A DNA stretch of 64,000 nucleotides from Methanogenium organophilum (GTDB lineage: Archaea > Halobacteriota > Methanomicrobia > Methanomicrobiales > Methanomicrobiaceae), in NCBI RefSeq assembly GCF_026684035.1, contig NZ_CP113361.1, positions 2,566,715 through 2,630,714 of the forward strand, read 5' to 3'. Under the pieces are notes generated by a model. The model was not told the origin of the DNA, searched no databases, and saw only the letters and a list, made by a program, of their open reading frames with translations. The translations under genes and the position numbers were made by a program. Below, one piece after another: positions 1-64,000 of this stretch. Numbering within the stretch: the first letter of the stretch is position 1; each line of letters starts with the position of its first letter.

Positions 1-131
1 ACTGCTTTAACCGGGGACAAGGACTTTGTTGCAATGATCGTTGCAATTGAATTTGCTGCATCATTCAGCCCATTTGCAAAATTAAATGCCAGCGCCAGAA
101 AAATTCCCAGTCCTATTATCAGAGTATCCAT
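1..131 (-). CDS. pit: Inorganic phosphate transporter (PiT family), N-terminal part only
   Basis: The first 43 codons of a gene that continues past the left edge. Translation from the ATG at 131-129 gives a hydrophobic N-terminus followed by FANGLNDAANSIAT at residues 18-31, the signature of PiT phosphate permeases (ion-coupled phosphate uptake in the cytoplasmic membrane). It starts 9 bases after the stop of the DUF47 gene on the same strand, so the two form an operon. This pairing is widespread, with the DUF47 protein thought to act on the transporter. The family call is firm; ion specificity cannot be judged from this fragment. Confidence 0.9.
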   Translation of the reverse strand, partial: MDTLIIGLGIFLALAFNFANGLNDAANSIATIIATKSLSPVKA

Positions 132-140
132 AATTTATCT

Positions 141-770
141 TCAGGAATGGCGAATAGCAATATCACTCAGGACATTTGCAGCATTTTCACATCGGTCAGT
201 TGCACTTTCCAGCTTTTCATAAATATCTTTGTACTTTATCAGACTAATAGCGTCAGGACACCGGAATATTTCCTGAATTGCCTCACCCAGAAGATCATCA
301 CCCAGATTTTCAAGGCGGTTGATTTCAATGCATCGTTCCTCAATTCCATTTGGATGTTTCAAATCCCGTATTCCTTTGACCGCGTGTAGAAGCTCTTCAG
401 CCGAAACCAAAATCAGTTTCGATAATTCAACCATAAATCGGTCAGTCTCAGGGATGCCATAGAGGTACATCATGCGCGTTGCTCCATCGATATAGTCCAG
501 AATGTCATCCAGGGATGAAGCAAGGCGTGATATTTCATCCGGCTCAATTGGTGTGATAAATGTTGTATTAAGCAGCTGGTAGATCTTGTGAGTTATTTCA
601 TCCCCTTTATGCTCAATAGCCTTCATTTTATGACATTTGTTCTTCAGGTCCTCAAAATTTTCAACCGTATAAACGAGAAATTCAGCTCCATCTCTTACAT
701 TTTCAGCTGATTCCTCTAAAAGGTCAAAAAATTGTTTGTCCTGTGGAATAATCCAGTCTTTCATCCCCAT
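141..770 (-). CDS. DUF47 family protein (PhoU-like, phosphate transport accessory)
   Basis: A 209-residue, mostly helical acidic protein of the DUF47/TIGR00153 family, related to PhoU. Features typical of the family are the opening block with FFDLLEESAENV, the conserved EHKGDEITHKI near residues 53-63, and the later ENLGDDLLGEAI. These acidic helices bind metal ions in PhoU-like proteins. It is the first gene of an operon with the PiT transporter. Two starts are possible (Met1 or Met3, codons at 770 and 764); they differ by two residues. The role as regulator or partner of phosphate uptake is inferred from family and neighbourhood. Confidence 0.9.
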   Translation of the reverse strand: MGMKDWIIPQDKQFFDLLEESAENVRDGAEFLVYTVENFEDLKNKCHKMKAIEHKGDEITHKIYQLLNTTFITPIEPDEISRLASSLDDILDYIDGATRMMYLYGIPETDRFMVELSKLILVSAEELLHAVKGIRDLKHPNGIEERCIEINRLENLGDDLLGEAIQEIFRCPDAISLIKYKDIYEKLESATDRCENAANVLSDIAIRHS

Positions 771-1871
771 GCAGATACCTGCAAATTAATTCACCGGAAC
801 CCGTAAAAGTCTTTGGAAAGAGGCGAGAAAACGATTGGATGAATCGTTGATATTACCATATTATTAAGGAATAAACAAAAATACGGGCTGCCATTCATCA
901 TTTTATCTGAAATTTTTTGTTTTGGAAATCAATATGTCCAGAACAGTCAATTGACGTTGAAATAACCAAGTTAAGTCAATTCTTTTCAATTGAAAAAACC
1001 GGTTATAACCTCAGTATGAAAGTGAAAACTCAGAATATTTTCCATACTACATTTTGGAGGAAAAATCTGAAAAATGTCCTGGCATCCCGTGGAGAGCAGA
1101 ATCAGAAGAAAACATGCAGAATTGTGCAGACAGGCAGTATAAATGAGAGAAACGGGACCCGGACCTTCTTCGAGTGTTTGTACACCTTATTCACCCTGCT
1201 ATGAACCCATTTTAGATGAATCGGGTGACAAAATGGACGTATTTTCCGCCCAATTTTTTTCAATAAAATATACGGACATAATGGCATTTATTTGCCAAAA
1301 ATACAGATTATTGCGGACTATTAAGCGGTTGCTATTGACAGATTATTTGAGAAGACGTATTGATTGTCTCCCGTTGAGATTGGCCCACACAAGGCTTCTG
1401 TGTGGATCTGTTTTCCAAAGGGGTAGCCCATTTCAGGGCATATTTAAGCTTTCCTTAACAAAACATCAGATTTTCGCCAAATAAACCGAATTTTTTCATC
1501 ACACCCTGCTGAAGCTAAAAATAATCTGTCCAGTGACTATCGCCCTGAAAAGGAAACTATATCCCGGTGATTTGAGAAACAGAAGATTTGAACAGCCAAT
1601 ACAGCAGCAGAAATGAAATCGCCATTTTGCCGGGGCATGCGAATTTACACCGACCACATATCATTTTTTCCCAATCTCATGGGATTTTCACAAGACCAGT
1701 TCTGTATATTCGGTAAAAAAGGTGATCTGTGTTTTTCCGAATCATTCCATGCACTGAATCATAATTTGAGAATAGAAATATCTGATGGAATGAAAAACCA
1801 TAGCATCAGTCAGACATCACCTTCAAAAAATTCAAAATGACAACAATACGCAAGGCGTACCTAAATTCAGA
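771..1871. other. Gene-poor 1.1-kb region with clustered short palindromes
   Basis: I find no convincing gene here. Open frames of 75-113 codons occur on both strands, but they overlap one another, have no recognisable domain and lack clear ribosome-binding sites. Visible structure: a run of palindromes between 946 and 1010 (GTCAATTGAC at 946-955, TTTTCAATTGAAAA at 983-996, AACCGGTT at 997-1004, GGTTATAACC at 1001-1010) and a 7-bp hairpin at 1385-1405 (CCACACA/TGTGTGG, 7-base loop). The region could hold regulatory sites, an unrecognised small RNA or decayed coding sequence. Confidence 0.5.
830..848. promoter_or_regulatory. Inverted repeat upstream of the phosphate operon
   Basis: AACGATT and AATCGTT form a perfect 7-bp inverted repeat with a 5-base spacer, 60-78 bases upstream of the DUF47 start codon. 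The size and place suit an operator or promoter-proximal regulator site. No regulator is identified; the assignment rests on symmetry and position only. Confidence 0.3.
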
Positions 1872-1943
1872 TGGACCGAGCGGGAATTGAACCCGCGGCC
1901 TCTACCATGCCAAGGTAGCGATCTTCCCCTGATCTATCGGCCC
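1872..1943 (-). tRNA. tRNA-Ala (anticodon GGC)
   Basis: A 72-base cloverleaf on the minus strand. The acceptor stem GGGCCGA/TCGGTCC contains the G3:U70 pair that marks alanine tRNAs. Anticodon stem CTACC/GGTAG encloses the loop TTGGCAT, giving anticodon GGC (codon GCC). The T arm is GCGGG-TTCAATT-CCCGC and the discriminator base is A. CCA is not encoded and there is no intron. Confidence 0.95.
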
Positions 1944-1981
1944 ACTGTGCATATTAACTTCGTATTCATAGGATAAAATGA

Positions 1982-3115
1982 TTATTTATTCTTCCTTGTC
2001 TGAAGGACAAGAAATTGCTGAAGACGGGCCCTGGCTTCATTAAGTTTATCTTGAGTTACACGGTTCCCATCCTTCAGCATGGGCACGATAAGCGCCGTCC
2101 CCCCGGATAATTTCCCGGACGACTCCGGAAGTAACATCCTCTCTCCCCCTTCTTTCAGGTAGACTTGTTTCACTCCGCCTTTTTTGCCCCGCTTTGAAAC
2201 AGATTCCTCATCCCGTTCTACAATATCCATGGAATAATCAATCACCGGGGCGTTCGCAATTGAGCCACCAACGCCAAATGCATCCACAATATCACCATAC
2301 GCAACAATATCTGATTTCGTCACCCCTCCACTTAGGAATATTTTAACATCAGTAAATCCATGAAGATCCAATTCCCACCTGACTTCCTCAAGAATGGCCC
2401 GCATATCCCCCCTGCGTGAACGGGGCGTATCCAGCCGTACTGCCTGTGCGCCCGCTCTGGCTGCCGCAAGTGCCTCACATTTCTCGTCACAGAAGGTATC
2501 ACAGAGATATATCCGGGGAATATTCTGTGGTGCATAGTGGTCAAATGCATTCCATGCATCCTCTGCAGATCCCAGACACATAATGAGCGCATGCGGCATT
2601 GTCCCCGCAAGTGGTATTCCTGTCGGTGCACAGGTATTACTTACACCGGCAACACCACCAACCCACGCCGCCCGTTCAATCATAGCGGCAATTGCGGGAT
2701 GCTGTCTTCGTGAACCGAATGAATACAGGGGTTTTTCCCCCGCAATAAGGGTGAGATGCGCTGATGCACTCGCAACACCTGACGCATGACAGAGAAAACC
2801 AAGTATTGCAGTCTCATATGTACAAAAATCAAGATATTTTCCTGATATTCTGAGAACAGGTTCTCCAGGATAAAATATTGTACCCTCCTGCATTGCAGAT
2901 ACATCCAGCGGCAGACCTTCCAGAAGAGAAAGGACATCCTCAATACCACAGACAACACCCCACTCATCAGGAAGCGATGAAGCTGTTATTTCCATGGTTA
3001 CGAAAGGATTACACCCTTTCCCACGCAGGACTTCATCAGTGTGGATAAAATAAACATCTGTACATTTACCAGACCCAATCTCTGAATCACTGACAATGCC
3101 AAACCTGCTCGTCAT
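1982..3115 (-). CDS. pncB: Nicotinate phosphoribosyltransferase
   Basis: A 377-residue enzyme of the archaeal nicotinate phosphoribosyltransferase type, converting nicotinate and PRPP to nicotinate mononucleotide in NAD salvage. Recognisable blocks are the N-terminal TDVYFIHT strand, GTIFYPGEPVLRISG near residues 78-92, the SFGSRRQHP block at 132-140, and KIFLSGGVTKSDI in the C-terminal barrel, where the phosphate-binding glycines lie. The length matches the archaeal subfamily. Its 3' end is 38 bases from the tRNA-Ala gene on the same strand; its 5' side is divergent from the methylthioinosine phosphorylase gene. Confidence 0.9.
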   Translation of the reverse strand: MTSRFGIVSDSEIGSGKCTDVYFIHTDEVLRGKGCNPFVTMEITASSLPDEWGVVCGIEDVLSLLEGLPLDVSAMQEGTIFYPGEPVLRISGKYLDFCTYETAILGFLCHASGVASASAHLTLIAGEKPLYSFGSRRQHPAIAAMIERAAWVGGVAGVSNTCAPTGIPLAGTMPHALIMCLGSAEDAWNAFDHYAPQNIPRIYLCDTFCDEKCEALAAARAGAQAVRLDTPRSRRGDMRAILEEVRWELDLHGFTDVKIFLSGGVTKSDIVAYGDIVDAFGVGGSIANAPVIDYSMDIVERDEESVSKRGKKGGVKQVYLKEGGERMLLPESSGKLSGGTALIVPMLKDGNRVTQDKLNEARARLQQFLVLQTRKNK

Positions 3116-3255
3116 AACCAGTGAGATTGGATATCATTTAATATGAATATGATACTCTCTGGCATACCGTTGCGTTTATGACTGAATCATACAGATAGTA
3201 AAACAGAGAATGCCTGACATCCTATTTCTTTCAAGGCATCACGGAGCAAATAAAA

Positions 3256-3927
3256 ATGCTAGGAATAATTGGTGGTACCAGTCTTCTTTTTGCTGAATTA
3301 CCTGACCTGAAAAAAACAGAAATTGCTACCCCCTATGGAACGGCAGAACTATATCTGGGGGATATCGCCCTCCTCTTAAGACATCAGCACGAAATGCCCC
3401 CCCACCAGATTAATTTCCCTGCCTGCATTTCCGCTCTTGCCATCGCCGGAGTGGATAGAGCAGTGGCATTCGGTTCAGTTGGTTCCCTGAATAAATCGAT
3501 CCGGCCGGGCTCGATAATCATCCCGGATGATTATTTAAGTATGGCACCAGTGCCAACAATCCACAACCATACACAGGAACATATAATGCCAGCAATAGAT
3601 GCCGGACTCAGTAGAGAAATATCTTCCTGTATCCCGGAATCAGAGATTGGTGGCACATATGTGCAGACGGGTGGCCCCAGAATTGAGACAAAAGCAGAAG
3701 TCAGAGCCCTTTCGGAAATCGGTGACCTCGTTGGAATGACCATCGCATCAGAGGCCACGCTCTGTAATGAACTGGATATCGCATTTTCCGCGATATGCAT
3801 GGTGGATAACTATGCCCATGGAATTGGCGAAGATGAACTTTCATATGAACAGATTCTCAATTTTGCACGGGCAAACACAAAAAAGACAGAAATGATACTT
3901 GAACGAATAATTACCAGGATAGGATGA
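3256..3927 (+). CDS. 6-oxopurine nucleoside phosphorylase, probable methylthioinosine phosphorylase
   Basis: A 223-residue member of the MTAP/PNP family. It starts with the glycine turn GIIGGTS, has the phosphate-binding RHQHEMPPHQINFPA block at residues 42-56, and a GMTIASEATLCNELDI segment equivalent to the substrate-binding Met/Glu region. It is shorter than typical MTAP (about 260-290 residues), as in the archaeal 6-oxopurine branch. The next gene, 4 bases downstream, is a methylthioadenosine deaminase. The likely route is therefore deamination of methylthioadenosine to methylthioinosine, then phosphorolysis here to hypoxanthine and methylthioribose 1-phosphate. Substrate preference is inferred from this pairing. 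A ribosome-binding GGAG lies about 10 bases before the ATG. Confidence 0.85.
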   Translation: MLGIIGGTSLLFAELPDLKKTEIATPYGTAELYLGDIALLLRHQHEMPPHQINFPACISALAIAGVDRAVAFGSVGSLNKSIRPGSIIIPDDYLSMAPVPTIHNHTQEHIMPAIDAGLSREISSCIPESEIGGTYVQTGGPRIETKAEVRALSEIGDLVGMTIASEATLCNELDIAFSAICMVDNYAHGIGEDELSYEQILNFARANTKKTEMILERIITRIG

Positions 3928-3931
3928 GAAT

Positions 3932-5254
3932 ATGACAGAAAATACCGATAGTTACGAACAAAACAGAACAAAATTCATTCAAAATGCACTTATCGATGGA
4001 AAAAAGCAAAACATCTATATTGATGAATCCGGCATTATCCGGTCTGTTGGCACAGATATCGGGAAGGAATTCCGCAGCGAGGCAGAATGCATCATCGATG
4101 CCTCCGGCATGGTTGCAATCCCGGGGCTCGTAAATACCCACACCCATGCAGCAATGAGCCTTCTGCGCGGATATGCAGACGATATGCACCTTCAGGAGTG
4201 GCTATCAGAGAAGATCTGGCCGCTTGAAGCGCATCTGACCGGAGAAGACGTCTACTGGGGAACAAAACTTGCATCCCTTGAGATGATTCGTTCCGGTACC
4301 ACTTCGTTCAATGACATGTACTTCTTCATGAAAGATGCAGCACGTGCCGTAGATGAATCAGGAATCCGCGCAACATTCTGTCATGGGTTTATCGATTTTG
4401 ACAGCCCGGAAAAACGCGAGAATGAGATCGCCGCAACCAAAGACCTCGTCAGCCATATCAAGTCTCTTCAAAACCCACGCCTAAAGGCTGCCGTCGGCCC
4501 ACACGCACCATATACTGTATCGCGTGAAGGCCTTGAGTGGTGCGCTGAATTTTCGGAAACAGAGGATATCATGCTCCACATTCACCTCAGTGAAACAGAA
4601 GGTGAAGTTGAAGGCTGCATAGAAAAACATGGAATGCGTCCAGCTGCCTTCCTTGATTCATGCGGATGTCTCTCAGAGCACACACTTGCGGCGCATTGCT
4701 GCTGGCTTGACGATGATGAGTGCAGACTGCTTGGCAGCCGGAATGTGAGTGTTTCACACAATCCGTCCTCAAATATGAAACTGGCGGTAAAGAGAGCACT
4801 CCCGTATCAGGCGCTCAAGGACGCAGGAGTAAATATCACCCTCGGGACAGACGGATGTTCTTCTAACAACAATCTGGACATGTTCGAAGAGATGAAATTC
4901 GCAGCACTGCTTCAGAAATTTTTCTGGAACAGCGACACCCTGCTTCCGGCAGATGAAGCATTCTCAATGGCTACATCAAACGGTGCAAAAGCTTTGGGCG
5001 TATCAACCGGGACTATTCAGGAAGGGCTTCCCGCTGACATTGTGCTTATTGACACTGCAACACCTTCGATGGTTCCTATGCACAACTGTGTCTCAAACAT
5101 CGTGTATTCCTGCAGTGGCGGAGCGGTTGATACGGTCATCTGTGACGGCAGAATATTGATGTCCGATAAAACTATCCCCGGAGAGGCAGAGATTCTTGGA
5201 AAAGCTCAGGAAATCGCGTCACAACTGGTTGAGCGTGCAAATAATCCACAATAA
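3932..5254 (+). CDS. dadD: Methylthioadenosine/S-adenosylhomocysteine/5'-deoxyadenosine deaminase
   Basis: A 440-residue amidohydrolase of the MtaD/DadD family. Metal ligands are visible at His70 and His72 (NTHTH), His218 (LHIHLSE) and Asp307 (LGTDGCSSNNN). The substrate-loop segment LLRGYADDMHLQEWLSEKIWP is characteristic of MTA/SAH deaminases. Archaeal enzymes of this family deaminate 5'-deoxyadenosine, a radical-SAM by-product, as well as MTA and SAH. Co-transcription with the phosphorylase upstream (4-base gap) supports a nucleoside-salvage role. DadD or MtaD would both be acceptable names. Confidence 0.92.
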   Translation: MTENTDSYEQNRTKFIQNALIDGKKQNIYIDESGIIRSVGTDIGKEFRSEAECIIDASGMVAIPGLVNTHTHAAMSLLRGYADDMHLQEWLSEKIWPLEAHLTGEDVYWGTKLASLEMIRSGTTSFNDMYFFMKDAARAVDESGIRATFCHGFIDFDSPEKRENEIAATKDLVSHIKSLQNPRLKAAVGPHAPYTVSREGLEWCAEFSETEDIMLHIHLSETEGEVEGCIEKHGMRPAAFLDSCGCLSEHTLAAHCCWLDDDECRLLGSRNVSVSHNPSSNMKLAVKRALPYQALKDAGVNITLGTDGCSSNNNLDMFEEMKFAALLQKFFWNSDTLLPADEAFSMATSNGAKALGVSTGTIQEGLPADIVLIDTATPSMVPMHNCVSNIVYSCSGGAVDTVICDGRILMSDKTIPGEAEILGKAQEIASQLVERANNPQ

Positions 5255-5397
5255 ATATCCAATCCATGAAATACCCATTATCCTTTTTGCTGCATACAAA
5301 AACATAGAAATTATTATTCTGCCCCGGCATTTCATCGATCAGGTAAATCACACAAATGCATAGAAATCATGAAACCAGCCATTTGATCTAAAATATG

Positions 5398-6486
5398 TTA
5401 TGTATTAAAATACGATTCGACATTTTCTGCCATTTGGGTTATAATTGATTTATCGCTGATACCAACCATATCAAAGATCTCCTCAATTTCATCGAAGTAT
5501 ATTTTATTTTCATTTTCCAGCCATTTTAGACCATCATCACGAGAAATTAGTCCTTCACGAATCATTTGAGAATACAAATCATCACGTTCAGTCATCTTCA
5601 GTGTATATAAATACATCAAATCTTTAAGATGTGCAACCTTACAATCAAACCGCCAGGTTGAATTCAATTTTTCTGGATGCTTCCAATTAATCTCCGAACG
5701 GATTCTCGATAATACTTCTTCCTCATTCCATTCAATATAGGAAAACATATCAATTCGGGATATATTTTTTCCATATATTCTTGAACCAATAGCATGAGGG
5801 TGACCAAATAGATACCCAACTATCATAGGATGAATGCATTGTGGATGGTAATAACCCAAATTTGAAGCAGATTTTGTCAAAACACCAGAAATACATTTCA
5901 TAAACTGATTCTCTAACTTATCATCAGTTATATTCAACAATTCATTCTTAAATTCGGTATTTTCCAAAGGATTTCCTCCCGTTATTATACATGGAACATC
6001 ATACTTTCTGGCAGATTGAAGAATATATTTGTAAAAAACCTTACACCCAACACAAACGATAGGAATTAACGCAGGATCTGGTTTTTTGAACCAGGTTAAA
6101 AAATTATTTTTAAATGTTTTTTCATGTACTTGGTTGCTTAATTTGAATCGTACAATATCAACGCCCAATATATCTATTGCATTATCTATATTTTCTTTCG
6201 CCTGCTTATCAGTGAAAGGGTTCTCATAATTTACGGCAAGAACCTTCATATCATAATCTTTTACCATTTTTAATAAGGTAAAAGAACTGTCCCTTCCTCC
6301 ACTTAACCCAATAACACAGTCATATGGCTTCCCTTTCCCTCGATAATTTGCCAATAATTCTTTTAATTTTTCTTCCCCCAAATATTCAATCTTTTTGTGA
6401 TTGTGACAATAATTACAAATCCCTTCACTATCAAATGAAATATTCGGATTCGTTTCAGGTAAAAGACAATTAGAACACCTTATCAT
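5398..6486 (-). CDS. PP-loop ATPase, N-acetyl sugar amidotransferase-like
   Basis: A 362-residue protein with an N-terminal zinc-ribbon-like set of cysteines (C4, C7, C24, C27) and a PP-loop SGGRDS at residues 62-67, an ATP-pyrophosphatase motif that adenylates a substrate before amidation or thiolation. A further CVGCK pair lies mid-protein, followed by ITGGNP. This layout resembles WbpG/PseA-type N-acetyl sugar amidotransferases, which take part in surface-glycan synthesis. An ATG nine codons upstream exists, but the start at 6486 has a GGGGGAGG ribosome-binding site six bases away, so I prefer it. The gene and its flanks are clearly more AT-rich than neighbours, suggesting transfer, and no glycan genes are adjacent. 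Substrate unknown. Confidence 0.75.
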   Translation of the reverse strand: MIRCSNCLLPETNPNISFDSEGICNYCHNHKKIEYLGEEKLKELLANYRGKGKPYDCVIGLSGGRDSSFTLLKMVKDYDMKVLAVNYENPFTDKQAKENIDNAIDILGVDIVRFKLSNQVHEKTFKNNFLTWFKKPDPALIPIVCVGCKVFYKYILQSARKYDVPCIITGGNPLENTEFKNELLNITDDKLENQFMKCISGVLTKSASNLGYYHPQCIHPMIVGYLFGHPHAIGSRIYGKNISRIDMFSYIEWNEEEVLSRIRSEINWKHPEKLNSTWRFDCKVAHLKDLMYLYTLKMTERDDLYSQMIREGLISRDDGLKWLENENKIYFDEIEEIFDMVGISDKSIITQMAENVESYFNT

Positions 6487-7054
6487 ATGTGGCCTCCCCC
6501 AAACCAGTAACATCCGCTATAACCTATTTAGTAGAATATAAAATTATTGGCAAAATACCGAAAATACTATCACTAAAGGATCAATTTACATCATCAAATC
6601 ATATCATTCGAATCCCACCGCATATGCCACAGACAAAAAGATAAATATTTTCCGCATAATCCTTAGGGGATTCAGAATGAATTCCATAATAATACCCATA
6701 ATATTCCAATAGATATGCAGACATTTCCGCACAAACACACCAGGAATACATGACAGATCCATTTAGATATCTGAGTGTGAACAACACAACACCCAAAATA
6801 TCATTATGATTTTGGTAATAATTCGAAATATTTCAGTACGGAAAATAATTCCAGTTTCGAGCATTACGGATGTACAAATGCACAATAATAGATGGGACGC
6901 CTTTATTTCCGGCCGAAAATCGACTCAAATAACATCTGCCAATAAATTTGATATTTTCACTGTTACGAACAGACATTCTCAATATCATTTATGTACGAAT
7001 TCATAGAAATCCACACAAATCTACAGACAAAAATTCGACATTAAAATAAAAAAT
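6487..7054. other. AT-rich intergenic stretch with no supported gene
   Basis: This 568-base stretch is AT-rich, like the PP-loop gene beside it. Short open frames exist on both strands (60-66 codons), but they show no domain, no good ribosome-binding site and no protein-like composition. It holds the promoter of the PP-loop gene at its left end and the 3' flank of the acyl-CoA synthetase at its right end. Confidence 0.5.
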
Positions 7055-8755
7055 TTATGCAGTCTCAATCCGCGCCTCATCTTCAAGACCAAGTTCACGA
7101 ATAGAGATCTCACGCATCTCACCCTTTCGAATTTTCCCGGTGACTGTCGCGGGGAAGCCTGATACAAACTTCACATAGCGAGGAGTCTTATACCGTGCAA
7201 TCCGGCCGTCACAGTATGCCTTAACTTCCTCTTCTGTCATCTCAAACCCTTCGTGCAGTTTAACCCATGCCATCAGCTCTTCCCCGTACTTCTCATCCGG
7301 GACTCCGATGATATACACATCCTCAATCTTTGGATTCGTGTGGAAGAATTCCTCAATCTCACGCGGATAGATATTTTCGCCGCCACGGATTACCATCTCC
7401 TTGATCCTGCCGACAATACGCACATACCCCTCTTCATCCATGACACCCAGATCACCGGTATGGTTCCAGCGGTCCGCATCAATCGTTGAACGTGTCGCAC
7501 TGGGATTGTTGTAGTAACACTTCATCACCACATACCCACGCGCACAGATCTCACCCGTCATGCCACGCGGAACAATCTTCTGCGTCTGCGGATCAACGAG
7601 TTTTAGCTCCACATGCGGGAATGCCTTCCCGACGGTCGACACACGCCGTTCAATCGGGTCCTCTGTCGTCGTCATGGTCACCCCGGGAGACGTCTCCGTC
7701 TGACCATAGACAATGACGACATCGGTCATGTTCATCTTTTCTGATATGGCCTTCATATACTCTGTCGGACAGGGGGAACCCGCCATGATCCCGGTCCTGA
7801 GCGTATCATATTTATATTTGGTAAAATTCGGGTGCTTGAGTTCTGCTATAAACATTGTGGGAACGCCGTGCAGTGCCGTGCACTTCTCGTCCTGCACCGT
7901 TTTCAGCACCGTTTCAGCGTCAAATGCGGCAGACGGCAGCACCATCGTCGTACCATGGGTGACGCAGGCCATGTTCGAGAGCACCATCCCAAAACAGTGA
8001 TAGAACGGCACAGGGATACAGAGGCGGTCATTCTCGGTAAACGCCATGCCTTCTCCGATGGTAAACCCGTTATTCAGCACACTATGGTGAGTCAGCACCA
8101 CTCCCTTCGGATATCCCGTCGTACCTGAGGTATACTGAATATTGATGGGATCATCGAATGAGAGAGACTCCGTACGCTCACGGAGTTCTTCAGGACTGAT
8201 ATTTCTCCCCTTTTCCAGAATCTCATCCCAGGTGAACATGCCATTATAGGGAATATCACCCATGAACACCACATTCCGGAGGAACGGGAACTTTTCACTT
8301 GAGATCTTTCCCGGTCTGTTCTCAATCGCCTCCGGGCATGCCTCGTAGAACATGCCGACATAATCAGATGTCTTGAAGCGTCCCTGAAGAATCAGCGTAT
8401 GAACTTCAGCCTGTTTCAGGGCATACTCCAGTTCAAATGTGCGGTACGCCGGATTGATATTGACCATAATCGCGCCGATCTTGGCGGTAGCAAACTGCAC
8501 AAGAATCCATTCGGCATAATTCATTGCCCAGATCGCGACGCGGTCTCCTTTTTTAACCCCAATTGCCATCAGACTGCGGCCAAGACGTTCCGCACGCTCT
8601 TTAAACTCTGCATATGTCCAGCGAATATTCTGTTCAACTGAGACTATTGCCTCATTTTCCGGATATTTTTCGGCTATTGAGTCAAGCATATCCCCAATTG
8701 TCATCCCCATCAGAGGGACATTAGAGATGCCACTGGAGTAGCTGTCCTGAATCAT
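7055..8755 (-). CDS. AMP-forming acyl-CoA synthetase (FadD-like)
   Basis: A 566-residue adenylate-forming enzyme. The P-loop-like motif YTSGTTGYPKG is at residues 208-218, then YGQTETSP, the hinge and AMP-binding block GRIKEMVIRGGENIYPREIEEF, and a C-terminal TGKIRK with the catalytic lysine. It would activate a fatty or other carboxylic acid to the acyl-CoA with release of AMP and pyrophosphate in the cytoplasm. The chain length accepted cannot be read from sequence; homologues are usually labelled medium- or long-chain. It is monocistronic: its 3' side is the AT-rich gap and its 5' side is divergent from tRNA-Trp. A 12-bp palindrome sits in its promoter. Confidence 0.88.
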   Translation of the reverse strand: MIQDSYSSGISNVPLMGMTIGDMLDSIAEKYPENEAIVSVEQNIRWTYAEFKERAERLGRSLMAIGVKKGDRVAIWAMNYAEWILVQFATAKIGAIMVNINPAYRTFELEYALKQAEVHTLILQGRFKTSDYVGMFYEACPEAIENRPGKISSEKFPFLRNVVFMGDIPYNGMFTWDEILEKGRNISPEELRERTESLSFDDPINIQYTSGTTGYPKGVVLTHHSVLNNGFTIGEGMAFTENDRLCIPVPFYHCFGMVLSNMACVTHGTTMVLPSAAFDAETVLKTVQDEKCTALHGVPTMFIAELKHPNFTKYKYDTLRTGIMAGSPCPTEYMKAISEKMNMTDVVIVYGQTETSPGVTMTTTEDPIERRVSTVGKAFPHVELKLVDPQTQKIVPRGMTGEICARGYVVMKCYYNNPSATRSTIDADRWNHTGDLGVMDEEGYVRIVGRIKEMVIRGGENIYPREIEEFFHTNPKIEDVYIIGVPDEKYGEELMAWVKLHEGFEMTEEEVKAYCDGRIARYKTPRYVKFVSGFPATVTGKIRKGEMREISIRELGLEDEARIETA

Positions 8756-8786
8756 TGTACTAATATCTATTTCTCAGCCTACTTAT

Positions 8787-8798
8787 GAATCGCGATTC
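8787..8798. promoter_or_regulatory. Perfect 12-bp palindrome in the acyl-CoA synthetase promoter
   Basis: GAATCGCGATTC is a perfect palindrome 32-43 bases upstream of the acyl-CoA synthetase start codon and about 50 bases upstream of tRNA-Trp. The position suits an operator for the synthetase. The binding protein is unknown. Confidence 0.3.
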
Positions 8799-8850
8799 CA
8801 ATCACAATTCTTATTATACAGGCCATCGATGTTGTTATGCAATTCTGCAC

Positions 8851-9018
8851 GGGGTCGTGGCCTAGTCCGGCATGGCGACGGGCTCCAGCGGTCTTTGCGT
8901 ATGATGAACAATGGGTCTCCTGAACAACTGATGATGACCCGTTGGAGCACTGATGCGAGTCGTGCTCACGCATGTCGGAGAGACCCGTCGATCGTGAGTT
9001 CAAATCTCACCGACCCCA
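8851..9018 (+). tRNA. tRNA-Trp (anticodon CCA) with a 94-base intron
   Basis: The acceptor stem GGGGTCG pairs with CGACCCC and the discriminator is A at 9018. Anticodon stem ACGGG (8878-8882) pairs with CCCGT (8984-8988); the anticodon CCA is at 8885-8887. The intron at 8889-8982 lies between positions 37 and 38, the canonical archaeal site. A bulge-helix-bulge can be drawn exactly: central helix CTCC (8883-8886) with GGAG (8977-8980) and three-base bulges AGC (8887-8889) and AGA (8981-8983), each cut after its second base by the splicing endonuclease. The spliced tRNA is 74 bases. CCA is not encoded. Confidence 0.97.
8889..8982 (+). ncRNA. C/D-box 2'-O-methylation guide RNA within the tRNA-Trp intron
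   Basis: The intron has box C ATGATGA (8901-8907), box D' CTGA (8920-8923), box C' TGATGA (8929-8934) and box D CTGA (8950-8953), closed by TGCGT (8896-8900) pairing with ACGCA (8968-8972). The guide before box D pairs with GCTCCA of the 5' exon, and the fifth base upstream of box D (8945) faces C34. The guide before box D' pairs with GAGACCC across the 3' splice site, and its fifth base (8915) faces position 39, a C here. This matches the guide intron known from Haloferax tRNA-Trp, which directs methylation of residues 34 and 39. Confidence 0.93.
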
Positions 9019-9076
9019 CTTTTTGAGAGCTTTTTTAATAGCCTGTGTCAAATAGATACTGGATTAGGAGATACTC

Positions 9077-10267
9077 ATGTACTTAATAGGAGAATCACTC
9101 GAGGGCGAAGGCACCGAACTTGCCCATATCGATCTTATGATCGGAGATAAAAACGGACCGGTTGGTACAGCATTTGCCAATGGGATGTCACAGTTATCTG
9201 CGGGACATACGCCCCTTTTAGCTGTCGTCCGCCCCAATCTGCTTACAAAACCAGCAACACTTATTATACCAAAAGTAACTCTGAAAAAGGGTTCGCAGGT
9301 TAACGCGATTTTTGGCGCGGTTCAGGCTGCTGTTGCGAAGGCTGTTGCAGACAGTGTTGAAGAAGGTGTTTTCGATGACGCTGACATTGACGATATCGTC
9401 ATTCTCGCAAGTGTCTACCTGCACCCCGATGCAGCGGACTATAACCGGATTTACCGCTACAACTACGGCGCGACGAAGCAGGCCATTGAGCGTGCATTTG
9501 CACAGTTCCCCAGCAAAGAAGTTCTCATGAAAGAGAAGGACCGTGCAGGACACGCAGTCATGGGATTCAAAGTTCACCGCCTCTGGGACCCTCCATACCT
9601 CCAGGTAGCCATGGACCTTGTTGACATGAAGTCTGTCGAACGTGTCCTGACCGAAGTGCCGAAAAACGACCATGTGCTCATTGAAGCAGGCACACCGCTT
9701 ATCAAACAGTTCGGACTTAACGTGATCTCTGAGATCCGCAAAATCCGCCCGGACGCATTCATCATTGCCGACCTCAAGACCCTTGATACCGGCAACCTTG
9801 AAGCACGGATGGCAGCTAACGCATCAGCTGACGCAGTTGTTGTTTCCGGTCTTGCACCCGTCTCAACAATCGAGAAGTTTATCCTCGAAGCCAAGAAGAC
9901 CGGCATCTACTCCGTTATTGACATGCTCAATGTCACAGATCCTGTCGCACTCATTGAAGATCTGGCATCACGTGGCGCAGCCCCAAGTATCGTTGAACTG
10001 CACCGTGCAATCGACGACGAAGGTAGTGAATACAACTGGGGCAACATCGCAGCAATCAAGGAAGCAGCCGGTGGAAACCTACTCGTTGCAACCGCTGGCG
10101 GCATCCGTCAGCACGTTGTGAAAACAGCGCTGAAATCCGGTGCAGACATCCTTGTTGTGGGCCGTGCTATCACCGCGAGCAAGAACATCAAGAATGCAGC
10201 TGAACAGTTCCTCGAAGAACTCAACAGCACAGAGATTGATCAGTTCAGAATTATGACTGATTTTTAA
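9077..10267 (+). CDS. fae-hps: Bifunctional formaldehyde-activating enzyme / 3-hexulose-6-phosphate synthase
   Basis: A 396-residue fusion. Residues 1 to about 160 are Fae (conserved ELAHIDLMIGDK near the start, with the active-site histidine), which condenses formaldehyde with tetrahydromethanopterin. From about 165 it is Hps, an orotidine-phosphate-decarboxylase-type barrel with ADLKTLDTG and the phosphate-binding TAGGI, joining formaldehyde and ribulose 5-phosphate in either direction. In archaea lacking the oxidative pentose pathway, the Hps direction that releases formaldehyde supplies ribulose 5-phosphate; rpiA is elsewhere in this window. The last seven codons (FRIMTDF and stop) are the left attachment repeat of the element downstream. 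Confidence 0.96.
   Translation: MYLIGESLEGEGTELAHIDLMIGDKNGPVGTAFANGMSQLSAGHTPLLAVVRPNLLTKPATLIIPKVTLKKGSQVNAIFGAVQAAVAKAVADSVEEGVFDDADIDDIVILASVYLHPDAADYNRIYRYNYGATKQAIERAFAQFPSKEVLMKEKDRAGHAVMGFKVHRLWDPPYLQVAMDLVDMKSVERVLTEVPKNDHVLIEAGTPLIKQFGLNVISEIRKIRPDAFIIADLKTLDTGNLEARMAANASADAVVVSGLAPVSTIEKFILEAKKTGIYSVIDMLNVTDPVALIEDLASRGAAPSIVELHRAIDDEGSEYNWGNIAAIKEAAGGNLLVATAGGIRQHVVKTALKSGADILVVGRAITASKNIKNAAEQFLEELNSTEIDQFRIMTDF
10244..10267 (+). repeat. attL: left attachment repeat, the last codons of fae-hps
   Basis: Encodes FRIMTDF and the stop TAA in frame with fae-hps. It is identical to 14805-14828 except for one base (the last Phe codon is TTT here, TTC in the other copy). Recombination in the 20-base identical core would leave the gene intact with a silent change. 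Confidence 0.9.
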
Positions 10268-10283
10268 TCTGTCATTATGTATA

Positions 10284-10295
10284 TTTCTTTTTTTT
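10284..10295 (+). terminator. Oligo-T terminator after fae-hps, supplied by the element
   Basis: A run of eleven T interrupted by one C, 17 bases after the fae-hps stop. Archaeal RNA polymerase terminates at such oligo-T tracts. It lies inside the element, so fae-hps now appears to use an element-borne terminator. Confidence 0.55.
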
Positions 10296-10331
10296 GAGAT
10301 AAATGCTAATGCAATTATTATATCTTAACAA

Positions 10332-10784
10332 CTACATCAACAAATAATGAAAGCCCACAAAAACTGACACACCTAATATTGAAGCATAAAATATCATTGC
10401 ATATATTAAATGGAACCAAGTCAATTTTATATTCGTTAATTTCGTAGTAATTTGCAATTTTCCCTTAAATTGAGGCAAATTTTCAATCCATTTTGAATGA
10501 TCCACGGAACCTAATAATAGCACAAAGTGAACAAAATCCATGCCCATCAATCCAATAATATAGAATGAAACTGCGAAAAACGGAATACAAGCAGCATTTC
10601 CAAATACTGGTACTTCATTTATTTGTAATATCGGAATTAAATAATATCCGATAGAGAATAACGCTAGTGCTATTGGAATTCCTTCAAGTCGAATTTTCAA
10701 AATTATATCATCAAAATGCCTTATTCTGTCTTTGGTTACTTTCCAATCCTCAATATACAGATAATTTGAATTTTCATCAACCAT
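10332..10784 (-). CDS. Small multi-pass membrane protein of unknown function (element cargo)
   Basis: About 150 residues starting MVDENSNYLYIED. A hydrophilic N-terminus with charged helix (VTKDRIRHFDDIILKIRLEG) precedes three or four membrane segments: a first around IALALFSIGYYLIPIL, a second through CIPFFAVSFYIIGLMGMDFVHF, and a last one, WFHLIYAMIFYASILGVSVF, near the C-terminus. An in-frame TTG at 10802 would add six residues, but the ATG at 10784 is preceded by GAGGG and AGGA. I do not recognise the family. It is AT-rich and transcribed away from the AbiJ-like gene, 120 bases distant. A membrane partner of that gene is possible but unproven. Confidence 0.65.
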   Translation of the reverse strand: MVDENSNYLYIEDWKVTKDRIRHFDDIILKIRLEGIPIALALFSIGYYLIPILQINEVPVFGNAACIPFFAVSFYIIGLMGMDFVHFVLLLGSVDHSKWIENLPQFKGKLQITTKLTNIKLTWFHLIYAMIFYASILGVSVFVGFHYLLM

Positions 10785-10904
10785 ACTTCCTAAATCCCTC
10801 AATAATAACTACATCAATTACAAATATATATAATTATTGATTTATTCAAAAATAAACTATTGAAATTTCGAAAGTAATATCATTAAATTATCCAATCCTG
10901 TTAT

Positions 10905-11774
10905 ATGGATCTATTCTCATACAGGAATGGAATTACTAAATACCCTGATTCTTTTCAAACAGATTCTGTTTCTCAAGGACTCAAAAACAGACTTTGGTCC
11001 TGTTTGAATCGTTCTTATTTTAAAGACATATACTATCCAGATATATATGGTGAACTACAGAATAAAAACCACTTTATTCTCTGTAGATTAATTTACGACC
11101 GTCTTTTAAAATTACCTCTTGACAGTTTACCAAGGGAAGGAAAAAAGGCACATTTAGCAATTCGCAATTATTACTTAAATGATACCAAAAGATTTGAAAT
11201 CTATGATTTGATTGAATTTTGCATAAAACATGGATTTAAGCCATATTCCAAGGGTTTTACTGAATGCGCAAATAAAATTTTAACTGAAGAATTTTCAGGG
11301 TTTAGAATAGTTGGAGGACAAGTTACCTACCTTACCAATGAACAAGAAATTAGCGCCATCGAAAATGCACTTACGTCCAATAACGAAATATCTGAACATC
11401 TAAATACTGCATTGCAACATCTATCGGATAAGAACAAGCCTGACTATCCTAATTCAATTAAAGAATCAATTAGTGCCGTAGAATCAATGTGCAGAAAAAT
11501 CTTAGATGATCCTAATGTAACTCTGGGGGCCGCATTAAAGGAAATTGAGAAAAGTGGTAAAATTACATTCCATGGTGCAGAAAAACAGGCTTTTAGTAAT
11601 TTATTTGGCTGGGCTTCTGTATTTGGTGGAATTCGGCATGGTAAGATGAATTCTGAAGAAATTTACCCTGAAGAAATTTACCAGGAAGATGCACGATTTA
11701 TGTTAGTTACCTGTTCTGCCTTTACCAACTTGTTACGGGTTAAGGCAGACAAAGCAGGGATCAAAATAAAATAA
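10905..11774 (+). CDS. AbiJ-like protein (AbiJ N-terminal type 4 with HEPN-like C-terminus)
   Basis: A 289-residue protein. The N-terminal ~60 residues (FSYRNGI ... LKNRLWSCLNRSYF) resemble the AbiJ-NTD4 domain of abortive-infection proteins. The C-terminal half contains IKESISAVESMCRKIL, then FGGIRHGKM and DARFMLVTCSAFTNLL, a helical region like the HEPN-type part of the same proteins. Such proteins are candidate phage-defence ribonucleases. The gene is markedly AT-rich and lies in the cargo slot of the element. The domain match is from memory of family patterns; the canonical HEPN R-x4-6-H spacing is not obvious (an IRHG is present), so catalysis is uncertain. Confidence 0.65.
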   Translation: MDLFSYRNGITKYPDSFQTDSVSQGLKNRLWSCLNRSYFKDIYYPDIYGELQNKNHFILCRLIYDRLLKLPLDSLPREGKKAHLAIRNYYLNDTKRFEIYDLIEFCIKHGFKPYSKGFTECANKILTEEFSGFRIVGGQVTYLTNEQEISAIENALTSNNEISEHLNTALQHLSDKNKPDYPNSIKESISAVESMCRKILDDPNVTLGAALKEIEKSGKITFHGAEKQAFSNLFGWASVFGGIRHGKMNSEEIYPEEIYQEDARFMLVTCSAFTNLLRVKADKAGIKIK

Positions 11775-11846
11775 TTATATTGTATTTTATCCAAACGGGT
11801 GACAATCATCCCGGATTTTAAATTCGTCATGAGCCGTTTCTTCGAT

Positions 11847-12041
11847 TCAATCCATCCTATTTTCAATTACTAGTCCATCTGTTGAATATGAGAGATGCCC
11901 ACATTTCATGCACCTGAATATTGTTTTATCCCGCGTATCCTGAACAATTACGGTATCTCCGCTTTCGCAATACGGACACAGCAAGCCTTCAAGTAAGCCA
12001 TGTTTTGAATCTTCAATTACAAATTTTTTTACAGGTTCCAT
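11847..12041 (-). CDS. Small zinc-ribbon protein
   Basis: Sixty-four residues with CPYC and CMKC pairs spaced about 20 residues apart (residues 22-25 and 44-47), a zinc-ribbon fold that may bind DNA, RNA or protein. The start has GGTGA six bases before the ATG. It lies 55 bases downstream of the Rep gene on the same strand and is probably part of the same transcript. Its function is unknown; a replication or transcription accessory role is only a guess. Confidence 0.6.
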   Translation of the reverse strand: MEPVKKFVIEDSKHGLLEGLLCPYCESGDTVIVQDTRDKTIFRCMKCGHLSYSTDGLVIENRMD

Positions 12042-12096
12042 ATATCATCACCATTTTTCATTTTTATAATATTTTCGCGTGCTCCGTGAGAGTGAA

Positions 12097-13173
12097 TTAC
12101 CTAAATGGGAGCCAGTCCGGGATATAGAACCGCTCCCACATGAGATACCTGACGCGTTCATCTGTTCCGGGTTCTTCAAATTCTGATTCTCCCTGGAACC
12201 ACCAGACTGCATCGTTCTCCTTCTTTTCCTTCTTCATGACGGTCTGTAATGCCCGTGAGGGCTGGAAGGTTCTGCACTTCTTTTTCCAGATGATGGCGTT
12301 ATACACCAGCTCTTCTTTGGTCCAGGGTGTTTCGGTGAATTTTGACCCCGTTGAGATGAATCCCTTTGCGATGTATTTCATCAGGTAGTTGCGGAGGCAT
12401 TCGATGTCCTCGTCCGGCGTCCGGGTCGTGAAATCCACACCGTGATCCAGTGACCCTGCGCAGTATTTCTCCGCCCAGAGACGCTTGATCTTGTCCTGGA
12501 GATCCGGCGGGACCTCGGTAAAGAGGATAACGTGCCGGTGAGGGTATCCGGTCTTGTGCGGTTCGACCACCCAGATATACGGGACTTCGGGGAGGTATTT
12601 TCTGAGGATCTTCGAGAGCTTGTCCCATCCGTCCCTGAGGATCTCAAAACTTTCCTCGATGGATACTGCCTCCCCCTTCATGGACCGGGAGTATTCTCCG
12701 TCCTGGTAGGTGGTGAGGGTGAGCATGGTCACGGGTCCTTTGTTCTCCTTCCACCAGTCATCGAGCTTGTAGAGTCGGGCTAATTGCCGCTTGCGGTAGA
12801 CCTCGGTCCACCGGTGTATATATTGCCCAACGGCTGTTGCACTCCGGTTTTCCTGGAGATCATAACCTGAGATGATGAAGCAGGCCTTCTCTATTTGCTT
12901 GAGATAGGTCACATACTGCCAGGTGATCTGTGCGTATTTCCGAAGGGTGCGATCCCTCTGTACCTGTCTGTGCAGGGAGAGCAAAGAGGGACCTTTCTCA
13001 TCTTCTGTGTGGGTTAGTCTATATGAGCCAAGGGGACACCGGCCAGAGGCCAGATGAAGGGAGGGGACCCACCCTGCTTCGCAGGGTCGGCGCGACGCCT
13101 CGCCGGGTCGCGCCTGGGCATACTCCTTATCCGCATCCGCCGTACCCGGAGCGGGTGCCGTGGCGCCTTTCAC
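12097..13173 (-). CDS. rep: Rolling-circle replication initiator (HUH-type Rep)
   Basis: Up to 358 residues. Three ordered motifs define a rolling-circle Rep: motif I VTMLTLTTY, motif II with the metal-binding HxH in GYPHRHVILF, and motif III YLMKYIAKG, with the nicking tyrosine and YxxKY spacing. It would nick the plus origin and start rolling-circle replication of the excised element. The longest frame begins at a GTG (13173) whose bases overlap the stop of the preceding small gene (GTGA), suggesting coupled translation. The first ~80 residues are low-complexity and translate a GC-rich hairpin region, so the real start may be further in. Composition is far more GC-rich than the cargo genes. 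Confidence 0.88.
   Translation of the reverse strand: MKGATAPAPGTADADKEYAQARPGEASRRPCEAGWVPSLHLASGRCPLGSYRLTHTEDEKGPSLLSLHRQVQRDRTLRKYAQITWQYVTYLKQIEKACFIISGYDLQENRSATAVGQYIHRWTEVYRKRQLARLYKLDDWWKENKGPVTMLTLTTYQDGEYSRSMKGEAVSIEESFEILRDGWDKLSKILRKYLPEVPYIWVVEPHKTGYPHRHVILFTEVPPDLQDKIKRLWAEKYCAGSLDHGVDFTTRTPDEDIECLRNYLMKYIAKGFISTGSKFTETPWTKEELVYNAIIWKKKCRTFQPSRALQTVMKKEKKENDAVWWFQGESEFEEPGTDERVRYLMWERFYIPDWLPFR
13071..13114. repeat. Two adjacent GC-rich hairpins, candidate replication origin
   Basis: Hairpin one is ACCCTGC (13071-13077), loop TTC, GCAGGGT (13081-13087). Hairpin two is GGCGCGAC (13089-13096), a 10-base loop, and GTCGCGCC (13107-13114). Both stems are perfect. They lie at the 5' end of the Rep frame, a common place for a double-strand origin of rolling-circle replicons. 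No nick-site consensus is proven, and a structured RNA leader controlling Rep is an alternative. Confidence 0.4.
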
Positions 13174-13391
13174 GGCCGCGCCCCCCGCGAATCCTGCTCA
13201 CTGTCTTCGACGATCTGTACCATCCCGCATTGTTCAAGCGCACGAGCTGCAAGCTGGTCCCAGGGATTGAGGGCGGTAAATACCATGCGGGATATGATGT
13301 AAGGCTGTGACGAGCGCTTGTCCTGGTTAAGTTCTGCACTAACCATTTGGATCATTCCTTCTGAACAGCCATATCGAGAGATAATCCTCAA
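13170..13391 (-). CDS. Small protein upstream of Rep, unknown function
   Basis: The open frame encodes at most 73 residues from a TTG at 13391. A better-placed ATG at 13346 has AAGGA nine bases upstream and gives 58 residues beginning MVSAELNQDKRSS. The frame also stays open upstream of the TTG (RIPPKERQLRIISRYGCSEGMIQ), which looks like a helix-turn-helix, but has no ordinary start codon there. The stop overlaps the Rep GTG by two bases. It may be a small copy-control or DNA-binding protein; this is a guess from position. Confidence 0.45.
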   Translation of the reverse strand: MRIISRYGCSEGMIQMVSAELNQDKRSSQPYIISRMVFTALNPWDQLAARALEQCGMVQIVEDSEQDSRGARP

Positions 13392-13469
13392 CTGCCGTTC
13401 TTTTGGTGGTATTCGCCCGTTTGTCCTTCTTAAAACAGATACAACAATTACTGACTTACTTTCTTAATA

Positions 13470-13527
13470 TCCGCCCTGATTGGACGGATTTATCCATTAC
13501 CTTACATTCCATAACTTAACTTACATT
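13470..13527. promoter_or_regulatory. Upstream region of the Rep operon: inverted repeat and short direct repeats
   Basis: Within the 218-base gap between integrase and the small gene, 13470-13490 is an inverted repeat (ATCCGCCC/GGACGGAT, 7 of 8 pairs; fully paired on the minus-strand RNA with one G-U). CTTACATT occurs at 13501-13508 and again at 13520-13527, 19 bases apart, in an AT-rich run rich in TTAC. These could be promoter, operator or iteron sites for the Rep operon. Confidence 0.35.
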
Positions 13528-13609
13528 ACTTACTTGAAATGAGGCTAAATACCAATTTCATCATAGTCACAGAGAGAATAAAAAGATTTCCCCGGAATTA
13601 TTTTGGGGA

Positions 13610-14740
13610 CTACACATTTTGAATATTCAGTTCTTTGAGAAGTTGCATGAAGACGGCCTGCGCCTGGGGATTTTCAACCAGGAGCTGACGGATCTGGTCT
13701 CCGGTGTTTACCACTTCCTGCTGGGCATCATTGGTAAGAGGGTGGCGACACTCTGCGCAGTATTTTGATCCCAGGAGGTTGACCTTATGACAGATGGGAC
13801 AGACGGGAGGTTCAAGGCGATAGACCTGCTGTTCCTTGAATTCTAAGGTGCGTTCCATTCCGGCATTGCGTAATGCGACTTCGTCCAGGTAGTTTGCATC
13901 GAGGTTGGTATAGACATCTATCATCTTGGTGGTGAGAGTTCCCCAGTTCTTCTTCATTATATAGGGGAGTTCCACACCGGAGGCAACATCATGGGTAATC
14001 CGTGAGGACCTGAATATTGAGGCCTTCAGTTTGTGAATGCCAGTCTTATTTTTGATGAGCTTGAGCATTCGCTGAACATTGTCAATTGTCATCGGACGGA
14101 TACCCTTCTCGGTTGCGTTGATGTTGCAGAAGATATACTGGTCCGGTGAGGGGTCGGGGTGTTCTGCACGCCATTGGTCGATATAGGGGATACTTGCAGT
14201 GGTCAAACGTATCCGCCGTTCTTTCCTTGTCTTCGCATCAGTGATGAAGTAATACCCATGACTGTCTGCTATGAGGTCCTTCCATTGTAATCTCAGAATT
14301 TCTATGGGTCGGTTGCTTCCATCATAGAGCATTGCGATAATTGCCTTGTCACGGCTGTTTCGTGCCGCCTGGATAACACGCTGGACTTCTTCGACTGTCA
14401 GCATGTCTTCAGGTTTTTTTGTCTTCCATTGCGCTTGGGGGAGCTTGACCTGGTCGATTTCTAATGAGTCAATATTCGGATTTTTCTTTCCAAGCCATTT
14501 TGCATATGACTTTGCAGAGCTTACGATCTGTCTCTTGTAATTCGGCTTGTATTCTTTTGACTGCCGAATTTCTTTGAACGCCTGTAACACATTATCGGTG
14601 GAGCATTCGAGAGGGGGAGCTGGTAAAAATGTGGTGAAGCGATAAAGGAGATTCTTGGTATTCTTTTCCCACTCTGGAGATATGCTGACCATCCCATTTT
14701 TCCAGTTAAGGTATTCGTCAATGAGATCCGCATTTTCCAT
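13610..14740 (-). CDS. int: Tyrosine recombinase (integrase) with C-terminal zinc ribbon
   Basis: A 376-residue phage-type integrase. Residues ~1-95 form the SAM-like DNA-binding region. The catalytic domain has the first arginine in MLYDGSNRPIEILRLQ, a lysine in the KTRKERR beta hairpin, the second arginine in SIFRSSRITHD, NWG in the H/W position and the nucleophile tyrosine in VYTNLD. The histidine of the usual HxxR box is replaced by Ser, which is tolerated in some archaeal integrases. A zinc ribbon (CPIC...CAEC) follows near residue 316, as in many euryarchaeal integrases. The gene starts 64 bases from attR and is transcribed away from it. It is the likely enzyme for integration into fae-hps. 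Confidence 0.93.
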   Translation of the reverse strand: MENADLIDEYLNWKNGMVSISPEWEKNTKNLLYRFTTFLPAPPLECSTDNVLQAFKEIRQSKEYKPNYKRQIVSSAKSYAKWLGKKNPNIDSLEIDQVKLPQAQWKTKKPEDMLTVEEVQRVIQAARNSRDKAIIAMLYDGSNRPIEILRLQWKDLIADSHGYYFITDAKTRKERRIRLTTASIPYIDQWRAEHPDPSPDQYIFCNINATEKGIRPMTIDNVQRMLKLIKNKTGIHKLKASIFRSSRITHDVASGVELPYIMKKNWGTLTTKMIDVYTNLDANYLDEVALRNAGMERTLEFKEQQVYRLEPPVCPICHKVNLLGSKYCAECRHPLTNDAQQEVVNTGDQIRQLLVENPQAQAVFMQLLKELNIQNV

Positions 14741-14754
14741 GAGGATAGATTGCC

Positions 14755-14778
14755 GCAGTAGATTATATAATCTCCTGC
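14755..14778. promoter_or_regulatory. 24-bp palindrome over the integrase TATA box
   Basis: AGATTATATAATCT (14760-14773) is a perfect 14-bp palindrome, extended by GCAG at 14755-14758 and CTGC at 14775-14778 with one mismatched pair between. Its core TTATATAA is 23-30 bases from the integrase ATG at 14740, the spacing of an archaeal TATA box for a leaderless or short-leader transcript. It may be an operator or an integrase arm site as well as a promoter. Confidence 0.5.
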
Positions 14779-14804
14779 ATAATGATGGATCTTTTGTAGT
14801 TTAC

Positions 14805-14828
14805 TTCAGAATTATGACTGATTTCTAA
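14805..14828 (+). repeat. attR: right attachment repeat, displaced 3' end of fae-hps
   Basis: A copy of the last seven codons and stop of fae-hps (FRIMTDF, TAA), differing from attL at one base. It is not preceded by the rest of the gene. What follows it is presumably the ancestral downstream flank of fae-hps. Confidence 0.9.
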
Positions 14829-14851
14829 AACGAATATCTAAAAAAATGTAA

Positions 14852-14869
14852 AAGCGGGAATTCCCGCTT
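14852..14869. terminator. Perfect 18-bp palindrome, ancestral fae-hps terminator
   Basis: AAGCGGGAATTCCCGCTT is a perfect palindrome between attR and the stop of the convergent UPF0173 gene. Without the element it would lie 23 bases after the fae-hps stop, between two convergent genes, as a bidirectional terminator or transcript-end hairpin. It can still serve the UPF0173 transcript. Confidence 0.5.
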
Positions 14870-14870
14870 A

Positions 14871-15527
14871 TCATATTTCTATTGTTTCACCCGGTGTGAG
14901 CACCTTCACACGGATATCTGTTGTTCGTTCAAGAGTCTTCTTAAACCGGTTCACATCCTGTTCAATAACCGGGAATGTATTGTAATGCATCGGGATTACA
15001 ATATCCGGACCGATAAATTCCGCCGCCATCAGTGCCTCATCAGGGCCCATCGTATACCTTCCGCCAATGGGCACCAATGCGATTTTCGGATGGTATAACT
15101 CACGAATAAGTTTCATATCAGAAAAAAGCCCGGTATCACCGGCATGATAGATGACATGATCATCCATCCGTATCACAAATCCTGCAGCAACGCCCCCATA
15201 AAACCCGTGTTGCCCTGCGGCCTCAAGCCAGGATGAATGAAGCGCGGGTGTCATCGTAAACCGCACACCTTCAACTTCTACAGTCCCTCCGATATTCATT
15301 CCCACTGCATCCTTCTCCTGATCCTGCAGCCATCGTGCAATCTCATTGATTGCAACGACAGGTGCCGAAAAGGACAGCGTCTCCCCAAAATGATCCCCAT
15401 GCCCGTGGGTAACGGCAACAATATCAACATCCCTGGGAACGCTCCCTTCAGGAATGAAAGGATCAATGATGACTCTTTTCGAACCTTCCAAGAGAAAGCA
15501 TGAATGACCCAACCATGTAATCTTCAT
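14871..15527 (-). CDS. Metal-dependent hydrolase, UPF0173 (metallo-beta-lactamase fold)
   Basis: A 218-residue protein with the metal-binding THGHGDH motif (H41, H43, D45, H46), a further HSSW, HAGDTG and a C-terminal MHYNTFP histidine. It belongs to the UPF0173 family of metallo-beta-lactamase hydrolases, whose substrate is not established. The length is typical. It was probably the convergent neighbour of fae-hps before the element inserted. Confidence 0.9.
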   Translation of the reverse strand: MKITWLGHSCFLLEGSKRVIIDPFIPEGSVPRDVDIVAVTHGHGDHFGETLSFSAPVVAINEIARWLQDQEKDAVGMNIGGTVEVEGVRFTMTPALHSSWLEAAGQHGFYGGVAAGFVIRMDDHVIYHAGDTGLFSDMKLIRELYHPKIALVPIGGRYTMGPDEALMAAEFIGPDIVIPMHYNTFPVIEQDVNRFKKTLERTTDIRVKVLTPGETIEI

Positions 15528-15577
15528 GGCATAGTGATTATTCTGAACTTATACTAAAGATTTAAGATAAAAATTGG

Positions 15578-16213
15578 TTAGCTGATATCAGCCAATTCAG
15601 CTTCTGTTATATCAATTGCTTCTGCAAGCCCGTCATTTGCCAGTCCACCGGTCATAGACTCAGTAAGGTCACGATCCTCCATAACATCCCGAATTCGTTC
15701 AAGATATGGGTCCAGAGTTGGATCACGCTCCTGCTCAATGACATGACGATACTCACGCAACGTTGAAGGACTAATTCCAAGTTCTTCACTAATTTCCTTC
15801 ATCGTCTTTCCTGAATCAAGTAGTTCCTCCATACGGGCACGTTCAAAGGGCATCTTGAAATCGAGTTCCCGAAACAGCTTCAACCGAACACGAGCACGCG
15901 CAACTGTTTTAGAGAGCTTCTCATCTCCAAGCACGCGGGCAATTTCTGTATCATTCTTCCCGTCATAATATGCACACACAAGCTGAGCAAGTTGTCGGGG
16001 GGGGAGTTTTGTTTTGAAATGCCCCTGGTCCAGAATCTCCCGCATAATCAATGCGACTTCACGTTCAATGGCTTCCTTGTCACGGAGTGTTCCATGGATC
16101 TTTCTCATCGGTTCAACAATGGTTGTCTTGTTGGTAATGTCTGTGAAAAGGGTAAGGAGTTCCTTTTTTCTCTGGTTCATCCTCACCTTTTTCTTACTCT
16201 TGCTTTCCCGCAT
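15578..16213 (-). CDS. Helix-turn-helix protein, conditioned-medium-induced protein 4-like
   Basis: A basic N-terminus is followed by a helical middle region and two likely helix-turn-helix units: NDTEIARVLGDEKLSKTVARAR and MKEISEELGISPSTLREYRH. The C-terminus is acidic. It resembles an archaeal family labelled conditioned-medium-induced protein 4; the biochemical role is unknown, but DNA binding is likely. The ATG at 16213 has GGAG nine bases upstream and is preferred over a TTG two codons earlier (211 residues). A 9+9 inverted repeat overlaps its TATA box. Confidence 0.75.
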   Translation of the reverse strand: MRESKSKKKVRMNQRKKELLTLFTDITNKTTIVEPMRKIHGTLRDKEAIEREVALIMREILDQGHFKTKLPPRQLAQLVCAYYDGKNDTEIARVLGDEKLSKTVARARVRLKLFRELDFKMPFERARMEELLDSGKTMKEISEELGISPSTLREYRHVIEQERDPTLDPYLERIRDVMEDRDLTESMTGGLANDGLAEAIDITEAELADIS

Positions 16214-16234
16214 ACACAATCTCCGGAATCTGCT

Positions 16235-16259
16235 TTATAATGTGTATGATACATTATAA
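16235..16259. promoter_or_regulatory. Inverted repeat on the promoter of the HTH gene
   Basis: TTATAATGT and ACATTATAA form a perfect 9-bp inverted repeat with a 7-base spacer. Each arm resembles a TATA box; the upstream arm (16251-16259) is placed to give a start site ~15 bases before the ATG of the HTH gene at 16213. Autoregulation by the HTH protein is a reasonable hypothesis. The region is shared with the divergent glyS promoter. Confidence 0.45.
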
Positions 16260-16349
16260 GACTTTTCTTCCATGCAATCGAAAATGTAACGCTCGTTAAA
16301 ATATGTTTTATAATCACGCGTAGAATATAGAGGAAAGCAGTGATCCAGA

Positions 16350-18077
16350 ATGGGCGATATCTACGATAATGTAATGGAACTTGCACGAAGGCGTGGCTTT
16401 GTATGGCCCTCTTCAGAGTGTTACGGAGCAGTAGCCGGATTTATTGATTATGGTCCTCTCGGGGCAATGTTAAAACGTAAAATCGAAAATCTCTGGCGTG
16501 AATTCTATATCATCCGGGAAGGATATTACGAAATCGAAGCACCTACTGTGGGTGTTGAATCGATTTACGTTGCATCAGGCCATGTAAAAGGATTTGCAGA
16601 CAAGATGTGGCAATGTCCTTCCTGCCGCGAGTACCACCGGGCAGATCATATCGCTGAAGAGCACGGCACAGTGAATGCCGATTCGTTAAGCCCTGAAGCG
16701 CTTGCAGAGATTATTAACGGCCTTCCATGCCCCTCATGTGATGAAACTATTGAAAATGCTGATGTATTCTATTTTAACCTGATGTTTCAGACCACCATAG
16801 GCCCTGGATCACAGCGAACAGGATACCTCCGCCCGGAAACAGCACAGGGAATATTTACTGATTTCAACCGTCTGTCACGATTTTACCGGGAAAAATTGCC
16901 ATTTGGTGCAGTCCAGGTAGGCAAATCCTACCGGAATGAAATATCTCCGCGACAGGGAATGATCCGACTTCGTGAATTTACTCAGGCAGAAGCTGAGATC
17001 TTTATTCACCCGGACCATAAGGACCATCCCGACTTCAGCAGGTACGCAGACTATTCCATTCCCCTATGGGGACAGACACAGCAGATGCAGGACATCCAAC
17101 CCATCACCGTCTCAATGCGTGAAGCGGTTGACTCCGGCCTCGTTGCAAATGAATATGTAGCCTATTACATTGCTCTTACGCATGAATTTTTGACAAAGAC
17201 CGGGATCAATGCAAATAAACTTCGTTTCAGGCAGCACCTGCCAACAGAATGTGCGCATTATGCGCTGGACTGCTGGGATGCGGAAATCTTTTCGGAACGA
17301 TTTGGCTGGGTAGAGGCAGTTGGCATTGCCGACCGTACGGATTATGACCTGAAAGCCCATGCAAAGGAAAGCGGAGACAGCTTTACCGTATTTATTCCAT
17401 ATGATGAAGTCAGGCAGGAAAACCGCAGGACAATCGTGCCGGACATGGGTGCACTTGGACCCCTATACCGTGGAAAAGCAAAGGCAGTCGCAGATGCGCT
17501 GAAAGAATCCACACCCGGCCCTGACGGTGCGACCGTTAGCGTTGACGGAGAAGAACTCTTTATCCCGGCAGACCTGTATAAAATCCGTGAAGAGACTGTT
17601 GAAGTCCGCGGTGAAGAAGTCATGCCGCACGTAGTCGAACCTTCATATGGAATTGATCGAATTCTCTACTGTACACTTGAACACGCATATGAAGAAGAAA
17701 ACGTGGAGGGGGAAATCAGAAAAGTCCTCCATCTGAACCCAGGCGTTGCACCGGTACAGGCCGCAGTATTTCCGTTGATGAACAAAGACGGGCTTGACAC
17801 CATCGCACTGGACATCACATCCAGTCTTCAGAAACATGGCATTCTCGCCCAATACGACGATAACGGAGCAATTGGGAGAAGATACCGGCGGCAGGATGAA
17901 ATCGGCACTCCATACGAAATAACCGTCGATTATGATTCACTCGAAGACAATACCGTCACCCTGCGTGAAAGAGACAGTATGCAGCAGGTCCGTCTTCCAA
18001 TCATAGAAGTGCCAGAAACACTCACCAGCCTGATTCGTGGAACCCTGCCGTTCTCAGAAGCGGGCAGGATAATATGA
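16350..18077 (+). CDS. glyS: Glycyl-tRNA synthetase
   Basis: A 575-residue class II synthetase of the alpha2 archaeal/eukaryotic type. Residues 22-40 hold CYGAVAGFIDYGPLGAML with motif 1 nearby; a cysteine-rich insert has CPSC at two places; RPETAQGIFTDF and GMIRLREFTQAEAEIF form the motif 2 region; GIDRILYCTLEHAY is motif 3; a C-terminal anticodon-binding domain begins near APVQAAVFPL. AGAGG lies 16-20 bases before the ATG, and a TATA-like TTTTATAATC is about 40 bases upstream. Its last four bases overlap hef (ATGA), so the two are co-transcribed. Confidence 0.97.
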   Translation: MGDIYDNVMELARRRGFVWPSSECYGAVAGFIDYGPLGAMLKRKIENLWREFYIIREGYYEIEAPTVGVESIYVASGHVKGFADKMWQCPSCREYHRADHIAEEHGTVNADSLSPEALAEIINGLPCPSCDETIENADVFYFNLMFQTTIGPGSQRTGYLRPETAQGIFTDFNRLSRFYREKLPFGAVQVGKSYRNEISPRQGMIRLREFTQAEAEIFIHPDHKDHPDFSRYADYSIPLWGQTQQMQDIQPITVSMREAVDSGLVANEYVAYYIALTHEFLTKTGINANKLRFRQHLPTECAHYALDCWDAEIFSERFGWVEAVGIADRTDYDLKAHAKESGDSFTVFIPYDEVRQENRRTIVPDMGALGPLYRGKAKAVADALKESTPGPDGATVSVDGEELFIPADLYKIREETVEVRGEEVMPHVVEPSYGIDRILYCTLEHAYEEENVEGEIRKVLHLNPGVAPVQAAVFPLMNKDGLDTIALDITSSLQKHGILAQYDDNGAIGRRYRRQDEIGTPYEITVDYDSLEDNTVTLRERDSMQQVRLPIIEVPETLTSLIRGTLPFSEAGRII

Positions 18078-20329
18078 ATTACCTATCCCATCCTTTTATA
18101 AAACCGGAATCCATTGAAACACGTGATTATCAGCTGTCAATCGCAGCGTCAGTCCTCCAGGAGAATTCAATGGTCGTCCTGCCTACCGGGCTCGGAAAGA
18201 CAGCAATCGCACTTATTGCAACGGCTTCAAGACTGCTGAATGCAGGTGGCAAGGTTCTCATGATGGCTCCGACAAAACCACTCGTCGAGCAGCATTATCG
18301 GTTCTTTTCAACATACCTGCAGATTGGTGAAACTGAAGAGTCAGAACCGGCTTCTGATACCTTTACCATGTTCACGGGAGAAACACCCAACAAAAAACGG
18401 GTTGAACAGTGGGAAACCGCCACATGCATTTTTGCGACCCCCCAGGTCATAAAAAACGACTGTCTTGCCGGCAGATACAGTCTCAATGATGTCACCCTCT
18501 TAATTGTGGATGAATGTCACCGTGCGGTGGGAAATTATGCGTATGTATTCATCGCACAGGAATACTTCAGACAGGCAAAAAACCCTCTGCTTCTTGCGAT
18601 GACCGCCTCACCCGGGAGTACCCGCCAAAAAGTTCAGGAGATCTGTGAAAACCTGATGGTGGGGAGAGTTGAAAGCCGTACAGAAACAGATTCTGATGTT
18701 GCGCCCTATATACACGAACGGGAAATCAGCTATCTTACAGTCCCACAACCAAAAGAACTGGAGAATGCAATAAAAATTTTAAACCAGTTAGTTGCGTCCC
18801 GCCTCTCAATACTTTCAGGCCTTGGATTTACGGTCCCATCTCCCGATAAATTATCGATGAAGGCAATGAACGGCATATCCGCACAGATGCAGGCCCGCAT
18901 AAAGAAACAGGATTCATCCGGGTTTGTTGCAGCATCCATTCATGCAGAGATTATGAAACTTCGCCACGCAATCTCTCTTGCAGAAACGCAGGGAAGTGAG
19001 GCTTTCAAACAATATCTCTTCAAACTTCAGATCGAGGCGACAGAACCAAAGGCTTCCAAAGCAAGTATTCGCCTATCACAGGACGCACGAATCCAGGAAT
19101 TGGCCGCTCAGGCAAAGGGATGGCAGGAAGAATTACTTCAAAAGCCGGAATATATCACAAAAATTGTCCAAAAACAGTTGTCAGAATTTCCGGACAGCAG
19201 AATAATTATCTTTGCAACATTTCGAGACACGGTTAACCTTATCGTAAAAAAACTCACGAGTGCTGGTATTGAAAGTCACCGATTTGTAGGCCAGGCAACC
19301 CGTGATACCGAAAAAGGACTTTCACAAAAAGAGCAACTGGCAACCCTTGCTCAATTCCGTGAAGGGACATTTAAAGTCCTTGTTGCGACATCAGTTGGTG
19401 AAGAAGGACTGGATGTACCATCGACCGATCTCGTAATTTTCTATGAGACCGTCCCATCAGAAATCCGTAGCATACAACGAAAAGGGAGAACAGGCAGACA
19501 TGGTGCAGGTTCCATCATTGTTCTTGTCACCAAAGGTACCGCAGATGAAACGTACCGCTGGATTAGCTATTCCCGCGAAAAATCCATGCAAAAAGGCATC
19601 TCGTCACTGAAAAAAAATCCCTCTCAGAACGCTGCAAACCCGGAAGAAACCAAACACCAGATGAGCATCAGTGATTTTGATTGCGAACCTGACAAAATAA
19701 TCATCGCCGATGACCGTGAAACATCCTCTGCTGTAGTGGAATGCCTCCATAAGAAAAACGGCATCGGTCTTGAAATCAGACGCCTTGAATCCGGGGATTA
19801 TGCCATTGGAAACCAGATGCTTGTTGAAAGAAAAACCACACGGGACTTTGTTGACACACTTGTCGAACGTGACCTCCTCGGACAGATCAGACAGATTGCC
19901 GATTCATGCGAACATCCTGTACTGATCATTGAAGGAACAGACCTTTACGCACAGAGAAACATTGCACCAAACGCCATTCGCGGTGCACTCGCAGCGATCA
20001 GTATCCAGCTTGGTGTCTCCGTTTTTATGGTCACAAATCCCGAAGAGACAGCTGAAATGCTCTACGTTCTTATGAACCGGGAACTGGGAGAAACATCCGG
20101 ACGACCATCACTCCACCATCATAAGTCATACCGTTCTGAACATGAGCAGCTGGAATATATTCTCTCATCATTTCCCGGAATCGGCCCGCACCAGGCCCGT
20201 AGTCTACTCAAACACTTTGGCTCACTCTCCGCAGTGATCAAAGCATCAGAGGAAGAGCTCAGAGCAGTCGATGGAATCGGACAAAAAATATCGGGAGTGA
20301 TAACCAACCTTTCCACAAAAAAATACTGA
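18074..20329 (+). CDS. hef: Hef: helicase-associated endonuclease for fork-structured DNA
   Basis: A 751-residue SF2 helicase/XPF nuclease. Helicase motifs include VLPTGLGKTAIA (Walker A), VDECHR (motif II), ATFRDT, GEEGLDVPSTDLV and QRKGRTGR. The nuclease half follows with DDRE and ERKTTRDFVDTLVERD, the XPF active site. Two helix-hairpin-helix units close the protein (SSFPGIGPHQARSLL, VDGIGQKISGVI). Hef processes stalled forks and branched DNA in euryarchaea. It overlaps glyS by four bases. Length and domain order are those of the full family. Confidence 0.96.
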   Translation: MNYLSHPFIKPESIETRDYQLSIAASVLQENSMVVLPTGLGKTAIALIATASRLLNAGGKVLMMAPTKPLVEQHYRFFSTYLQIGETEESEPASDTFTMFTGETPNKKRVEQWETATCIFATPQVIKNDCLAGRYSLNDVTLLIVDECHRAVGNYAYVFIAQEYFRQAKNPLLLAMTASPGSTRQKVQEICENLMVGRVESRTETDSDVAPYIHEREISYLTVPQPKELENAIKILNQLVASRLSILSGLGFTVPSPDKLSMKAMNGISAQMQARIKKQDSSGFVAASIHAEIMKLRHAISLAETQGSEAFKQYLFKLQIEATEPKASKASIRLSQDARIQELAAQAKGWQEELLQKPEYITKIVQKQLSEFPDSRIIIFATFRDTVNLIVKKLTSAGIESHRFVGQATRDTEKGLSQKEQLATLAQFREGTFKVLVATSVGEEGLDVPSTDLVIFYETVPSEIRSIQRKGRTGRHGAGSIIVLVTKGTADETYRWISYSREKSMQKGISSLKKNPSQNAANPEETKHQMSISDFDCEPDKIIIADDRETSSAVVECLHKKNGIGLEIRRLESGDYAIGNQMLVERKTTRDFVDTLVERDLLGQIRQIADSCEHPVLIIEGTDLYAQRNIAPNAIRGALAAISIQLGVSVFMVTNPEETAEMLYVLMNRELGETSGRPSLHHHKSYRSEHEQLEYILSSFPGIGPHQARSLLKHFGSLSAVIKASEEELRAVDGIGQKISGVITNLSTKKY

Positions 20330-20336
20330 AAAATCC

Positions 20337-20705
20337 TTATTTTAGTACCCGAAGAGCTTCTGTTCCCGCGCGCACCGCATCCATATACAATTTGGCATCT
20401 TCAGACCGGGACGCCTCTATTGCCTTTTTACAGAGGGCACATATTGCCAGCTCCAGATTTTGCATCACGGATTCATGTACTGTTGTCTCCTGCCCCTGAA
20501 CAGGACGTGTTTCAACAATAGATTTTACCGGCAAATTCTGCTTAATTTCTTCAGAATCGTCAGGTTTACCTAATTCCTTACAAACCACACAGCATTGTTT
20601 CCCTTCTACCTCAAACAATGGCGCTCCACAGTCTTCACATGTCACAGAAAGCATCTTCCCACCGGTCAGCAGAACTGATGCCATAACTTCATCTTCAGTT
20701 TTCAT
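20337..20705 (-). CDS. UPF0148 / Sjogren-scleroderma autoantigen 1 family zinc-ribbon protein
   Basis: A 122-residue protein. Four cysteines near residues 23, 26, 39 and 42 ([20 protein letters not shown]) form a zinc ribbon, followed by a charged linker and a C-terminal helical region. This is the archaeal UPF0148 family, related to human autoantigen p27; its function is not known. It is convergent with hef (7-base gap) and divergent from the UPF0147 gene. Confidence 0.85.
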
Positions 20706-20774
20706 TTCTCACTCCGGTTTCTCAAATATCTTATATATGCTAATACAAAAAATGTATACTGCGAAGGTGGAATA

Positions 20775-21038
20775 ATGGCTGACCCAGAAGTAACAATAAA
20801 TAACTGTGTAATGATGCTGCAACATATGATGGAAGATAGTACAATTCCCCGCAACATCAGAAGAGTGGCAGATGATACCCGTAAAGTGCTCATGGATGAA
20901 TCCCAGACACTGGGGTTGCGTGCTGCAACCGCGATATCCATGATTGATGAAATCAGCAATGATCCGAATATGCCAGTTCACGCCCGCACACGGATATGGG
21001 AACTGGTCTCCCAGTTAGAGACAATCCCCCTGGACTGA
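20775..21038 (+). CDS. UPF0147 family protein
   Basis: An 87-residue helical protein with the conserved core [22 protein letters not shown] followed by [30 protein letters not shown]. This matches the small archaeal UPF0147 family, of unknown function. The ATG has GAAGGTGG about 10 bases upstream. The divergent promoter is shared with the UPF0148 gene. Confidence 0.9.
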
Positions 21039-21108
21039 AAATAATTCATTTTATTTTTTGCACACAACCGCAATTGCAGTGATTCGTTCTTTTCTGCCAA
21101 TATTACGT

Positions 21109-21540
21109 TTAGGTGCCGCTAACGGTACATACAATCGTCCGTTCTCGCGAATCCCGTATATCAAGTTCAACCAATACCGGCTGCTGCCATCTCCCGGTCC
21201 TCAATGCACCATGAGAAACAGGGATCACCAATGAAGGACCAATAAGGGACGCACGAACATGTGAGCGTCCGTTTCCATCTCCCCATGCTCGGTCGTGGGC
21301 ATACTCCTTTTCACGTGAAGCAACAATTTTCAGGGAATCCAGCAGATCGCTAAGCACGCCGGGTTCATACTCAATTGTTGTCAAAGCAGCAGTTGACCCG
21401 TACACATAAAGAGAAATAATCCCATCAGAAATACCTGATCTCTGAATTACCTGTAAAATATCTTCAGACAGGTTCAGGATATCACCTTCACCATTTGTAC
21501 GGCATACAAGATCTTCCTGGTACATATCCACCGTATGCAC
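21109..21540 (-). CDS. YjbQ/UPF0047 family protein
   Basis: A 143-residue protein with GSTAALTTIEYEPG, DRAWGDGNGRSHVRASLIGPS and TGRWQQPVLVELD, the three conserved blocks of the UPF0047/YjbQ family (some members show secondary thiamine-phosphate synthase activity). The histidine in the SHVRA block and a cluster of acidic residues form the likely active site. It stands alone, convergent with the UPF0147 gene. Confidence 0.88.
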   Translation of the reverse strand: MHTVDMYQEDLVCRTNGEGDILNLSEDILQVIQRSGISDGIISLYVYGSTAALTTIEYEPGVLSDLLDSLKIVASREKEYAHDRAWGDGNGRSHVRASLIGPSLVIPVSHGALRTGRWQQPVLVELDIRDSRERTIVCTVSGT

Positions 21541-21618
21541 ATGAGAGCTCCTGTAATACGTAATTTTTGGTCACCTGATTACCAAGGTCTTATATGACAA
21601 TCCAACATAGCAACAAAC

Positions 21619-22458
21619 ATGAAACATCTACATTTACATAACGGATGGAAACTGCTCTGCATCCTTGTTGCACTATATTTTATCGTAGGATTTGTGGCTG
21701 CCGGACCACCGACTATTGTAATTACATCATCTCCCAGCGGTGCAGACGTATATATCGGAGGTGCATACAAGGGCACCACTCCACTTGACCTGACAGGACG
21801 CTATTCAGCCGGATCATATGCCCTTGAAATAAGGAAAGATGGTTATGTTTCATGGCTTGGATCAATGGTGGTTAAAACGAGTGAAACAACATCTATCTCT
21901 GCCACACTCATACCCTATAAAGGAAACGTATATGTTTCATCCGAACCCGGCGAAGCAACCATTTATCTGGATGGGAATTATGTTGGTATATCCCCTAAAA
22001 CTATCAGCGACATTCCAACAGGAACTCATTCCCTCACCCTGAAAAAAGATGGATATTATGACTGGGACAGCGAAATTGAAATTGTCAAAGGGAGAACCGT
22101 CTCAGTCAACGCCATGATGGAAACACGGGAAATTCCATATGACGGTTCAATAAACATTCAGTCAACACCATCAAATGCAGAAGTATACCTCAATGATGAA
22201 TTCAAAGGATATACCCCTATTATTGTTCGTGAACTGGGTCCAAGCAATTACCACATTACCCTGAAACTGGCAGGATACCAGGACTGGGATGGAAGTGTTG
22301 ATGTAAGCGAAAACGAACAGGAAAAAATCAGTGCCAATCTCTATCCGTTAACAACTACTGAACCATCTGAAACAACGATTCCCCTATCCCTGTTTACAGT
22401 AGCTTCAGCAATTGGGATTTCCGGTCTTGCGATACGTGCGATACCAAAAAAAGAATAG
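21619..22458 (+). CDS. Secreted or membrane-anchored protein with three PEGA repeats
   Basis: A 279-residue protein. A signal-anchor (LLCILVALYFIVGFVAAG) precedes three PEGA-type beta repeats near residues 33-97, 103-171 and 176-243; each has a strand with SxPxxAxVYxxxxYxGxTP and ends in KxGYxxW. A Thr/Ser-rich linker and a hydrophobic C-terminal segment with basic tail (LFTVASAIGISGLAIRAIPKKE) follow. PEGA domains occur in surface proteins of methanogens; the role is probably in the cell envelope. It is convergent with gyrA with a one-base gap. Confidence 0.85.
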   Translation: MKHLHLHNGWKLLCILVALYFIVGFVAAGPPTIVITSSPSGADVYIGGAYKGTTPLDLTGRYSAGSYALEIRKDGYVSWLGSMVVKTSETTSISATLIPYKGNVYVSSEPGEATIYLDGNYVGISPKTISDIPTGTHSLTLKKDGYYDWDSEIEIVKGRTVSVNAMMETREIPYDGSINIQSTPSNAEVYLNDEFKGYTPIIVRELGPSNYHITLKLAGYQDWDGSVDVSENEQEKISANLYPLTTTEPSETTIPLSLFTVASAIGISGLAIRAIPKKE

Positions 22459-22459
22459 A

Positions 22460-26861
<4,402 letters not shown>

Positions 26862-27026
26862 TCAGAATACTCCTGAACACTGTCCTGAATTCAGACAAAA
26901 CAGTCCGATTTATCATAACCACCACTAAAATCTCCAACCTGACAGAATCAAAAATGTCAACGAAATTAATTATTATATTATTAGTTTTTTCAGACTTTAA
27001 TGGTTGCTAACGCCAGTTCTGACTCT

Positions 27027-27335
27027 TCAGTCATACTTGCCGATCTGCGGATCAGGGATCCCAAGATTCCGGTCAATTGCAATTACAAGCCTCTTCAGAA
27101 TACGCACCACAGATTCAGCATCTTCTTTGTCCATTTTACCATTCTGGTGCCACATCACATTCTTTCTCAGCATTGTAACAAGTTCCTCAATTTCGCTCCC
27201 TTTATATTGTTCAGGTACCTGCATCTCGTTCAGATGGTCTTTAACACCTGCCCATGCCTGTTCAGGAGGGAGAGCAAAATGCTTTGTAATCAACCAGATA
27301 TTTGTGATGAATCCACGTCCAAACTGACTGTCCAT
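27027..27335 (-). CDS. Conserved hypothetical protein (102 residues)
   Basis: A soluble, helical 102-residue protein starting MDSQFGRGFITNIWLITKHF. It has a WAGVKDHLNEMQVPEQYKG segment and ends in VIAIDRNLGIPDP. I do not recognise a domain. GATGAG lies about 10 bases before the ATG. The composition is protein-like, and it sits in its own interval between gyrB and the geranylgeranyl reductase gene, all on the minus strand. Likely a lineage-specific conserved gene. Confidence 0.7.
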   Translation of the reverse strand: MDSQFGRGFITNIWLITKHFALPPEQAWAGVKDHLNEMQVPEQYKGSEIEELVTMLRKNVMWHQNGKMDKEDAESVVRILKRLVIAIDRNLGIPDPQIGKYD

Positions 27336-27409
27336 AGAATTAACTCATCATAATAGATGAAAAAATGTTGGCATAATTTCTTTGCAGCCTTGCAGGTAAA
27401 ATGAAGGCA

Positions 27410-28567
27410 CTATCGTTTGTTACCAAAAAGCAGTCCACGAAGTTCTGATTTGGCAACCTTACGTGCCATCCGGAAAACAGTTGGATTTTTCAGCAAACGG
27501 AGCATCAGTTCTGTTGGCCGATCCATATCACCAAATTCGACGATCAACCGTTTCATGTCGGGTGTATTCAGCGCCTGACAAATATCGTTTATATCTCCCG
27601 GGGAAATATTTTGCCTCATATCAAGAAACCGATACCCAAAATCAAGTTCTCTCCCAAAATCCGCAGTCCAGGCAGACTCATACGCTGAGAGAATTGAGTC
27701 CTCAAAACATTCCTCTTCGCAAGAGAGAGCAGCCACATCTGCCGCATGTCGCGAAGACCGGACACCGGTATACACACCTCCGCCGGAAGTCGGTTTTGCA
27801 AATCCTGCTGCATCACCTACAAACAGTGTCCGCTCACCATATGTCTGTGGCATTACCCCCATGGGAATAGTGCCCGTCACCTGATGGATGCATGAATCTC
27901 CAAATTTCCGGACAAACGAGGAGAAACGTTTCTGCACATCATTCCCCCCGGCAAGCCCAACCCGCATCCGCCCGTCTCCTGCAGGAATTGCCCAACCAAA
28001 AAAGTCCGGTGAGGCGTCAGGATAGAGATGAACATACGAAGAGTCCGTTTCATACGGAACCTCTGCCTGAACTCCGGAATAAAACCGGAGAGGTGGCTTC
28101 ATCCCGCGAATTGTCCTGATAGGACTGCGCGGACCGTCCGCAGCAATAATCAGACGAAACGGAATCTCTCTATGGCCATGAACTCCTTTCGTAAAAAGCA
28201 CATTATCCCGGATATCGTATGCATATGTTTTCAGTGAAATATCGGCACCTGCAGATACGGCATTCCCAGCCATTTCCCGGTCAAGGACACCCCTGTCCAC
28301 AACAAAGGCCTTGGTTTCGCCGGCATCGAAATTCAGCTCACACCCCAGTGATGAATGCAGGGTAGCGCCCCTCACTACCTGTATGACTGAGTCGTTTGAT
28401 ACATGGCATTCTGAAAATGCATTTGTACTTAACAGACCCGCACATTGCACCGGGTATCCAATCGATGCATGTTCTTCTATTATCAGTGTCCGGAGTCCTG
28501 ACTCAGCACAGTATCGTGCCGCAGCAGACCCTGCAGGACCCGCACCGACAACAATGACATCGTACAT
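27410..28567 (-). CDS. Geranylgeranyl reductase family flavoprotein
   Basis: A 385-residue FAD enzyme. The N-terminal VVGAGPAGSAAARYCAE is the dinucleotide-binding motif; YPVQCAGLLS holds the conserved cysteine, GADISLKT and AADGPRSPIR follow, and FVGDAAGFAKPTSGGGVYTG closes the flavin site. Family members saturate the isoprenoid chains of archaeal ether lipids or related isoprenoids. Several paralogues are common per genome, so the exact substrate is open. It is divergent from pth2-truD. Confidence 0.9.
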   Translation of the reverse strand: MYDVIVVGAGPAGSAAARYCAESGLRTLIIEEHASIGYPVQCAGLLSTNAFSECHVSNDSVIQVVRGATLHSSLGCELNFDAGETKAFVVDRGVLDREMAGNAVSAGADISLKTYAYDIRDNVLFTKGVHGHREIPFRLIIAADGPRSPIRTIRGMKPPLRFYSGVQAEVPYETDSSYVHLYPDASPDFFGWAIPAGDGRMRVGLAGGNDVQKRFSSFVRKFGDSCIHQVTGTIPMGVMPQTYGERTLFVGDAAGFAKPTSGGGVYTGVRSSRHAADVAALSCEEECFEDSILSAYESAWTADFGRELDFGYRFLDMRQNISPGDINDICQALNTPDMKRLIVEFGDMDRPTELMLRLLKNPTVFRMARKVAKSELRGLLFGNKR

Positions 28568-28678
28568 CTACAATCAAATGGGCCCGAATCATGGATAAGA
28601 TATCGGATACCATTCCGGCCCTGCCAATCGTAGGGTGAAGAGGTATATACGTGACCAAAGTTCACTACTAGAGTATCG

Positions 28679-29041
28679 ATGACAGAGGAATCCGATTTCA
28701 AATGGAAACAGTGCCTGATCATTCGCAGTGATGTGAAGATGAGCTGTGGAAAAAAATGTGCACAGCTCGCCCATGCAGCAGTCGGTGCATATGAACACTC
28801 CGATAAAATAACGCGGAAGAAGTGGTATAACGAAGGAATGAAGAAAGTAGTCCTGAAGGTCCCGTCCCTCCGCGCCATGTATGAAATCAAGACCAATGCA
28901 GAAATGGCAGGTATTGCCACATCGCTCATCACCGATGCAGGCCGCACCGAAATAGAACCAGGGACGGTTACTGCACTTGGACTCGGTCCGGCGCTGTCAG
29001 AAGATCTGGACAGAATAACTGGGGATCTGCAGCTCTTATGA
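28679..29041 (+). CDS. pth2: Peptidyl-tRNA hydrolase, archaeal/eukaryotic type
   Basis: A 120-residue Pth2 enzyme that releases peptides from peptidyl-tRNA dropped by stalled ribosomes. The family blocks are KQCLIIRSDVKMSCGKKCAQLAHAAVGA, with the active-site lysine and histidine, then VLKVPSLRAM and the C-terminal ITDAGRTEIEPGTVTALGLGP. Its stop overlaps the truD start (ATGA), indicating translational coupling. Confidence 0.96.
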   Translation: MTEESDFKWKQCLIIRSDVKMSCGKKCAQLAHAAVGAYEHSDKITRKKWYNEGMKKVVLKVPSLRAMYEIKTNAEMAGIATSLITDAGRTEIEPGTVTALGLGPALSEDLDRITGDLQLL

Positions 29042-30318
29042 AACTATCACCATACCCCATTGAACAATCCCTTGGTATGCAGTATTATGTCTGTAACTCA
29101 GAAGGCATACAGGGTGTGCTGCGCGAGGAAGCAGAAGACTTCATTGTACACGAAATCAGCAATGAGGTCAAATCATCAGAAGAATCAACAGGAAAATATC
29201 TGATCTGCAGACTGGAGAAAAAAAACTGGGAGCTCCAACGTGCCGTAAAAGAAATTGCAAAGATACTCGGCGTCAGTCATCGCCGGATTTCATGGGCAGG
29301 GACCAAGGACAAACATGCCGTTACCGACCAGCTGATATCCATCTATGACGTCTCTGAAACCGACATTCAGAACATCCAACTCAAAGATATTACCCTGACA
29401 CCGGTTGGAAGGTCCAACCAGCAGATCTCTTTGGGAGACCTGCAGGGAAACCGCTTTGAGATCACCATCCGTTCCTGCAGGGCAGCAGACATTGCGGCGA
29501 GCGTAGCAGAGACCAACGCCTGTGTCGCAGAAGGCGTGCCAAATTACTTCGGCATTCAGCGCTTCGGTGTGCAACGCCCGGTCACCCATCTTGTCGGCAA
29601 ACAGATCCTTCTTGACCGGTATGATGAGGCAGTCAACACCTATGTGGGTTTCCCGTCAGAAGGAGAAGATGAATCCGTAGCAGAGGCACGGAAGGCATTT
29701 CTCTCGGACGGGGATCCAAAAGCAGCACTCGAAACGCTGCCGGTTCAGATGCGGTATGAACGTGCGATTCTCCACCACCTGACAGAGGTACCACACGATT
29801 ATGAAGGTGCCCTCAAACGTGTCCCTCCAAAACTTCTCTCCATGTTTGTCTCCGCATACCAGTCCTGGCTCTTTAATCAGGGACTATCTCACCGGATAGA
29901 AGTTGGGCACCCCCTGTCGGCGCCTGCATTGGGAGACCGGGTCCTGTTCCAAAACGGGAAAAAAGACATCGTCGGAGAATCAAACATCAACCAGGCAACT
30001 GTTCTGGTTAAACGGGGGCGTGCGCACATCTGCCTTGAGATGCCCGGAGAAAAGACCAACCCCACTCACAGTACAGCAGAACAGCATATCACCACCCTGA
30101 TGGAAGCAGATGGCATATCCTATGCATCATTTAAAAAAGCAGGTGAAATGACCGGCATGTCATTTAAAGGAGCGGTCCGCAGGATCAGTGTCAGCGCCCC
30201 TGTCACTTCAGATGTATGTGACGACACCGTGCATCTCTCGTTCTCCCTTGGACCGGGACAGTATGCAACTACCATCTGCAGGGAGTATATGAAAGCAGAT
30301 CCCATTCGGATGATATGA
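29038..30318 (+). CDS. truD: tRNA pseudouridine(13) synthase
   Basis: A 426-residue TruD-family enzyme that makes pseudouridine at tRNA position 13. The catalytic aspartate is Asp91 in WAGTKDKHAVT. NYFGIQRFGVQRPVTHLVG is the second conserved block, followed by a large insert as in archaeal and eukaryotic (Pus7) members. It overlaps pth2 by four bases and is convergent with sppA. Confidence 0.95.
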   Translation: MKLSPYPIEQSLGMQYYVCNSEGIQGVLREEAEDFIVHEISNEVKSSEESTGKYLICRLEKKNWELQRAVKEIAKILGVSHRRISWAGTKDKHAVTDQLISIYDVSETDIQNIQLKDITLTPVGRSNQQISLGDLQGNRFEITIRSCRAADIAASVAETNACVAEGVPNYFGIQRFGVQRPVTHLVGKQILLDRYDEAVNTYVGFPSEGEDESVAEARKAFLSDGDPKAALETLPVQMRYERAILHHLTEVPHDYEGALKRVPPKLLSMFVSAYQSWLFNQGLSHRIEVGHPLSAPALGDRVLFQNGKKDIVGESNINQATVLVKRGRAHICLEMPGEKTNPTHSTAEQHITTLMEADGISYASFKKAGEMTGMSFKGAVRRISVSAPVTSDVCDDTVHLSFSLGPGQYATTICREYMKADPIRMI

Positions 30319-30333
30319 TCAGAATTATCCAAA

Positions 30334-31119
30334 TCAGGAATATCCCGATACCGCATTTATTGCATCAAAGAGATTACCCATCTCATCGACCAGTCCAATA
30401 TTTTTTGCATAATCTCCACGAATTGGCCGGGCATCTTCAATTATTGATCGGTTTACCCCACGCTGCTCCATCACATCGGTGATAAATATCTCAGAACTCT
30501 GGTTCACAAGTTCCTGAAGATACTCTCGTTCACTATCGGTGAGTGACCGGTATGGAGAGGTAATATCCTTTTTTTCACCGGATTTGAGAACATCAACAGA
30601 AACTCCTTCGTCTTCAAGCGATTTACTGTAATCAAAGATTGTCCAGATTGTTCCAATACTGCCCGTCATGGTGTCAGGATTGGCATAGATTACATCAGCA
30701 TGGGAACTAATGTGATATGCAGCAGACGTTGCCATTTCTCCCATTGAAACGATAACAGGTTTCCGCTCTTTCGCATAATCGATATCACGGACTATTTCCT
30801 GTGCCGCTGCAGGGGAACCGCCGGGACTGTTTACCCGGAGAACTATTCCTTCAACAAGCGGATCATCAGCGGCGGCGCGTAATTCACGGCCAATATATTC
30901 ACTACCTGCATACCCATTTCCATTTACATTTCCCGAAACGATCGTGCCCTCGACACGGATAACAGAGACACTAAATTCTTCAGAAACGGTTAACAGTGCA
31001 GCTATGATAATTGCGGCAAGAATTAGTGCGGTTATTCCCCCCAGAAAAAAATATTTAATCCAGCCACGCCGCATTCGTTTTCTGTTTATCCGATCCACTT
31101 CCTCTGTTAACCAACCCAT
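30334..31119 (-). CDS. sppA: Signal peptide peptidase SppA-like serine protease
   Basis: A short-form SppA of about 261 residues. One N-terminal membrane segment (YFFLGGITALILAAIIIAALL) anchors an extracytoplasmic S49 protease domain. VNSPGGSPAAAQEI is the conserved loop; the nucleophile serine lies in MATSAAYHISS and the catalytic lysine in DVLKSGEKKDI. It would cleave remnant signal peptides in the membrane. The ATG at 31119 has GATGAG eight bases upstream; a GTG three codons earlier is less likely. It follows the riboflavin-pathway reductase gene by 9 bases. Confidence 0.92.
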   Translation of the reverse strand: MGWLTEEVDRINRKRMRRGWIKYFFLGGITALILAAIIIAALLTVSEEFSVSVIRVEGTIVSGNVNGNGYAGSEYIGRELRAAADDPLVEGIVLRVNSPGGSPAAAQEIVRDIDYAKERKPVIVSMGEMATSAAYHISSHADVIYANPDTMTGSIGTIWTIFDYSKSLEDEGVSVDVLKSGEKKDITSPYRSLTDSEREYLQELVNQSSEIFITDVMEQRGVNRSIIEDARPIRGDYAKNIGLVDEMGNLFDAINAVSGYS

Positions 31120-31128
31120 TCTATTCAC

Positions 31129-31809
31129 TCATCTGTTGAGAATATCATATTCTGTTATCAGATTCTTTCCGCACATATAATGATTTTTAAGGCTGAGACG
31201 AAACATTTCTTCTACGGAATGAATCTGCATTCCCCCGACAAGAGAAGGGGTGTCCGCACCTCCGACAATAAAGGGCAGATGTATGAGACGCAATTCATCA
31301 ACAAGACGGTTTTTAAACATATAATAATTCAGGGTCGGACCCCCTTCCACCATCAGTGTTCTGACATGATACTTTTCATAGAGCTCTGAGAGAAGAAGAG
31401 AATAATCGATTGCTGTTTTTCCGGCCACCAGAACATCAACCCCCTTCTTCTGAAGTGCTGCCACACGTTCCTCAGGCGCGTCTTCCGATACTGCAATAAC
31501 CGTCTGTGCATCATTTCCAAGGACATTTGAATCCAGAGGAATATCAGCACCCCTGTTTGGAATAACCCGAATTGGATTCGTCCCTTCTGCAAGCCTGACC
31601 GTAAGCATAGAATTATCAATTCTGATGGTATTGGATCCCACCATTATTGCGTCATATTCGGCCCGTGTCTGATGAAGAAGTATCTCTGTTTCAGGGTCCA
31701 TGTACTGCATGAGAATCTTGCTCGATGCACCTTTCCAGAGAGTGAGTTTACCATCAACAGTCATCTCTGACATAATAAGGACATGCGGCCGGTGTATTCT
31801 GTTTACCAT
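31129..31809 (-). CDS. 2,5-diamino-6-(ribosylamino)pyrimidinone 5'-phosphate reductase
   Basis: A 226-residue protein of the RibD C-terminal (dihydrofolate-reductase-like) family, the stand-alone archaeal type that reduces the ribosyl side chain with NAD(P)H in riboflavin and F420 precursor synthesis. Evidence: RPHVLIMSEMTVDGKLTL at the N-terminus, DAIMVGSNTIRIDNSMLTVR, and MVEGGPTLNYYMFKNRLVDELRL. Length fits the archaeal enzyme. It is the first gene of a pair with sppA. Confidence 0.9.
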   Translation of the reverse strand: MVNRIHRPHVLIMSEMTVDGKLTLWKGASSKILMQYMDPETEILLHQTRAEYDAIMVGSNTIRIDNSMLTVRLAEGTNPIRVIPNRGADIPLDSNVLGNDAQTVIAVSEDAPEERVAALQKKGVDVLVAGKTAIDYSLLLSELYEKYHVRTLMVEGGPTLNYYMFKNRLVDELRLIHLPFIVGGADTPSLVGGMQIHSVEEMFRLSLKNHYMCGKNLITEYDILNR

Positions 31810-31968
31810 ATATTACCCCAGTATATCTATTCTTAATCTGTATCTGCAATTAATGTAATTATTAGACAGCATATCAATTAAGAGATTTCTTTAATCATAC
31901 CGCCTGTAGGAATGTGATATATTTAACAAAGGATTATACCCTTAATCTCCCCATTTGTGTATACAATA

Positions 31969-32613
31969 ATGAATATTACAGCATTGAGACCCCGTGCAAT
32001 AAAAATCCTTAATCCTCTTGCACATGCATGTGCAAAGACAGGTATCACTCCAAATCAATTAACATTGCTTGCAATAGTATCCGGCATTGGATGTGCTGCT
32101 CTGTACGCAAACAGGATGTTTATTGCAGGAAGTATGATGCTCCTCATATCAGGAATACTTGATCTTATTGATGGTGGTGTGGCACGGATAAATAACAAAT
32201 CCAGTGGTTTTGGTGCTGTCTTTGACTGGATTGCAGACAAATACATTGATGCACTGGCACTGCTGGGAATAGGGATGTCCGGAATTGCGGTCATCTCACA
32301 GATCATTTCAGTAAATGGATTTTCACCCCAGATTCTTGATTTTACCATCATAGCTATTGCCATTATCGGCTCTCTGATGAACACATTTATCAAACCGGTT
32401 GTATACGCCGAAATAGGATATGATACCAGAGAGGATGGTAAAATCGCCGATCCTCTGGAAGGCATCGGTTTTTTTGGACGCCCTGAAACGCTGATTATTC
32501 TGATTATTGGTGGAATTGCAGGATATATCTGGATTTCAGCAATTATTGTCGCTGTATGCACAAATCTATCAGCGATTCAGCGGATTATCTATCTTTACCG
32601 AACCATCCCCTGA
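31969..32613 (+). CDS. CDP-alcohol phosphatidyltransferase family (archaeal phospholipid head-group synthase)
   Basis: About 214 residues with multiple membrane segments. The complete signature D-x2-D-G-x2-A-R-x8-G-x3-D-x3-D is present (D65, D68, G69, A72, R73, G82, D86, D90 counting from the ATG at 31969). The family transfers a polar head group to CDP-archaeol; sequence near the motif resembles archaetidylinositol-phosphate synthase, though other head groups are possible. A GTG four codons upstream is the alternative start. Its 3' end overlaps the convergent archaeosortase gene by 29 bases. Confidence 0.85.
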   Translation: MNITALRPRAIKILNPLAHACAKTGITPNQLTLLAIVSGIGCAALYANRMFIAGSMMLLISGILDLIDGGVARINNKSSGFGAVFDWIADKYIDALALLGIGMSGIAVISQIISVNGFSPQILDFTIIAIAIIGSLMNTFIKPVVYAEIGYDTREDGKIADPLEGIGFFGRPETLIILIIGGIAGYIWISAIIVAVCTNLSAIQRIIYLYRTIP

Positions 32614-33394
32614 TATCTCTTACAAATAAATCCACGATTCCTGCCATTTTTTCTCCCAACAAAGGATTAATGCGGTACAGCATGTACGCAACTCCGATGA
32701 ATGCAAACAATGCTCCGATTTCTGCTACAAAATTATGTGCCCAGAAAAAACTTTCATAGCCCATATGCCCATTTGAAGCTATTTCCGGTAAATATGGAAA
32801 CCACTGGTCCCCATACGCCATGATAATAAATGTATTTCTTGCAATATTCAATACAAATATCACCGGTACAACAGCCAAAAAAGACAGTACTTTTTGTTTC
32901 ACAGAAGATGGGATCGCCCAGGCAACACCCAGCATTATTGCCATGCCCTGAATACCGGTGCATGCAAGAATTATTTCGACACGATACAAATCAGCCCTGA
33001 ACATATTCCAGTCAACGAGTTCGTATGGAAAACCAATTCCTGTGAACACCCATGAAAGCAAGCCAACATTTACCGCGATAAGCCAGTCGGCAAGGAACGG
33101 AATCAGCATAAAGGGAGCAAATATCACATATGCAATACCTGCCATCCGGCTTAGAATTATACTGAATTCATTTTCCTGAAGCAACTTTGGAATAAGGATG
33201 ATCAGAAATGGTATCCCAAGAAACGCAGCAACCGGATACATAAAATTATTTGCAATAATATATTCCGGGAATTTTGCAAATAGAACCCCTATAATACTTA
33301 TCCATCCAACAATTGCAAAATATTTTCTGAAATCTGTCGGGAAGAGAAACAGAAAAAATGCAACAAAGGATATGAGAACAAAAATCTCCTGCAT
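32585..33394 (-). CDS. artA: Archaeosortase A
   Basis: A 269-residue, multi-pass membrane protein of the exosortase/archaeosortase superfamily. The catalytic set is visible: Cys145 in ACTGIQGMA, Arg186 in LNIARNTFII and His220 in FWAHNFVAE. ArtA removes the C-terminal PGF-CTERM signal of surface proteins such as S-layer glycoprotein and links them to lipid. No protein in this window shows an obvious PGF-CTERM tail. The tail-to-tail overlap with a phospholipid head-group gene is suggestive, since haloarchaeal ArtA depends on particular phospholipids. Confidence 0.92.
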   Translation of the reverse strand: MQEIFVLISFVAFFLFLFPTDFRKYFAIVGWISIIGVLFAKFPEYIIANNFMYPVAAFLGIPFLIILIPKLLQENEFSIILSRMAGIAYVIFAPFMLIPFLADWLIAVNVGLLSWVFTGIGFPYELVDWNMFRADLYRVEIILACTGIQGMAIMLGVAWAIPSSVKQKVLSFLAVVPVIFVLNIARNTFIIMAYGDQWFPYLPEIASNGHMGYESFFWAHNFVAEIGALFAFIGVAYMLYRINPLLGEKMAGIVDLFVRDIRGWFGKDR

Positions 33395-33500
33395 TACATT
33401 CCATTATGCATATACCAACAAATAATTTTCACATTTGGAAATTTGAGAGATACACACATATTCCATATCTTAATCTGACCCGACAACAAATAATAGTCTG

Positions 33501-33818
33501 ATGAAATTCTGTCCTAATTGTAAATCACTCATGGTCTCTTCAGAAGGTCTTTTCCGTTGCAAAAGATGCGGACATACAGAAGAGCCCGGCGAAAATATTG
33601 AGAAAATGACCATACGCAGTAAAAGGGTGGAGAAGGACATTGTTATCGTTGATGAAGCGGATGATATGATTGTTCTCCCGACCATCACAGTAAAATGCCC
33701 GGAATGTGGTCATGATACCGCAGAATGGTGGCTCAGACAACTTCGGTCAGCTGATGAATCTGAAACACGCTTCTTCCGCTGTGTGAAATGCAAATACACG
33801 TGGCGCGAATACGACTAA
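33501..33818 (+). CDS. tfs: Transcription factor S (TFS, RNA polymerase cleavage factor)
   Basis: A 105-residue protein with two zinc ribbons: N-terminal CPNC...CKRC (residues 4-22) and C-terminal CPECGHDTAEWW...CVKC. The C-terminal RSADESET contains the Asp-Glu pair that enters the polymerase to stimulate RNA cleavage in backtracked complexes. Homologous to Rpb9/TFIIS. Stand-alone transcript, divergent from artA and convergent with the ADP-forming synthetase. Confidence 0.96.
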   Translation: MKFCPNCKSLMVSSEGLFRCKRCGHTEEPGENIEKMTIRSKRVEKDIVIVDEADDMIVLPTITVKCPECGHDTAEWWLRQLRSADESETRFFRCVKCKYTWREYD

Positions 33819-33840
33819 GATAAAAAAAATATTTTTCTTT

Positions 33841-35904
33841 TTACAGCAGACCAGGTGCTGAAACCCTGAACTGCTGCCAGAGTACCCTTCCGACAACTCT
33901 GAAGGTAAAATCAAGTTCATCAAAGCTTGGAATCGAATGCTCACGCAGAATCTTTCTGCCCCGGTTCATCGAATCTCCACCCAGGAGAGAACAGATAATT
34001 CGCTTTTCGGTATTCCCTGAAAGTTTCAGTACCTGATTTGCAAGCTGTTCTGATGAAAGGATATTGTTCGGGAAACCTACGAGGAAACACATATCCCAGA
34101 GATCATCATGTTTTGCAAGCACTTCAAATGTCCGTTCAAACCGCTGTTCAGATGCGTCACCCAGAAGATCCACCGGATTTCCTTTATTCCAGAATTCAGG
34201 TAAGAACTCATCCAGTTCCGCAACAACATCTTCAGGTAAATCTATGATGTCAATACCATATCTTTCTGCATAATCAGATGAAAGCACCGCAAATCCACCT
34301 GCGTTGGTTACAATTACCGCACGTGATCCCATTGGATATCTCTTTGGATGTGAGAGCATTTCTGCTGCAAGGAAAGCTCCAGTCAGGGTGTGGACAGCGA
34401 GAACACCGGAGCGACGGAACGCTTCCATATATACATCATATGAACCTGAGAGTGAGCCGGTATGCGAGGCAGCAGCCTGTGAACCACGCTCAGATGAACC
34501 GGATTTTATCGCAATAATCGGCTTTGTCTTGGAAACCTCACTTGCAACCTTCATGAAGGCTTCACCATCACTGATCTCTTCGATATACATGATGATTGCC
34601 TTCGTGTTCGGGTCACGCTCAACCCAGCGCATGTAATCAAAGAAGTTCAGATCAGACTGGTTTCCGACAGACACAACTGCGGAGAAACCAATATCCTCAG
34701 CAAGACTCCAGTCAACAACGGTATTTACAATAGCACCACTCTGTGACAGGAATGCAATATTTCCTGGCTTGGGGGACTGGTGTACATATGTCGTATCAAG
34801 ACCACGGGGAGGAACAATCAGTCCAAGACAGTTTGGCCCGACAATGCGTGTACCATATTTATTCCCGATAGCAACGATCCGTTCCTCAAGCGCTTTGCCA
34901 TCCTCTCCCATCTCCTTGAATCCTGCGGTGATGACCACAGCAATATTGACTCCTTTCTCACCACATTCTTCAATAACCTGGGGAACATACATCGCAGGGA
35001 CAGTGATGACCGCCATATCAACGGGTGAAGGAATATCTGTTATCGTCGGATACGCGGTAAGGCCCTGAATAGTATCACGCTTATTATTAACCGGATACAA
35101 CTGACCAGGGAAATGAAGAAGATTATGCATCACCGCATATCCCATCTTTGTGGGATCATCAGATGCTCCGATAACAGCAACCGATCGAGGATTGTAATAT
35201 TCAAGAGGTACTTCGGGACGCTCCACCTTTTTCTGTATGCTCTTTTTATCAACCATTATCACACGGGAATCAACTGCACATGCACCGGATTCATAGAGCC
35301 GTAATGGGTTGATATCAAATTCCTTAACCTGTTCGTTCTCCTCAAAGAACTTACAGACATTCAGAATCGCCTGCACAAGTGTCTCTTCATCTTTGGGTTT
35401 TGAACCACGATATCCGGATATGAGTGGATAACTCTTGATCTCTTTGACCATCTCCCTGACATCATCCTCTGTTACCGGAAGAATCCGAAGCGTCACATCC
35501 TTCATCAGTTCAACAAGTGTGCCCCCGATTCCAAAGGTGATGACTTTCCCGAATGTGCCATCTGTTTTCCCACCGATAATCAGTTCCAGACCAGGCTTTG
35601 CCTGTTCTTCAATGATTACCCCTTCTATTTTTGCCTTTGGATTATATTCCTTGACACTTGTCACAATCCGGTTAAAAGCAGCCTGAGCCCCTTCTTTTGT
35701 CCCGATACTGGTGACAACACCTCCCGAATCACTTTTATGAATGATCTGTGGTGAAACGATCTTCATCACAACAGGAAATCCAATACTTTCAGCAACATCT
35801 CCTGCTTCTTCCGCAGTTGTTACAATCTTAAACGCAGGAACAGGCACACCATACTTTCCAAGTACTTCGTACCCTTCTGCTTCACTTAACATCCATTCCT
35901 TCAT
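33841..35904 (-). CDS. acd: Acetate--CoA ligase (ADP-forming), fused beta-alpha subunits
   Basis: About 687 residues. The ATP-grasp (beta) domain is N-terminal (YEVLGKYGVPVP, GFPVVMKIVSPQIIHKSDSGGV), the CoA-binding and ligase (alpha) domains C-terminal (NPRSVAVIGASDDPTKMG, IVGPNCLGL, FLSQSGA, SHTGSLSGSYD). The family interconverts acyl-CoA, ADP and phosphate with acid, CoA and ATP. The preferred start at 35904 has GTGAGG nine bases upstream; the in-frame ATG at 35913 and GTG at 35919 overlap that site. It is divergent from the AMP-forming acs, giving reversible and irreversible acetate activation side by side. Confidence 0.92.
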   Translation of the reverse strand: MKEWMLSEAEGYEVLGKYGVPVPAFKIVTTAEEAGDVAESIGFPVVMKIVSPQIIHKSDSGGVVTSIGTKEGAQAAFNRIVTSVKEYNPKAKIEGVIIEEQAKPGLELIIGGKTDGTFGKVITFGIGGTLVELMKDVTLRILPVTEDDVREMVKEIKSYPLISGYRGSKPKDEETLVQAILNVCKFFEENEQVKEFDINPLRLYESGACAVDSRVIMVDKKSIQKKVERPEVPLEYYNPRSVAVIGASDDPTKMGYAVMHNLLHFPGQLYPVNNKRDTIQGLTAYPTITDIPSPVDMAVITVPAMYVPQVIEECGEKGVNIAVVITAGFKEMGEDGKALEERIVAIGNKYGTRIVGPNCLGLIVPPRGLDTTYVHQSPKPGNIAFLSQSGAIVNTVVDWSLAEDIGFSAVVSVGNQSDLNFFDYMRWVERDPNTKAIIMYIEEISDGEAFMKVASEVSKTKPIIAIKSGSSERGSQAAASHTGSLSGSYDVYMEAFRRSGVLAVHTLTGAFLAAEMLSHPKRYPMGSRAVIVTNAGGFAVLSSDYAERYGIDIIDLPEDVVAELDEFLPEFWNKGNPVDLLGDASEQRFERTFEVLAKHDDLWDMCFLVGFPNNILSSEQLANQVLKLSGNTEKRIICSLLGGDSMNRGRKILREHSIPSFDELDFTFRVVGRVLWQQFRVSAPGLL

Positions 35905-35962
35905 TGATTTCATCCTCACTTATCAGAATAAAACTCTGAATTACGGGGAAACGATTCAACAA

Positions 35963-35984
35963 ATGACGAAATATCCTTCGTCAT
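35963..35984. promoter_or_regulatory. Inverted repeat between the two acetyl-CoA synthetase genes
   Basis: ATGACGAA (35963-35970) and TTCGTCAT (35977-35984) form a perfect 8-bp inverted repeat with a 6-base spacer, about 60 bases upstream of the ADP-forming synthetase and 140 bases upstream of acs. It is a candidate operator for one or both; the regulator is unknown. Confidence 0.4.
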
Positions 35985-36122
35985 GTTTATGTGATTTTGT
36001 TTGATTGTATTATACATATATGTTTGTAATAGTTAATCATGTAAAATCATTCGAAACCGCTCAACACCAAATGACTTTAATCATTAAGGTATATTGATTA
36101 GTATTTCAGAGCGTGACAAATC

Positions 36123-38018
36123 ATGACAAATACCACGCAACATACAGAACACACGCAGAAAGTGTATAAACCTGCCCCGGAATACCGAAACGATGCAAGA
36201 ATTAAAGACTACGATCTTTCATATTTAAATTTTCAAAAAGATCCGGAAGATTTCTGGAGACGCATTGCCTCAGACCTGTTGTGGTTCAGACCATGGGACA
36301 AAGTAAAAGATTGGGAATATCCTCATGCACGATGGTTTGTCAATGCAAAATGCAACATTACCTATAATTGTTTAGAGCGGCATCTGAAAAATAACCGTCG
36401 AAATAAGGTTGCCCTGTTCTGGCGCGGAGAAGACGGTACAGAAAAAATATACACATATGACCGGCTTTACAAGGCAGTGATGCAGTTTGCGAATGCATTA
36501 CAGGACCTCGGTGTCGAAAAAGGGGATGTCGTATGCATATATATGCCAACAGTTCCTGAACAGGTCATCGCAATGCTTGCGTGCGCCCGTATTGGTGCGG
36601 TACACACCGTTGTATTTGCAGGTTACGGTGCGTCATCACTAAACCAGCGAATTGTGGGTTCGGAAGCGAAAGTTGTCATTACGGCAGATGCTTCAATGCG
36701 CAGGGGAAAAAGCATCCCATTAAAGCCGATTGTTGAAGAGGCTCTGATTCATGCACCCAGTGTTGAACGGGTGGTTGTCCTCCGTATTCAGGACCCCCCA
36801 ACCTGCCTTCTGGATGACTTTGAAGTTGACTTCTACCAGATCATGAAAAAGGCAGAAAAAAACTGCCCTGCTGAAGTTATGGATGCTGAAGATACTCTCT
36901 TCATTCTATACACGTCAGGTACAACCGGCGCACCCAAAGGAATTGTTCACACATGTGGCGGATATATGGTAGGCGCCTATTACACAACCAAATATGTCCT
37001 AAATGTAAAGGATGATGATGTATATTGGTGTACCGCAGACCCCGGCTGGATCACCGGCCATACCTATGCAATATATGGACCCCTTCTTCTGGGTTCGACA
37101 ATATTCATGACTGAACACACACCAGACTACCCCGATGTTGGGATCTGGTGGCAATTAATCGAATCATATGGCATTAATGTATTCTATACCGCACCGACTG
37201 CCATCCGGATGTTTATGCGATATGGTGAGGACTGGCCGAATGAATATGATTTGAGTTCTCTGCGGATACTTGCATCAGTCGGAGAACCGCTCAACCCAGA
37301 AGCCTTCGAGTGGTTTTACAAGGTAATTGGCAAACAGAGATGTCCCATTATTGATACCTGGTGGCAGACAGAGACAGGAAGCCACATGATCACAACCCTT
37401 GCCGGAGAAGAGATGAAACCTGGATATGCAGGCAAACCAATTCCGGGCATCATGGCAGACGTAATTGATAAAGACGGAAATCCTGTTCCACCTCACCAGG
37501 CAGGATATCTTGCAATAACTGCTCCGTGGCCATCAATGATGCGCCATGTCCATAACGACGAGGAACGGTATAAGTCATACTGGAATACCGGCAAGCAACC
37601 GTATTACAGCACGAATGACCTCGCGATAAAAGATGAGGACGGGTATATCATGATCCTTGGCCGTTCTGATGATCTGATTATTGTGAGCGGACACAATATC
37701 GGAACAGCTGAAGTTGAAAGTGCCCTTATCTCGCACCATGCTGTTGCAGAAGCTGCAGCCATCGGTAAACCTGACGCAGTGAAAGGAAATCTCCTGAAAG
37801 TGTTTGTCATACTTATCGAAGGAAAAATCGTCAATGAAAAACTCATTCACGATCTCAAATATCATGTCAGGCAGACACTCGGGCCAATCGCAGTCCCATC
37901 TGAAATTGAATTTGTTGATTCATTACCAAAAACCAGAAGCGGAAAAATCATGCGTCGTGTCCTGAAAGCACAGGAAATGGGAATTGATCCCGGGGACATC
38001 TCAACACTGGATGAGTAA
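36123..38018 (+). CDS. acsA: Acetyl-CoA synthetase (AMP-forming)
   Basis: A 631-residue adenylate-forming enzyme of the Acs type: YTSGTTGAPKGIVHT P-loop, WCTADPGWITGHTY, DTWWQTETG, GRSDDLIIVSGHNIGTAEVES and the C-terminal acetylation-site motif TRSGKIMRR with the catalytic lysine. It makes acetyl-CoA from acetate, CoA and ATP, the usual route of acetate assimilation in hydrogenotrophic methanogens. A TATA-like GGTATATTGA lies about 35 bases upstream. Confidence 0.96.
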   Translation: MTNTTQHTEHTQKVYKPAPEYRNDARIKDYDLSYLNFQKDPEDFWRRIASDLLWFRPWDKVKDWEYPHARWFVNAKCNITYNCLERHLKNNRRNKVALFWRGEDGTEKIYTYDRLYKAVMQFANALQDLGVEKGDVVCIYMPTVPEQVIAMLACARIGAVHTVVFAGYGASSLNQRIVGSEAKVVITADASMRRGKSIPLKPIVEEALIHAPSVERVVVLRIQDPPTCLLDDFEVDFYQIMKKAEKNCPAEVMDAEDTLFILYTSGTTGAPKGIVHTCGGYMVGAYYTTKYVLNVKDDDVYWCTADPGWITGHTYAIYGPLLLGSTIFMTEHTPDYPDVGIWWQLIESYGINVFYTAPTAIRMFMRYGEDWPNEYDLSSLRILASVGEPLNPEAFEWFYKVIGKQRCPIIDTWWQTETGSHMITTLAGEEMKPGYAGKPIPGIMADVIDKDGNPVPPHQAGYLAITAPWPSMMRHVHNDEERYKSYWNTGKQPYYSTNDLAIKDEDGYIMILGRSDDLIIVSGHNIGTAEVESALISHHAVAEAAAIGKPDAVKGNLLKVFVILIEGKIVNEKLIHDLKYHVRQTLGPIAVPSEIEFVDSLPKTRSGKIMRRVLKAQEMGIDPGDISTLDE

Positions 38019-38029
38019 TCAGGCAACCA

Positions 38030-38058
38030 TTTATATACTTTTTAAATCCTTTTATATA
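38030..38058 (+). promoter_or_regulatory. Tandem TATA boxes before tbp
   Basis: TTTATATA occurs at 38030-38037 and again at 38051-38058. The first is 26-33 bases before the ATG, right for a leaderless or very short-leader mRNA. The second lies only four bases before the ATG, too close to be a normal promoter, but able to bind TBP itself. Confidence 0.55.
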
Positions 38059-38062
38059 ATAC

Positions 38063-38623
38063 ATGAAGAGTAATCCAGAGGACTCTCTCAAAATTGAGAA
38101 TATAGTAGCATCTGCAAAGGTTGCAGAATCTCTCGATCTCCAGGTAATATCATCTCAGATAAAGGATGCTGAATACAATAAAAAGAGATTTCCCGGAGTC
38201 GTCCTCAGAATGCAGGATCCAAAGATTGCAGCACTTGTATTTGGTTCCGGCAAAGTAGTGCTTACCGGTGCCAAGAGTTTAGACAGTCTCTCACGGGGTC
38301 TTGAAATACTTGGAAATCTTCTTCGGGGTCTGGGTATTGACATTCCACAGGAACTTGAATATAAAGTTCAGAATATTGTTACATCAGCAGATCTTGGGAC
38401 ACCAATTAATCTAAACAAAATCGCCGTCGGATTCAATCTTGACCGGATTGAATATGAACCGGAACAATTCCCAGGACTTGTCTATCGGCTTGAAGAACCA
38501 AAGGTTGTCGTGCTTTTGTTTGGATCAGGTAAACTGATAATTACCGGAGGAAAAGTAACAGAAGACGCTAAATTGGCCGTCAATAAAATATTATCAGATC
38601 TTACAAATCTGGGCCTCATCTAA
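38063..38623 (+). CDS. tbp: TATA-box-binding protein
   Basis: A 186-residue protein made of two homologous saddle repeats (residues ~8-95 and ~99-186). Each repeat has the KIENIVASA/KVQNIVTSA opening, FPGVVLRMQDPK/FPGLVYRLEEPK, and LVFGSGKVVLTGAK/LLFGSGKLIITGGK. It directs TFB and RNA polymerase to promoters. Single-gene transcript followed by a T-rich terminator. Confidence 0.98.
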   Translation: MKSNPEDSLKIENIVASAKVAESLDLQVISSQIKDAEYNKKRFPGVVLRMQDPKIAALVFGSGKVVLTGAKSLDSLSRGLEILGNLLRGLGIDIPQELEYKVQNIVTSADLGTPINLNKIAVGFNLDRIEYEPEQFPGLVYRLEEPKVVVLLFGSGKLIITGGKVTEDAKLAVNKILSDLTNLGLI

Positions 38624-38630
38624 AACAAAA

Positions 38631-38655
38631 ATTCTTTTTTTAATTTATTTTTAAA
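38631..38655 (+). terminator. T-rich terminator after tbp
   Basis: A long T-rich run (two T tracts of seven and five bases with AATTTA between) starts 8 bases after the tbp stop, as expected for archaeal intrinsic termination. Confidence 0.5.
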
Positions 38656-38671
38656 AATATTAATCTATTCG

Positions 38672-38689
38672 ATACATACAACAATGTAT
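38672..38689. promoter_or_regulatory. Short inverted repeat and TATA box of the HTH regulator
   Basis: ATACAT and ATGTAT form a perfect 6-bp inverted repeat with a 6-base spacer. A TATA-like TTTATAGTAT follows directly at ~38690, about 45 bases before the regulator's ATG. It could be an autoregulatory operator. Confidence 0.3.
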
Positions 38690-38733
38690 TTATAGTATTT
38701 TGAATAATTAAAGTTGTATTCTCGGTGACAAAT

Positions 38734-39129
38734 ATGAGAATGGAAAAAGTAATGGTCTTCACCGAAGAAGACGAAGAATTTTCAAATCTTCTAACTGAAA
38801 TAGGGTTAAAACGAAATGTTGCCAAGGTTCTCATTTATCTTGCGATGACAGAAGAAGCAACCTCACGGGAGATTGAACGAAGTACTGACCTTCGCCAGCC
38901 TGAAGTTAGTATCGCCATGCGCACGCTGAAAGAGAATGAATGGATTGAAAGCCGGGAATCAAAAGCGGAAAGCAAAGGAAGACCAGTAAAAATATACCGT
39001 CTGTCAAAACCTATCACTGAAATAATGGATATAATCGAGAAAAATAAACGTGAAGAAGTGGAAAATCAATTAAAGCTGATCCAAAAAATTCGGATTCACC
39101 TTCAGAATCAGCAGATTGTTTCAAAATAA
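38734..39129 (+). CDS. Winged-helix transcriptional regulator
   Basis: About 131 residues. The core GLKRNVAKVLIYLAM...TSREIERSTDLRQPEVSIAMRTLKENEWI is a winged helix-turn-helix like TrmB/ArsR-type archaeal regulators, and SKGRPVKIYRLS is the wing. A C-terminal helix (EIMDIIEKNKREEVENQL) probably dimerises it. The start at 38734 has GGTGA five bases upstream; a GTG at 38725 overlaps that site. Targets unknown. Its last codons overlap the convergent rpiA by nine bases. Confidence 0.82.
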   Translation: MRMEKVMVFTEEDEEFSNLLTEIGLKRNVAKVLIYLAMTEEATSREIERSTDLRQPEVSIAMRTLKENEWIESRESKAESKGRPVKIYRLSKPITEIMDIIEKNKREEVENQLKLIQKIRIHLQNQQIVSK

Positions 39130-39834
39130 CATTATTTCAGCTGATTCTTTCTTTCCAATAACTATTTTTGATTTTTCCGTAAACTCTGCAAATATTCCAC
39201 AGCTCAGAACGCCAGGAATGTTGTTGATATCTGTTTCAAGAGCCAGTGGATCAGGTATTTCAGCAAATGTGCAGTCGATGATCCAGTTTCCGTTATCAGT
39301 AATCACCGGACCATCTTTTTTAACTCCCTCACGGACCACGGGGGTTCCACCCATTGCAGAGAGCATTTTTGCTGCAAGTGACGCCGCAGATGGTATCACC
39401 TCAACGGGGACAGGCGCCGATAAAGAAGGTGTCTGTTTACTCACATCAGCAACAACAACAAAAAGACGTGAAGCAGCAGCAACACACCGCTCCTGAGTCT
39501 GTGCAGCACCCCTGCCCTTTATCAGAAAACCTTTGGGATCGATCTGATCAGCACCATCAATTGCAATATCCAGCTCAGTGTAATCATGCAGCGTAGCAAG
39601 AGGAATGCCATATTCCCGTGCCCGGCACTCTGCCTGATAAGACGTTGGAATACCAACAATATTCATACCATCCCGTATCTTTTCAGCTAACCTCTCCATT
39701 GCATAAAATACCGTAGAGCCCGTTCCTAGTCCAACAACCATTCCGTCACGAACCAGTTCTGCGGCATAATACCCGGCATTTTTCTTTGATACATTCTGAT
39801 CGGATTCTCCAACCGATGAGGAAGTCATGTACAT
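39121..39834 (-). CDS. rpiA: Ribose-5-phosphate isomerase A
   Basis: A 237-residue RpiA. Substrate-binding GLGTGSTVFYAMERL, the catalytic-acid region DIAIDGADQID and KGRGAAQTQE are all present. It interconverts ribulose 5-phosphate and ribose 5-phosphate. With Fae-Hps making ribulose 5-phosphate from hexulose phosphate, it completes pentose supply in an organism without the oxidative pentose pathway. The ATG at 39834 has GGGAG eight bases upstream. Confidence 0.95.
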   Translation of the reverse strand: MYMTSSSVGESDQNVSKKNAGYYAAELVRDGMVVGLGTGSTVFYAMERLAEKIRDGMNIVGIPTSYQAECRAREYGIPLATLHDYTELDIAIDGADQIDPKGFLIKGRGAAQTQERCVAAASRLFVVVADVSKQTPSLSAPVPVEVIPSAASLAAKMLSAMGGTPVVREGVKKDGPVITDNGNWIIDCTFAEIPDPLALETDINNIPGVLSCGIFAEFTEKSKIVIGKKESAEIMLF

Positions 39835-40019
39835 GTATTAGACTCCCAACAGGTAAATGGTTAACATACCATCCCTATTTACATATACGATCCCGTGTAG
39901 CCTGAGAGATATTCCTTTGAAAAAGAACAATTGCAACCCGAAAATTGGTTCAGACACCACTGAACAGCTATACTATAAAATCTGGATAACATCTATTATC
40001 TCAGGCGCCTCTACTGAAT

Positions 40020-41870
40020 GTGCAATATTTCAGCCACAAATTAATTGCAAAGGAGAGAACACCCACGGGACCTGATGCATACGCAACAATGGCACTATTG
40101 GCCGTTCTTTTTATCCTTCTTATTGCAACTAAATTTCCAGTCTGGGTTCTCTTTCTCGGAGCACTGACAACAGCCATGACATTCGGACTTGCATCACCCG
40201 AAGCGCTCCTGAAAGGATTTTCAAACATAGGAGTTCTCTCAGTAGCAGTTCTGTTTATGGTGGCATATGGGATGTATTCCACCGGGGCGATAATAATCAT
40301 CGTTGATACATTCATGGGATTTCCGCTTACCCTGAATCAGACATTGATACGAATTCTTTTTCCCATTGGCGCAGGAAGTGCATTTCTGAATAACACACCT
40401 CTTATCGCCATGATGATACCGGTGGTCAGAGATATCACACGTACGTTAGGACTATCCGCATCGAAAATTTACATACCCTTAAGCTTTGCTTCAATTCTGG
40501 GTGGTGCAACCACCCTGATTGGAACATCAACAAACCTGATAATCGCAGGACTTGTCACCGATTACCTTGTTTTGGAAGGAGCAGGGGAACATAGCCTTCA
40601 GGAAATCGGGATGTTTACTTCCACCCCGGTAGCAGCCCCGACAGCAATAATCGGCATTCTATTTATTATTCTGACAGTCTCCCGTCTTCTTCCGGAAAAA
40701 ACAGACCAAACAAATGGCAAACCTGCTTCAAAACGACTCTATGAGGCCAAATTTATTGTAGAAAAATCGGAAAGGATTAGTGGCAAAACACTGAAAGAAG
40801 CCGGATTTGCCAGACCGATTGGTTTTGAAATCAAAAATATCGAACGCCCGGAAACAGGGGACCTTACCATAACAGATGAATTGAGATTAATGGAAGGGGA
40901 CATTATTACCTTCTGGACGGATAGCGATACTCTCCCCCATCTGTGGTCCAAAATTGGTTTGAGAACAGCAAATCAAACATTTGAACTCAGTAGCGACCGG
41001 CACCTGCACCATCTGGTCGAAGTTATTGTCTCACCGCGTAATCCTGCCGTTGGTAAGACAATATCACAGATTCACTCAGAGAAAACATCGGTTTTCGGTG
41101 GGAACCTTGTCGCCATATCCAGAGGGGGCAAACCGGTTGAATCTGTAAATGAAGGTACAGTCGTCCGCCAGGGAGACAATGCAATTCTTGAAGTGCAGGA
41201 TACGTTTTTTTACGAAAACCGAAATGAAAGGTGGTTCAAACTTATACGACGACTCAGGGGATTTCATATCAAACGAACAGACCGTGCCGCTGTCGCAACG
41301 ATCATCACCGCATGCATGATTGTCACTGTCGCCCTTCAATGGTTCCCACTGATTAATGCTGCATTGCTTGCAGTTTTTGCCATGCTTCTCACCGGTTGCA
41401 TGAATATCAGACAGGCAATAAAAAGCATTGATATCCAGACAATTATTATCCTTGCATGTGCTATTGGTCTTGAATCCGCATTAACACAAACAGGTCTTTC
41501 AGGTGCAATTGCTGCAACCATCGAATCAGCAGGCGGTACTGACCCATATCTGGCACTTACAGCCATATTTATTGGTGCAATAATCATGACGAATATTATC
41601 ACTAATCCCGCAGCAGCCGCATTTATGTTCCCGATCGCCATTAGTCTTGCAGCAGATATTGATGTTAGTCCCATGCCGTTTGTAATCGTTCTTATGCTCG
41701 GATGTTCATATGCATTCATCAACCCTGCAGGATATCAGACAAATATAATGGTATTTGAACCCGGAGGATACTCGACCCGGGATTACATCCGAACAGGACT
41801 CCCACTTACGATATTGGTAGGTGCGTTAACCCTGCTTTTAACGCCAGTCTATTTTCCCTTTGCAGGATAA
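40020..41870 (+). CDS. SLC13/DASS-family permease with TrkA-C domains
   Basis: Up to 616 residues. N- and C-terminal blocks of membrane helices (e.g. AFLNNTPLIAMMIPVVRDI, GGATTLIGTSTNLIIAG, and their C-terminal equivalents MTNIITNPAAAAFMFPIA) flank two cytoplasmic TrkA-C (RCK_C) domains at roughly residues 215-390. This is the SLC13-like permease type; substrates in the family include sulfate and dicarboxylates, so none is assigned. The listed start is a GTG; an ATG at 40089, just before the first helix, is an alternative. No strong ribosome-binding site decides between them. Confidence 0.85.
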   Translation: MQYFSHKLIAKERTPTGPDAYATMALLAVLFILLIATKFPVWVLFLGALTTAMTFGLASPEALLKGFSNIGVLSVAVLFMVAYGMYSTGAIIIIVDTFMGFPLTLNQTLIRILFPIGAGSAFLNNTPLIAMMIPVVRDITRTLGLSASKIYIPLSFASILGGATTLIGTSTNLIIAGLVTDYLVLEGAGEHSLQEIGMFTSTPVAAPTAIIGILFIILTVSRLLPEKTDQTNGKPASKRLYEAKFIVEKSERISGKTLKEAGFARPIGFEIKNIERPETGDLTITDELRLMEGDIITFWTDSDTLPHLWSKIGLRTANQTFELSSDRHLHHLVEVIVSPRNPAVGKTISQIHSEKTSVFGGNLVAISRGGKPVESVNEGTVVRQGDNAILEVQDTFFYENRNERWFKLIRRLRGFHIKRTDRAAVATIITACMIVTVALQWFPLINAALLAVFAMLLTGCMNIRQAIKSIDIQTIIILACAIGLESALTQTGLSGAIAATIESAGGTDPYLALTAIFIGAIIMTNIITNPAAAAFMFPIAISLAADIDVSPMPFVIVLMLGCSYAFINPAGYQTNIMVFEPGGYSTRDYIRTGLPLTILVGALTLLLTPVYFPFAG

Positions 41871-41993
41871 TTGATGTTCGTGAGGGATGGTATACCCAAC
41901 GGTTAACACGCACCTGAAACACGAATGACCAGAAAGATTGCAATTCAGGAGATGAACAAACATCCTTTGATATCTGATTCTCCAATATTTCAA

Positions 41994-42956
41994 TCAGTTC
42001 AGCATGACTGAACCGGCGATCCTGAGTTTTCCACCATCAAGGTAATGAATTACCGCTTTTTCTCCGGGGAGATATGCAATATCTTTGTCCAGCTCAATCA
42101 CAACAGAGCAGGAATGCCAGTCAGAGTCATTCTTAACCGAGGTGACCCGACCGGTTACAAACTGTGTCCATAAACCAATATGAACAACGAGACCTTCGCG
42201 CAGTGGTTCCGGCCAGAACCTAACCAGTTGTGCTGTACCACTTATTTCTGATGTTACCTGTATGGAAGAGTCAGTCGTCATTACCATCCCACGTTCAAGC
42301 TCCTCAGCAGAGATATTTTTCAGGGCCAGCCCTACCCGGTCCGTCTGATATGCCTCTTTTGCATCCTCATCATGTTTCTGAATCGAACGAATCTGGCATG
42401 TCATATTCCCCGGCAGTACAGTAACAGTATCATGTTGATGAATGGTTCCTTTTTCCACACTACCAAGAACAACGGTTCCAATTCCCTTCACATTGAAGGC
42501 ATGATCAATCATCACAAACCCGGTTCCCGGAATCGGATCCGGATAGGTTGTCTCTGCTGCCATTGAAAGGAAACGTTCGCGCAGTTCAATGGGGTTATCT
42601 TCCACAAATTCATACCCTTCAAGAACAGTGCCCCGGACAAGAGGGGCAATCTGTGATTTATCCAGATAATTCTGCAGAACAATCACACCAGAACGAATTC
42701 CCATAACGTCCAGCATGATGACCATTTCACCCAGTACAGGAGTGATCTCGTCAATCACAAGCAATGCAGAATCAGACATTGCAACCGCGTAATAAAGGGG
42801 CGCCAGTCTGTCAGGATAGCGCGTTGGTTCGATAATCGTTACGGTATCCTCTTCTTTTTTCAGGTTTATGAAAGTAATATCTGATTCAGTGCCAGATTTA
42901 CCGATATTTTTTGCATACCCCTTTGGTCCGAGTACAACGATATTGAGATTCGGCAT
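41994..42956 (-). CDS. EF-Tu/SelB-like protein with degenerate GTPase domain
   Basis: A 320-residue protein. The C-terminal two thirds resemble EF-Tu domains 2 and 3 (GTGFVMIDHAFNVKGIGTVVLGSVEKGTI). The N-terminal region corresponds to a GTPase fold but lacks the usual GHVDHGKT: it has GPKGYAKNIGKSGT, with one residue too many between the glycines, and no NKxD (LQNYLD at the place). It is thus probably unable to bind GTP normally. This is a conserved euryarchaeal SelB-like family with unclear role. It is 53 bases downstream of gltX on the same strand. Confidence 0.8.
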   Translation of the reverse strand: MPNLNIVVLGPKGYAKNIGKSGTESDITFINLKKEEDTVTIIEPTRYPDRLAPLYYAVAMSDSALLVIDEITPVLGEMVIMLDVMGIRSGVIVLQNYLDKSQIAPLVRGTVLEGYEFVEDNPIELRERFLSMAAETTYPDPIPGTGFVMIDHAFNVKGIGTVVLGSVEKGTIHQHDTVTVLPGNMTCQIRSIQKHDEDAKEAYQTDRVGLALKNISAEELERGMVMTTDSSIQVTSEISGTAQLVRFWPEPLREGLVVHIGLWTQFVTGRVTSVKNDSDWHSCSVVIELDKDIAYLPGEKAVIHYLDGGKLRIAGSVMLN

Positions 42957-43009
42957 AGTGCTAAAATATGGTCTGTTAAAAAAGATGAGTGTTTGTATTA
43001 AAGAAATGA

Positions 43010-44695
43010 TTATTTGTGAGCGAAATACGCTGAAACGTTAGTTTCAGATACGCTGTCAATCCGCGCAAATCCCACCCGCTCAAACTGGACAACCCGATTC
43101 AGTTCAGTGGAAACATCAGGTTCACACACACCCGCGATGATGCCATCCGGTGTATGAAGCATGCACGGCATGGCCATATCCTTCGGAAGCCACTGGACAA
43201 TCTGAGCATGTTCTGTCCGTGCTTCATCCAGAGAATCACCCGAATATTCCAGAGAAAAGCCATCATCAGATTTTGTGACACGGACATTAAAGAGATCTTT
43301 AAGCCTGAGCATTCGCCCATCTACAAGTTCATCACGCGGCAGGAAAATATCCCCCGTGAACGTCAGTGTACGAGTTCCTTTTGCCTCATCATTGGGATTA
43401 ATCAATGGAGTCGCAATTCGGTCTGAAACTCCTGAAATATGACATAACTCTGGGTTTGGAACAAAGAAATAACGGTTTGCAATCGGATCAACTATCGCCT
43501 TATTTGCCGCATACAGATTGTCCCATGAAAAGTTGATATCAGTCTGTCCGATTCCGATGTCAACCATTGCATTTCTGACCGCTTCAGGAGAAAAGCCTCT
43601 TCGTGCAATTGCTTTCAGAGTGCCGAGATGTATGTCATCCCACCCGGTATATTCCCCTGATGCAATACCTGCTTTCATAGCTGACGTCGAAAGCACAATA
43701 TCACCGATTGACATCCGTCCGTAGTGGAAATATGTCGGCTGTTCCCATCCGAAATAATCATAGATGTATTTCTGCCGCCGGGTATTTGCAATATGATCTT
43801 TCCCCCGTATGACATGGGTCATTCCCAACAGATGGTCATCCACTGCAACAGAGAAGTTCATCAGAGGATATACAAGTCCATCACAGCGGGGGTGGGGGGG
43901 ATTTGCTACAATTCTGAAGATAGAAAAGTCTCGCATGGCCGGGTCGGGATGGGAAATATTCGTCTTAACCCGGACCGTGATCTGTCCCTCTTCAAACTTT
44001 CCAGCAAGCATATCCTTCCAGAGAGAGAGATTCTCCTCAACACCCCGGTTTCGGCATGGACATTCCTGTTTGCTGTTCTTCAATTCCCGGAATAATTCTG
44101 AATCACAGGTACACAGATACGCACCACCCATTGAGATGAGCTTTTCACCGTATGAATAATAAATATCCATGCGGTCACTCTGGTAGACGATGTCACTCAC
44201 CTCAATACCAAGCCATTCCACATCTGACAAAAGCAACTGATAATTTTCTTCGGTCACCCGTTTCGGATCAGTATCCTCAATCCGGAGAATATATTTCCCA
44301 CCATACTTCCGGATATAGTAATCATTCAGGTACGCAGCACGGGAATGACCAAGATGAAGGGGACCAGAGGGATTGGGCGCGAAACGCATTACAACACCTT
44401 CCTCACCCACATTCTCCAGAGGACGAAGCCCGGTCTCCCTCTTCTTCTTCTCCTTTTTTTCCAGTAGTTCAGGAGCAAGCTCTTCCAGACGAGTGCGACG
44501 CTCATCGGAGTTCATCTCCCCGATTTCAGCGAGGATTTCACCCAGCAATGCAGAATACTCCCGCGCATGAGGCCGCAGCTCAGGGTGTTTTCCCATGAGT
44601 GCCCCCAGGACTGCACCAGCCTTCGGAACATTATTGTGCATCACTGCATTCTGTAGTGCATATTTATAGAGAAAATCTCTGGAATCCCCGTTCAT
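43010..44695 (-). CDS. gltX: Glutamyl-tRNA synthetase
   Basis: A 561-residue archaeal-type GluRS. The HIGH motif is in FAPNPSGPLHLGHSRAAYL and the KMSKS equivalent is LSTSAMKAGI. An N-terminal extension (residues 1-95) precedes the catalytic core, and the C-terminal domain is the beta-barrel anticodon-binding type shared with GlnRS. It is likely non-discriminating, charging both tRNA-Glu and tRNA-Gln for later amidation, as in most archaea. It follows idsA by three bases. Confidence 0.95.
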   Translation of the reverse strand: MNGDSRDFLYKYALQNAVMHNNVPKAGAVLGALMGKHPELRPHAREYSALLGEILAEIGEMNSDERRTRLEELAPELLEKKEKKKRETGLRPLENVGEEGVVMRFAPNPSGPLHLGHSRAAYLNDYYIRKYGGKYILRIEDTDPKRVTEENYQLLLSDVEWLGIEVSDIVYQSDRMDIYYSYGEKLISMGGAYLCTCDSELFRELKNSKQECPCRNRGVEENLSLWKDMLAGKFEEGQITVRVKTNISHPDPAMRDFSIFRIVANPPHPRCDGLVYPLMNFSVAVDDHLLGMTHVIRGKDHIANTRRQKYIYDYFGWEQPTYFHYGRMSIGDIVLSTSAMKAGIASGEYTGWDDIHLGTLKAIARRGFSPEAVRNAMVDIGIGQTDINFSWDNLYAANKAIVDPIANRYFFVPNPELCHISGVSDRIATPLINPNDEAKGTRTLTFTGDIFLPRDELVDGRMLRLKDLFNVRVTKSDDGFSLEYSGDSLDEARTEHAQIVQWLPKDMAMPCMLHTPDGIIAGVCEPDVSTELNRVVQFERVGFARIDSVSETNVSAYFAHK

Positions 44696-44698
44696 ATT

Positions 44699-45667
44699 CT
44701 AGAAGCCCCGCGAAACAAAATAATCGGTAATCTGAAGAAGACCGTCTTTTTCATCGCAATCCGGGAAGATTGTAAGCATCTTTTTTGCCCGCAGAACCCG
44801 TTCAAGAGCAATATTTCTGACATCAGCAATGACACCACCATCTTCCAGCAGAGCGATTGCTTCATCGATTTCTTCGTCGGCCAGAGTTGGTTTTCGGTAT
44901 TTCGTCAGATCAATTCCACGCTCCCGTGCCATGATTGCGACCAGCGTCTGTTTTCCTTCACGAAGATCGGATGCACGGTCCTTGCCACTGGTTGCCGCAT
45001 CCGCCATAAGATCAATCAGATCATCCTGAATCTGGAATGCAATACCACTGTTCAGCCCCCATTCATATAGTGAGTTTACCTGCGAAACACTACCTCCCGC
45101 AAGGGTTGCCCCAATCGCTGCTGCGGCGGCATACAATATTCCGGTTTTCTTGGAGACCATCTCAATATACTCGATTTCATCGACATCCGATCTGTTTCCA
45201 AAATCGATATCCATATGCTGTCCTTCACAGAGGTCCGCACATGCCTTTGCAAGAGCGTTCACCGAACGAACTTTTGAGATGTCAGATGCAATCGCCGCAC
45301 ATATCAGTTCAAAGGCATGTGCATACAACACATCTCCGGCAAGAATTGCTGTTGGTTCATCCCATTTTGTGTGTACCGTTGGGACACCGCGACGAACTGC
45401 ATCGCCATCCATGATATCATCATGAACAAGAGTAAAGGTATGAGTCACTTCAAGTGCCAGTGCAGCAGGGAGGATATCCTGCGCCTTTCCATTTTCTATC
45501 AGGTCTGCAGCAAGCATGACCACTGCAGGCCTCAGACGTTTTCCTCCGGCAAGAAGAAGGTGAGCACTCGCCTTATTCAGTTGTCCCGGCAATGTGCCGA
45601 ATTCACGGTCCAGAACTATATCAATTTGTTCAGCGACACCTTCCAGATATGCACCAAGATCCATCAT
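44699..45667 (-). CDS. idsA: Short-chain isoprenyl diphosphate synthase (farnesyl/geranylgeranyl)
   Basis: A 322-residue trans-prenyltransferase. The first aspartate-rich motif is in FTLVHDDIMDGD and the second in FQIQDDLIDL; GGKRLRPAV binds IPP. It makes the C15/C20 precursors of archaeal ether lipids. It belongs to the isoprenoid part of the long operon, between rnj and gltX. Product length depends on residues near the first motif and is not decided here. Confidence 0.93.
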   Translation of the reverse strand: MMDLGAYLEGVAEQIDIVLDREFGTLPGQLNKASAHLLLAGGKRLRPAVVMLAADLIENGKAQDILPAALALEVTHTFTLVHDDIMDGDAVRRGVPTVHTKWDEPTAILAGDVLYAHAFELICAAIASDISKVRSVNALAKACADLCEGQHMDIDFGNRSDVDEIEYIEMVSKKTGILYAAAAAIGATLAGGSVSQVNSLYEWGLNSGIAFQIQDDLIDLMADAATSGKDRASDLREGKQTLVAIMARERGIDLTKYRKPTLADEEIDEAIALLEDGGVIADVRNIALERVLRAKKMLTIFPDCDEKDGLLQITDYFVSRGF

Positions 45668-45672
45668 TTCAC

Positions 45673-47016
45673 CTAATTTATTAGTAATCTCTGCCCGTTT
45701 CTCAGTATATGGGCATCATTGTTCAGGGTATAACCGCAGTCCTCTGCAAGCTTCAGGTAACCACCGGTCATATCAATATCACCGTGAGACGGGATAACAT
45801 GCTGCGGATTGAACAGATGCAGCACTTCATAATGTTCTTCGCGGTATGCATGTCCACTCACGTGGAGATCAGCAAAGAGACGTGCACCTTTCATCCTGAG
45901 GAGCACTTCCTGATTATGCCGCTGCCCGTAATTCATAGGATTCGGAATCACCTTTGCACTGTAGAGGATCTTATCCCCTTTCTCAATCTTGAACGGTGTC
46001 TGTCCGCTGGCAACACGAGTGAGAATTGCACCCGGTTCTCCCTGACTTCCCGTAACAATCGGGACATACTTGTCCTTCCCTTCCTTCATGATCGTGCGGA
46101 ACATCTTGTCCACCGTGCGGCGGTTTCCACGCATGGTCATCCCTTTCGGAAACCCGACAAGTTTCATCTGTTCTGCAGTCGATGAATACCGCTCCATGGA
46201 ACGGCCGAGAAGCACCGGTTTTCGTCCGATTTCATGGGCGCATTCTGCGATCATTTTTACCCGTGCGATATTGGAGGCAAAACATCCCACAAGCATTGCA
46301 GATTTGTCATCCTCATAGCAGGTCATTACATCCCTGACCAGACGCTGGGCAATACGCTCGCTGGGACAGCGCCCTGGCATATTCACATTCACACTCTCTG
46401 TGATCAGTGCCAGCACACCCTCTTTTCCTACTTCGCGCATCCGGGCGAAATTGGGAGGATCTCCCAGAACAGGGGTCCGGTCCAGTTTGAAATCATTGGC
46501 ATACACTACAGCACCACGCGGCGTGTGGAGTACAGCCATTACCGTATCAATGATGGAATGCTGTACGGTGATAAATTCAAGGGAGAGATTCTGCGAGATT
46601 TCATACCGGTATTTCTTTCCTGCCGGAAGATCAAAAACCGGATTATTCACAACAAACCGTTTTTCCCCTTCAATCTGCTGCCGAATCAGGGCCGCTGTAT
46701 ACGGAGTACCAATAATCGGTGCATCATAGCGGTGTGCAAGTTTTGGAAGTGCACCGATATGGTCAAGGTGACCATGCGTACAGACAATTGCCTTTACACT
46801 GCCTTCCACCGTATTCATTATCGTATCGTCAGGAATTGCCTTCATCTCAATTAAATCAAGAGAATGCAGATTTTCAACCTCTGCATCCTCATGGATCATA
46901 ATCTGATCAAGACGGAGACCCATATCAAAAATGACAATCTCCTTCCCGCACCGCACCGCGGTCATATTTCTGCCGACTTCGTTATATCCGCCAACAGCAA
47001 TTATCTCAACATCCAT
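45673..47016 (-). CDS. rnj: Ribonuclease J
   Basis: A 447-residue beta-CASP nuclease. The metal-binding CTHGHLDHIGALP and later SGHAYREEH and IPSHGDIDM motifs are present, with the beta-CASP insert between. Archaeal RNase J is a 5'-3' exoribonuclease. The start at 47016 (MDVEII) has GAGGA eight bases upstream; an ATG five codons earlier overlaps that site and the fni stop. Located inside the isoprenoid operon between fni and idsA. Confidence 0.92.
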   Translation of the reverse strand: MDVEIIAVGGYNEVGRNMTAVRCGKEIVIFDMGLRLDQIMIHEDAEVENLHSLDLIEMKAIPDDTIMNTVEGSVKAIVCTHGHLDHIGALPKLAHRYDAPIIGTPYTAALIRQQIEGEKRFVVNNPVFDLPAGKKYRYEISQNLSLEFITVQHSIIDTVMAVLHTPRGAVVYANDFKLDRTPVLGDPPNFARMREVGKEGVLALITESVNVNMPGRCPSERIAQRLVRDVMTCYEDDKSAMLVGCFASNIARVKMIAECAHEIGRKPVLLGRSMERYSSTAEQMKLVGFPKGMTMRGNRRTVDKMFRTIMKEGKDKYVPIVTGSQGEPGAILTRVASGQTPFKIEKGDKILYSAKVIPNPMNYGQRHNQEVLLRMKGARLFADLHVSGHAYREEHYEVLHLFNPQHVIPSHGDIDMTGGYLKLAEDCGYTLNNDAHILRNGQRLLIN

Positions 47017-47020
47017 TTTA

Positions 47021-48061
47021 TTATTCCTCATATTGCATCATTTCGCCGGAAATTCCGGTAATATATTTTCGTACATTCTTTAATTCAGAGGGATTTTTCG
47101 ACCCGGTCAGGAAACACGATACTCGAATTTCTGTCTGAATCTGTTCTATTTTTTCATACAAACTCTGGTATCCTTGCATTGCCGGCCGGAGAAGCGCAAG
47201 CGCGATACCGCCCAGGCTTGCTCCAAGAGCGATTGCTTTTGCAACATCAGTACCCGAATTAAGCCCGCCGGTTGCGATGACCGGACCACCCGCACGAGAC
47301 GCTTCAACCACACTGACTGCAGTTGGTATACCCCATTCTGCAAAATGCTGCCCAAGAGCCTCCTGCCGGAAATTTTCTGCACGGTACTGTTCCACAGCAG
47401 CCCATGACGTGCCGCCCAGTCCACCCACGTCAACTGCGGATGCACCTGCGGCAAACAACTGACGTGCACATTCACGTGATATCCCACAGCCGGTTTCTTT
47501 TACAATAACCGGATACTTGCAGGACGAACATAGTTCCTGCAGGGCATCAAGACAGCCGGAAGCATCATGATCGCCTTCCGGCTGAATGGCCTCCTGAAGC
47601 GGGTTTAAGTGTATGCACAATGCCTGTGCGTCAATCATTTCAACTGCTTTATCAGCCCATTCAGCTCCGTTATCCCGTAACTGAATGATTCCCAGATTTC
47701 CGCAGAGAAATGCATTGGGTGCATGTTCACGCACAACCGAAAAGCTGTCTTCCATCTCCGGATTTTCAAGGGCTGCACGTTGTGAACCCACCCCCATTGC
47801 AAGGCCAAATTCCTCTGCTGCCGTTGCAAGAGTAGCATTTATTTCTCTTGTATCCGGATGACCACCCGTCATCGCAGCGATACAAATCGGTGCCTTTAGC
47901 CGATGGTTTAAAAATCGGACGCCAAGCTCTACTGCATCCATATTACACTCAGGAAGTGCATTATGAACCAGGCGGACATCATCAAACCCCGTCCTCCCGG
48001 CAACGATATCTTCATTGCAACAGATATCCAGATGCTCCTTTTTTCGGGAGGATGTTATCAT
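47021..48061 (-). CDS. fni: Isopentenyl-diphosphate delta-isomerase, type 2
   Basis: A 346-residue FMN-dependent isomerase interconverting IPP and DMAPP. Blocks: RKKEHLDICC at the N-terminus, PICIAAMTGGHPDT, LHLNPLQEAIQPEGD (catalytic glutamine), VDVGGLGGTSWAAVE and ATGGLNSGTDVAKA for FMN binding. It lies between ipk (108-base gap) and rnj. AGG adjoins the ATG, so initiation may be leaderless or weak. A CCCC/GGGG hairpin (48081-48094) lies in the gap upstream. Confidence 0.94.
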   Translation of the reverse strand: MITSSRKKEHLDICCNEDIVAGRTGFDDVRLVHNALPECNMDAVELGVRFLNHRLKAPICIAAMTGGHPDTREINATLATAAEEFGLAMGVGSQRAALENPEMEDSFSVVREHAPNAFLCGNLGIIQLRDNGAEWADKAVEMIDAQALCIHLNPLQEAIQPEGDHDASGCLDALQELCSSCKYPVIVKETGCGISRECARQLFAAGASAVDVGGLGGTSWAAVEQYRAENFRQEALGQHFAEWGIPTAVSVVEASRAGGPVIATGGLNSGTDVAKAIALGASLGGIALALLRPAMQGYQSLYEKIEQIQTEIRVSCFLTGSKNPSELKNVRKYITGISGEMMQYEE

Positions 48062-48169
48062 CCTGTTTTTTATGGTAATACCCCCTGTTTGGGGTTTTAC
48101 AGAATATTTACATCAGCAAATACTCATGTAACTCTCATTTCATTCCTTCGCAGCGGAAACGTTCTTATT

Positions 48170-48931
48170 CTATACCCGTTTTCCGGTAACCACGGTTCCA
48201 CCATGTTCGCGCCCGTCGAGAAAATCCTCAAGTCGGGAAAGATGAAAGATTGTTGATTCCGTACCTTCATCCGAAAGACTCAGAAGCTCCATCAGTTTAC
48301 CGATCATACCTCCGGTCACATCTGTGTTGCCCGACTCTCCGATTTCAAGATCAACCACCGTGTCCCGGTTAATCAGGGGGACCACACTCCCGTTTTTGAG
48401 AACACCAGCCACATCGGTGGCAAGCCCAATACGATCTACATGTATCCTTGAGGGTAGCGCACGTACCAGTTGATCACCGGATACGATGCAGGCTCCCCGT
48501 ACACTGTCCATTACCACATCTCCGTGGAGAACAGGTATTATCCCATGATTCACCAGCATTCCCAGCGGCTGATAAGTGAATGATTCCAGACGTCCGTTTT
48601 TCGCGGTACATGCATCAAGCGGGTGAATGCCTACTGCTTCCACACCGTTGGCACGAAGCGCGTTTACCACAGCAGTATTCAGTTTGACAACTGCCCTGTG
48701 TGTGATAAATATACCTGATACATTATTTGTATCTAAACCTTTATCAAGGTGATGGCGTTTAGCCTCCGGGTGACCACATGAACCCGCCCCATGAACAAGT
48801 AAAAACTGTATTTCAGGATGGCGGGAAATTACCTGAGCAATTTGCTCAAGAGTGTTTATATTGACCGCGCAGTCCCCGCTTTTATCGGTGATTACACTAC
48901 CGCCCAGTTTTATCAGTACGGTTTCTTTCAT
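48170..48931 (-). CDS. ipk: Isopentenyl phosphate kinase
   Basis: A 253-residue amino-acid-kinase-fold enzyme that phosphorylates isopentenyl phosphate to IPP in the archaeal mevalonate route. Evidence: LIKLGGSVITDKS at the N-terminus, VHGAGSCGHPEAKRH with the catalytic histidine, and HGDVVMDSVRGACIVSGDQL. The frame is open further upstream, but the ATG at 48931 has AAGGAG seven bases before it and directly precedes the conserved sequence. The gene overlaps the end of mvk by 35 bases. Confidence 0.94.
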   Translation of the reverse strand: MKETVLIKLGGSVITDKSGDCAVNINTLEQIAQVISRHPEIQFLLVHGAGSCGHPEAKRHHLDKGLDTNNVSGIFITHRAVVKLNTAVVNALRANGVEAVGIHPLDACTAKNGRLESFTYQPLGMLVNHGIIPVLHGDVVMDSVRGACIVSGDQLVRALPSRIHVDRIGLATDVAGVLKNGSVVPLINRDTVVDLEIGESGNTDVTGGMIGKLMELLSLSDEGTESTIFHLSRLEDFLDGREHGGTVVTGKRV

Positions 48932-49796
48932 CTTCTTTCTCCTTGCGTGCACCTTCATTATCGATTGTTGTAATAATTGCCCGGCCATCGCATCCTTCAA
49001 TGGCACCGGCTATTTTGGATTTTGATCGTTTTGGACAGAGAGCTACCATCGAACCACCACCACCTGCCCCGGTTATTTTTGCACCATAGGCGCCAGCCGC
49101 ACGTGCTGCTGTTACGAGTCGTGTCAGTGCAGGATGGCCCACACCCAACGCTTCAAGAAGCTCATGATTTATATCCATATATCTCCCCAAAGCCCGTTGA
49201 TCCTGAAAAACGTGCAGCGAACGCATTGTTACGGCTTCGATTGCATCCAGTATCGGATTTACAATGTCCGGATCTGTTGCACGGAATTTACTTACCTGCT
49301 CCACCATCCGGGCTGTTGAATGTGAAACCATGGTATTACCAATAACCAGATGAAAATCTTCAGGCGGGAGTCTTCTTTTGATATCTCCCTGAATCAGCAG
49401 AACACCTCCAAAGGTGGACACATAGGTATCAGTAGCACTTGCACGTCCCTTTTGCACACTCTTTTCAACAGAATGTGCCATGGATGCAATATCTGATTTT
49501 GTATGCCCCAGCCCATATTCATCATTAATCGCTGAAAGTGTTGCAACAGTAACTGCTGCAGAAGATCCCAGACCGGAAGAGCTGGGTAGTTGGGAATGGA
49601 TATACACACTTCCATTGACCCCCATTAATTCAAAGCATTTCTCGAGATACGGGGACTTTACCCGGGGAGGATGTCGTGTTTTCCGAACAGTCACATAAAC
49701 ACGCGGTTTAATTGCCATTGCTATACCTGGCTTGCCGTATACAACCGCGTGCTCTCCAAATAAAAACACCTTGCCAGGTGCACTCCATACTGCCAA
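48897..49796 (-). CDS. mvk: Mevalonate kinase
   Basis: A 299-residue GHMP kinase. Motifs: SAPGKVFLFGEHAVVYG at the N-terminus, LPSSSGLGSSAAVTVA (ATP loop) and KITGAGGGGSMVAL. It makes 5-phosphomevalonate. The start is a TTG at 49796, five residues before the first motif, just two bases past the MEMO stop; no in-frame ATG fits better. Together with ipk, fni and idsA it forms an isoprenoid segment of the operon. Confidence 0.95.
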   Translation of the reverse strand: MAVWSAPGKVFLFGEHAVVYGKPGIAMAIKPRVYVTVRKTRHPPRVKSPYLEKCFELMGVNGSVYIHSQLPSSSGLGSSAAVTVATLSAINDEYGLGHTKSDIASMAHSVEKSVQKGRASATDTYVSTFGGVLLIQGDIKRRLPPEDFHLVIGNTMVSHSTARMVEQVSKFRATDPDIVNPILDAIEAVTMRSLHVFQDQRALGRYMDINHELLEALGVGHPALTRLVTAARAAGAYGAKITGAGGGGSMVALCPKRSKSKIAGAIEGCDGRAIITTIDNEGARKEKEDERNRTDKTGR

Positions 49797-49798
49797 AC

Positions 49799-50560
49799 TT
49801 ATACCGCCGCTATTGATGCGTATCCTACAACCTGTGAAAAATCACCTGTTGTATCACCGCTGGTCATATATTGTATTAATTTACCGCTCGTAGCCCCCAT
49901 GTGACGAGCCAGAGTTGCCATTACTGAAATTGGCCCGTATCCACATGCACTAACATTATATTCACTCAGCCTCTCATAAAAAGAACTGATGTCAAGGTCA
50001 CAAAGTCCCTCGATTGCATACATGTCATTCTTAAGCGCAACATCTGCAGGAACATAATGGGAAAAATCACTGGATGCAACAATACGGACATTACGTGCAT
50101 CCAGGCCAGCAGAATTCCAAATTATTTCAGCAAGCGATTGGGAATGCGCATAGTCCTGAGGACCCATCAGTACTGGGACAACCCGTGCATCCGGAAAACG
50201 ATATTTGATAAATGGCATCTGAAGTTCCAGGGAATTTTCCTCAACTTCAATCGCCGGGTCCGAGAGTGGAATGCCAAGAGAACGGGCGAGCTCCCTGTCA
50301 CATGAGACCGTTCCAAGTGGAGTACCCCAGTCCAGTTCTGATGTGTATGGACCGATACCCCTGTGACTCGGCGCGATTACCAGAAATGTACCGGAAAATT
50401 TTCGATCAAAACAGGAATAAGACGTAGCCATAACCTGTCCAGAATATGTATAACCGGCATGGGGAACGACAATACCATACGCGTCAGGTAAACCTACTGC
50501 GTTTTGAAAAAAAGAAGCTAATAAAGAGGAAAGGGATTTAGGTTCATCCGGATACCACAT
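49799..50560 (-). CDS. MEMO1 family protein (AmmeMemoRadiSam protein B)
   Basis: A 253-residue MEMO-family protein, related to dioxygenases: [54 protein letters not shown] and SACGYGP are conserved. Its function is uncertain; it regularly sits with mevalonate-pathway genes in archaea. The only ATG is at 50560, yet the conserved family start (R-x4-AG-x-WY) is encoded upstream as LRKPTLAG in the same frame, without ATG, GTG or TTG before a stop at 50594-50596. The good SD-ATG pair upstream (50597-50595) is in another frame. Either a non-standard start or a frameshift is present. Confidence 0.9.
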
Positions 50561-50624
50561 GCCCGCAAGCGTGGGTTTTCTGAGACCCGTACATCATCCC
50601 CCCTTCTCCCTTTATTCAAACATC

Positions 50625-51233
50625 TTAAAGCTCTATTTCGAAGTCTTCCTGGGTGAGTGATGTTGCAAGACCACGTGCTTTCATCACTTCTCTTGTTAAC
50701 AGGAAGTACACCATTGAAAGTGCTTTGCGACCTTTGTTATTCGTTGGGATAACGAGGTCAATGTATTTAGTCATATTGTTGGTATCACAGAGTGCAACAA
50801 CAGGGATCCCACTCTGTACCGCCTCTTTGATTGCCTGTGCATCACCAATCGGGTCTGTTACAACAACAACATCAGGTTCGATATAGTTTGGAATATTCTG
50901 GTTAGTCAGCATTCCCGGAATGAATCTGCCGACTTTATAGGTTCCGCCAATAGCCGTTGCAAATTTCTTTGCCGGGTACTGACCATACTGACGTGATGTA
51001 ACAACAAGCACCTTTGGTGCGTCATACTTTGCGATGAAGTCAGCAGCGGTTTTAATTCTGCTGTCTGTTTCCTGAATGTCAAGAATGTACAGTCCATCTC
51101 CGCGTACACGGTAGATGAATTTTTTCATATCCTTACTCTTCTGCTGCGTTCCGATGTGTACTCCCGCAGCCAGATACTCCTCCACAGGGACGAGTGATTC
51201 TTTCAGTTCGATTTCTATATCATTTGAATTCAT
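50625..51233 (-). CDS. rps2: 30S ribosomal protein S2
   Basis: A 202-residue archaeal S2 (uS2): [43 protein letters not shown] and [23 protein letters not shown] are all conserved. It binds the 30S head-body junction. It overlaps the 3' end of eno by four bases (ATGA), the usual archaeal eno-rps2 pair. Confidence 0.98.
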
Positions 51234-52420
51234 TGTATCATCTCTTCAATTCTCACGAGTTCGTTGAGTTTTGCGATACGCTCACCGCCAACAACACCTG
51301 TCTTCAGATAAATACACTCAAAGGCAGTTGCAAGATGGGCAATTGTCTCATCGGTTGTTTCTCCCGAACGGTGACTCATCACAGTTTCCATACCACATGA
51401 ATGTGCCATGCGTATGGCCTCAAATGTGTCAGAGAGAGTGCCTATCTGATTCGGTTTAATAAGGACACAGTTCGTTGCACTGGTGTCAATACCCATCTCA
51501 ATACGCTCAACATTCGTGACGTAGAGGTCATCTCCGCAGATCAGGCAGCCATCACCCACTTGATCTGTTAATGCGGAGAATCCTTCAAAATCCTCCTCTA
51601 CAATAGGATCTTCCACATACGCAAGATCGTAGCGGTCAACCAGTTCAGCCATATAGGCCACCTGATCTTCAGTGCTACGTTCTGCGTCACGATACCTGTA
51701 CACTCCGTCATTCCAGAGTTCACTGGCGGCAACATCAATACCCATTCTGATCTCAATCATCAGATCATCAGATACCGTATTGATTGCCTCCTGCACAAGA
51801 TCAAAGGCTTCAAGATCAGTAATTTTGGGAGCCCATGCACCCTCATCACCTTTTCCGCATCCAGTACCACCGGATACCAGAAGCTCTTTTATCTTTTTGT
51901 GCACCGCTGCATTGGCAAAAATTGCTTCATCTGCATCCAGTGCACCGGTCGGCACAACAAGAAATTCCTGAATATCTGTCGCATGTGCTGCATGGGCACC
52001 CCCCCCAATGACGTTCCCAAGAGGATAAGGGGTGCGCGCTGCAAATGCCCCTCCGAGATACCGGAACAACGGCAATGATAGTGAAGATGCAGCTGCTTTT
52101 GCATTTGCAAGAGAGAGTGCAACTGCAACATTTGCACCAATTGTTGAAAAATCAACAGTTCCGTCTATTTCACGAAGAAGATAGTCAAATCCAGCCTGGT
52201 CGGTGGTTTCAAATCCGTAAAGTGCAGGAATTACCTTTTCACGGGCATCCTCTATTGCTTCACGTACTGGACGAACCTTGGCCTCATACTTACCGGTGCT
52301 TGCACCGGACGGTGCTGCGGCCCTGCCAAATCCGTCATCAGTAAAAACATCTGCTTCAACAGTAGGGTTCCCCCTGCTGTCCAGAATTGTCCTGAGCTGA
52401 ATTTTCGTTATTTGTGCCAT
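51230..52420 (-). CDS. eno: Enolase
   Basis: A 396-residue enolase (2-phosphoglycerate to phosphoenolpyruvate). N-terminal [14 protein letters not shown] and [10 protein letters not shown], metal ligands in VEDPI and GDDLYVTN, and [16 protein letters not shown] are present. The ATG at 52420 gives the usual MAQITKI start; a GTG at 52429 overlapping the rpoK stop (GTGA) would add three residues. It lies between rpoK and rps2 in the operon. Confidence 0.97.
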
Positions 52421-52425
52421 ACTGA

Positions 52426-52611
52426 TCACTGCATCCGTTTTACGGTAATGGGTATCTTCTGTTTTCTAAATTCCTCATCTGCAATCTCCAATGGATCAAT
52501 TGCATCAGTATTTATCAAAAGAGGAGCACCCATTGAAATCTGCAATGAACGTGCACCCACAATACGAGCTTTTTCGTAACGGGTAAATGTTTCCACGTCT
52601 TCTGATTTCAT
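52426..52611 (-). CDS. rpoK: RNA polymerase subunit K (Rpb6/omega homologue)
   Basis: A 61-residue subunit with the conserved [19 protein letters not shown] and IADEEF motifs of RpoK/Rpb6, which latch the polymerase clamp. Archaeal length is typical. It is 26 bases downstream of tRNA-Pro and directly upstream of eno. Confidence 0.97.
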
Positions 52612-52637
52612 GTTGTCTCCAGAAAAATAATCAAAAA

Positions 52638-52710
52638 TGGGGTCGCTGAGATTCGAACTCAGGTTACAGCATCCCGAACGCCATAGGATTCCAGGCTACC
52701 CCACGACCCC
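52638..52710 (-). tRNA. tRNA-Pro (anticodon CGG)
   Basis: A 73-base cloverleaf. Acceptor stem GGGGTCG/CGACCCC, discriminator A, T arm CTGAG-TTCGAAT-CTCAG. The anticodon loop TTCGGGA gives CGG (codon CCG), with G37 as usual for proline. The anticodon stem TGGCG/TGCTG has three G-U pairs. It lies between rpoN and rpoK with 15- and 26-base gaps, so it is probably processed from the operon transcript. Confidence 0.95.
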
Positions 52711-52725
52711 GCATGGTAAATTCTC

Positions 52726-52914
52726 TCATTGATACGGATTGAGATCATCAATAATCTCTTTGTGTGCCAGAAGCATACGCCTACAACAGTAGCGCGAAAG
52801 TCCGAGATCGTCGAGGATCTCTTTAGGATCCTCGCCTGCACTCTGCCTCTGCCTGAACTCTTCCCAGGCTGTCGAAATGACTTTCCCACAGGTAAAACAT
52901 CTGATTGGAATCAT
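52726..52914 (-). CDS. rpoN: RNA polymerase subunit N (Rpb10 homologue)
   Basis: A 62-residue zinc protein with CFTCGKVI near the start and [10 protein letters not shown] in the middle, the atypical CX2C...CC zinc site of Rpb10/RpoN. It assembles with RpoD and RpoL in the polymerase platform. Thirty bases downstream of rps9. Confidence 0.98.
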
Positions 52915-52944
52915 GCAAATGATCTCTATATCTATTGATGTTAT

Positions 52945-53346
52945 CTAACGATAAGACTTTTGGAATTTCGCACGTGCACCACGGCCATGCGGTTTCTTTG
53001 CTTCTTTCTGACGTGAGTCATTCACCAGGAGAGTACGGTCATACACAAGGTACGTGTCCTTAATCTTCGGGTCATTACTCCACGTCACAATACCACGGGC
53101 CAGAGCTGTCCTTGCTGCTTCAGCCTGTCCCATAAATCCGCCGCCCCTGACATCAATGGATACATCGACATCATCAAGAACACCCGGAACAAGGAGAAGT
53201 GGCTCAGAAATTTTCATTCTGAGCATCTCAGTGCCGTATATCTCAAGGGGTACAGAATTAATGCGTACACGCCCGTTCCCTTCGCGAAGGGTTGCACGTG
53301 CAATTGCAGTTTTCCGCTTTCCACTCGTATTAATTACTTTCGTCAT
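52945..53346 (-). CDS. rps9: 30S ribosomal protein S9
   Basis: A 133-residue uS9: [19 protein letters not shown] at the N-terminus, [20 protein letters not shown] in the core and the basic tail [12 protein letters not shown] that reaches the P-site tRNA. It follows rpl13 by 13 bases, a pairing conserved across life. Confidence 0.98.
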
Positions 53347-53359
53347 CTGATCTCACCAC

Positions 53360-53782
53360 TCAGAATTTTGCTCCAAGTATCTTGCTGATCTCACCGAGAG
53401 TTACAAATTTCGGGGTTGAAAGTCCGTCAATATGTGCCTCATCAAGTATCTCAAGTTCAGCTCCTTCAAACTCCTCAGGGATACCTACATGTACCATCAC
53501 GCGACGAAGTGCCTCTGCACCGCGTTTGCGCTTATATGGAACCATCCCACGAATAGTACGCTTAAGGATATGGTCAGGGCGCCGTGGATAGAATGGACCA
53601 CCCTCACGGGAACCACGCTTTCTCTTGTGATCATAATCAGCCAGAATACGGGCTTTTCCTCCGGAAACCACACACTGTTCTGCATTTACAATGGCAATTT
53701 CCTCTCCTTCAAGAGACCGTTTTGCAACAATACTGGCAAGCCGTCCCAGGCGAAGTCCTGTTGCATCAATAATTGTAACCAT
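53360..53782 (-). CDS. rpl13: 50S ribosomal protein L13
   Basis: A 140-residue uL13 with [27 protein letters not shown] and [16 protein letters not shown]. Archaeal length. It sits 4 bases after rpl18e and 13 bases before rps9. Confidence 0.98.
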
Positions 53783-53786
53783 GCCT

Positions 53787-54152
53787 TCACCTCAGAATAC
53801 GTACCTTTTTGCCTTCCGGATTCTGCCTGACAAGTTCTTCAATTGTCATACAAACTCCATCAGCTCCAATGATCTTTTCCTCTGCCACTCCACTGAATTT
53901 TATTGCAGCAACAGATACCTTCTGGCTCAACACACCGCTCCCAAGAACTTTTCCGGGAACAAGAACGGTATCGCCATCCTGTGCATACCTGTTTATTTTG
54001 CTGATATTAACTTCAGCGTAGTTATTGCTGGGTGATTCCAGCCGCTTTGCAATCTCGCGCCAGACATTTGCATCATTTGCCCGGGATGTCTCTTTTAATA
54101 TAGATATTAGGGCAGAATAACGCGGATTTGTCTTCATGATTGTTTTAGTCAT
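53787..54152 (-). CDS. rpl18e: 50S ribosomal protein L18e
   Basis: A 121-residue eL18 homologue found only in archaea and eukaryotes. [25 protein letters not shown] and [11 protein letters not shown] are characteristic. Its start overlaps the end of rpoD by eight bases, the conserved archaeal order rpoD-rpl18e-rpl13-rps9. Confidence 0.97.
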
Positions 54153-54981
54153 TTACATTCCCTCCGGATATGTCACACAGAACATCCACCAGGCTGTCAG
54201 ATTTCGTCTGAATTTCTTCTGCAGCACGTTCAAGAATCTTTCGAACCGGAATTGAGCCATCACTCTCAACGACAAAGATGAACACATCATCCACTGTCTT
54301 CACAGAGATTGCAGGGCTATCCCAGGTATCTGCATTTGCAATACAGATTCTTTCACAAAGCTTGCAGAGTGAGCAGTCCTCAATTTTTCCTTCAACGACT
54401 GCTGCGCTGTTTCCCTTTATTTCAAGCACATTTCGCGGACATTCATCCACACACATGCCACAACCATCACACTTGTTGTCAAATTCAATATGCGGATATG
54501 CTTTATATCCACAGGCAAGTGTTGGTTGCCATTTCGCATGATCAGTACCCCGTCCAAGCACAGCGCGGGCTTCCAGAACAATCTTCTGGTCTTTTTCAAG
54601 TTTTACCAGAGGAATATTCTCCTCAACCGGTGCAGCCAATGGATTCTGGGGAATCAAATCACGGGAGTACACGACCTTCGGCCCTTCCACACTCAGCGTA
54701 TAAACAGATGTGCATGCCGAACATCCCTCACCGCCGCAGGTACAGTCCTTTGTGAATACATATTCATCAAGATCTGTCCTTAGGGGAATCAGCCCCAGGC
54801 GGTGAGCAAGCATCTCATCGAAAAGTGCGCTATTATTGTCATATATAAGCACATCTTCGATGGCCAGTGTCGGAACCTCCCCGATCATTGTCCTTCTGAT
54901 TGCATTAACAAATGCAGACGAAAAGCCTGAAATGACAAAACGGGCGACGTTATCATCAAACCTGCTGAATGAAATCTGCAT
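54145..54981 (-). CDS. rpoD: RNA polymerase subunit D with a ferredoxin-like domain
   Basis: A 278-residue homologue of Rpb3/bacterial alpha N-terminal domain. FSSAFVNAIRRTMIGEVPTLAIEDV and LAHRLGLIPL are the platform-assembly motifs. An inserted ferredoxin-like domain carries CDGCGMCVDECPRN and CSLCKLCERIC, eight cysteines in two sets, plus a CTCGGEGCSAC cluster earlier. Such domains bind 4Fe-4S clusters in some archaeal polymerases, and the complete cysteine sets suggest up to two clusters here. Confidence 0.97.
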   Translation of the reverse strand: MQISFSRFDDNVARFVISGFSSAFVNAIRRTMIGEVPTLAIEDVLIYDNNSALFDEMLAHRLGLIPLRTDLDEYVFTKDCTCGGEGCSACTSVYTLSVEGPKVVYSRDLIPQNPLAAPVEENIPLVKLEKDQKIVLEARAVLGRGTDHAKWQPTLACGYKAYPHIEFDNKCDGCGMCVDECPRNVLEIKGNSAAVVEGKIEDCSLCKLCERICIANADTWDSPAISVKTVDDVFIFVVESDGSIPVRKILERAAEEIQTKSDSLVDVLCDISGGNVND

Positions 54982-54984
54982 CAG

Positions 54985-55380
54985 TCAGACTCTCCTGCCC
55001 CTTCTTCCACCTTTTGCACGAATGCTGTCATGGGGCACAGGGGTAACATCCTCAATACGTCCGATACGCATACCTGCACGTGCAAGTGCGCGAATTGCTG
55101 CCTGGGCACCGGGGCCCGGACTGCGCTGCTTGCCACGGCCAGGTGCACGAACCTTTACATGCACGCCAACGATGCCTTTCTCCCTTGCCTGCTGTGCAAC
55201 GTTTGTTGCCATCTGCATTGCGGCATATGGTGAACTTTCATTCCTTGCCTGCTTTACAACCATACCGCCACTGGACTTTGTTACGGTCTCAGCGCCGGAC
55301 AAGTCAGTTACAGTAATAACGGTGTTATTGAATGAAGCATAGATGTGTGCGACGCCCCATTTCTCCTCAGGTGCTGCCAT
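54985..55380 (-). CDS. rps11: 30S ribosomal protein S11
   Basis: A 131-residue uS11: [51 protein letters not shown] and the C-terminal [16 protein letters not shown]. Shares one base with the end of rps4 and is 3 bases from rpoD. Confidence 0.98.
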
Positions 55381-55928
55381 TACTGTCGTCCTCCTTTAAT
55401 AATACGCTCGCGCTCAGGATGAACATCATTCGTTAAGGGAGACGGACCATAGTATGAAATACCACTGTCTTCACCACGCTTAACGTGATAACTGGGGATA
55501 GTAATCTTTCTGCCACCAACTGCAATATGCCCGTGAGTGATAAACTGACGTGCCTGCTTGGGTGAGCGTGCAAGACCCTGCCGGTAAACCATCGTCTGAA
55601 GACGGCGTTCAAGAGGATTCTCGGCTTTCATTGCAAGAACATCACTGATACCTGCATTTTCACCAAGTAACCCAAACCGGAACAGATGGCCAAGAAGTTC
55701 TTCCTCTTTCCTTGCAATCAGTTCTTCATTTGTTGATGCAGATTTCAATGCAAGAAGTTCACGTGCAGCACGACGATAATTTCTGAGAGTACTGCGCGTC
55801 TTCCAGAGCTCACGCTTGTTCCGAAGACCATATTCAATAACCAGCCGGTTTTCTTCTTCAATACGACTCTTCTCAAAGCGCCGTTTTGGAGTTTCATATG
55901 TTTTGTGGTTCTTTCCTGGATAACCCAT
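55380..55928 (-). CDS. rps4: 30S ribosomal protein S4
   Basis: A 182-residue archaeal uS4. The S4 RNA-binding domain is [32 protein letters not shown]; the N-terminus [17 protein letters not shown] is archaeal-type. Follows rps13 by 10 bases in the classical rps13-rps4-rps11-rpoD order. Confidence 0.98.
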
Positions 55929-55938
55929 ACCAAAAACC

Positions 55939-56388
55939 TCAGACCTTCTTCCTTCTCACACCAACGGTGGTGCCAGTACGACCTGTCGATTTCGTGCGCT
56001 GTCCACGCACTTTCTGGCCGGTTTCGTGACGAATACCCCGGTAACTGCGAATCTTACGCATCCGGTTAACATCGTCCTCTATTGCCATTCTTAAGTCCTG
56101 ACCGAGAAGCTGTTTTGGCTCTCCGGTATAGACATCTTTCTGCCTGTTAAGCATCCAGGTTGGCACATGATCCTTGTAGCTCGCGACAACTGCGCGAATA
56201 CGGTCCACCGGTTCTTCTTCGAGAAGACCCAGTGTTGCCCGCGGGTCAACATCTGCAAGTTTTGAAATCACAGATGATGTATGCATACCGATACCCGGAA
56301 GTCCGGTTAATGCAATCAGAACCGCTTTAGTACCGTCAAGGTCAGTGTTCTCAATCCTGACGAAGTAGTTGATCTCTTGTTCTTCCAT
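55939..56388 (-). CDS. rps13: 30S ribosomal protein S13
   Basis: A 149-residue uS13: [15 protein letters not shown] helix-turn, [40 protein letters not shown] basic region contacting 16S rRNA and tRNA. First protein gene of the long minus-strand operon; tRNA-Ser lies 35 bases upstream on the same strand. Confidence 0.98.
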
Positions 56389-56423
56389 TCAGTCAGCCTC
56401 ACATTGAGATATACTCTATAAAG

Positions 56424-56507
56424 CGTTGAGGGAGGGATTTGAACCCTCGAGTCCCGAAGGACACGGGGTTAGCAACCCCGCGCCATGCCTGGCTTGGCTA
56501 CCTCAAC
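56424..56507 (-). tRNA. tRNA-Ser (anticodon GCT)
   Basis: An 84-base class II tRNA. Acceptor GTTGAGG/CCTCAAC with discriminator G, anticodon stem CGGGG/CCCCG around TTGCTAA (anticodon GCT, codon AGC), a long variable arm with GTCC-TTCG-GGAC, and T arm GAGGG-TTCAAAT-CCCTC. The long variable arm and G73 identify serine. It sits directly upstream of rps13. Confidence 0.96.
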
Positions 56508-56598
56508 AGAGATAATCTCGCATCATTACGACACTCGCAACATGAACAATCATTGTTGCTCCATGAATGTTACCTTACTGTATGGGAGAAGATGAGTA

Positions 56599-57585
56599 TT
56601 AATAGTTGTGGTATTGAAATGACACGCGCTCCGCCTTTCTTTCCAGATTCAAAGAATTAAGTCCGGAAACGATAATTGGAAGCGCAATTGTCGCATCACA
56701 AAACACCTGTACATGTGTAGAATCAACCGATTCTTTTCCCCAGCTTACAGCCTCTTCAAACGTGCACCCGGAAAGACCACCCCAGTGAGGTGCATCAGTA
56801 GTATATTGGATAGCGTATGCATGCCCCCCACAGTCTTTCTCATGAATAGAAGCAATGACCTGTGTCTGCTGAATAAAATTCTTTGGCACACCACCACCAA
56901 CATATATAACACCGGTTTTTTTCGACTGTTCCACAATCTGTGTGATCTCATCAGCATCCCGTAACTGATCTATCGTTATATCAGCACCATCCCGCCGCGC
57001 CATTACAAGAGCAATTCCTATGGAAGAGTCCGACAATGCAGGAATAAATATTGGAACGCCTGCATTTTTACATGCAGACACCAGAGATGTTCCCGAAGGC
57101 CACTCGCCCTGCAAATAGTCTGCCATCTTTTCAATGAAGTCACGCGACGAACCGGAATAGGGAGAAAGAGAAGCGGCATATTCTGCGATTAACCGGTCAA
57201 CACCCCGAAATTCACCCTCATACGCAAAAACATCATATATTCTGTCGATCCCTTTCTCAAATAATTCAGAATCATCCACATGATGATGCCCGCGATAATG
57301 ACGTACACCCTGATGTTCGCACATATCATGAAAAACATTCGCACCGGTTGAGACAATTACATCCACATACCCGCGCCGAACAAGTTCAGTCAGACATGCC
57401 TGCATCCCCGCAGGTATCATTGCACCGGACAACCCCAGAAAAATCGTGCAATCCGGATCCTCAATCATTTTTTTCCAAACATTCAGGGATTCTCCCAGTC
57501 GTCCTCCCTGAAATCCACCATGTCCCATGCCCGCAAGCAGCCTGTCAACTTCGCGCACAGGGAGTACAGGGGTGATCGGTTTCAT
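56599..57585 (-). CDS. dys: Deoxyhypusine synthase
   Basis: A 328-residue enzyme that transfers the aminobutyl group of spermidine to a lysine of aIF5A. Conserved: GLSGAMIPAGM (NAD binding), STGANVFHDMCE, EGEFRG, GIALVMARRDGADITIDQLRDADEI and GGGVPKNFIQQT with the active-site lysine. Length is typical. It stands alone between tRNA-Ser and the CBS genes. Confidence 0.96.
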   Translation of the reverse strand: MKPITPVLPVREVDRLLAGMGHGGFQGGRLGESLNVWKKMIEDPDCTIFLGLSGAMIPAGMQACLTELVRRGYVDVIVSTGANVFHDMCEHQGVRHYRGHHHVDDSELFEKGIDRIYDVFAYEGEFRGVDRLIAEYAASLSPYSGSSRDFIEKMADYLQGEWPSGTSLVSACKNAGVPIFIPALSDSSIGIALVMARRDGADITIDQLRDADEITQIVEQSKKTGVIYVGGGVPKNFIQQTQVIASIHEKDCGGHAYAIQYTTDAPHWGGLSGCTFEEAVSWGKESVDSTHVQVFCDATIALPIIVSGLNSLNLERKAERVSFQYHNY

Positions 57586-57642
57586 AATACCAACAATTGA
57601 TTGTCAAATAAGAATATAAGACCATCCGGAAAAAAGGTGAGA

Positions 57643-58419
57643 TTATAATGCAATAAGCATTGAATCCTTGGAGATAATTCCACTGAGTTTTCCGTCTTTA
57701 GTAACCGGAACTGAACTAATTCCCTTGTTTACAATCATTTCAACAAACTCGGAAACCGCAGCACTTTCATCAAGGGAAAGAGCCGGTGCAGTCATAATGT
57801 CGCCGACAAAGAGATTTTTTATCTGATTGTCCTGATGTTTCCCATCAACATGGGTTCTGAAATCACGCATCGCCCGTGCCACATCGGTTTCTGTGACAAT
57901 TCCGGCAATCGCACCATCATCCATAACGACAAATTTCGTCACGTTCTCATCAAGCATGCGCCTGCGAAGATGGATGACCCGCTCGTCCTGACCAATTACA
58001 GGCGCTTTTTGTATCAGATTCTCAGTTGTAGTATCCGGCACCATCGCCTTAAGGAGGTCGGTTGCATCCACCTTTCCAATGAGTTTGTGCTCGCTGTCAA
58101 GCACAACTACTACTTTATATTCCTGGAGAAGCGGAATTAGTATATCTGCCTCTTCATCGCCATAGACTGATGTGAAATTCTCATCAGTTGTGTTTGCCAC
58201 GCGAATCTTTGTAGGTGGCAGAGTGGATGTTTTTTTGCTGCCAAGTGTTTCTGCAATAGCTGCACGGGAAATCGTTCCCATCACTGATCCATTATTCGTA
58301 ACGATCAGAGGATCTACACCATCTGCAAGCATTTTGTCAAGCGCTTCTGTTATTGGAGCAGATTTTGCAACGGTAATTGACTTGGACATCACATCTTTGA
58401 CAAATATTTCCTGACTCAT
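57643..58419 (-). CDS. Four-CBS-motif protein (first of the array)
   Basis: About 258 residues made almost wholly of four CBS motifs in two Bateman modules. CBS starts are near VKDVMSKSITVAKSAPI, the degenerate second repeat (PPTKIRVANTTDENF), APVIGQDERVIHLRRRM and VGDIMTAPALSLDESAAV. CBS pairs bind adenosine nucleotides such as AMP, ATP or SAM. The start at 58419 has AGGAAG about 10 bases upstream; the longer frame from 58470 is less likely. Last of four CBS genes on this strand, but 199 bases from the next. Confidence 0.85.
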   Translation of the reverse strand: MSQEIFVKDVMSKSITVAKSAPITEALDKMLADGVDPLIVTNNGSVMGTISRAAIAETLGSKKTSTLPPTKIRVANTTDENFTSVYGDEEADILIPLLQEYKVVVVLDSEHKLIGKVDATDLLKAMVPDTTTENLIQKAPVIGQDERVIHLRRRMLDENVTKFVVMDDGAIAGIVTETDVARAMRDFRTHVDGKHQDNQIKNLFVGDIMTAPALSLDESAAVSEFVEMIVNKGISSVPVTKDGKLSGIISKDSMLIAL

Positions 58420-58618
58420 TTTGCCACTTCCTGGATACATATATCTATTCAGAATCCTGCGCATCATCACAGGATTAAAGGCTCATTATTCACTGACCGA
58501 TCCATCAGGCATCCTTCTTGTTCCACAGAGGAAGGATGCCGGAAACCACAAATGCCAATTGATTCATTTTGGCACCAATCTTTATGTATCCTTGCTTTTT
58601 CCCAATATGAAGCAGAAT

Positions 58619-59563
58619 TTATAGCTCATTCTGAAGGGCACGCACCAGATCATACTCGGTAATAATACCAACCAGTCGCGAATCCTCGATAACAGGCAGA
58701 GCGCCTACACCCTTTGAAAGCATAAAGCGTGCCGCATCACCGACATTTTCCAGCGGAGATGTTGTCAGTAGATCTCCTTTCATCAGAGACCGTACCGAAA
58801 TGCCAAGAACATCATCTGTTGAACCCGTGGTGATATTTTCAAAGATGGTCCCGTCCCCGACATACTTCATGATGTCCATTGCCGTCACAATGCCAAAGAG
58901 CACATCATTGCTTACTACCGGCAGCCGCCTGAAATTCCTTCGCGTCATCTCCCTTCCGGCCCCCTGAATGGTTTCATCGGGACTAATGACACGAAGCGAC
59001 GTGGTCATTACATCCTCAACAAGACTTTTACTCTTGTATGAAGTGAGCACCTGCAGCACATCGCGCTCAGTAATTATTCCCATCAACAGGTCATTATTGT
59101 CGACAATAGGAAGCCCGCCGGTTTTTGTCATAACAATTCTGTCAACAACGTCCGGAAGCTCATCAGAGGGATGAACAGTTTCAAGATCTGTGGACATTAT
59201 TTCTTTTACGGGTTCATTGATGGCAGAAAGTATCTGTCCCTGGTGCTTTACGGTTACAAGGTTAAATTTTGAGCCGCCACCCATCAGATCCACAACATCA
59301 CTTGCCGTAATAAGACCACGCAGCCTTCCCGTACCGGCATCAGTCACCGGCAATCTGCGAAACCCTTTCGAACACATGGCAACAACTGCCCGATAGATCT
59401 GCATTGTCTGGGGGACGGAATACACATCGCTCGTTCCTATAGCCAGAATTTCAGACGGGTGTTCCGGTTTATTCGTGGAAAATTCTACAGGCCGTCCATT
59501 CATTTTTCCAGGATTTGTCCTTATTTCATCAGCTGGTTTCGTATTCTTCATATTTCTGTGCAT
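58619..59563 (-). CDS. Four-CBS-motif protein (second of the array)
   Basis: About 314 residues: an N-terminal linker of ~45 residues, then four CBS motifs (beginning near TSDVYSVPQTMQIY, VKEIMSTDLETVHPSDEL, VEDVMTTSLRVISPDETI and VRSLMKGDLLTTSPLENV). No other domain. The ATG at 59563 has GGAG six bases upstream. It overlaps the end of the upstream CBS gene by 35 bases, so the two are translated together. Ligand and partner unknown. Confidence 0.85.
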   Translation of the reverse strand: MHRNMKNTKPADEIRTNPGKMNGRPVEFSTNKPEHPSEILAIGTSDVYSVPQTMQIYRAVVAMCSKGFRRLPVTDAGTGRLRGLITASDVVDLMGGGSKFNLVTVKHQGQILSAINEPVKEIMSTDLETVHPSDELPDVVDRIVMTKTGGLPIVDNNDLLMGIITERDVLQVLTSYKSKSLVEDVMTTSLRVISPDETIQGAGREMTRRNFRRLPVVSNDVLFGIVTAMDIMKYVGDGTIFENITTGSTDDVLGISVRSLMKGDLLTTSPLENVGDAARFMLSKGVGALPVIEDSRLVGIITEYDLVRALQNEL

Positions 59564-60329
59564 GTACGACTCCTGGTAATTCGAGAGCATTTAGAATATC
59601 CTGGCGTGATACAATACCGACAATCTTCCCATCCGATTCAATCACCGGAAGACGACTGACATCATGCTGTATCATTGCCCGTGCTGCATCCCCTATTGAA
59701 TCATTCCTGAAAGTAATAATGGCAGGGGTAACCATGACATACTCAACCGGTGTTTTATGCTTTGCTTCAATTGATCGGCGTATGTGCCCATGCATGATTA
59801 GATCCGTCCGGGATATCATGCCGAGAATACAATTACCCTCTTCAACCGGAAGTGCATCATAGCCACTTTCAGTAATTACTGAATAGACGGCATGCAACGG
59901 ATCATCCCGATTGCAGGTCACTACAGGTTCAATCATATATTCACTTACCAGTCCGGTGGGATTTTGTCGGGACATAATAACCGGAAAGAGTGCAGAAAGC
60001 TGCACTGCTCCCAGCAATTCTCCAGAATGCGAGCATACTGCCACGCTATCGGTCTGCGCGTTTTTTATTTGTGCAAGGGCATTTTCTACGGAATCTTCAG
60101 AATACACAAAAGGCGCATCACGAAGAAATGTCTGGATCTCCAGATTTGACTTTGTGTCATTAACAAGAATCACATCCGAAATATCAATATATCCGACCAG
60201 ACGTCCATTTCTATCCCGGATAAACATCTCTCTGAATGAATCCTCCCTAAGATATTTTCTTGCCTTTGTAACCAGATCATCCGGATACAACACTGGAATT
60301 TCTCGTATCAGGTCGAGTGCGACCATCAT
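59529..60329 (-). CDS. Four-CBS-motif protein (third of the array)
   Basis: 266 residues with four CBS motifs (near REIPVLYPDDLVTKA, FLRDAPFVYSEDSVENA, VSEYMIEPVVTCNRDDPL and VEYVMVTPAIITFRNDSI). The first ATG overlaps the stop of the upstream CBS gene (ATGA at 60329-60326), with GAGG 11 bases before it. As with the neighbours, there is no effector domain, so it must act on a separate protein or as a nucleotide sensor. Confidence 0.85.
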   Translation of the reverse strand: MMVALDLIREIPVLYPDDLVTKARKYLREDSFREMFIRDRNGRLVGYIDISDVILVNDTKSNLEIQTFLRDAPFVYSEDSVENALAQIKNAQTDSVAVCSHSGELLGAVQLSALFPVIMSRQNPTGLVSEYMIEPVVTCNRDDPLHAVYSVITESGYDALPVEEGNCILGMISRTDLIMHGHIRRSIEAKHKTPVEYVMVTPAIITFRNDSIGDAARAMIQHDVSRLPVIESDGKIVGIVSRQDILNALELPGVVHAQKYEEYETS

Positions 60330-60868
60330 AACGGTTCATCCTCTCCTCGGCAGGTTGGACAGATCATATTTCCGTCAACATTCACCAGGTCGTCTGACAT
60401 ACAGCCACATTCATCGCAAATGCCATCCACAAGCTCATCATAACGGTTTATTTCAATGAGATTGGACATAATCCCGTTCATTTCATTGGATACTGCCAGA
60501 ATATCGCGTACGGTAACGATACCAACAACCCGGGAATTCTCAACAACGGGAATTCTCCTGACTTTATTCTTCATCATTATGTTGGCAGCATCCTCTATGG
60601 TTTTATCAAGGCCAATGGTGATCAGCGGTGTGCTCATGACTTCATGAACAAACACATCACCCGGCACTCTGTTTTTTGCAACAACCTTGCAATTGATATC
60701 CTGTTCTGTGACAATACCGACAGGTGCGTTTTTTTTCAGCACAATACAACTGCCGACTTCGTCACGGCACATTTTCTCAGCGGCATGTGCTACCGTTGAT
60801 CCCGAGTCTATTGTCGTGGGACGAAACCTGATCACTTCTTTCAGAAGGATACGGGTTTCAAACCGCAT
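60326..60868 (-). CDS. Two-CBS-motif protein with C-terminal zinc ribbon (fourth of the array)
   Basis: About 180 residues. Two CBS motifs (near VIRFRPTTIDSGSTVAHA and VHEVMSTPLITIGLDKTI) are followed by a zinc ribbon CDECG...CPTC at the C-terminus. The ribbon may bind nucleic acid or a protein partner. The ATG at 60868 has AGGA about eight bases upstream; a GTG at 60892 would lengthen it by eight residues. This is the promoter-proximal gene of the CBS array. Confidence 0.83.
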   Translation of the reverse strand: MRFETRILLKEVIRFRPTTIDSGSTVAHAAEKMCRDEVGSCIVLKKNAPVGIVTEQDINCKVVAKNRVPGDVFVHEVMSTPLITIGLDKTIEDAANIMMKNKVRRIPVVENSRVVGIVTVRDILAVSNEMNGIMSNLIEINRYDELVDGICDECGCMSDDLVNVDGNMICPTCRGEDEPL

Positions 60869-60909
60869 TTGGTTCATCCTGTTATCACTCACTCAGATCA
60901 CCAGTTTTT

Positions 60910-60931
60910 CTGCATCAAAAAAATGAAGCAG
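60910..60931. promoter_or_regulatory. Inverted repeat upstream of the CBS array
   Basis: CTGCATCA (60910-60917) and TGAAGCAG (60924-60931) form an inverted repeat with 7 of 8 pairs and a 6-base A-run between, 42-63 bases upstream of the first CBS gene. It may be an operator or leader hairpin. Confidence 0.3.
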
Positions 60932-61090
60932 AGGTGGTATACTGGGCTATTATGCCGTATTCGTATAAAAGAATAGTGAACATGCACACGAATATGCCAA
61001 TTTCTTTAGATTTTCCTGATGCAAGAATAAATCTATATTATTAGGGAGGCAGATATCTGATTACGAATATTCTGCTTTCAGGAGGGACTC

Positions 61091-61732
61091 ATGAATCTTT
61101 TTATACGAACGAAAAAAAGACTATCAAAATTTCTAAATGCATTTTTCAAGAAGCGTCAATCACGAATCGGCATATACGGACCACCAAACGCCGGAAAAAC
61201 CACACTCTCAAACCGAATTGTGAGAGACTGGACAGGGGATGCGTTGGGCCCTGTCAGCGAAATCCCTCATGAAACCAGACGTGCCCGCCGCAAAGAGGGA
61301 ATTACCATATCAAACCAGAATGGAAATACGGTAACAATTGATATTGTGGACACACCCGGTGTAACAACAAAAATTGATTATCAGGAATTCATTGAGTACG
61401 GGATGGAAAAAGATGACGCAGTAAAGCGTGCCCGCGAAGCTACCGAAGGGGTTGCTGAAGCAATGCACTGGCTTCGTGAGGATATTGACGGTGTCATCTA
61501 TATGCTAGACGCGACACTCGACCCGTTTACCCAGGTAAATATCATGCTGGTTGGTATCATTGAAAGCAGAGATTTGCCGGTAATTATCGTCGCAAATAAA
61601 ATAGATCTGCCTGATGCATCAGCATCTGCAATCCGCAAGGCGTTCCCCCAGCACCCTGTGATTCCGGTATCGGGTCTTGAAGGAAACAACATGGAAGAGC
61701 TCTATGAAAAGATGCTCGACTATTTCGGGTGA
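61091..61732 (+). CDS. oapA: Era-like GTP-binding protein (OapA family)
   Basis: A 213-residue GTPase. A basic N-terminal segment precedes the P-loop GPPNAGKTT (residues ~35-43), switch II DTPG, and the base-recognition NKID (VANKIDLP). SGLEGNNMEEL is the G5 region. It is first of three adjacent genes matching the haloarchaeal origin-associated oapA-oapB-oapC set, where OapA is this GTPase. Function is not established. CAGGAGG lies seven bases before the ATG and a TATA-like CTATATTATT is ~55 bases upstream. Confidence 0.85.
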   Translation: MNLFIRTKKRLSKFLNAFFKKRQSRIGIYGPPNAGKTTLSNRIVRDWTGDALGPVSEIPHETRRARRKEGITISNQNGNTVTIDIVDTPGVTTKIDYQEFIEYGMEKDDAVKRAREATEGVAEAMHWLREDIDGVIYMLDATLDPFTQVNIMLVGIIESRDLPVIIVANKIDLPDASASAIRKAFPQHPVIPVSGLEGNNMEELYEKMLDYFG

Positions 61733-61738
61733 TTCCAG

Positions 61739-62113
61739 ATGATACAGGGAGTTCAGATAGACCTGATTTCTGCAGACAGGCTCGATAATATGACAACAAT
61801 GGAGAAGATTCGTCTGATTCTTGATGATGTCATGGAAGGAAATATCGTCGTTCTGGAAAAGGGACTTACCCCGGATGAACAAAGCAGACTGATAGAAATT
61901 ACCATGCTTGAAATAACACCAGACGGTTTTTCAGGAATTGAAATGGAAACATATTCTGCAAAGGACGCAGGTTCTTCCGGAGGAGGACTGTTCGGAAGAC
62001 TTCTGGGGAAGAAGGGTCCGGGGACACGGATGACGGTTATCGGTCCTGCCAACCAGATGAAAACCATAAAGAAGGACAAAGACCTTATAAGCGCCTGGGT
62101 ATCCTCAAGGTGA
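61739..62113 (+). CDS. oapB: DUF2073 protein (OapB family)
   Basis: A 124-residue protein of the archaeal DUF2073 family: VQIDLISADRLDNMTTMEKIRLILD at the N-terminus, a Gly/Ser-rich middle loop (AGSSGGGLFGRLLGK) and MTVIGPANQMKTIKKDKD. Function unknown. It is 6 bases downstream of oapA and 6 bases upstream of oapC. Confidence 0.88.
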   Translation: MIQGVQIDLISADRLDNMTTMEKIRLILDDVMEGNIVVLEKGLTPDEQSRLIEITMLEITPDGFSGIEMETYSAKDAGSSGGGLFGRLLGKKGPGTRMTVIGPANQMKTIKKDKDLISAWVSSR

Positions 62114-62119
62114 ATAGAA

Positions 62120-62539
62120 ATGGCACATAAGTGCACACAATGTGGACGGGAGTTTCAGGACGGATCAAATGTTATCCTCAAGGGATGTCCAAGCTGTGGC
62201 GGAAAAAAATTTCTGTATATTCGCCCACAGGATATGCACAAGGATGTGCTTGAGGAAAAAAGCATAAAACAGATTGCAGAAGAGACAAAAGAGCAGTTTC
62301 TGGAGATAACAGACGATACAAAGAAGAAAGAACCTGCCGCCGCTCCACAAAATGTGGAGATGTATGACAGAATAGAAAGTATTACTGTCATTAATCCCGG
62401 CTCCTATGAACTCAATCTGGAGAAACTTGCGGAAAGCGATGAACTGGTTGTCAGGATGGGGAGCGATGACCGGTATATGGTTGACATTCACTCGATGGGG
62501 AAGACGATGAAATCGAAGACTAAAGGCAAAAATCGATAA
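62120..62539 (+). CDS. oapC: Zinc-ribbon protein (OapC family)
   Basis: A 139-residue protein. The N-terminal zinc ribbon is CTQCG...CPSCGGKKFLYIRP (cysteines 5, 8, 24, 27), followed by a charged middle and a C-terminal domain starting MYDRIESITVINPGSYELNLEKLAESDELVVRMG. This is the OapC family, and the C-terminal strand pattern is typical. Last gene of the oapABC set. Confidence 0.87.
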   Translation: MAHKCTQCGREFQDGSNVILKGCPSCGGKKFLYIRPQDMHKDVLEEKSIKQIAEETKEQFLEITDDTKKKEPAAAPQNVEMYDRIESITVINPGSYELNLEKLAESDELVVRMGSDDRYMVDIHSMGKTMKSKTKGKNR

Positions 62540-62541
62540 TA

Positions 62542-62552
62542 TTTTCTTTTTT
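62542..62552 (+). terminator. T-rich terminator after oapABC
   Basis: TTTTCTTTTTT starts 3 bases after the oapC stop. The following ~270 bases to the PKD gene contain no supported feature. Confidence 0.5.
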
Positions 62553-62823
62553 ATACACGCTTTAACACCATCCTAAGAGATTCAGCAGTATTTTCCCGGA
62601 TTCATGATCCGGATTACACCTCATAAATACGAAAGGGACTGGCTTCCGGCATTCCCGAGAGTATAAGGACAACCTTGTATGAATTCCGGGTTTGTGACAG
62701 ATATCATGCTTATTGAGCCTAATACCAGAGATACAGAAATTGAAAGATAGCTCCGGAGTGGACATTCCTCCCTGCATCCGGATCCCGATAAAAAATGGCC
62801 ATCTTTTGGTGAAATTTGAAAAA

Positions 62824-64000
62824 TCAGAATGGATAATCAGCTGGATTGCTGATATACTGGTCCATATTTTTGAAGGTGACGGTCGTCCCGCCGCTCGTTA
62901 CCAGGAAACCGTCCCGTGCGATAACCAGTCCTTCAAAGAATCCACCATTGAACTCCACCTTCCCGTTTGGTGCAAAGAGAACGCCGGTAACACCGCTCCC
63001 ACCCAAGCCGGTCAACACAATATCACCATCTTTTGCAACGATGATCACGTCGTATGCAGGATCAACCCAACTGTTTGATGTATAGCTGTCTGCCGCAATT
63101 TTGAGATTACTTGCAAGTGCACCACTGGTCACATATCCCCGGGATGAATACCATTCATCGCTTTTCACCGGAGGCATGGTCACCGCGGGTATGGTAAAGC
63201 CTGGTACTGATTCAACCTTCTCACAGTGTTTGAGTATAGTCTTCCCAATTCCATCAGGATAGGTAAATGAACCAGTATAAAGGACAGTACCATCTTTCAG
63301 AACAGGCGTCCAGCCCAGTTCCAAATCCCCATCGACATATATCGTCCCATGAATTACTGGATCTTTCAGGTAACAGTTGCCATTGACATAGACATCTCCA
63401 AAAATATCTCTCGTTCCGTTATCCAGAATAAAGTCCCCATTCACATAAATAGAACCCGGAGATTCCTCAGATCCTAATGCTGCACTCCCTACATCCAGTG
63501 AGATTGTTCCATCCACATATATATTTGAAACAGCAAGAGAGGTTCCACCATTGAGGTCAGCCGTATTCAGTTCACTACCGGTGATATGAATCGTTGCTCC
63601 CGGTCCGGTGACGGTGTCTCCGGCAAAGGAGAGTTCCTGCCCGTATACAAAGACACCCTCATTCACAACATACTGCCCAAATGCGCTCACGCCCTCAGTT
63701 GCATTAATGTATGCCGTACGCTCAAGAGTATCCGTACCATACGCATTCGTCACCGTGAGGTTCACATCATACGTCCCGGCATCAGTATAGGTGTGCAGGG
63801 GATTCAGGTCCGAGGACGTTGTACCGTCACCAAAGCTCCAGAGATACGTGAAGGGTGTGGTCCCCGTCACGGTTGAAGTGAACTGCACAGCAAGCGGGAC
63901 GTCGCCTGACACCGGCGTCCCAGTGAATGATACCACAGGTGCACCCCCGGAGGGTGGTGAGCATGCATCTGCAAGAGAAGATATCTCATCTGCCGAGAGC
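62824..64000 (-). CDS. PKD-domain surface protein, N-terminus cut by the window edge
   Basis: The frame is open to the right edge; 391 codons are visible. A helical dockerin-like scrap LSADEISSLADAC is followed by a PKD domain (VVSFTGTPVSGDVPLAVQF ... YLWSFGDGTTSSDLNPLHTYTDAGTYDVNLTVTNAYG). After it come ~260 residues of short repeated beta strands (IYVDGTISL, IYVNGDFIL, VYVNGNCYL, IYVDGDLEL), like bactofilin or beta-helix rungs. This is probably a secreted cell-surface protein of unknown function; no C-terminal sorting signal is visible (it ends NPADYPF). Confidence 0.8.
   Translation of the reverse strand, partial: LSADEISSLADACSPPSGGAPVVSFTGTPVSGDVPLAVQFTSTVTGTTPFTYLWSFGDGTTSSDLNPLHTYTDAGTYDVNLTVTNAYGTDTLERTAYINATEGVSAFGQYVVNEGVFVYGQELSFAGDTVTGPGATIHITGSELNTADLNGGTSLAVSNIYVDGTISLDVGSAALGSEESPGSIYVNGDFILDNGTRDIFGDVYVNGNCYLKDPVIHGTIYVDGDLELGWTPVLKDGTVLYTGSFTYPDGIGKTILKHCEKVESVPGFTIPAVTMPPVKSDEWYSSRGYVTSGALASNLKIAADSYTSNSWVDPAYDVIIVAKDGDIVLTGLGGSGVTGVLFAPNGKVEFNGGFFEGLVIARDGFLVTSGGTTVTFKNMDQYISNPADYPF

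Follow-up and report, generated by a model that had tools for sequence, protein, structure and literature searches.

Does a HEPN-type effector act together with a small membrane protein on a mobile element of Methanogenium organophilum, or are the two genes separate passengers? An earlier note, made from the sequence alone, had placed both genes between attL and a replication module and pointed out that a soluble HEPN-type effector with a membrane partner would be a new arrangement. We examined them within a window of 64,000 nt (the whole stretch of DNA analysed), whose contig is a 2.65-Mb single-contig genome. The two cargo genes form the accessory slot of a 4.6-kb element (10244-14828), with the following features:

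10244-10267, plus strand: attL, at the 3' end of the fae-hps gene; a 24-nt direct repeat with one mismatch to attR
10332-10784, minus strand: three-helix membrane protein of 150 aa, divergent from the AbiJ-like gene
10785-10904, no strand: divergent intergenic region of 120 nt (about 115 nt in Methanoculleus G015), where both promoters would be expected
10905-11774, plus strand: AbiJ_NTD4-HEPN protein of 289 aa, PDC-S32 family (Pfam and PADLOC profiles, AlphaFold2 model)
10908-11375, plus strand: AbiJ_NTD4 domain, residues 2-157 (Pfam), a proposed sensor after PMC3710099
11373-11750, plus strand: HEPN-fold domain, residues 157-282 (VIA-align on the predicted model), a proposed RNA-targeting effector
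11628-11639, plus strand: GIRH motif, residues 242-245, with R and H invariant
11653-11682, plus strand: perfect tandem duplication of 15 nt, which adds a unit of five codons in a loop a few residues after GIRH
11847-12041, minus strand: zinc-ribbon protein of 64 aa beside Rep (zinc-ribbon profiles weak, below cut-off)
12097-13173, minus strand: rolling-circle type Rep of 358 aa (REP_ORF2-G2P, E 1.9e-11)
13610-14740, minus strand: tyrosine integrase (Phage_integrase, E 6.9e-15), with C-terminal zinc-ribbon-like cysteines seen in the translation
14805-14828, plus strand: attR, the second copy of the 24-nt direct repeat, single at the empty site of four congeners

The element is an integrated rolling-circle plasmid. 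Its direct repeats, together with a site that was empty in four congeners (G003, G004, G005 and G006), bore out both the mobile-element setting and the position of the cargo proposed earlier. In these four, only one repeat copy was present and a metal-dependent hydrolase gene lay within about 100 nt after fae-hps; for the other congeners in the comparison, the G001 stretch stops just past fae-hps and G002 gave a distant fae-hps match only. Rep and the two cargo proteins had no match in any of the six congeners, two of which are less than 82% complete. The cargo was also AT-rich and unlike the rest of the element, as had been noticed before (GC content 31.6%, versus 51.6% for the Rep/zinc-ribbon block and 46.8% for the integrase; 45.3% for the window). 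The element resembles pML of Methanohalophilus mahii, pML-orf1 being 37.7% identical to the window Rep over 71% of the query, but differs from it in being integrated and in carrying a tyrosine integrase and cargo.

Methanoculleus G015 has a 62.5% identical relative of the zinc-ribbon protein adjoining a Rep remnant. At the fae-hps site G021 has other cargo (L025 8195-8605 and 9273-9533), namely a bacterial PH-domain protein and a probable membrane protein of 86 aa (by reading of its translation), again next to a Rep remnant; stops interrupt the remnants in both genomes. This different cargo supports a variable accessory slot at fae-hps. Between the window and G015, dS was 0.47 for the membrane gene and 0.81 for the zinc-ribbon gene, both below the 1.49 of fae-hps, which suggests that the element moved horizontally at a later time, with the proviso that codon use and composition differ.

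Both cargo ORFs are intact in the window (10905-11774, plus strand, 289 codons; 10332-10802, minus strand). Dinucleotide shuffling of 10268-11846 (300 replicates) gave stop-free runs of at most 208 aa (median 78); the 289 aa of the AbiJ-like protein therefore exceed chance. The domain search that the earlier note had called for was run, and the AbiJ-NTD4-like N-terminus was clearly recovered: Pfam AbiJ_NTD4 matched at E 7.3e-29 (101.6 bits, cut-off 34) and the PADLOC profile PDC-S32 at E 1.6e-84, covering residues 1-281 and profile positions 7-281 of 285. By these profile matches the protein is a full-length member of the PDC-S32 candidate defence family, PDC standing for phage defence candidate (PMC11514479). 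No useful match to either cargo protein was obtained in NCBIfam or PHROGs.

Of 392 genomes sampled from the phylum, 11 contained PDC-S32, as did two of the 14 controls (Escherichia coli and Methanosarcina acetivorans); AbiJ_NTD4 was present in six of 232 genomes of the order, four of them above the Pfam cut-off. Relatives were also identified on 40 viral contigs, in four phage records and on two plasmids; the 40 viral loci were found by a family alignment, the AbiJ-like protein as a single query having given none. Weak PDC-S32 matches in L051, L052, L053 and L055 were surrounded by type I restriction genes (by reading of the translations), and a TIR-like gene lay beside the relative in L113. 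On one viral contig (L100 4001-5698) the gene after the AbiJ-family gene, in the same orientation, encodes an AbiP-like protein (PADLOC AbiP, E 3.8e-14). The fusion of AbiJ-NTD4 to an AbiJ-type HEPN domain is not new, as it was named in 2013 in a survey whose consulted part lists the AbiJ-type family for Bacteria (Anantharaman et al. 2013, PMC3710099). Literature searches returned no paper naming PDC-S32 and only PMC3710099 for AbiJ-NTD4.

A HEPN-like C-terminus had likewise been claimed, and the predicted structure supports it. The AlphaFold2 model (34 sequences, pLDDT 85.9, pTM 0.82) has a helical domain at the C-terminus, for which VIA-align returned 2hsb as best entry (Z 10.4, rmsd 3.2, 113 aligned), together with 1wol (Z 9.2) and LsoA (Z 7.7). 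The top eight rows were all HEPN-type entries (Z 10.4 to 5.8), followed by rhodopsins and GPCRs from Z 5.7; in helical folds, Z values below about 13 can reflect a mere common arrangement. Entry titles gave the HEPN-type label for 2hsb, 1wol and AbiV, and 1jog, also among these rows, is one that we take to be HEPN-type. The labels for LsoA, MtlR and Csm6 came from PMC3710099. Foldseek placed 2hsb at probability 0.82 but E 3.2, and neither the AbiJ-like nor the membrane model reached E 0.001 with any entry; a sequence search of solved structures with the AbiJ family yielded one chance-level match only (E 0.66). A HEPN fold of the C-terminal domain is a prediction of the model, supported by its structural neighbours.

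R244 and H245 of the GIRH motif were invariant in all 34 aligned proteins, as were K186, E187, S190 and E193. This alignment took 33 of the 40 viral relatives, partial or repetitive sequences (L074, L085, L089, L090, L092, L097 and L099) being omitted. In none of the 34 was the canonical Rx4-6H spacing present, R244 and H245 being adjacent instead. The consulted part of PMC3710099 tabulates Rx4-6H as conserved in AbiJ, mentions that the active site varies in some HEPN families, and places the active site after a helix, where GIRH follows model helix 224-239. Because the spacing is absent despite that table, we treat the HEPN domain as a putative RNase.

Compared with PDC-S32 (AbiJ-NTD4-HEPN in PMC3710099), the window protein has a full-length profile match, the same two-domain order and the invariant RH in GIRH. 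It differs in being encoded on a small archaeal integrated plasmid and in its five extra residues after GIRH. As a result of the tandem duplication, 17 residues separate H245 from A263, versus 12-15 in 33 of 33 relatives. AlphaFold2 confidence was below 50 at residues 244-253. The window copy may be weakened, since the insertion lies near conserved residues and model confidence is low there.

The second gene was described earlier as a divergent multi-pass membrane protein, and this description holds: it lies on the minus strand, has three hydrophobic segments (35-53, 64-82 and 126-144) and belongs to a family of five members. It probably codes for 150 rather than 156 aa, because the ATG at 10784 is the start that it has in common with its G015 relative; homologues, rather than length, show this shorter ORF to be real. 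Predicted model helices span residues 5-48, 64-101 and 119-149, and most family members have a conserved N-terminal stretch, EDWKxTKDRIxxFD. The family was found in five of 232 genomes of the order. A sample of 294 phylum genomes yielded two members, both already among the five, and a short-peptide-pattern scan of genome contigs recovered two loci, L029 (G015) and L030; neither plasmids nor viral contigs yielded a member (two queries each). Between the window and G015, dN was 0.20 and dS 0.47, and the ratio of about 0.43 suggests that the gene is under some constraint. A sequence search of solved structures with the membrane family gave nothing, and a fold assignment was rejected, as VIA-align returned unrelated helical bundles (Z up to 10.3) for a model built from three sequences. 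A 15-nt direct repeat with one mismatch (10326-10340 and 10803-10817) flanks the gene; as a mark of gene gain it was discarded, being absent from the G015 stretches compared and possibly due to chance.

That the HEPN effector and the membrane protein form a conserved unit was not supported by the genomes. The AbiJ-like gene was beside the membrane gene in two genomes only, the window and Methanoculleus G015. Because both cases share the attachment site and a divergent arrangement with similar spacing, they are one element lineage and not independent events. By chance, an overlap of two genomes from six and five of 232 would be unlikely (hypergeometric P 0.005), but this estimate treats the window and G015 as independent, though they are one lineage. 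The G015 contig ends at about codon 45 of the AbiJ-like gene, and the 44 codons gave no usable dS. At the start position of this gene (L008 11916) ATT stands in place of the ATG of the window, with no usual in-frame start seen upstream.

The earlier note had suggested looking for co-occurrence in other elements, and the pair did not reappear there. Three of the five membrane-family loci (L009, L030 and L048) had no AbiJ-family match in the 18.0, 12.4 and 15.0 kb stretches searched. The membrane gene lay near a fragment read as transposase in L009 (G049), with no AbiJ remnant beside it; between a Rep-like ORF and an integrase, by reading, in L030 (the same place as G472); and downstream of a TIR_2 protein in L048 (G490). 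In the last case a methyltransferase, a Bpu10I-type restriction enzyme, the TIR_2 protein and the membrane-family member were clustered (L048 2889-7552). Conversely, none of 40 viral AbiJ loci had the membrane gene in the flanks examined (4 kb or less). Eight of 81 nearest flanking ORFs at 45 AbiJ loci, the window's included, were shorter than 300 aa and had at least two hydrophobic segments, and none but the window's matched the membrane family. The short stretches around L113, L114 and L115 (AbiJ_NTD4) had no membrane-family match below E 0.3; G080 is split over two contigs. Two-gene systems of HEPN or TIR with a membrane protein were not found in the literature search. In what could be searched, the pairing is confined to one element lineage.

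The membrane family weakly resembles, at the sequence level, the PADLOC profile Hydrolase-TM, which we took as the membrane component of its system. With E values of 1 or below counted, all five members matched it (0.0036 for the window, 2.5e-5 for the best of the first four, 2.3e-6 for L048 and 0.0082 for L030), compared with none of ten unrelated small membrane proteins. The N-terminal helix and the first two membrane helices align, best in L048. On the other hand, the profile has 210 positions versus 150 aa in the window protein, whose own match is only that at E 0.0036, and no hydrolase gene adjoins, the window neighbours being fae-hps and the AbiJ-like gene. At E 0.001 the profile did not recover the window gene in its own genome, and in 120 phylum genomes plus 14 control genomes its sole match was a weak fragment with stops. 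No paper was found with Hydrolase-TM as a whole word, nor with it and phage satellites and hotspots. Hydrolase-3Tm reportedly comes from phage-satellite hotspot work. The consulted portion of the PADLOC paper (PMC8565338) contains nothing on Hydrolase-TM, and in that of PMC11291487 Hydrolase-3Tm appears once, in a list.

Taken together, the AbiJ-like gene probably encodes a stand-alone abortive-infection protein, and the membrane protein would be separate cargo rather than an obligatory partner. The NTD4 domain might sense an invader and thereby release the C-terminal HEPN domain, whose presumed attack on RNA would stop the cell or its growth and so the infection; Abi proteins of this kind have been proposed to meet phage components and kill the cell via HEPN RNA degradation (PMC3710099). 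The membrane protein would be a second, separately useful cargo travelling with the element, and it may act in defence alone, for example at the membrane. Such a reading is favoured by the full-length PDC-S32 match and the AbiJ_NTD4 score far above cut-off; by relatives on viral contigs, phage records and plasmids, some near restriction or TIR-like genes; by the element bounds, the empty site and the different G021 cargo; and by the HEPN-type top rows, the invariant residues and the place of GIRH after its helix. The missing Rx4-6H spacing, the insertion near the motif and the listing of a Streptococcus thermophilus AbiJ, which may or may not have NTD4, under 'No activity' (PMC12322248) speak against it, as do the adjacency of the cargo genes in both genomes of the lineage and their overlap among genomes. 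That the membrane protein instead anchors, triggers or restrains the HEPN effector in one defence unit seems rather unlikely: the same divergent pair in the window and G015, the Hydrolase-TM matches, the TIR gene before the G490 relative and the small membrane proteins adjoining TIR genes in L117 (PDC-M50A/M50B) and L118 all point that way, but both paired cases sit at a single attachment site, the G015 gene shows ATT instead of ATG and is cut by the contig end, and, in the stretches searched, three of the five membrane-family loci lack an AbiJ-family match and all 40 viral AbiJ loci lack the membrane gene.

A toxin-antitoxin-like stabiliser of the element, in which a HEPN toxin is restrained by the membrane or zinc-ribbon protein, would suit a small plasmid, and HEPN toxins with partner antitoxins have been described (PMC3710099). 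We give this idea little credence, as PDC-S32 is catalogued as a candidate and no membrane family is common to the neighbours of its relatives. The 'S' in its name presumably means single gene. We think it very improbable that the genes are decaying passengers without present function, to which the duplication near a conserved motif, the stop-interrupted Rep remnants of G015 and G021 and the ATT at the start-codon position in G015 might be attributed; both window ORFs are intact, and the dN/dS of the membrane gene suggests some constraint.

The window gene is ordinary candidate-defence cargo of a known kind, and the mobile element that holds it is real. Methanogen plasmids of the small, integrating rolling-circle type thus carry cargo that can be exchanged, here with a candidate defence gene of the AbiJ type, and viral contigs carry this candidate family as well. 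The remaining lead concerns the membrane family, with its weak tie to Hydrolase-TM and the neighbouring TIR gene in G490. It is unlikely, though conceivable, that this family is a modular three-helix partner for exchangeable effectors (HEPN here, TIR in G490, hydrolase in Hydrolase-TM), the window being a new two-gene HEPN version of membrane-coupled defence spread by small archaeal plasmids; should the family indeed couple to different effectors, a single membrane module would connect systems of the HEPN, TIR and hydrolase kinds. PDC-M50A/M50B (L117) is similar in that a small membrane protein with three segments is encoded next to a soluble effector, but its membrane proteins were not recognised as related and its effector is TIR, not HEPN. 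In L117 (1138-3399), the PDC-M50A small membrane protein adjoins a ThsB-like TIR gene, and another TIR-like gene lies upstream.
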